The translations under genes and the position numbers were made by a program. This document shows positions 1 to 21,842 of a DNA stretch of 21,842 nucleotides, piece by piece. Origin of the DNA: Burkholderiaceae bacterium (GTDB lineage: Bacteria; Pseudomonadota; Gammaproteobacteria; Burkholderiales; Burkholderiaceae_C); assembly GCA_029864165.1 (NCBI GenBank), contig JAOTTZ010000003.1, forward strand, positions 1-21,842. Reading direction: 5' to 3'. Within the stretch, counting starts at the first letter, position 1. Each line of letters begins with the position of its first letter. The notes beneath the pieces were generated by a model, which did not search any database, was not told the DNA's origin, and saw only the letters and a list, made by a program, of their open reading frames with translations.

Positions 1-120
1 GGCGCCATACGCGCCGCCACCGTGGTGCACGCGCTGCGCCGCCGCGGGTTGAAGTACGGCATGGTGACGATGTGCGTCGGTACGGGGCAGGGTGCGGCGG
101 GAATCTTCGAGCGCGTTTGA
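1..120 (+). CDS. Thiolase (acetyl-CoA acyltransferase), C-terminal end only
   Basis: The gene enters from the left edge in frame 1 and stops with TGA at 118-120, so only the last 39 residues are present. They end in GMVTMCVGTGQGAAGIFERV, the classical thiolase C-terminus. In this family the Cys of the CVGTGQG segment is the base that deprotonates the second substrate, and the following Gly-rich loop helps bind the thioester. The nucleophilic Cys and the active-site His lie outside the window. Thiolases carry out the last step of beta-oxidation or condense acetyl-CoA. The enoyl-CoA hydratase gene that follows after 25 bp fits a fatty-acid or acyl-CoA degradation cluster. The substrate cannot be told from this piece. 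Confidence 0.9.
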   Translation, partial: GAIRAATVVHALRRRGLKYGMVTMCVGTGQGAAGIFERV

Positions 121-145
121 ACCGAGCACAAGCCCAATCAGCGGT

Positions 146-907
146 ATGAGCGTCAAAACCGCGACGTTCAATGGCGTTGCCACCATCGAGATGGCGCGCC
201 CCGAGAAGAAGAACGCTCTGACCTCCGCCATGTACCAGGCCATGGCCGATGCGCTCGACGTTGCCGTAGCCGACACCAAGGTACGGGCAGTCTTGATCAC
301 CGGTCAGCCCGGCATTTTCACTGCGGGCAACGATATCGAGGACTTCATGCAGCGGCCCCCGCAGGGGCCACAGTCGTCGGTCTATGTTTTCATGCGAGCG
401 TTGGCGGGCTGCGGCAAGCCAGTGCTCGCGGCAGTCACCGGCGCGGCCATCGGTATCGGCACCACGATGCTCCTGCACTGCGACTTCGTTTACGTCTGCG
501 ACGAAGCACGTTTGGAGATGCCCTTCGTCGCTTTGGGTTTGGTGCCCGAGTTTGCCTCCAGCCTGCTGGTGCCACAGTTGATGGGCCATGTGCGCGCCGC
601 CGAAAAGCTCTTGCTTGGCGAGCCGTTCACCGGTGCCGAGGCGGTAGAACTCGGTATCGCCAACGCTGTGCTGCCGGCAGGCGAGGTAGTCAATCACGCG
701 CGCCGCGTTGCCGAGCGCTTCAACGCCTTACCGCCAGGTGCCGTGCAAGAGAGCAAGCGGCTGTTGCGACGTACGCGTTCCCAAGCCGTACTGGAGGCTA
801 TCGCCGCCGAAAGCGAAGTGTTTGTTAAGCGCCTGCGCAGCCCCGAGGCGCAGGAGGCCTTCAGCGCCTTCTTCCAGAAGCGCGCGCCAGATTTTTCGAA
901 GTTCTAA
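146..907 (+). CDS. Enoyl-CoA hydratase/isomerase family protein (crotonase fold)
   Basis: The 254-residue protein has the usual length of a single-domain crotonase. Crotonases hydrate trans-2-enoyl-CoA or shift the double bond of enoyl-CoA in fatty-acid degradation. Visible marks are RPEKKNALT near the N-terminus, FTAGNDIEDF (first oxyanion-hole segment), GAAIGIGTTMLLHCD (second oxyanion-hole segment) and ALGLVPEFASS. The Glu in LVPE sits where Eci-type delta3,delta2-enoyl-CoA isomerases carry their catalytic Glu, and I do not see the first of the two catalytic Glu of true hydratases, so isomerase activity is at least as likely as hydratase. The ATG at 146 was preferred to an upstream GTG at 92, because the latter overlaps the thiolase gene and adds a non-homologous leader. 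No strong Shine-Dalgarno precedes either. It is probably cotranscribed with the thiolase. Confidence 0.93.
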   Translation: MSVKTATFNGVATIEMARPEKKNALTSAMYQAMADALDVAVADTKVRAVLITGQPGIFTAGNDIEDFMQRPPQGPQSSVYVFMRALAGCGKPVLAAVTGAAIGIGTTMLLHCDFVYVCDEARLEMPFVALGLVPEFASSLLVPQLMGHVRAAEKLLLGEPFTGAEAVELGIANAVLPAGEVVNHARRVAERFNALPPGAVQESKRLLRRTRSQAVLEAIAAESEVFVKRLRSPEAQEAFSAFFQKRAPDFSKF

Positions 908-918
908 ACGTCCTTTAA

Positions 919-946
919 CTAGCCGATGCCTTTGGCTAGATTTTGT
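919..946 (+). terminator. Probable intrinsic terminator of the thiolase/enoyl-CoA hydratase unit
   Basis: A 6-bp stem (CTAGCC at 919-924, GGCTAG at 934-939) with a 9-nt loop is followed on the plus strand by ATTTTGT. It lies 11 bp after the hydratase stop. The 3' side of the stem overlaps the amtB stop codon (936-938), so the hairpin is shared by two convergent genes. The stem is short and moderately stable. Confidence 0.5.
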
Positions 947-2450
947 AAGCGACCTCGCCGTGGTACGTTGTGTCCAAACCTTCGCGCTCTTCTTCCTCGC
1001 TCACGCGCAGGCCGACGATTCGATCGGTGATCTTGAACGCGATATAGGCCACCACGCCAGTCCACAGCACCGTCAAACCGACGGCTTTGGCTTGCGTGAT
1101 GAGCTGCGCCATGATGGACTCGTAACCGGGCTGCATCTCGAACCAGTTGTTGACGAATCCTGGCCCGCCCAGCGACGGTGAGTTGAATATGCCAGTGAGC
1201 AATGCGCCGGCGATTCCCCCGACGGCGTGAACGCCAAACACGTCGAGCGAGTCATCGACGCGCAACAGTTTCTTCAATCCGGTAACACCCCAAAGGCAAA
1301 TGAAGCCCGCGACTGAACCGATAACGAAAGCGCCGACGATGCCCACGTTGCCCGCGGCTGGTGTGATCGCCACCAGACCGGCAACAGCGCCCGAGGCTGC
1401 ACCCAGCATGGAAGGCTTGCCTTTGACCATCCATTCGGCAAGTGTCCAGGTCAACACCGCGCACGCGGTGGCTAAAAGGGTGTTGACGAAGGCCAAAGCG
1501 GCCGACCCATTGGCTTCAAGTGCAGAACCCGCGTTGAAGCCAAACCAACCGAACCACAGCATCGCCGCGCCGATCATGGTCATTGTCAAGCTGTGTGGGG
1601 CCATGGATTCTTTGCCGTAGCCTATGCGCTTACCGAGCATGTAGGCGCCCACCAGAGCGGCCACGCCGGCGTTGATGTGTACGACCGTACCGCCCGCAAA
1701 GTCCAGTGCCCCCCATTGCCAGAGCAGACCGGCGGTGGCGTTGATCTTGTCGACATCGGCGGCGCTGGTGTAAGCATCCGGGCCGGCCCAGAACCACACC
1801 ATGTGCGCAACGGGCAGGTAGGCGAAAGTAAACCACAGCACCATGAAGACCAGCACGGCGGAGAACTTCACGCGCTCGACCAGCGAACCCAGAATCAGAC
1901 AACAACTGATGCCGGCAAACGTCGCCTGGAATGCCACGAAAACAAGTTCGTACATCGGCGTGGCCTTGCTGAAAGTTGCCGCCAATGAAAACTCGCCTGT
2001 GTCGGCGTTGAACGTGCCGCCCAGAAACAAGCGGTCGAGGCCCCCGATGTACGGACTGAGCGCGCCCGAGCCTTGCGTGAACGCCAAGCTGTAGCCATAG
2101 ACGCACCAAAGCACCGTACTCAGTGAGAACACCACGAAGACTTGCATCAAGACGCTGAGCATGTTCTTGCTGCGTACCAGCCCACCATAGAACAACGCCA
2201 AACCTGGGACCGACATGAACAGAACGAGCGCGGTCGAGGTCAGCATCCACGACGTGTCGCCCTTGTCGGGTAAGGTCGCGGCTTGGGCTGGCTCTGCACT
2301 TGGTTCAACCTCAACCTCAACCGCAACGTTGACGCTGTCGTCGCTTTGCGCTGTGACTTGTTGCGGCGGTGTAATGTCCTGTGCTGGCGTCGCGCCACTG
2401 CTTAGCGTGAGCGTGCAAGCAACGAGCATAAGCACAAAAACGTTTCTCAT
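936..2450 (-). CDS. amtB: Ammonium transporter AmtB
   Basis: This 504-residue inner-membrane channel conducts ammonium/ammonia. The start is the ATG at 2450, preceded by GAGG seven bases upstream; a longer reading frame would run into the repeat element and is rejected. Residues 1-23 look like a cleavable signal peptide. Residues 24-66 form a Pro/Glu/Val-rich linker that should be periplasmic, and the Amt domain starts around SWMLTSTALVLFMSVPGLAL. The two pore histidines are visible as TVVHINAG (His258) and FGVHAVGG (His408), with HMVW (Trp219) at the outer gate. Eleven membrane helices are expected for the family. The C-terminal tail contains the conserved GLRVSEEEEREGLD segment that contacts GlnK. 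No glnK/glnB gene is adjacent in the window, unlike many bacteria. The upstream gap is largely taken up by a repeat element. Confidence 0.97.
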   Translation of the reverse strand: MRNVFVLMLVACTLTLSSGATPAQDITPPQQVTAQSDDSVNVAVEVEVEPSAEPAQAATLPDKGDTSWMLTSTALVLFMSVPGLALFYGGLVRSKNMLSVLMQVFVVFSLSTVLWCVYGYSLAFTQGSGALSPYIGGLDRLFLGGTFNADTGEFSLAATFSKATPMYELVFVAFQATFAGISCCLILGSLVERVKFSAVLVFMVLWFTFAYLPVAHMVWFWAGPDAYTSAADVDKINATAGLLWQWGALDFAGGTVVHINAGVAALVGAYMLGKRIGYGKESMAPHSLTMTMIGAAMLWFGWFGFNAGSALEANGSAALAFVNTLLATACAVLTWTLAEWMVKGKPSMLGAASGAVAGLVAITPAAGNVGIVGAFVIGSVAGFICLWGVTGLKKLLRVDDSLDVFGVHAVGGIAGALLTGIFNSPSLGGPGFVNNWFEMQPGYESIMAQLITQAKAVGLTVLWTGVVAYIAFKITDRIVGLRVSEEEEREGLDTTYHGEVAYKI

Positions 2451-2489
2451 TTTCGACCTCGTCTGGTTCAAGAGCGCGTTAGCCCAGTT

Positions 2490-2757
2490 AGAACCTATCC
2501 GTGAATAAGACGACCCTGCGCCGGCGCCCCATTGGGCACAGGCGTAGGAGCAAGACGCGCCGTGGTGTGGTTCACCACAAGCGGCTTGCGACACCCGCAT
2601 GTGCCCAATGAGGCGCCGGCCCGAAGGGTTGTGACGACAATGCGCGTCTGCGTCGTTGCAAGCCTTGCGCAGGGCACCACCCTGGGCTGCGGCTTGCGCC
2701 TAGCATCCATCGCATTGTCGTCACAACGCAGGGCCGTCTTATTCACGGATAGGTTCT
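2490..2757. repeat. Structured dispersed repeat, element 1 (268 bp, long terminal inverted repeats, two internal arms)
   Basis: The ends form a 23-bp perfect inverted repeat (2490-2512 with 2735-2757), extended by seven more pairs after one A.C mismatch. Inside lie two long arms. Arm A pairs 2520-2540 with 2600-2620 (one mismatch) and carries a small hairpin (TGTGG/CCACA). Arm B pairs 2628-2644 with 2711-2727 (17 perfect pairs). It contains a nested stem at 2658-2664/2691-2697 and a 5-bp apical hairpin at 2670-2684. The arms are separated by CCCGAAGGGTTG. The whole has the shape of a cloverleaf, and I see no plausible coding sequence. The element is homologous to the copy at 11176-11444. The ends are flanked by TTA on both sides, possibly a 3-bp target duplication. 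Confidence 0.9.
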
Positions 2758-2922
2758 TAGCCGATGGAAAGCAATCTGCGGCAAAAGATGATTTTTGCAC
2801 GAACGGCCGGGAACAGCGCAAACTCAGAGAGAATGCACGCTGCCTGCTGAACTGGGCGGCCTTCTGAAATAAACTAAGGTCCGTGCCTCACCAGGCGCAC
2901 ATATGCCTTGGCGCCTGCCCGC
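2758..2922. other. Leader region between element 1 and leuS
   Basis: No gene is seen in these 165 bp. TAAACT at about 2873, with CTGAAC 17 bp further upstream, is a weak promoter candidate for leuS. A short inverted repeat (AGGCGC/GCGCCT) lies just before the leuS start and could form a small hairpin in the leader. I see no T-box or other recognisable riboswitch. Confidence 0.35.
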
Positions 2923-5553
2923 ATGACCACCCCTGATCCGATCCGCTACGACGTCAAAGCCGTAGAGCAAGCCGCCCAGGCGCATTGGGCAGCGCGCGAC
3001 GCCTATCGCGTGACCGAAGACACCACCAAACCAAAGTTTTACGCCTGCTCGATGCTGCCTTACCCGAGCGGCAAGCTACACATGGGCCATGTGCGCAACT
3101 ACACCATCAACGACATGCTCACACGCCAGTTGCGCATGAAGGGAATGAACGTGCTGATGCCCATGGGCTGGGATGCCTTCGGCCTGCCGGCCGAAAACGC
3201 GGCCATGAAGAATAAAGTGCCCCCTGCGAAATGGACTTACGAAAACATCGCCCACATGAAGGGCCAGATGCAGGCGATGGGTCTGGCCATTGATTGGAGC
3301 CGCGAGTTGGCCACCTGCTCGCCAAGCTACTACAAGTGGAACCAGTGGCTGTTCTTGCGCATGTTGCAGCGCGGCATTGCCGAGCGCCGCACCCAAGTCG
3401 TCAACTGGGACCCGGTCGACCAGACCGTGCTCGCCAACGAGCAGGTGATTGACGGGCGCGGCTGGCGCTCGGGCGCACCGATCGAAAAGCGTGAAATACC
3501 AGGCTACTACCTGAACATCACCCGTTACGCCGACGAGCTGCTGGACCACGTGCAGCACAAGCTGCCGGGTTGGCCAGAGCGCGTCAAGCTGATGCAAGAG
3601 AACTGGATCGGTAAAAGTGAGGGTGTGCGCTTTGCCTTCCCGCACGACATCAAGGGCACCGATGGCCAACTGATACAAGGCGGCAAGCTCTACGTCTTCA
3701 CCACCCGCGCCGACACCATCATGGGCGTGACGTTTTGCGCCGTGGCGCCAGAACACCCGCTGGCCTTGCACGCCGCTGCAGGCAACCCGCAACTCGCCGC
3801 CTTTATTGAGGACTGCCGCGCCGGCGGCAACACCGAAGCCGAACTGGCGACGCGTGACAAGCTGGGCATGCCCACCGGGCTTTTTGTTACCCACCCGCTG
3901 AGCCACCAGGCGGTTCCGCTGTGGGTGGGCAACTACGTGCTGATGGCTTATGGCGACGGCGCGGTGATGGGTGTGCCCGCGCACGATGAGAGAGACTTCG
4001 CCTTTGCTAAAAAGTACGGCATTCCTATCCTGCAAGTCATTGCGGTCGACCGCGAGCGTTTTAGTTACGACCACTGGCAAGACTGGTACGCCGACAAGCA
4101 GCGCGGCGTTACCATCAATTCAGATCTCTACAGCGGGCTGGCTTATCAAGCGGCGGTGGACGCCATCGCGCACGCCTTGGCAGCGCACGGCCTGGGCGGC
4201 AAGCAAACAACCTGGCGCCTGCGCGATTGGGGCATCAGCCGTCAGCGTTATTGGGGCACGCCGATACCCATGGTTCATTGCCAGGCTTGCGGGCCCGTGG
4301 CGGTGCCCGAGCAAGACCTGCCGGTCGTGTTACCCGAAGACCTGATCCCCGACGGCTCTGGCAACCCACTCGCCAAGTGCGCTGCTTTCGTCAACGTGGC
4401 GTGCCCGACATGCGGCAAACCGGCCCGGCGCGAGACCGACACCATGGACACCTTCGTCGACAGCGCGTGGTACTTCATGCGTTATTGCGACCCGCACAAC
4501 GATCGGTCTATGGTTGGCGAAGGCGCGCGCTACTGGATGCCGATGGACCAATACATCGGCGGTATCGAGCATGCCATCTTGCACCTGCTCTACGCTCGTT
4601 TCTGGACCAAGGTCATGCGCGACTTGGGGCTTGTTGCGGTTGACGAGCCCTTCATCAAGCTGTTGACACAAGGCATGGTGCTCAACGAGGCGTACTCGCG
4701 CACGCACGACCAAGGTGGCAAAGAATACTTTTGGGAGCGCGACCTCGTCGTCGAGCGCGACGAACACGCCAACGTGATCTCGGCGACTGAGCGCAGCGAC
4801 GGCGAACCGGTGAGCTACGAAGGTTGGTCGACGATGTCCAAGTCAAAGAACAACGGCGTCGATCCGCAAGACTTGATCGACCGCTACGGCGCAGACACCG
4901 CGCGTTTGTTCGTCATGTTCGCCGCACCTCCCGAACAGACGTTGGAATGGAATGACGCCGGCGTCGAGGGCGCGCACCGTTTCTTGAAGCGGCTGTGGGT
5001 CTACGCGAACAAGAATGCTACGACTGTGCAAACAGCGGGAGCTGTTGAAAACCCGCTGGGCGCGCAGGCCAAAGCTTTGCGCCGCGAAGTTCACGGCGTG
5101 TTGCGTCAGGTCAGCTACGACTACGACCGCATGCAGTACAACACCGTTGTCTCCGGCGCGATGAAGTTGCTCAACGCGCTCGAATCGTTCAAGACCGGCG
5201 AGCCTGCTGTGGTGCGCGAGTCCTTGGGCATCTTGCTGCGCGTTCTCTACCCCGCCTGCCCGCACATCACGCACGCGCTGTGGCAAGCGTTGGGCTACGC
5301 GGCCGGATACGGCGACTTGCTCGATGCAGCCTGGCCGCAATCCGATGAAGCCGCGTTGGCGCAAGAAGAAGTAGAGCTGATGCTACAGGTCAACGGCAAG
5401 CTGCGCGGCGCCATCACCGTACCGGCTGCGGCGAGCAAAGCCGCGATCGAAGCCGCGGCGCTTGCCAGCGCCGACTTCGTCAAGTTCGCACAAGGCAAAC
5501 CCGCGAAGAAAGTCATCGTGGTTCCAGACCGGTTGGTCAACGTCGTGGTGTGA
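2923..5553 (+). CDS. leuS: Leucyl-tRNA synthetase (bacterial type, with editing domain)
   Basis: This cytosolic class I synthetase charges tRNA-Leu with leucine. The 876-residue length is normal for the bacterial enzyme. The ATP-binding HIGH motif appears as KLHMGH (residues 51-56) and the KMSKS loop as MSKSK (638-642). The CP1 editing domain, which hydrolyses misacylated tRNA, is shown by the threonine-rich TTRADT (about 260) and [10 protein letters not shown] (about 350-359). The WYFMRY segment and the C-terminal [15 protein letters not shown] stretch are also present. The ATG at 2923 was chosen; the reading frame stays open to a TTG at 2908, but that would add only five residues. No strong ribosome-binding site is visible. 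In most betaproteobacteria lptE and holA follow leuS; here neither does. Confidence 0.98.
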
Positions 5554-5602
5554 ACCGGGTGATGGATGGGCGGCGAAACAAATAAGCAAGCGCCGCGATC
5601 TT

Positions 5603-5639
5603 CACTTGCGAAGTGTCGGCCTCGAAAGGCCCGGCCGAC
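5603..5639 (+). terminator. Paired hairpins downstream of leuS, possible transcript end
   Basis: CACTT-GCG-AAGTG (5603-5615) is followed directly by GTCGGCC/GGCCGAC (5615-5621 with 5633-5639, 11-nt loop). They begin about 50 bp after the leuS stop. There is no T-run, so intrinsic termination is uncertain; the hairpins could instead stabilise the mRNA 3' end. Confidence 0.3.
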
Positions 5640-5762
5640 GACATGTCAGGCCCGCGTCGCCAGTCTTCAAAAACATCGTTACCCAGGCAACACGCCGCTG
5701 CTGATGGGCATCCATCGCGCCAATTTGGTTGAAACAAGGTCTGTTGTACACACAGATTGAAA

Positions 5763-5804
5763 GACCCTCACCCGGCTCCCTTCTGCCGAGGCAGAGATCG
5801 GGTC
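5763..5804. repeat. Small compound inverted repeat
   Basis: GACCC (5763-5767) pairs with GGGTC (5800-5804) around an inner TCTGCC-GA-GGCAGA palindrome (5782-5795). The CCCTCACCC start recalls the TCACCCCAACCCTCTCCC-type repeat at 13594, so it may be a degraded relative. This is judged by eye only. Confidence 0.3.
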
Positions 5805-5983
5805 GAAATGCGCCCTCTTGTTATTGATCACTGCGACCCGAGTAAGCGTGCGCGCGATGGTAGCAAGCAAGCCGGTTTGCAAAATTCAATGACGCGCCTT
5901 GAAAAGACATTACGACCGGAAACACCAGCCACCCGTGCGCGCCAGTTGGGGCTACGCCGTGTGTGATGCGGCCTTACTCCGCC

Positions 5984-6024
5984 CGGCAGCGCAGTGTTTC
6001 TATTCAGTATTGCGCTGCCGTTTT
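5984..6024 (+). terminator. Terminator-like hairpin upstream of the SIS gene
   Basis: A perfect 10-bp stem (CGGCAGCGCA at 5984-5993, TGCGCTGCCG at 6011-6020) with a 17-nt loop is followed by TTTT at 6021-6024. It points rightwards and ends about 92 bp before the SIS gene. No gene precedes it closely, so it ends either leuS read-through or an unseen small transcript. Confidence 0.5.
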
Positions 6025-6116
6025 CCACCCCACCGCGCCGCCGCTGCGATGCGATGGCCGGGGAGGCAAGGGGCCCTGGAGGCCGCTTGCGGCGTCTTGA
6101 CATATCATGGGCAGCT

Positions 6117-6713
6117 ATGCTCGAACAGCGTATCTTGCAGCAGTTCTTCGACAGCGCCGACCTGATGTACGCGGCCGCCGAGAGCCTCTCGCGCCCCATT
6201 GCCGACGCGGTTCACGCTGTGGTGGCTTGCATTACGGCGGGTGGCAAGGTGCTGGCTTGCGGCAACGGCGGTTCCGCCGCCGACGCGCAGCACTTTGCTG
6301 CCGAGTTCGTCGGGCGCTTTGAGCGCGAGCGGCCTGGATTGGCCGCCATTGCATTGAACACCGATACTTCGGTGCTGACCGCGCTCGGCAACGACTACGA
6401 TTTTGACGCCATCTTCGCCAAACAAGTACAGGCGCTCGGCGCGCCGGGCGACGTTTTGCTGGCTATCAGCACCAGCGGCAACTCGGCCAATGTGTTGGCC
6501 GCCGTGCAAGCAGCGCATGCCAAAGAGATGACGGTGATAGCGCTGACGGGACGCCAAGGCGGCCAAATAGGCGCAGCGCTCACCGAAACCGATGTCGACA
6601 TCTGTGTGCCGCATGAACGCACTGCTCGCATTCAAGAAGCACATATCCTCGTCCTTCATTGTTTGTGCGACGCCGTGGATACGCAGTTGTTAGGCGAACA
6701 GGAGATCACGTGA
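6117..6713 (+). CDS. SIS-domain protein, DiaA / GmhA (phosphoheptose isomerase) family
   Basis: The 198-residue cytosolic protein is one SIS domain preceded by a short helix. Sugar-phosphate-binding motifs are GNGGSAADAQHF (49-60) and ISTSGNS (117-123), followed by LTGRQGGQIG and RIQEAHILVLH. Two relatives are possible. GmhA isomerises sedoheptulose-7-phosphate for LPS heptose; DiaA binds DnaA and stimulates replication initiation. The Glu of FAAEFVGRF and the His of ILVLH, which I take to match the GmhA catalytic pair, are present, whereas E. coli DiaA lacks that Glu. The direct coupling to dolP downstream is the diaA-dolP arrangement. Context therefore says DiaA and residues say GmhA; either annotation can be defended. 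The ATG at 6117 gives the family N-terminus; upstream in-frame codons only add basic low-complexity sequence. Confidence 0.93.
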   Translation: MLEQRILQQFFDSADLMYAAAESLSRPIADAVHAVVACITAGGKVLACGNGGSAADAQHFAAEFVGRFERERPGLAAIALNTDTSVLTALGNDYDFDAIFAKQVQALGAPGDVLLAISTSGNSANVLAAVQAAHAKEMTVIALTGRQGGQIGAALTETDVDICVPHERTARIQEAHILVLHCLCDAVDTQLLGEQEIT

Positions 6714-7354
6714 AACGCCCTTACCCACGATCCTACGGCTGGCTAGCCGGTGCTGTATTGGCTGCCTGTTTACTTTGCGCATGCGCTCCGTTGTTGCTGG
6801 GTGGCGCGGTGGTCGGTGGCTCGCTGGTATTAACCGACCGCCGCACGTCGGGTGCGCAGGTAGAGGACGAGACCATTGAGCTGAGGTCGATCAGCCGCAT
6901 CAACGAGCTGCTAGGCGGCCGCGCCCACGTTAACACCACCAGCTACAACCGCATGGTCCTCATCACCGGTGAGGTGCCGACACAAGCTGACAAAGACACC
7001 GTGGAGCGGATTGTGTCCCGCATTCAGAATGTGCGTGCGATCGTCAACGATCTCGGCGTGGTCGGCAACAGTTCGATCACCAGCCGCTCCAGCGATAGCA
7101 TCATCACCGGCAAGGTAAAAGCACAGTTGGTCAACGCGCGCGACCTGTTTGCCAACAGCATCAAGGTCGTCACCGAGCGCGGCACGGTTTACCTGATGGG
7201 CCGCGTCACCGAACGCGAAGCCAGTCGCGCCTCTGGATTGGCGCGCGCTGTCGGGGGGGTGCAAAAAGTGGTGCAGGTGTTCGAGATATTGACCGAAGCC
7301 GAGCTGGCCGCTATGCACAAGAAAAAGGCAAACGGCACCGCGACCAAGCCCTGA
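6710..7354 (+). CDS. dolP: BON-domain outer-membrane lipoprotein DolP (YraP)
   Basis: This 214-residue lipoprotein has two BON domains. DolP sits in the outer membrane at anionic phospholipid sites and supports envelope integrity and BAM function. The GTG start at 6710 overlaps the preceding TGA stop as GTGA and has AGGAG upstream, so translation is coupled to the SIS gene. The N-terminus is basic, then hydrophobic, with two possible lipobox cysteines (LAAC at 20, LCAC at 25). A short glycine-rich hydrophobic stretch (LLLGGAVVGG) follows. BON1 spans about residues 55-120 (RINELLGG, NRMVLITGEVP) and BON2 about 125-195 (GKVKAQLV, GTVYLMGRVTEREA). The C-terminus is Lys-rich. Confidence 0.93.
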   Translation: MKRPYPRSYGWLAGAVLAACLLCACAPLLLGGAVVGGSLVLTDRRTSGAQVEDETIELRSISRINELLGGRAHVNTTSYNRMVLITGEVPTQADKDTVERIVSRIQNVRAIVNDLGVVGNSSITSRSSDSIITGKVKAQLVNARDLFANSIKVVTERGTVYLMGRVTEREASRASGLARAVGGVQKVVQVFEILTEAELAAMHKKKANGTATKP

Positions 7355-7370
7355 GCCGGTGTTTGGCGCA

Positions 7371-7394
7371 GCACGCAACTCCGTTGCGTGGTGC
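7371..7394. terminator. Hairpin between convergent dolP and pilU
   Basis: A 7-bp perfect stem (ACGCAAC 7373-7379, GTTGCGT 7383-7389) with a 3-nt loop is extendable by a GC..GC clamp. It lies in the 80-bp gap between two convergent genes. There is no T-run on either side, so it is only a possible bidirectional terminator. Confidence 0.35.
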
Positions 7395-7434
7395 CGCGCA
7401 GGGCCTTCCGGCGAACCCAGCTGCAGTGGCTGCG

Positions 7435-8571
7435 TCAAGCGATGGTCAGGTGTTCCGTGCCGGCGGCGAGATCGGTGTTGCGGGCGCGCTGGCTGTGCAG
7501 CTTGATTTGCAAGCGCAAATCGTTGACCGAGTCGGCATTGCGCAACGCGTCTTCGTACGTCACCGCCTGGCTCTCGTACAGGTCGAAGAGGCTTTGGTCG
7601 AAGGTTTGCATGCCAAGTTCGCGCGAACGCTTCATGATGTCCTTGATTTCGGTTACCTCGCCCTTGAAGATCAGCTCGCTGATCAGCGGCGTGTTGAGCA
7701 ATATTTCAACTGCCGCAATGCGGCCCTTGCCTTCCTGACGCGGCAGCAGCCGCTGCGACACCAGTGACTTCAGGTTCAAGGATAAATCCATCAACAGCTG
7801 CGCGCGCCGCTCTTCGGGGAAAAAGTTGATGACACGATCAAGCGCCTGGTTGGCGCTATTGGCGTGCAGAGTTGCCATGCACAGGTGGCCGGTTTCGGCG
7901 AAAGCCACCGCATGTTCCATCGTCTCGCGATCTCTGATCTCACCCATCAAGATGACGTCGGGCGCCTGGCGCAAGGTGTTTTTCAACGCCGCCCCCCAGC
8001 CTTCGGTATCGATGCCAACTTCTCTTTGCGTGATGATGCAGTTCTTGTGTGCGTGCACAAATTCGACCGGGTCTTCGATCGTGATGATGTGCCCATACGA
8101 GTGCTCATTGCGGTAATCGACCATGGACGCCAGGGAAGTGCTCTTGCCCGAGCCGGTTGCCCCCACAAAAATTACCAAGCCGCGCTTGGTCATGGCGACG
8201 TCTTTAAGCACATGGGGCAGACCCAAGCCGTCGATGGTGGGCAATTCCCTGGGAATCGTGCGCAGGACCAGCCCGACGTGGCTTTGCTGCACGAAAGCAT
8301 TGACGCGAAAACGCCCTATACCCTGCGGTGAGATAGCAAAGTTGCACTCTTTCGTGCGCTCGAACTCGGCGGTTTGCTTGTCGTTCATCACCGCTCGCGT
8401 CAGCGCCAACGTATGCTGATCGGTCAACGGTTGCGGCGAGACTTTGGTCACTTTGCCATCGACCTTGATGGCAGGGGGGAACTCTGCCGTCAAAAACAAG
8501 TCAGACCCATTGCGCGACACCATCAAGCGCAGCAAGTCGTTGATGAATTTGGATGCTTGGTCTCGTTCCAT
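7435..8571 (-). CDS. pilU: Type IV pilus retraction ATPase accessory protein PilU
   Basis: This 378-residue hexameric AAA-type secretion ATPase is a PilT paralogue that cooperates with PilT in pilus retraction and twitching. The N-terminal PAS-like domain (about 1-100) is followed by the RecA-like ATPase domain. Walker A is GATGSGKST, the Asp box is TIEDPVEFVH, Walker B is VILMGEIRD and the His box is HLCMATLHANSA. FERTKECNFAI near the N-terminal domain and the long polar C-terminal tail are PilU-like. The ATG at 8571 has GGAGAG upstream; an earlier in-frame start would enter the preceding gene. It is the last gene of the pilT operon, 34 bp after the cNMP-domain gene. Confidence 0.96.
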   Translation of the reverse strand: MERDQASKFINDLLRLMVSRNGSDLFLTAEFPPAIKVDGKVTKVSPQPLTDQHTLALTRAVMNDKQTAEFERTKECNFAISPQGIGRFRVNAFVQQSHVGLVLRTIPRELPTIDGLGLPHVLKDVAMTKRGLVIFVGATGSGKSTSLASMVDYRNEHSYGHIITIEDPVEFVHAHKNCIITQREVGIDTEGWGAALKNTLRQAPDVILMGEIRDRETMEHAVAFAETGHLCMATLHANSANQALDRVINFFPEERRAQLLMDLSLNLKSLVSQRLLPRQEGKGRIAAVEILLNTPLISELIFKGEVTEIKDIMKRSRELGMQTFDQSLFDLYESQAVTYEDALRNADSVNDLRLQIKLHSQRARNTDLAAGTEHLTIA

Positions 8572-8605
8572 GCTCTCTCCAGTGTACTGGCATCTGCCGT
8601 GCCTA

Positions 8606-9265
8606 CTATGCCTCTTCGCGCGCCAACAAGGCATTCAGTCGCGCACTCACCAGCCGCAGCCGCAACGACAGGCGCCGCGCTAGCGATGCCAGTAAGGCCA
8701 TCCCAACGCGAGGCTCAAGATCGATCATCTCACCCAGCCGTTGCGCGTCCACCACCGCCAGCGTGCAGGGCGTGAGCGTCGTGCAGGTGGAAAAGCGCGC
8801 ACCAGCGTCGAGCAACGACATCTCGCCTAGCATGTCGCCTGCCTGCGCTTCGGCGAGCCGGGTTCGACCGCCTTTGGGCTGTATCCGGTCGACCGCGATT
8901 GTTCCCTCGAGCACCATGAGCATATAGTCGCCTTGCTCGTCTTGGCAAATCACGTCCTGCCCAGCCGGCACCTTGAAAAACTGAAGATAGTGGAGCATGC
9001 CTTTACGCTGTTCCGCGTTGAGCGAGGCACCGTGGCGATCAGCTTCCCAAAGCCCGCGGAAAAGTTCTGCGCCTAGTACAGGATCGCAAAGTTGGGCGCC
9101 GATGGCTGGTGCACGTTCGGCCCAGGTGGTGAACACTTCTGCTTCGTCAGCGCGTTCGCCGAACTGGGTGGATGACGAAAAAGCCGAGTCACCACCCACA
9201 GGCGCGGCGGCGGGCTCGGCCGGCGTGGGTTTCAATCTGGGCAACAAACTCTTTATCAAAGACAC
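8606..9265 (-). CDS. Cyclic-nucleotide-binding domain protein of the pilT-pilU operon
   Basis: The 219-residue protein carries one cNMP-binding (CAP_ED) beta-roll at about residues 95-195 and no helix-turn-helix, so it is not a Crp-type DNA-binding regulator. The ligand cassette reads GDMLGEMSLLDAGARFST; the Glu and the Arg that bind ribose and phosphate in CAP are both present, so nucleotide binding is plausible. The first 60-90 residues are Pro/Ala/Ser-rich and look disordered. The start is taken as the GTG at 9265 (AGGA eight bases upstream), giving MSLIKSLLPRLKP; the frame extends to 9376 but would then overlap pilT. It lies between pilT and pilU with gaps of 28 and 34 bp, which suggests a role in pilus retraction control. 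This role is inferred. Confidence 0.85.
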   Translation of the reverse strand: MSLIKSLLPRLKPTPAEPAAAPVGGDSAFSSSTQFGERADEAEVFTTWAERAPAIGAQLCDPVLGAELFRGLWEADRHGASLNAEQRKGMLHYLQFFKVPAGQDVICQDEQGDYMLMVLEGTIAVDRIQPKGGRTRLAEAQAGDMLGEMSLLDAGARFSTCTTLTPCTLAVVDAQRLGEMIDLEPRVGMALLASLARRLSLRLRLVSARLNALLAREEA

Positions 9266-9293
9266 GGCTGAGGTCCTGCGGTGCGCCCGTTCC

Positions 9294-10337
9294 TCAACCT
9301 GGGAAGTTATCGGGGAACTTGGCCTTGCTGCGCGCTTCGGCTGGGGAGACGACATTGCGCCGTACCAAGTCGGCAAGGTTTTGATCTAGCGTCTGCATAC
9401 CTATGTTGCTACCGGTCTGGATCGCCGAGTACATCTGAGCAATTTTGGCCTCGCGTATCAGATTGCGAATCGCGGCTGTGCCCAGCATGATCTCGTGGCC
9501 CGCGACCCGGCCTGAGCCGTCCTTGAGCTTGCACAGCGTCTGCGAAATCACCCCCACCAGCGATTCGGACAACATCGCGCGCACCATCTCTTTCTCAGCC
9601 GCAGGAAACACATCGACGATGCGGTCGATGGTCTTGGCGGCCGAACTGGTGTGCAGGGTGCCAAAGACCAAGTGACCGGTTTCGGCGGCAGTCAGTGCCA
9701 ATCGGATTGTTTCAAGATCGCGCATTTCGCCGACCAGTATTGCGTCCGGGTCTTCGCGCAGTGCCGAACGCAGCGCATTGGCAAAACTCATGGTGTGGGG
9801 GCCTACTTCGCGTTGGTTGATCAAACACTTCTTAGACTCGTGAACGAACTCTATGGGGTCTTCCACCGTGAGTACGTGACCGTATTCCGTTTCGTTCAAG
9901 TGATTGACCATGGCGGCCAAGGTGGTGGACTTGCCGGAACCCGTGGGCCCCGTGACCAGTACCAAGCCGCGCGGCTTCAACGCCAATTCAGCAAACACCT
10001 TGGGTGCGTTGAGCTGTTCGAGCGAAAGAATTTTTGAAGGAATGGTACGAAACACCGCGCCTGAACCGCGGTTGTGGTTGAAAGCATTGACCCGAAAACG
10101 CGCCAAGCCCTGGATCTCGAACGAGAAGTCGCACTCCAAAATTTCCTCGTACGCTTTGCGTTGCGAGTCGTTCATGATGTCGTAGACCATCTCGTGCACT
10201 TGCTTGTGCTCCAGCGGATCGACGTTGATTCGCCGCACGTCGCCATGCACCCGGATCATCGGCGGCAGGCCGGCAGACAAGTGAAGGTCGGAAGCTTTGT
10301 TCTTGACCGAGAACGCCAGCAGTTGGGTGATATCCAT
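9294..10337 (-). CDS. pilT: Type IV pilus retraction ATPase PilT
   Basis: This 347-residue cytoplasmic motor depolymerises type IV pili, powering twitching motility, adhesion and DNA uptake. The N-terminal domain starts MDITQLLAFSVKNKASDLHL. The ATPase core has Walker A GPTGSGKST, Asp box TVEDPIEFVH, Walker B AILVGEMRD and His box HLVFGTLHTSSA. The C-terminal AIRNLIREAKI segment corresponds to the AIRNLIRE motif needed for retraction in PilT but not PilU, which separates it from the paralogue downstream. It is the first gene of a three-gene minus-strand operon and is divergent from yggS, an arrangement common in proteobacteria. The ribosome-binding site is weak. Confidence 0.97.
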   Translation of the reverse strand: MDITQLLAFSVKNKASDLHLSAGLPPMIRVHGDVRRINVDPLEHKQVHEMVYDIMNDSQRKAYEEILECDFSFEIQGLARFRVNAFNHNRGSGAVFRTIPSKILSLEQLNAPKVFAELALKPRGLVLVTGPTGSGKSTTLAAMVNHLNETEYGHVLTVEDPIEFVHESKKCLINQREVGPHTMSFANALRSALREDPDAILVGEMRDLETIRLALTAAETGHLVFGTLHTSSAAKTIDRIVDVFPAAEKEMVRAMLSESLVGVISQTLCKLKDGSGRVAGHEIMLGTAAIRNLIREAKIAQMYSAIQTGSNIGMQTLDQNLADLVRRNVVSPAEARSKAKFPDNFPG

Positions 10338-10487
10338 GAGTGGTGTCTGTTGAGCTTGGTGTTTATGTGCCGGGAATGGGCGTTAACCGGTAAGTTCTTG
10401 GCTGTTGTGAGAGGATTTCCGCAATACTGCCCTCGCCAAGTCCTCACCACAGCCCTGTCCGGCTGAACGCGATACTCTCGGCAGATT
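10338..10487. promoter_or_regulatory. Divergent promoter region pilT/yggS
   Basis: This 150-bp gap must hold the promoters of both the pilT operon and yggS. An imperfect inverted repeat (10401-10418 with 10438-10453, GCTGTTGTGAG against CTCACCACAGC) is a candidate regulatory site or RNA hairpin. No convincing sigma-70 boxes could be assigned by eye. Confidence 0.4.
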
Positions 10488-11174
10488 ATGACGACAATTC
10501 GCACCCAGTTACAAGCGGTCCACCTTCGCATTGCGCAAGCATGTGCCATTGCGCAACGGCCTGTGCCAGGCATTGCGCTGTTGGCAGTGAGCAAGGCCGT
10601 GGCAGCCGACCGTGTGCGCGAGGCTTACGCCTGCGGTCAGCGTTGCTTCGGTGAGAACTATGTGCAAGAAGCGTTGGCCAAAATCGAACTGCTGGGTGAC
10701 CTGCGGCCCGGCATAGAGTGGCACATGATAGGCCCGCTGCAGAGCAACAAGGCCCGTTTGGTGGCGGAGCACTTCGACTGGGTGCACAGCGTGGACCGGC
10801 TGAAGTTGGCTGAGCAATTGAATACACGTCGTCCTGAACGGTTGGCGCCCATGAACGTTTGCCTGCAAGTCAATATCAGCGCCGAAAAGAGCAAGAGCGG
10901 GCTGATGCCTGAGGAGGTAAGCGCCGTCGCCCACGCCTTGGACGAGCTGCCCCGGCTGCGTTTGCGCGGATTGATGGCTATTCCACAACCCGCGCAAACC
11001 TTTGAGGCACAGCGCGGACCACATCGCGCGCTGCGCGAACTGTTCGAAGCGTTGAAGGCGCAGGGGCTGAGCCTCGACACGCTATCGATGGGGATGAGCG
11101 ACGACCTGGAGGCCGCCGTCGTCGAAGGTGCTACCGTGGTGCGCGTCGGCAGCGCAATATTCGGCCAGCGTTAG
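10488..11174 (+). CDS. yggS: PLP homeostasis protein YggS (PLPBP family)
   Basis: The 228-residue protein is a single-domain fold-type III PLP-binding protein. The family has no established enzyme activity and controls the pyridoxal-phosphate pool and amino-acid/vitamin B6 balance. The PLP lysine is Lys36 in LLAVSKAV, followed by the signature FGENYVQEA. HMIGPLQSNKAR, VNISAEKSKSG, LRGLMAIP, MGMSDDLEAAV and VRVGSAIFGQR are all typical. The first ATG gives the expected N-terminus. It is divergent from pilT. Its TAG stop is one base before repeat element 2. Confidence 0.97.
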   Translation: MTTIRTQLQAVHLRIAQACAIAQRPVPGIALLAVSKAVAADRVREAYACGQRCFGENYVQEALAKIELLGDLRPGIEWHMIGPLQSNKARLVAEHFDWVHSVDRLKLAEQLNTRRPERLAPMNVCLQVNISAEKSKSGLMPEEVSAVAHALDELPRLRLRGLMAIPQPAQTFEAQRGPHRALRELFEALKAQGLSLDTLSMGMSDDLEAAVVEGATVVRVGSAIFGQR

Positions 11175-11175
11175 C

Positions 11176-11444
11176 AGAACCTATCTCATAATCATTCACG
11201 TGTGCGACGGTGGCAATTCGGGATGCGATGCGAGAAGGCCGAGCGCACCCATATCGGGCATATGGGTAGCGAGGCCGACGCTGCAGCGCGCCCGCATTGC
11301 CCCCGTCCCGAAGGGTTGAGGCCAAAATCGCCGCTGGCGGCGTTGCTTGCCTTGCGCATATTCCCAATATGGGCTTCGGCAAGCGTCTAGCCAACAGCGA
11401 TTTTGGCCTCAACGCAGCGCGCGAATGATTATGAGATAGGTTCT
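11176..11444. repeat. Structured dispersed repeat, element 2 (269 bp)
   Basis: The ends form a 22-bp perfect inverted repeat (11176-11197 with 11423-11444) beginning AGAACCTATC, as in element 1. Arm A is shorter and less perfect (ACGGTGGCAAT pairing with ATTGCCCCCGT) and includes a CCCATAT/ATATGGG hairpin. Arm B pairs 11315-11331 with 11397-11413 (17 perfect pairs). It has a nested stem at 11345-11351/11378-11384 and an apical hairpin at 11357-11371 with a 5-nt loop. The two arms are joined by the same CCCGAAGGGTTG found in element 1. Distances between parts match element 1 to within 1 bp. It has no plausible coding frame. It fills the space between convergent yggS and sucD and may act there as a bidirectional terminator. 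Confidence 0.9.
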
Positions 11445-12336
11445 AGAGCAAGCTTTTGAGCAGCTTGCCCATTTCCGACGGATTGCGCGTCACCGCCAGG
11501 CCGCACTCTTGCATGATCGCAAGCTTGGCCTCTGCGGTATCGGCCCCACCCGATATCAGCGCGCCGGCGTGGCCCATGCGCTTGCCGGGTGGCGCGGTCA
11601 CGCCGGCAATGAATCCGGCGACGGGTTTTTTCATGTGGGCCTTGCACCAAAGTGCAGCTTCGGCCTCGTCGGGGCCGCCGATCTCGCCGATCATGATGAC
11701 GGCCTCGGTATCGGGGTCGTCGTTGAACAGCCGCATGACATCGATGTGCTTGAGGCCGTTGATCGGGTCGCCACCGATGCCGACCGCGCTCGATTGGCCC
11801 AAGCCGATGTCTGTCAACTGCGCGACTGCTTCGTAGGTCAACGTGCCCGAACGCGAGACCACACCGACCCGGCCTTTGCGGTGTATATGCCCCGGCATGA
11901 TGCCGATCTTGATTTCGTCGGGCGTGATCAGGCCTGGGCAGTTGGGGCCAAGCAGCAGTGTTTGTTTGCCACCAGCGGCTTGCTTGGCTTTCATTCGGTT
12001 GCGCACCTCGAGCATGTCGCGCACCGGGATGCCCTCGGTGATGCAGACGACCAGGTCGAGCTCGGCTTCGACCGCTTCCCAAATGGCGGCCGCCGCGCCC
12101 GCCGGCGGTACGTAAATCACGCTGACAGTGGCGCCTGTTGCGCTGACGGCATCACGCACGCCGGCAAAAATGGGGATCCCCTCAAAACTTTCGCCCGCCT
12201 TTTTGGGGTTGACCCCAGCGACAAAACAGCGCTTGCCGTTGGCATAGTCGCGGCACATGCGGGTGTGCAAAGCCCCGGTCTTTCCGGTGATGCCTTGGGT
12301 GATGACCTTGGTGTCTTTGTTGATGAGGATGCTCAT
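11443..12336 (-). CDS. sucD: Succinyl-CoA synthetase alpha subunit
   Basis: The 297-residue alpha subunit works with SucC in the TCA cycle to convert succinyl-CoA to succinate with formation of ATP or GTP. The Rossmann CoA-binding domain (about 1-130) has GITGKTG at 15-21. The ligase domain carries the phosphorylated histidine His256 in [23 protein letters not shown] and the C-terminal [14 protein letters not shown] are also typical. Its ATG overlaps the sucC stop by four bases (ATGA), so the subunits are translationally coupled. The stop codon TAG overlaps the last two bases of repeat element 2. Confidence 0.98.
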
Positions 12337-13517
12337 GGTCTCTTCTCCAGGGCGGTCATGGCCTTTTGCGCGGCTTCGGCCATGGTGTCAGCGCTGATGA
12401 TGGGCAGGCCGCTTTCGGCCAGCAACTTCTTGCCCAAGTCTTCGTTGGTGCCGTTCATGCGCACCACCAGCGGAACGTTAAGGTTGACCGCTTTGCAGGC
12501 CGCTATCACGCCCTCGGCAATGGTGTCGCAGCGCATGATGCCACCGAAGATGTTGACGAGAATGGCCTGCACCTTGGGGTTGCCGAGCATGATTTTGAAA
12601 GCCTCGGTCACCTTCTCGGTGGTAGCACTGCCGCCGACATCGAGAAAGTTGGCGGGCTCGCCGCCGAACAGCTTGATGGTGTCCATGGTGGCCATCGCCA
12701 AACCCGCGCCATTGACCAAGCAGCCGATGTTGCCGCCCAGTTGAATGTAGGACAGGTCGAACTTGCTGGCTTGCACTTCCGCCGGGTCTTCTTCGTCGAG
12801 GTCACGGTAGGCCACGATCTCGGGGTGGCGGAAAAGGGCATTGGGGTCGAAGTTGAATTTGGCATCAAGCGCCTTAAGGTTGCTGGGCTTGCCGTCGACG
12901 CCAGCCTCCAAAATGAGCGGATTGATTTCGGCCAGGCTGCAATCGTTGTCCATATAGCAGGCGCAGAGCTTCTCGAACACTTCGACGGCCTGCGCCTGGC
13001 TGCCGGGCGGTACGCCTATGCCCTGCGCCAGCTCCAAGCCTTGCGCATAGGTCATGCCGGTATCTGGGTCGACAAAGACCTTGATGATCTTCTCGGGCGT
13101 GCTGTGCGCCACTTCTTCGATGTTCATGCCGCCCTCGCTCGATGCCATCACGACGACGCGTTGTGTCGTGCGGTCGGTCAGCGCTGCGACGTAGTACTCT
13201 TTTTGGATGTTGGCGCCTTCTTCGATCAGCAGGCGGCGCACCTTCTGGCCCTGTGGCCCGGTTTGATGGGTGACCAACTGCATGCCCAGAATTTCACCCG
13301 CAAACTTTTCCACCTCGGCCAGCGAACGCGCCAGCTTCACGCCGCCGCCCTTGCCGCGCCCTCCGGCGTGAATCTGCGCCTTCACCACCCATACCGACCC
13401 ACCCAGTTTTTGCGCCGCCTCAAGCGCCTCCTGCACCGTGAAAGCGGGGTAGCCGCGCGGTACCGGTATGCCGGCGCGGCTCAGAACCTCTTTGCCCTGG
13501 TACTCGTGAATCTTCAT
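12333..13517 (-). CDS. sucC: ADP-forming succinyl-CoA synthetase beta subunit
   Basis: The 394-residue beta subunit holds the nucleotide site (ATP-grasp domain, about 1-240) and the succinate/CoA-ligase domain. Visible marks are [12 protein letters not shown] at the start, [75 protein letters not shown] and [15 protein letters not shown]. The length is normal. The start ATG is preceded by AAGGA. It is the first gene of sucCD; recX lies upstream on the same strand across a 277-bp gap, so sucCD probably has its own promoter there. Confidence 0.98.
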
Positions 13518-13593
13518 GCTTGGTTTCCTTGATCTCTGACCGACAAGGTCTTGGCGTTAATGGGAAGACTTCCGCGCTACGGCCTTGGGTTGC

Positions 13594-13676
13594 TCACCCC
13601 AACCCTCTCCCGCTGATGCGGGATAGGGTGTGTACTTGCCCCCTCTCCCCGATTTAGCCGGAAGAGGTTGGGGTGA
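13594..13676. repeat. Dispersed palindromic repeat of the TCACCCCAACCCTCTCCC type
   Basis: TCACCCCAACC (13594-13604) is matched by GGTTGGGGTGA (13666-13676), an 11-bp perfect inverted repeat. An inner hairpin, ACCCTCTCCCGC paired with GCGGGATAGGGT (13602-13629), lies on its left side. The wording is that of a palindromic intergenic repeat I know from many beta- and gammaproteobacterial genomes. It sits between recX and sucC, and no gene is seen in the surrounding gap (13518-13794). Confidence 0.65.
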
Positions 13677-13794
13677 CAATCTTCGAGCATTGAGCAGACA
13701 TGGCCTTAGACAGGGCTATCGCCAATGACGACGCGCGCAGACAAGCAAGCCGGGCAATGTAGCACGCTGCGGCTGCAGCAAACGCGGTGTCGAC

Positions 13795-14259
13795 TCAATC
13801 GTCATCGTTGCCACCACACACCACCTGACGGATAAGCTCTGCCGTGAAGCCGCGTGCCGCGAGAAAACGCATTTGCTTGGCGCGCGCAGCAGCATCGCCC
13901 GCTGGCGCGTCGAACTTGCGCGACCACACAGCGCGCGCACGCGCGAGCTCGCTGTCCTTGAGCGCCTGCGCTGCATCCGGCGGGAGCTTCAACCCGTGCT
14001 GCGCCAACTCGCGTTGGATACGCAGATTGCCGTAGCGTGCGGCGCGCACATGAACGCGGGATTGCACAAACCTGTCTTGTGACAGGTAGTGATGTTCCTC
14101 CAGCCAGTCGAGCAAGGCGTTGACCTGCTCGGCAGCCCCGGCCGGGTCGTCGTTGCCTGCGCGTGCGTGGCGTAACAGTTTGCGGCGCAACTCGCTGCGG
14201 CTGTGCTCGCGTTGGGCAAGCCACTGAACGGCGCGCGCTTTCAGCGTCGGTGGGGGCAC
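13795..14259 (-). CDS. recX: Regulatory protein RecX
   Basis: The 154-residue helical-repeat protein binds RecA filaments and inhibits their extension, limiting recombination and the SOS response. Typical segments are REHSRSELRRKL, DWLEEHHYLSQDRFVQSRV, RYGNLRIQRELAQHG, WSRKF and MRFLAARGFTAELIRQV. The start is taken as a GTG at 14259; the reading frame stays open further upstream towards recA, so the first residues are uncertain. It lies 35 bp downstream of recA on the same strand and is presumably cotranscribed by partial read-through. Confidence 0.93.
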   Translation of the reverse strand: MPPPTLKARAVQWLAQREHSRSELRRKLLRHARAGNDDPAGAAEQVNALLDWLEEHHYLSQDRFVQSRVHVRAARYGNLRIQRELAQHGLKLPPDAAQALKDSELARARAVWSRKFDAPAGDAAARAKQMRFLAARGFTAELIRQVVCGGNDDD

Positions 14260-14294
14260 CTCAGGTTCCAGAGCCGCATCTGAGGGGCCGAACT

Positions 14295-15338
<1,044 letters not shown>

Positions 15339-15405
15339 GGTGGTCTCCAAGTAGTAGCGTCGATTATCTCAAACGCCAATGCCGCAGCAGACGTCCAAGC
15401 TTGAA

Positions 15406-16461
15406 TCACGCAGACTGAAGCCGACTGGGCGGTGCGCCGGCATGCAGGCAACGCGGCTGAAAGCGGCTCACCCTTGCCGCGATCTGTGCAATGTGCTCGG
15501 GCGTGGTGCCGCAGCAGCCACCGGCGATGTTCAGAAAGCCGGCCTTGGCGAAGTCCTCCATCAAGCTGCCGGTTACGTCGGGTGTTTCGTCGAAGCCGGT
15601 ATCGCTCATCGGGTTGGGTAGGCCGGCGTTGGGGTAGCAACTGATGAACGTGTCGCCCGCTACCTTGCTCAACTCCTCAATGTAGGGCCGCATCAATGTG
15701 GCACCGAGGGCGCAGTTCAAACCCACCGCCAGCGGGCGCGCATGGCGCACCGAATGCCAAAACGCGCCCACTGTTTGGCCCGACAGAATTCGCCCCGAGG
15801 CGTCTGTCACCGTGCCGGAAATGATGACCGGCAGGCGCTCGCCACTGGCCTCCATCCATTCGTCGAGCGCGAAGATGGCCGCCTTGGCGTTGAGCGTATC
15901 GAAAATGGTCTCGACCAGAAACAGGTCGCATCCGCCTTCGAACAACCCCTCGACTTGCTCCAAGTAGGCGTCTTTCAACTCGTCGAAACTCACGTTGCGC
16001 GCCGCCGGGTCGTTGACGTCGGGGCTGATGCTCGCCGTGCGCGGTGTGGGGCCGATAGCGCCGGCGACAAAGCGCGGCTGGTCCGGCGTCGTGTGCTTGT
16101 CGCAGGCGGCGCGTGCGATGCGAGCCGCAGCCACGTTCATCTCGCGAGCGACATGCGCCAAACCATAGTCTTGCTGCGCAATACGGGTAGCGCCGAAGGT
16201 GTTGGTCTCGACAATGTCGCTACCCGCGGCCAGGTATTGTTCGTGGATCTCACGAATCACCTCGGGCTGCGTGAGCTGCAGCAATTCATTGTTGCCTTTG
16301 AGGTCTGACGGGTGATCGGCAAACTGCGTCCCGCGGAAATCAGCCTCCGAAAGCTTGTGGCGCTGAATCATCGTACCCATGGCGCCATCGAGGATAGCGA
16401 TGCGCTGCGGCAGAATCCGGGCCAGCGCTGCGCCCCGTGTGTAGCCCACTTTGTTGCTCAT
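15406..16461 (-). CDS. metH: Homocysteine S-methyltransferase domain protein (N-terminal module of split MetH)
   Basis: The 351-residue protein corresponds to only the first, homocysteine-binding (beta/alpha)8 barrel of cobalamin-dependent methionine synthase. The zinc ligands are all present: Cys250 in VGLNCALG and Cys316-Cys317 in [19 protein letters not shown] and ETNTFGAT are typical MetH wording, so it is closer to MetH than to betaine- or S-methylmethionine-type enzymes. The frame ends cleanly about 35 residues after the second zinc site, so this is a free-standing module rather than a frameshift. The folate, cobalamin and activation domains must be encoded elsewhere; neither neighbour here (recA, GGDEF-EAL gene) provides them. 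Split metH genes are known in Comamonadaceae, where the halves are usually adjacent. Confidence 0.92.
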
Positions 16462-16475
16462 GCCACCAATTGTAG

Positions 16476-16496
16476 GAAACCCCGAAGGTGGGGCTC
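16476..16496 (-). terminator. Weak hairpin after the GGDEF-EAL gene
   Basis: On the minus strand GCCCC-ACCTTC-GGGG is followed by TTTCC, in the 53-bp gap between the GGDEF-EAL gene and the MetH-type gene. The stem is four pairs and the T-run three bases, so it may only be an attenuator-like hairpin. Confidence 0.3.
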
Positions 16497-16514
16497 CCCC
16501 GGGGCGATCAAACC

Positions 16515-18704
16515 TTAGTCGAGTTTGATTTTGTCGATCGTTGGCGCTGGCCCACTCGCTGGCGGTTTTAGCTCGGGCATGATTTCAGTAGGTGTCGTCG
16601 TTTCGGAGAAGAGCGAGGCACGAAACTCGTTTTTTGCTGGCATGTCATCCATGGCCCAGATCAAAAGCGCGCGCGCCGACATGGGTTTGGCGAACAAATA
16701 GCCTTGGAATTCATCGCAACCTAGTTGGAGAAGAATCTCGCGTTGCTTTTCATTTTCAACGCCCTCTGCCACCACCTTCAGGCCTATGGTGTGTGCCAGC
16801 TTCAACACCGCTTCAACCACGGCCCGTGCATCGCTGCTGGTCTCCAGATCCATGACAAAACTACGGTCGATCTTCAGCTCGGCGGCGGGTAGTTTGCGCA
16901 GATAGCTCAGGCTCGAGTAACCAGTGCCAAAATCGTCGATGGACAAGTGGACACCGGCGGCGCCAAGCTGCTCGAATGTGCGATGGGTCGCCTGCGTGTC
17001 TTCCATCGCCACCGATTCGGTGATCTCGCAGGTCAAGCGCGAAGGGTTGATGCCATAGCGCTTGAGGGCATCCTTGATGCGGTCGGCCAGGTCGTCTTGG
17101 CGCATTTGATAAACGGAAAGATTGATTGCGACACGCATCTTCAGACCATGCTCGCGCCACACCCGGGCTTGGCGACAGGCGTCCTCAATGACCCAGTTCC
17201 CCAACGCGCCGATCAGACCGTAGCGCTCGGCGAGCGGAACAACAACCGTTGGGCTGATCATGCCCCGCGTCGGATGATTCCAGCGCAACAGTGCCTCGGC
17301 GGCCGTGACCTGTCCACTGCGCGCGTCGATCTTCGGTTGGTAGAACAGCTCTAGTTTCTTCTCGTCTATCGCGCAACGTAGATCGCGCAGCAGTTCCTGC
17401 TGCGCGCGCGCATCATCCATCATGTGCGGCTCGAAGAACGCAAAGTTCGCGCCGCCTGCCCGCCGGGAAGCCTGCATCGCTGAATCTGCGTGGGACAGCA
17501 GCATCTTGGCGGCGCCGCCCTCGGGAAAACACGCCACGCCAATCGATGCCGACAGCGCCACCTCGTGTTGATTGCACACCAAGGGGACTTCCAGCACCTG
17601 CTGCAACTGGTTTGCCGCGTAGACAACGCTGCTGCGGTCGAGTTGACCCGTCAAGAGCACTGCGAACTCTGCGCCACCGACTCGACCGACACTGTGTGCA
17701 ACGATTTGCGGGGCCTTGATCAATTTGCGCGTGTGTTCCACCAAGAGCGCCGCCAGTGTGGTCAGAACCGAGTCACCTAACGAGTGTCCATACGAGTCGT
17801 TGACATGTTTGAAACCATCGAAGCCGATGTAGAGCAAAGCGACACGCCCCCCATTTTTCTCGGCGATGGCAGCCGCAGATACCAGTGTCAATTCGACACC
17901 GAACCGGTTAGACAGGCCGGTCAGCTGATCAACGGAAGGCTTGCGCTCGAGTTTCGCCTTGGTTTTACGCAGCTGATCGTTCAGCTGCAGGTACCTGTTT
18001 TCGAGCAGACGTTCGAGCCGCTGAGTTCTCAGCTCGAGCAGCATGATGATGGCGGCCAGCAGCGCATACAGCAATTCGGGACCGGGCATGATCGATGCCG
18101 CAATGGGCGGGGCCAGGGTCAGCGGCAGCACCAGCACCGGCAATGCGGTCGTCGCCACAGGCAACACTGCTAACCGGGCCAATCGCGGCAGCGCCACATG
18201 GTTGGGGCTGCGATGTACGCGCGCGAGCTGGAGAACCAAAGCACCTTGGCTGATGAGGCCTGCCAAGGCGAGACTGACAATGATCGACGGCGGGATGGGC
18301 AGTTCGAGCGCGTTTGCCCAGCCCACTTGCATGCCCAACCATCCGCCTGCACCGGCCAATACCCCCAGTACAACTTGCCAGCGCGCAGCACTGCAGCCGG
18401 CAAACAACGAAAGAGCAGCGATCACGGTGGTCAGGGCAAGAAGCGCTGTGGCCCGCAGTGCCGGCATGGCAATGGTGGCGTCTCCAGCGACCGAGGCGTA
18501 GGCGCAAATGAGCGTGGCCCACCAACCGACGCCAACGGCGGTGGAGCCAACCACGAAGCTGCCGAGTCGCCGGCTGCGCGTTGCAACGTCTTTGCGTTGC
18601 ACGGTCTGCAACGCCACCAGTGAAGCGCACCACAGTAACGCCAGCGCGGCCAAAACCATCACTGACGGGACTTGTATGGCCGCCAAGCTTGTCAAGTCGA
18701 TCAT
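16515..18704 (-). CDS. Membrane-anchored GGDEF-EAL protein, probable c-di-GMP phosphodiesterase
   Basis: The 729-residue protein has about seven membrane helices (1-225), a short linker helix, a GGDEF domain (about 255-430) and an EAL domain (about 440-690). The GGDEF signature is GGAEF (343-347), with Ala for the catalytic Asp, so cyclase activity is unlikely. The EAL domain keeps EALLRW (470-475), [32 protein letters not shown] and GYLFAKP, so it should hydrolyse c-di-GMP. The membrane part has the rhythm of an MHYT sensor ([38 protein letters not shown]) but lacks the Met-His pairs. ATG 18704 was chosen because TAGGTGAT precedes it at good spacing; a GTG at 18716 and an ATG at 18713 are alternatives. 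The C-terminal 30 residues are Pro-rich. Confidence 0.93.
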
Positions 18705-18818
18705 TTTCGGCATCACCTAGTGTGTTACTTACTGTAGGGCAAGGTCGCCATCGACTTCCGCGCGACACGGAATCGGGAGCCACCGCCAGGGTATCGGCTA
18801 TGGATGTATCGGCACCCC

Positions 18819-18880
18819 GCGCTGGTAACTTGAGCGTTGATTCAAAACCAAGTAAAAATGACGCTCCAAAGCGCCAGCGC
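18819..18880. repeat. Nested inverted repeat between methyltransferase and GGDEF-EAL genes
   Basis: GCGCTGG (18819-18825) pairs with CCAGCGC (18874-18880), and inside it GAGCGT (18832-18837) pairs with ACGCTC (18861-18866), with an A-rich loop. It lies 4 bp after the methyltransferase stop on the minus strand and may be its 3' hairpin. The rest of the 18705-18883 gap shows nothing recognisable. Confidence 0.4.
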
Positions 18881-18883
18881 CGA

Positions 18884-19852
18884 CTAAGAACCTATTCGTG
18901 AATAAGACGGCGGTGCGGTCTGATTTGCCTTGGGCGAAGTGGCCGGCCGCAGCATAGCGCGCATGTCCTGCAACGCCACCGTCGTTTCACTTGCCGGGTG
19001 GGGGCGAGGCGCGGCCTTGAACGCATGCCCGTAGATAATCTCAAAACTCAAGCGCAGCCGGCCATCGGCGCCGGCCAGAGATTGCAGCTCGCGGCACAGC
19101 CTGTCGTGCCAACGTGGCGTGCACAGCCCCGGCCAACGCGCAGACGACGCGTTGCACCCCATGCCGCGCAACTCAGCCAGAAGCGCCTGCGGGCTGCTCC
19201 AAGTCAGACTCAGGTGCTCTTGATCCATCACGGGGTCGGCAAAACCCGCGTGCAGCAACATATCGCCCAAGTCGTGCATGTCCACAAACTCTGTCCCCGC
19301 GACTGGCCAGCCCAGGCGCTGGTACAGCGCACGCAGTTCACGCACCGTGTCGGGCCCCAAGCATGAAAACATCAAAAACCCATCGGCCGCGAGCAGCCTT
19401 TGCCAACGCTGCATCAGGCTCGGCGGGTCGGGCGCGGCGTGCAACATCATGTTGGCCCACAACAACTGTGCCGAAAGAGGCGCGGGTTCACTTTGCGCGA
19501 CTTCCACCTTCGGCCGCAACCAACGGCGCGGTGACCACCAAGGGCTGACTGTTGCGGCCATGCTGCGTTGCACCAGCGCTGCGCTGGGTTCGACCACCAC
19601 GCGCCGTGCTTGCGGGTAAGCCTGCGCCAACAAGGCCGCACTGGCGCCCGTGTAACCCCACCAATCCAACACGGTGGCTGGTCGCAACTTGACGACGGCA
19701 AGGCGCTGCGCCATGCGCCGCGCCACTTCGGCATGCAGCCACGGGGGCTGTGGCTGACGGGACAGGCGGCGCAAAGCGCTATCGACAGCGTTGGCATCGA
19801 CTGGCCTGGCGACGGGTGCGGTCTTAGCAGAAGGTGACGGCGGCGCGAGCAT
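18884..19852 (-). CDS. BioC-like SAM-dependent methyltransferase
   Basis: The 322-residue class I methyltransferase resembles the malonyl-ACP O-methyltransferase BioC of biotin synthesis in its second half: LLWANMMLHAAPDPPSLMQR, ADGFLMFSCLGPDTVREL, FVDMHDLGDMLLHAGFADPV, LLAELRGMGCNAS and LRLSFEIIYGHAF. Motif I is unusual: VLDWWGYTGAS instead of a standard DxGxGxG loop. The biotin assignment is therefore an inference and no other bio gene is in the window. ATG 19852 is preferred; an ATG at 19882 would add ten residues and overlap the start of comF. The last seven codons before the stop (SYSRIGS) are encoded by a copy of the terminus of repeat elements 1 and 2. Confidence 0.8.
   Translation of the reverse strand: MLAPPSPSAKTAPVARPVDANAVDSALRRLSRQPQPPWLHAEVARRMAQRLAVVKLRPATVLDWWGYTGASAALLAQAYPQARRVVVEPSAALVQRSMAATVSPWWSPRRWLRPKVEVAQSEPAPLSAQLLWANMMLHAAPDPPSLMQRWQRLLAADGFLMFSCLGPDTVRELRALYQRLGWPVAGTEFVDMHDLGDMLLHAGFADPVMDQEHLSLTWSSPQALLAELRGMGCNASSARWPGLCTPRWHDRLCRELQSLAGADGRLRLSFEIIYGHAFKAAPRPHPASETTVALQDMRAMLRPATSPKANQTAPPSYSRIGS
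18887..18909. repeat. Solo terminus of the element 1/2 repeat family
   Basis: These 23 bp match the left end of element 1 (2490-2512) at 22 positions, beginning AGAACCTAT. No matching opposite end or internal arm is seen nearby, so only one terminus remains or was acquired. It lies inside the 3' end of the methyltransferase gene, immediately before that gene's stop codon. Confidence 0.85.
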
Positions 19853-19860
19853 GGCATCCC

Positions 19861-19868
19861 AGTATATT
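19861..19868. promoter_or_regulatory. Possible overlapping divergent -10 boxes of comF and the methyltransferase gene
   Basis: TATATT (19863-19868) faces right and TATACT (19866-19861) faces left, sharing four bases. They are placed about 6-8 bp from the ATG of comF (19875) and the ATG of the methyltransferase (19852). Transcripts would be almost leaderless. No good -35 boxes were found, so this is tentative. Confidence 0.3.
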
Positions 19869-19874
19869 GAGCTG

Positions 19875-20600
19875 ATGTTCACCGGCTTGCTGCAACACTT
19901 CGGGCCACCGCTGCGCGGCCTGCCCAGTCAGTGCGCGGTGTGCCATGCCTGGGACTGGCAGCGTTTGTGCGCTGATTGCATCACCCGTTACGTCGCGCCT
20001 TGCCCGCGCTGCGAGCGGTGCGCGATCGAGGTGCCCATAGGCGTACGCACCTGCGGCGCATGCCTGAAACAGCCGCCCCCCTTCGAACACGCACTTGCCG
20101 CGGTGGACTACAAGTACCCATGGGATGGCTTGATCACGGCACTGAAGTTCCACGCAGGCCTGGACTTGGCCACTGTGCTGGCGCAACGCGTGATCGAGGC
20201 GTACGGCAAAGGCGAGCTGCCACGCCCCGGCTGGCTATTGCCAGTGCCTTTGAGCGCTCAGCGCTTGCGCGAGCGTGGCTACAACCAAGCTTGGGAACTG
20301 GCGCGCCGGGTGGCGCCCGCGTTGGGGTGCACCACGCATCCGCGCTGGCTGTTGCGCGTGAAAGACTCACCGCAGCAACTGTCGCTGCCGTTGGCCCAAC
20401 GCGCGGCCAACGTGCGCGGCGCTTTCGCTGTCGCGCCGCGCCGCGCGGACGAACTGCGCGAGCAAACCGTGGCCGTGCTCGACGACGTGATGACCAGCGG
20501 CGCAACCGCCGCCGAAATAGCCCGCACTTTACTGGGCGCTGGCGCCAAGTCGGTGCAGGTATGGGTGGTCGCACGCACACCGCGGATCACAGATCTCTGA
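19875..20600 (+). CDS. comF: ComF family amidophosphoribosyltransferase-like protein
   Basis: The 241-residue protein has an N-terminal double zinc-finger region (Cys20, 23, 32, 35, 43, 46, 60, 63) and a C-terminal type I phosphoribosyltransferase domain. The PRPP loop reads VLDDVMTSGAT (Asp203-Asp204). PVPLSAQRLRERGYNQAWELAR is the family's most conserved stretch. ComF is needed for uptake or processing of single-stranded DNA in natural transformation in Haemophilus and Bacillus; the reaction is not established. The ATG at 19875 was chosen because it leaves a short leader before the first zinc finger; in-frame starts at 19791 and 19851 would overlap the divergent gene. trmL follows after 12 bp. 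Retraction pili (pilTU) elsewhere in the window are compatible with competence, which remains inference. Confidence 0.92.
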   Translation: MFTGLLQHFGPPLRGLPSQCAVCHAWDWQRLCADCITRYVAPCPRCERCAIEVPIGVRTCGACLKQPPPFEHALAAVDYKYPWDGLITALKFHAGLDLATVLAQRVIEAYGKGELPRPGWLLPVPLSAQRLRERGYNQAWELARRVAPALGCTTHPRWLLRVKDSPQQLSLPLAQRAANVRGAFAVAPRRADELREQTVAVLDDVMTSGATAAEIARTLLGAGAKSVQVWVVARTPRITDL

Positions 20601-20612
20601 ACTCACATCGGC

Positions 20613-21083
20613 ATGTTCAATATTGTTCTTATTCAGCCCGAAATTCCGCCCAACACGGGCAACGTGATTCGGCTTGCAGCCAATACCGGCTGCGCGCTGC
20701 ATCTGATAGAACCGCTGGGGTTTTCGATGGACGACAAGCTGCTGCGGCGTGCGGGACTGGACTATCAAGAAACAGCAAACGTCAAGCGCCACGCATCGTG
20801 GGCAGACTTTCTGCGTAGCGCGCAGCCCAAGCCCGAGCGAATGTTTGCTTTCACGACCGGCGGCAACGTGACGTTGTCTGACGCGATATGGCGAGCCGGT
20901 GATTGGTTTGTTTTCGGCAGTGAAACCGCCGGCTTGCCAGCCGCCGTGCGCAATGCCTTCCCCGAGGTTCAACGTCTGCGCTTACCTATGCGCCCCGGCC
21001 AGCGCAGCCTGAACCTGAGCAATGCGGTGGCGGTGGTCGTGTTCGAGGCCTGGCGGCAAAACGGCTACGCTGGCGGCGGCTGA
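20613..21083 (+). CDS. trmL: tRNA (cytidine/uridine-2'-O-)-methyltransferase TrmL
   Basis: The 156-residue SPOUT-class enzyme methylates the 2'-OH of the wobble nucleotide 34 of tRNA-Leu isoacceptors using SAM. Length and motifs fit: MFNIVLIQPEIPPNTGNVIR at the start, LAANTGCALHLIEPLGF, FVFGSETAGLP (motif 2, SAM knot) and RSLNLSNAVAVVVFEAW (motif 3, knot). It lies 12 bp after comF, so the two are probably cotranscribed. It shares the tRNA-Leu substrate with LeuS encoded earlier in the window, but the genes are too far apart for this to mean linkage. Confidence 0.96.
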   Translation: MFNIVLIQPEIPPNTGNVIRLAANTGCALHLIEPLGFSMDDKLLRRAGLDYQETANVKRHASWADFLRSAQPKPERMFAFTTGGNVTLSDAIWRAGDWFVFGSETAGLPAAVRNAFPEVQRLRLPMRPGQRSLNLSNAVAVVVFEAWRQNGYAGGG

Positions 21084-21143
21084 ACGCCACCGCGCTCGCT
21101 CGCACCGGTGACATAAGCCCAACGGATGAGCCTTGCACACAGC

Positions 21144-21162
21144 GCGTGCGCAACGCGCACGC
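21144..21162. terminator. Hairpin downstream of trmL
   Basis: A 7-bp perfect stem, GCGTGCG (21144-21150) with CGCACGC (21156-21162), has a 5-nt loop. It lies about 60 bp after the trmL stop. There is no T-run, so it is a weak terminator candidate. Confidence 0.3.
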
Positions 21163-21296
21163 TGAGCGCTTCGCCCGCGTGTGCATACGTCACAACTTTG
21201 ATGCTTCAGATTCACTGTGAAACGACGGGCCCGGCGCTTAACTTGCGGATGTTGGGCGCTGCATATCTCAGCCCCGCAACGAGAAGGTTCATCATC

Positions 21297-21587
21297 ATGA
21301 TCCGTACATACGCAACAGCCCTCGAATCCGACTCCGTCGGCGAGACGACGCAGTCCGAGCCTTTGCAACCAGCGTACAGCGGCCCAGAGCGGCGCCGTAC
21401 TGGTTCCCAGATTACGATAGACGTCGTTCGTCGCGACCGTGAACATCGTCGGCACTTGACCCTAGCTGTAGTGCAATGCGATGACACCGACCAACGCCAG
21501 TCAGTCGGCGCTAGACTGCCTTCGGACATACCGATCGATAGGCGCTGCACAGGTCGGCGCAGGGGTGATCCCACTTTCCGCAGCTAA
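21297..21587 (+). CDS. Hypothetical Arg-rich small protein
   Basis: An open frame of 96 residues starts at ATG 21297 with AGAAGG about 10 bases upstream. I do not recognise a family. It contains a YSGPERRR segment of a kind found in many proteobacterial regulatory proteins ahead of PilZ or GGDEF parts. The centre (VVRRDREHRR) and the end (PIDRRCTGRRRGD) are strongly basic, so it could bind nucleic acid. There is no signal peptide or membrane helix. The frame is open further upstream to 21126, but that leader looks non-coding. It may be a chance frame in GC-rich DNA. Confidence 0.45.
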   Translation: MIRTYATALESDSVGETTQSEPLQPAYSGPERRRTGSQITIDVVRRDREHRRHLTLAVVQCDDTDQRQSVGARLPSDIPIDRRCTGRRRGDPTFRS

Positions 21588-21614
21588 CCGCCTGTTTCCG
21601 CTGGCTAGTGTAGT

Positions 21615-21842
21615 GTTGCATGCTATGCGGTACTTATAAAACCGATGCGTTTGGGCCTGTAGCTAGGCGCAAACCACAGCAATAGCCAAAGCTATTGCGA
21701 GGCTGAGCCCGGACGCAAACAGTCTAGTGGACTGTTTGTGCCTGGCGAAGGACCAAGCCTCTGGCTTGGTGCGGCCTGCAAGGTTTTGCAACAACGCTAC
21801 GGGGCCAAAGGCGCGGTTTTTAAGTGCTGAATAGCGTGCAAC
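21615..21842. repeat. Multi-hairpin inverted-repeat element 3 (at least 228 bp, reaches the window edge)
   Basis: The outer arms (21615-21663 and 21796-21842) pair at about 39 of 47 positions, and several of the mismatches are T.G wobbles on the plus strand. Inside are three clean hairpins: 21679-21698 (CAATAGC/GCTATTG), 21717-21737 (AAACAGTC/GACTGTTT) and 21752-21770 (ACCAAGCC/GGCTTGGT). The organisation recalls elements 1 and 2, but the sequence, including the termini (GTTGCA/TGCAAC), is different. The element ends exactly at or beyond the window border. Confidence 0.75.

Follow-up and report, generated by a model that had tools for sequence, protein, structure and literature searches.

The window, by which we mean the whole stretch of 21,842 nucleotides analysed, is one contig of a 560-contig assembly (87.8% complete) of a Burkholderiaceae bacterium. 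It carries two elements, W1 and W2, at 2490-2757 and 11176-11444, which a sequence-only reading had described as copies of one structured repeat family and which we found at just these places. W1 lies between amt and leuS; amt is on the minus strand, and 39 nt separate the element from the inferred start codon of that gene (2448-2450). W2 sits between the stop codons of yggS, which ends at 11174, and sucD, whose stop codon (11443-11445) overlaps the end of the element (all four gene names are from NCBIfam). The dinucleotides flanking W2 are CA on the left and TA only on the right. The features are listed here with R1 denoting a covariance model built from arm B and the hinge.

2490-2757 (268 nt), plus strand: element W1, consisting of terminal stem, arm A, central hinge and arm B
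2490-2520, plus strand: left terminal inverted repeat of W1, pairing with 2727-2757 at 97% (inverted-repeat search, pair list)
2727-2757, plus strand: right terminal inverted repeat of W1 (inverted-repeat search)
2489-2490: left TA of the W1 target duplication, flank T-TA-G (read from the sequence; the TA rule comes from the single empty site of a relative)
2758-2759: right TA of the W1 target duplication (read from the sequence)
2520-2620, minus strand: arm A of W1, a hairpin of about 100 nt that is the arm-B module inverted (inverted repeat; model R1)
2620-2628: central hinge of W1, CCCGAAGGG, the dyad centre
2628-2727, plus strand: arm B of W1, with a 17-bp outer stem, an internal loop (CGTTGC / GCGCCTAG) and an apical hairpin
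11176-11444 (269 nt), plus strand: element W2, with the architecture of W1 and different stem letters
11207-11307, minus strand: arm A of W2 (R1 match at 11207-11314, minus strand, 31.9 bits; fold)
11307-11315: central hinge of W2, CCCGAAGGG
11315-11413, plus strand: arm B of W2 (R1 match of 110.4 bits, with a model built partly from this very copy; inverted repeat)
18887-18923, minus strand: solitary W1-type element end in the 3' part of a BioC-like open reading frame (ORF; 18884-19882)

The solitary end, which we label a remnant or deletion derivative, encodes the tail PPSYSRIGS and the stop codon of the BioC-like ORF. The window holds one further inverted repeat, at 13594-13676, with 29-nt arms that are 76% complementary and lie 25 nt apart.

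On folding, W1 reaches -184.3 kcal/mol against a mean of -106.7 for shuffled sequences (z -14.1) and W2 reaches -164.2 kcal/mol (z -11.7), with none of 200 shuffles as good in either case; W1 refolded with DNA parameters gave a z of -15.1. The predicted shape of both is a terminal stem and two long hairpins. Arm B of W1 scored 130.6 bits with R1, which was built partly from that copy. Arm A matched at 2520-2627 on the minus strand with 48.8 bits, a score that by itself is weak support, arm B read backwards reaching 41.1, and the assignment of arm A rests on a motif common to both arms in the family alignment described below.

Comparing W1 with W2 pair by pair gave the same numbers of compensated changes as had been counted by eye: 7 in the first 22 terminal pairs, 7 of 17 in the outer stem of arm B, 2 of 7 in the nested stem and 3 of 5 in the apical hairpin, with none one-sided. 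The accompanying statement that no one-sided change occurs is correct for these stems but fails when the terminal stem is extended to 31 pairs, where the inner, imperfect part brings the counts to 9 compensated and 6 one-sided.

A BLAST search of the genome's own assembly with W1 returned 48 matches, shortened copies included. A full copy of W1, 98% identical, lies at 8810-9077 of contig C276 (G000) with different flanks, and a second full W2-type copy lies at 1377-1640 of locus L012. Judged by match coordinates, there are also armless terminal hairpins of about 53-56 bp (G000, C432:6436-6488 and C493:4119-4174), apparently deletion derivatives, and solitary element ends occur on contigs C46, C82 and C94. 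Beside the W2-type copy, at about 1640-1800 of L012, is a second palindrome with other ends (AGTCCGTTTGACCAAAACC...) and a single arm in which the core motif recurs (TGCGTCGTTGC...GCGCCTAGC); it may be a one-arm relative.

The family proved far larger than two copies. A covariance-model search, which the sequence-only reading had proposed together with a covariation test, found arm matches in 21 of 40 genomes, the own genome included, many of them adjacent pairs in opposite orientation with a common hinge. We then scanned GTDB contigs for TAGGGCCTGTT, a gap and the reverse complement of TAGGGCCTGTT, at allowed lengths of 258-288. This exact-end scan gave at least 120 stretches; among the matches listed (80 records) were alpha-, beta-, gamma- and zeta-proteobacteria and two acidobacterial metagenome bins. 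From the stretches 121 elements were extracted, and 111 of these measure 267-272 nt within the range that the pattern allowed. Six genomes of Candidatus Thiodiazotropha (G040-G045) have 87-105 BLAST matches each. The terminal repeat is AGAACCTATC in the genome studied here and often TAGGGCCTGTTNACACT elsewhere. A plasmid and phage search with one element of a beta-proteobacterial kind gave no match; five viral-contig stretches contain a full element by exact-end match only.

The CCCNNNGGG hinge is without mismatch in 71 of the 84 de-duplicated elements, compared with 118 of 4200 shuffles, and its mean relative position is 0.500. We aligned the two arms of 79 diverse elements as 158 modules, dropping elements in which the hinge was more than one base off. 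Both arms carry two motifs, C-N-(G/T)-(C/T)-GTTG and, on the opposite strand, GCCT(T/A)G, most of their positions being kept in 72-97% of the modules. Since the motifs are common to both arms, arm A is arm B inverted, and the family unit is a pseudo-dyad in which a terminal inverted repeat encloses two inverted hairpin modules of about 100 nt around a central CCCNNNGGG hinge. Within the modules, three opposed positions of the internal loop form Watson-Crick pairs in only 9, 3 and 1% of the 158 cases. The middle one is G-T in 65%, and one loop position and a neighbor are mostly G-T. We regard this conserved internal loop as the strongest sign of function.

Compensation extends through the family. 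Of the 36 pairs in the arm alignment, 33 show changes in both partners, with a score of 0.771 against 0.178 for shuffled alignments. This alignment (A3) had been fitted to the model and held copies as well as reverse reads of the same palindromes; after removal of 18 of its 69 rows (copies and reverse reads) the count was still 33 of 36, while slid partners gave 17-25. A set of 32 copies aligned by sequence alone, from Candidatus Thiodiazotropha and genomes G046 and G047 (32 of 33 were used, one with an insert being dropped), showed two-sided changes in 30 of 100 pairs. The claim made from two copies, of a structured repeat family in which every stem is compensated, was upheld.

The kinds of mismatch found in the stems bear on the molecule in which pairing is selected. 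The elements might encode a transcribed structured RNA, such as a regulator, terminator or mRNA stabilizer, that is carried on mobile DNA and selected for its RNA fold. The strong fold and the covariation would suit this, as would the positions of W1 (39 nt away from the inferred start codon of amt) and of W2 (between two stop codons); the conserved G-T at loop positions is something that RNA would tolerate. However, G-T (82) and A-C (79) are equally frequent in the stems of 51 diverse elements, and a per-element strand bias is absent (p 0.65). These are 51 of the 84 de-duplicated elements, 33 having been dropped for a poor hinge or for fewer than 12 of 17 ungapped pairs in an arm, which biases the share of paired cells upward. 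In the outer arm helix of the cleaned arm set the counts were 20 and 18, whereas the stems of 18 tRNAs from the same loci, taken as a control, had 11 G-T and no A-C. The equality in diverse stems argues for pairing at the DNA level and against a transcribed RNA as the selected thing. An excess of G-T was seen in the long stems of the 32 close copies (56 to 14 when cells are counted, 16 to 12 when columns are), a lean that RNA or one-strand DNA could account for. Searches of Rfam gave no family at the gathering cut-off, the best score being 17.3 bits against a required 80, and for five related loci gave tRNAs only. Taken together, we consider a selected RNA rather unlikely. Selection on a fold, which the sequence-only reading had placed on RNA or single-stranded DNA and not merely on a transposase-binding end, thus stands in so far as it goes beyond such an end, and its RNA half is argued against.

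Close copies were also compared. In 30 sequence pairs with at most 4% divergence, which are not independent of one another, 108 differences were one-sided and 13 two-sided, and slid partners gave 0 and 2 two-sided differences. One-sided differences make up most of those between the closest copies, two-sided ones becoming more frequent as divergence grows, and the lack of one-sided changes noted in the stems of the two copies does not extend to the family as a whole. This course, like the symmetric mismatch counts, would also be expected of an ordinary miniature inverted-repeat transposable element (MITE) without selection on its fold, in which palindrome correction by template switching, during replication or transposition, restores the stems. 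Long inverted repeats are substrates for such correction. But the internal loop is largely unpaired in both arms across 158 modules, and correction would have closed it; the length, the hinge and the two-arm design are kept as well, so that correction would explain the paired stems and not the whole design. We therefore judge this account, too, to be unlikely. The sequence-only reading had named a known insertion sequence or MITE with arms explained by gene conversion as the finding that would tell against it. The ends do match an IS5-type element, as described below, and conversion leaves the conserved unpaired loop unexplained.

Outer stems and arm cores behave differently. In genome G011 (loci L197-L217), a near-identical 54-nt core, with 0-3 differences in 54 positions, occurs within two outer stems that differ widely from each other, and other outer stems enclose looser cores with 5 and 7 differences; the stems seem to have been replaced on both sides around a kept core. 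The two outer stems within an element have a raw mean identity of 0.32, compared with 0.36 between elements (aligned z -0.7), the between-element control being inflated by related elements. The cores of the two arms of one element are more alike than cores from different elements (z +3.0). This suggests that the outer stems need to pair, and that those of the two arms may in addition have to be unlike, since with equal arms the unit would be one giant palindrome. A comparable argument is made for REP heterodimers in PMC3733652.

The elements have the marks of mobile DNA. They possess terminal inverted repeats, occur in several copies at different sites and are without coding capacity, as judged by size and palindromic make-up only. 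A target duplication against an empty site, of 2 bp (TA), was seen at one site: the counterpart of the L097 element in G044 reads TTCAGT/TA/ACAACAGG, and the matches to its left and right flanks have two bases in common, so the L097 copy was inserted at TA and duplicated it. The base left of the element is Y in 115 of 119 cases and the base right of it is R in 114 of 119, 2 of the 121 elements being without flank. No empty site was found for W1. In the corresponding search for W2, the yggS and sucD matches of own-genus relatives lay on different contigs, and a comparison of all 121 elements for orthologous sites gave no pair with both flanks in common.

We looked for genes that could move the elements. 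Insertion sequences of the IS5 family, 827-836 bp long and with ends like TAGGGCCTGTTAAC or TAGGGCCTGTTCAC, were found in 4 of 23 genomes (G008, G022, G019 and G045). They are assigned to IS5 by matches of both halves to NCBIfam IS5_3, each just under the model cut-off, and by DUF4096 and DDE_Tnp_1 matches. Read by eye, the better end of the insertion sequence agrees with an element of the same genome in 13-15 of 15 bases. All of the 11 loci in G008 and G022 have C as the left and R as the right flanking base, TA having been part of the search pattern; the second end of the G019 insertion sequence is divergent (TGGGGTGTGTT, not TA). DUF4096-type IS5 transposases occur in 5 of the 23 genomes, 4 of which have the insertion sequence with element-like ends; the fifth, G030, has a DUF4096 match, but no such insertion sequence was seen there. 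No DUF4096 match was obtained in 18 of the 23, including the element-rich G011, G017, G007, G040-G044, G046 and G047, where the mover may have been lost, another transposase may serve or the search may have missed it. A pattern search of seven genomes for inverted element ends 700-3000 bp apart found no pair; the G019 insertion sequence escaped it as well.

In the own genome, whose elements end in AGAACCTATC, there are six DDE_Tnp_1 matches, none in a stretch bounded by two element-like ends; the one on contig C31 runs off the contig and has an end-like string with two mismatches upstream. Six stretches with IS4/5 fragments were read in this genome, three of them for ORFs. Three fragments lie within about 1 kb of elements and none has two element ends, and they were treated as chance neighbors.

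The terminal repeat is very probably a transposase end shared with IS5-family insertion sequences, which are the likely candidate for the mobilizer of the elements even though no transposase of this type was found in 18 of the 23 genomes. The earlier view that selection acts on more than a transposase-binding end is supported, and the outermost part of the element very probably is such an end.

Two other partners were considered. An inverted hairpin doublet with mismatches brings to mind REPINs, and a REPIN-like unit could be moved as single-stranded DNA by an HUH tyrosine transposase (RAYT or TIRYT). Y1_Tnp genes are present in 29 of 39 genomes, often as a single RAYT-like one, and in one exceptional case, on contig C318 of G001, about 2.9 kb separate a RAYT-like gene from an element arm. 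Yet the 29 Y1 loci searched, of about 3 kb each, gave a single arm match at chance level (E 2), and inverted repeats of RGGGTC(A/T)G type flank 7 of the 11 RAYT-like genes that were inspected (L257, L259, L261, L263, L264, L266 and L267), four of them with the exact TIRYT consensus GGGGWSAS. With the TA duplication and the IS5-like ends pointing elsewhere, we hold such a mover to be quite improbable. Mobilization by an IS630 transposase, in the manner of ERIC, Correia or RUP, shares the TA target duplication and is very improbable, as the IS630 domain DDE_3 was not found in 18 of 23 genomes, including five of the six with about 90-100 matches (the sixth, G045, has it).

We therefore think it probable, though well short of assured, that W1 and W2 are members of a large and chiefly proteobacterial family of mobile DNA elements that are non-autonomous, of fold-back type and about 269 bp long. 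An IS5-family transposase recognizing roughly the outer 15 bp would move the element in trans. When a DNA strand becomes accessible at the replication fork, or is extruded into a cruciform, it would fold, and the two ends would meet as one stem. A putative protein, of transposase or host origin, would bind the arms and loop and so favor transposition or protect the element. Selection would then act mainly on the pairing of the stems and not on their letters, which would let them drift fast through compensated changes, while the arms may be held unlike each other. The CA in place of TA on the left of W2 counts against this explanation.

So conceived, the element works like a MITE with IS5-type ends, and its design resembles a greatly enlarged REPIN. 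Bacterial MITEs such as ERIC, Correia/NEMIS, RUP and YPAL are likewise non-coding, 70-300 bp long, present in many copies near genes and bounded by inverted ends, and a TA duplication is known for several of them. The present element differs in that an IS630 partner is disfavored, that it has two conserved inverted hairpin modules, a central hinge and stems conserved mainly in their pairing, and that one architecture is kept in several proteobacterial classes. Ends of the form TAGGGCCTGTTNAC and C-TA/TA-R flanks are shared with IS5-family insertion sequences (NCBIfam NF033580 IS5_3, DUF4096), a comparison that covers the ends only; unlike them, the element has no gene of its own. Integron attC sites are likewise DNA conserved in folded shape rather than in letters, with unpaired bases; the element differs in having two arms inside an inverted repeat.

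REPINs, or REP doublets with RAYT, are also non-autonomous inverted hairpin doublets, and PMC8049555 describes them as long-lasting populations in chromosomes. In contrast to a palindrome of 20-40 bp tagged GTAG or CGTC, the modules here are of about 100 nt with a 17-bp outer stem; the element also has a terminal repeat and TA duplication, and no significant arm match lay beside the 29 Y1 loci searched. Di Nocera 2013 (PMC3733652) gives the TIRYT consensus as GGGGWSAS, assigns 8-9 bp stems to CGTC-tagged repeats and presents both the TIRYT-associated TIR repeats and the CGTC-tagged ones as inverted or double-palindromic families in which heterodimers are favored. The ends of the present element are TAGGGCC/TAGAACC, not GGGGWSAS.

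A limited literature search, by terms and by end sequence, brought up nothing resembling the element family, in line with the remark of the sequence-only reading that it did not recognize the family. The genome paper of the betaproteobacterium EbN1 reportedly names a repeat TRIP1, and an older description may exist; the word TRIP1 is absent from PMC3733652 and PMC2267715. No named family was found to which the elements could be assigned.

A bolder interpretation, which we offer only tentatively and hold to be more doubtful than the explanation above, is that the element represents an undescribed, ancient class of bacterial DNA replicator with folded DNA shape as its heritable identity. Two inverted hairpins with a conserved loop would be closed by a transposase end, their stems free to change while they pair. 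A putative protein would bind at the loop and apical core, and the arms would make a single-stranded or cruciform form the real substrate of transposition. To our knowledge, such a folded substrate is unlike that of any known IS5 element or MITE.

If we are right, a DNA element selected for structure has spread through several classes of Proteobacteria. The family would offer a large natural set of compensated DNA stems and a clear way to test whether the folding of DNA is involved in transposition of the DDE type. It would also be a second candidate, besides REPINs, for a sequence population persisting inside bacterial chromosomes.

The surroundings of the elements carry a weak signal. A convergent gene context was found for 20 of 72 elements compared with 108 of 503 background gaps, after 45 of the 121 elements had been dropped for lying inside crude ORF calls and 4 more had stayed unclassified. 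Among 82 neighboring gene 3' ends of the 121 elements (L060-L179), 22 belong to ORFs that end at most 10 nt into the element, by the same kind of crude ORF calls, and insertion at YTAR may often supply or keep a TAG or TAA stop codon.
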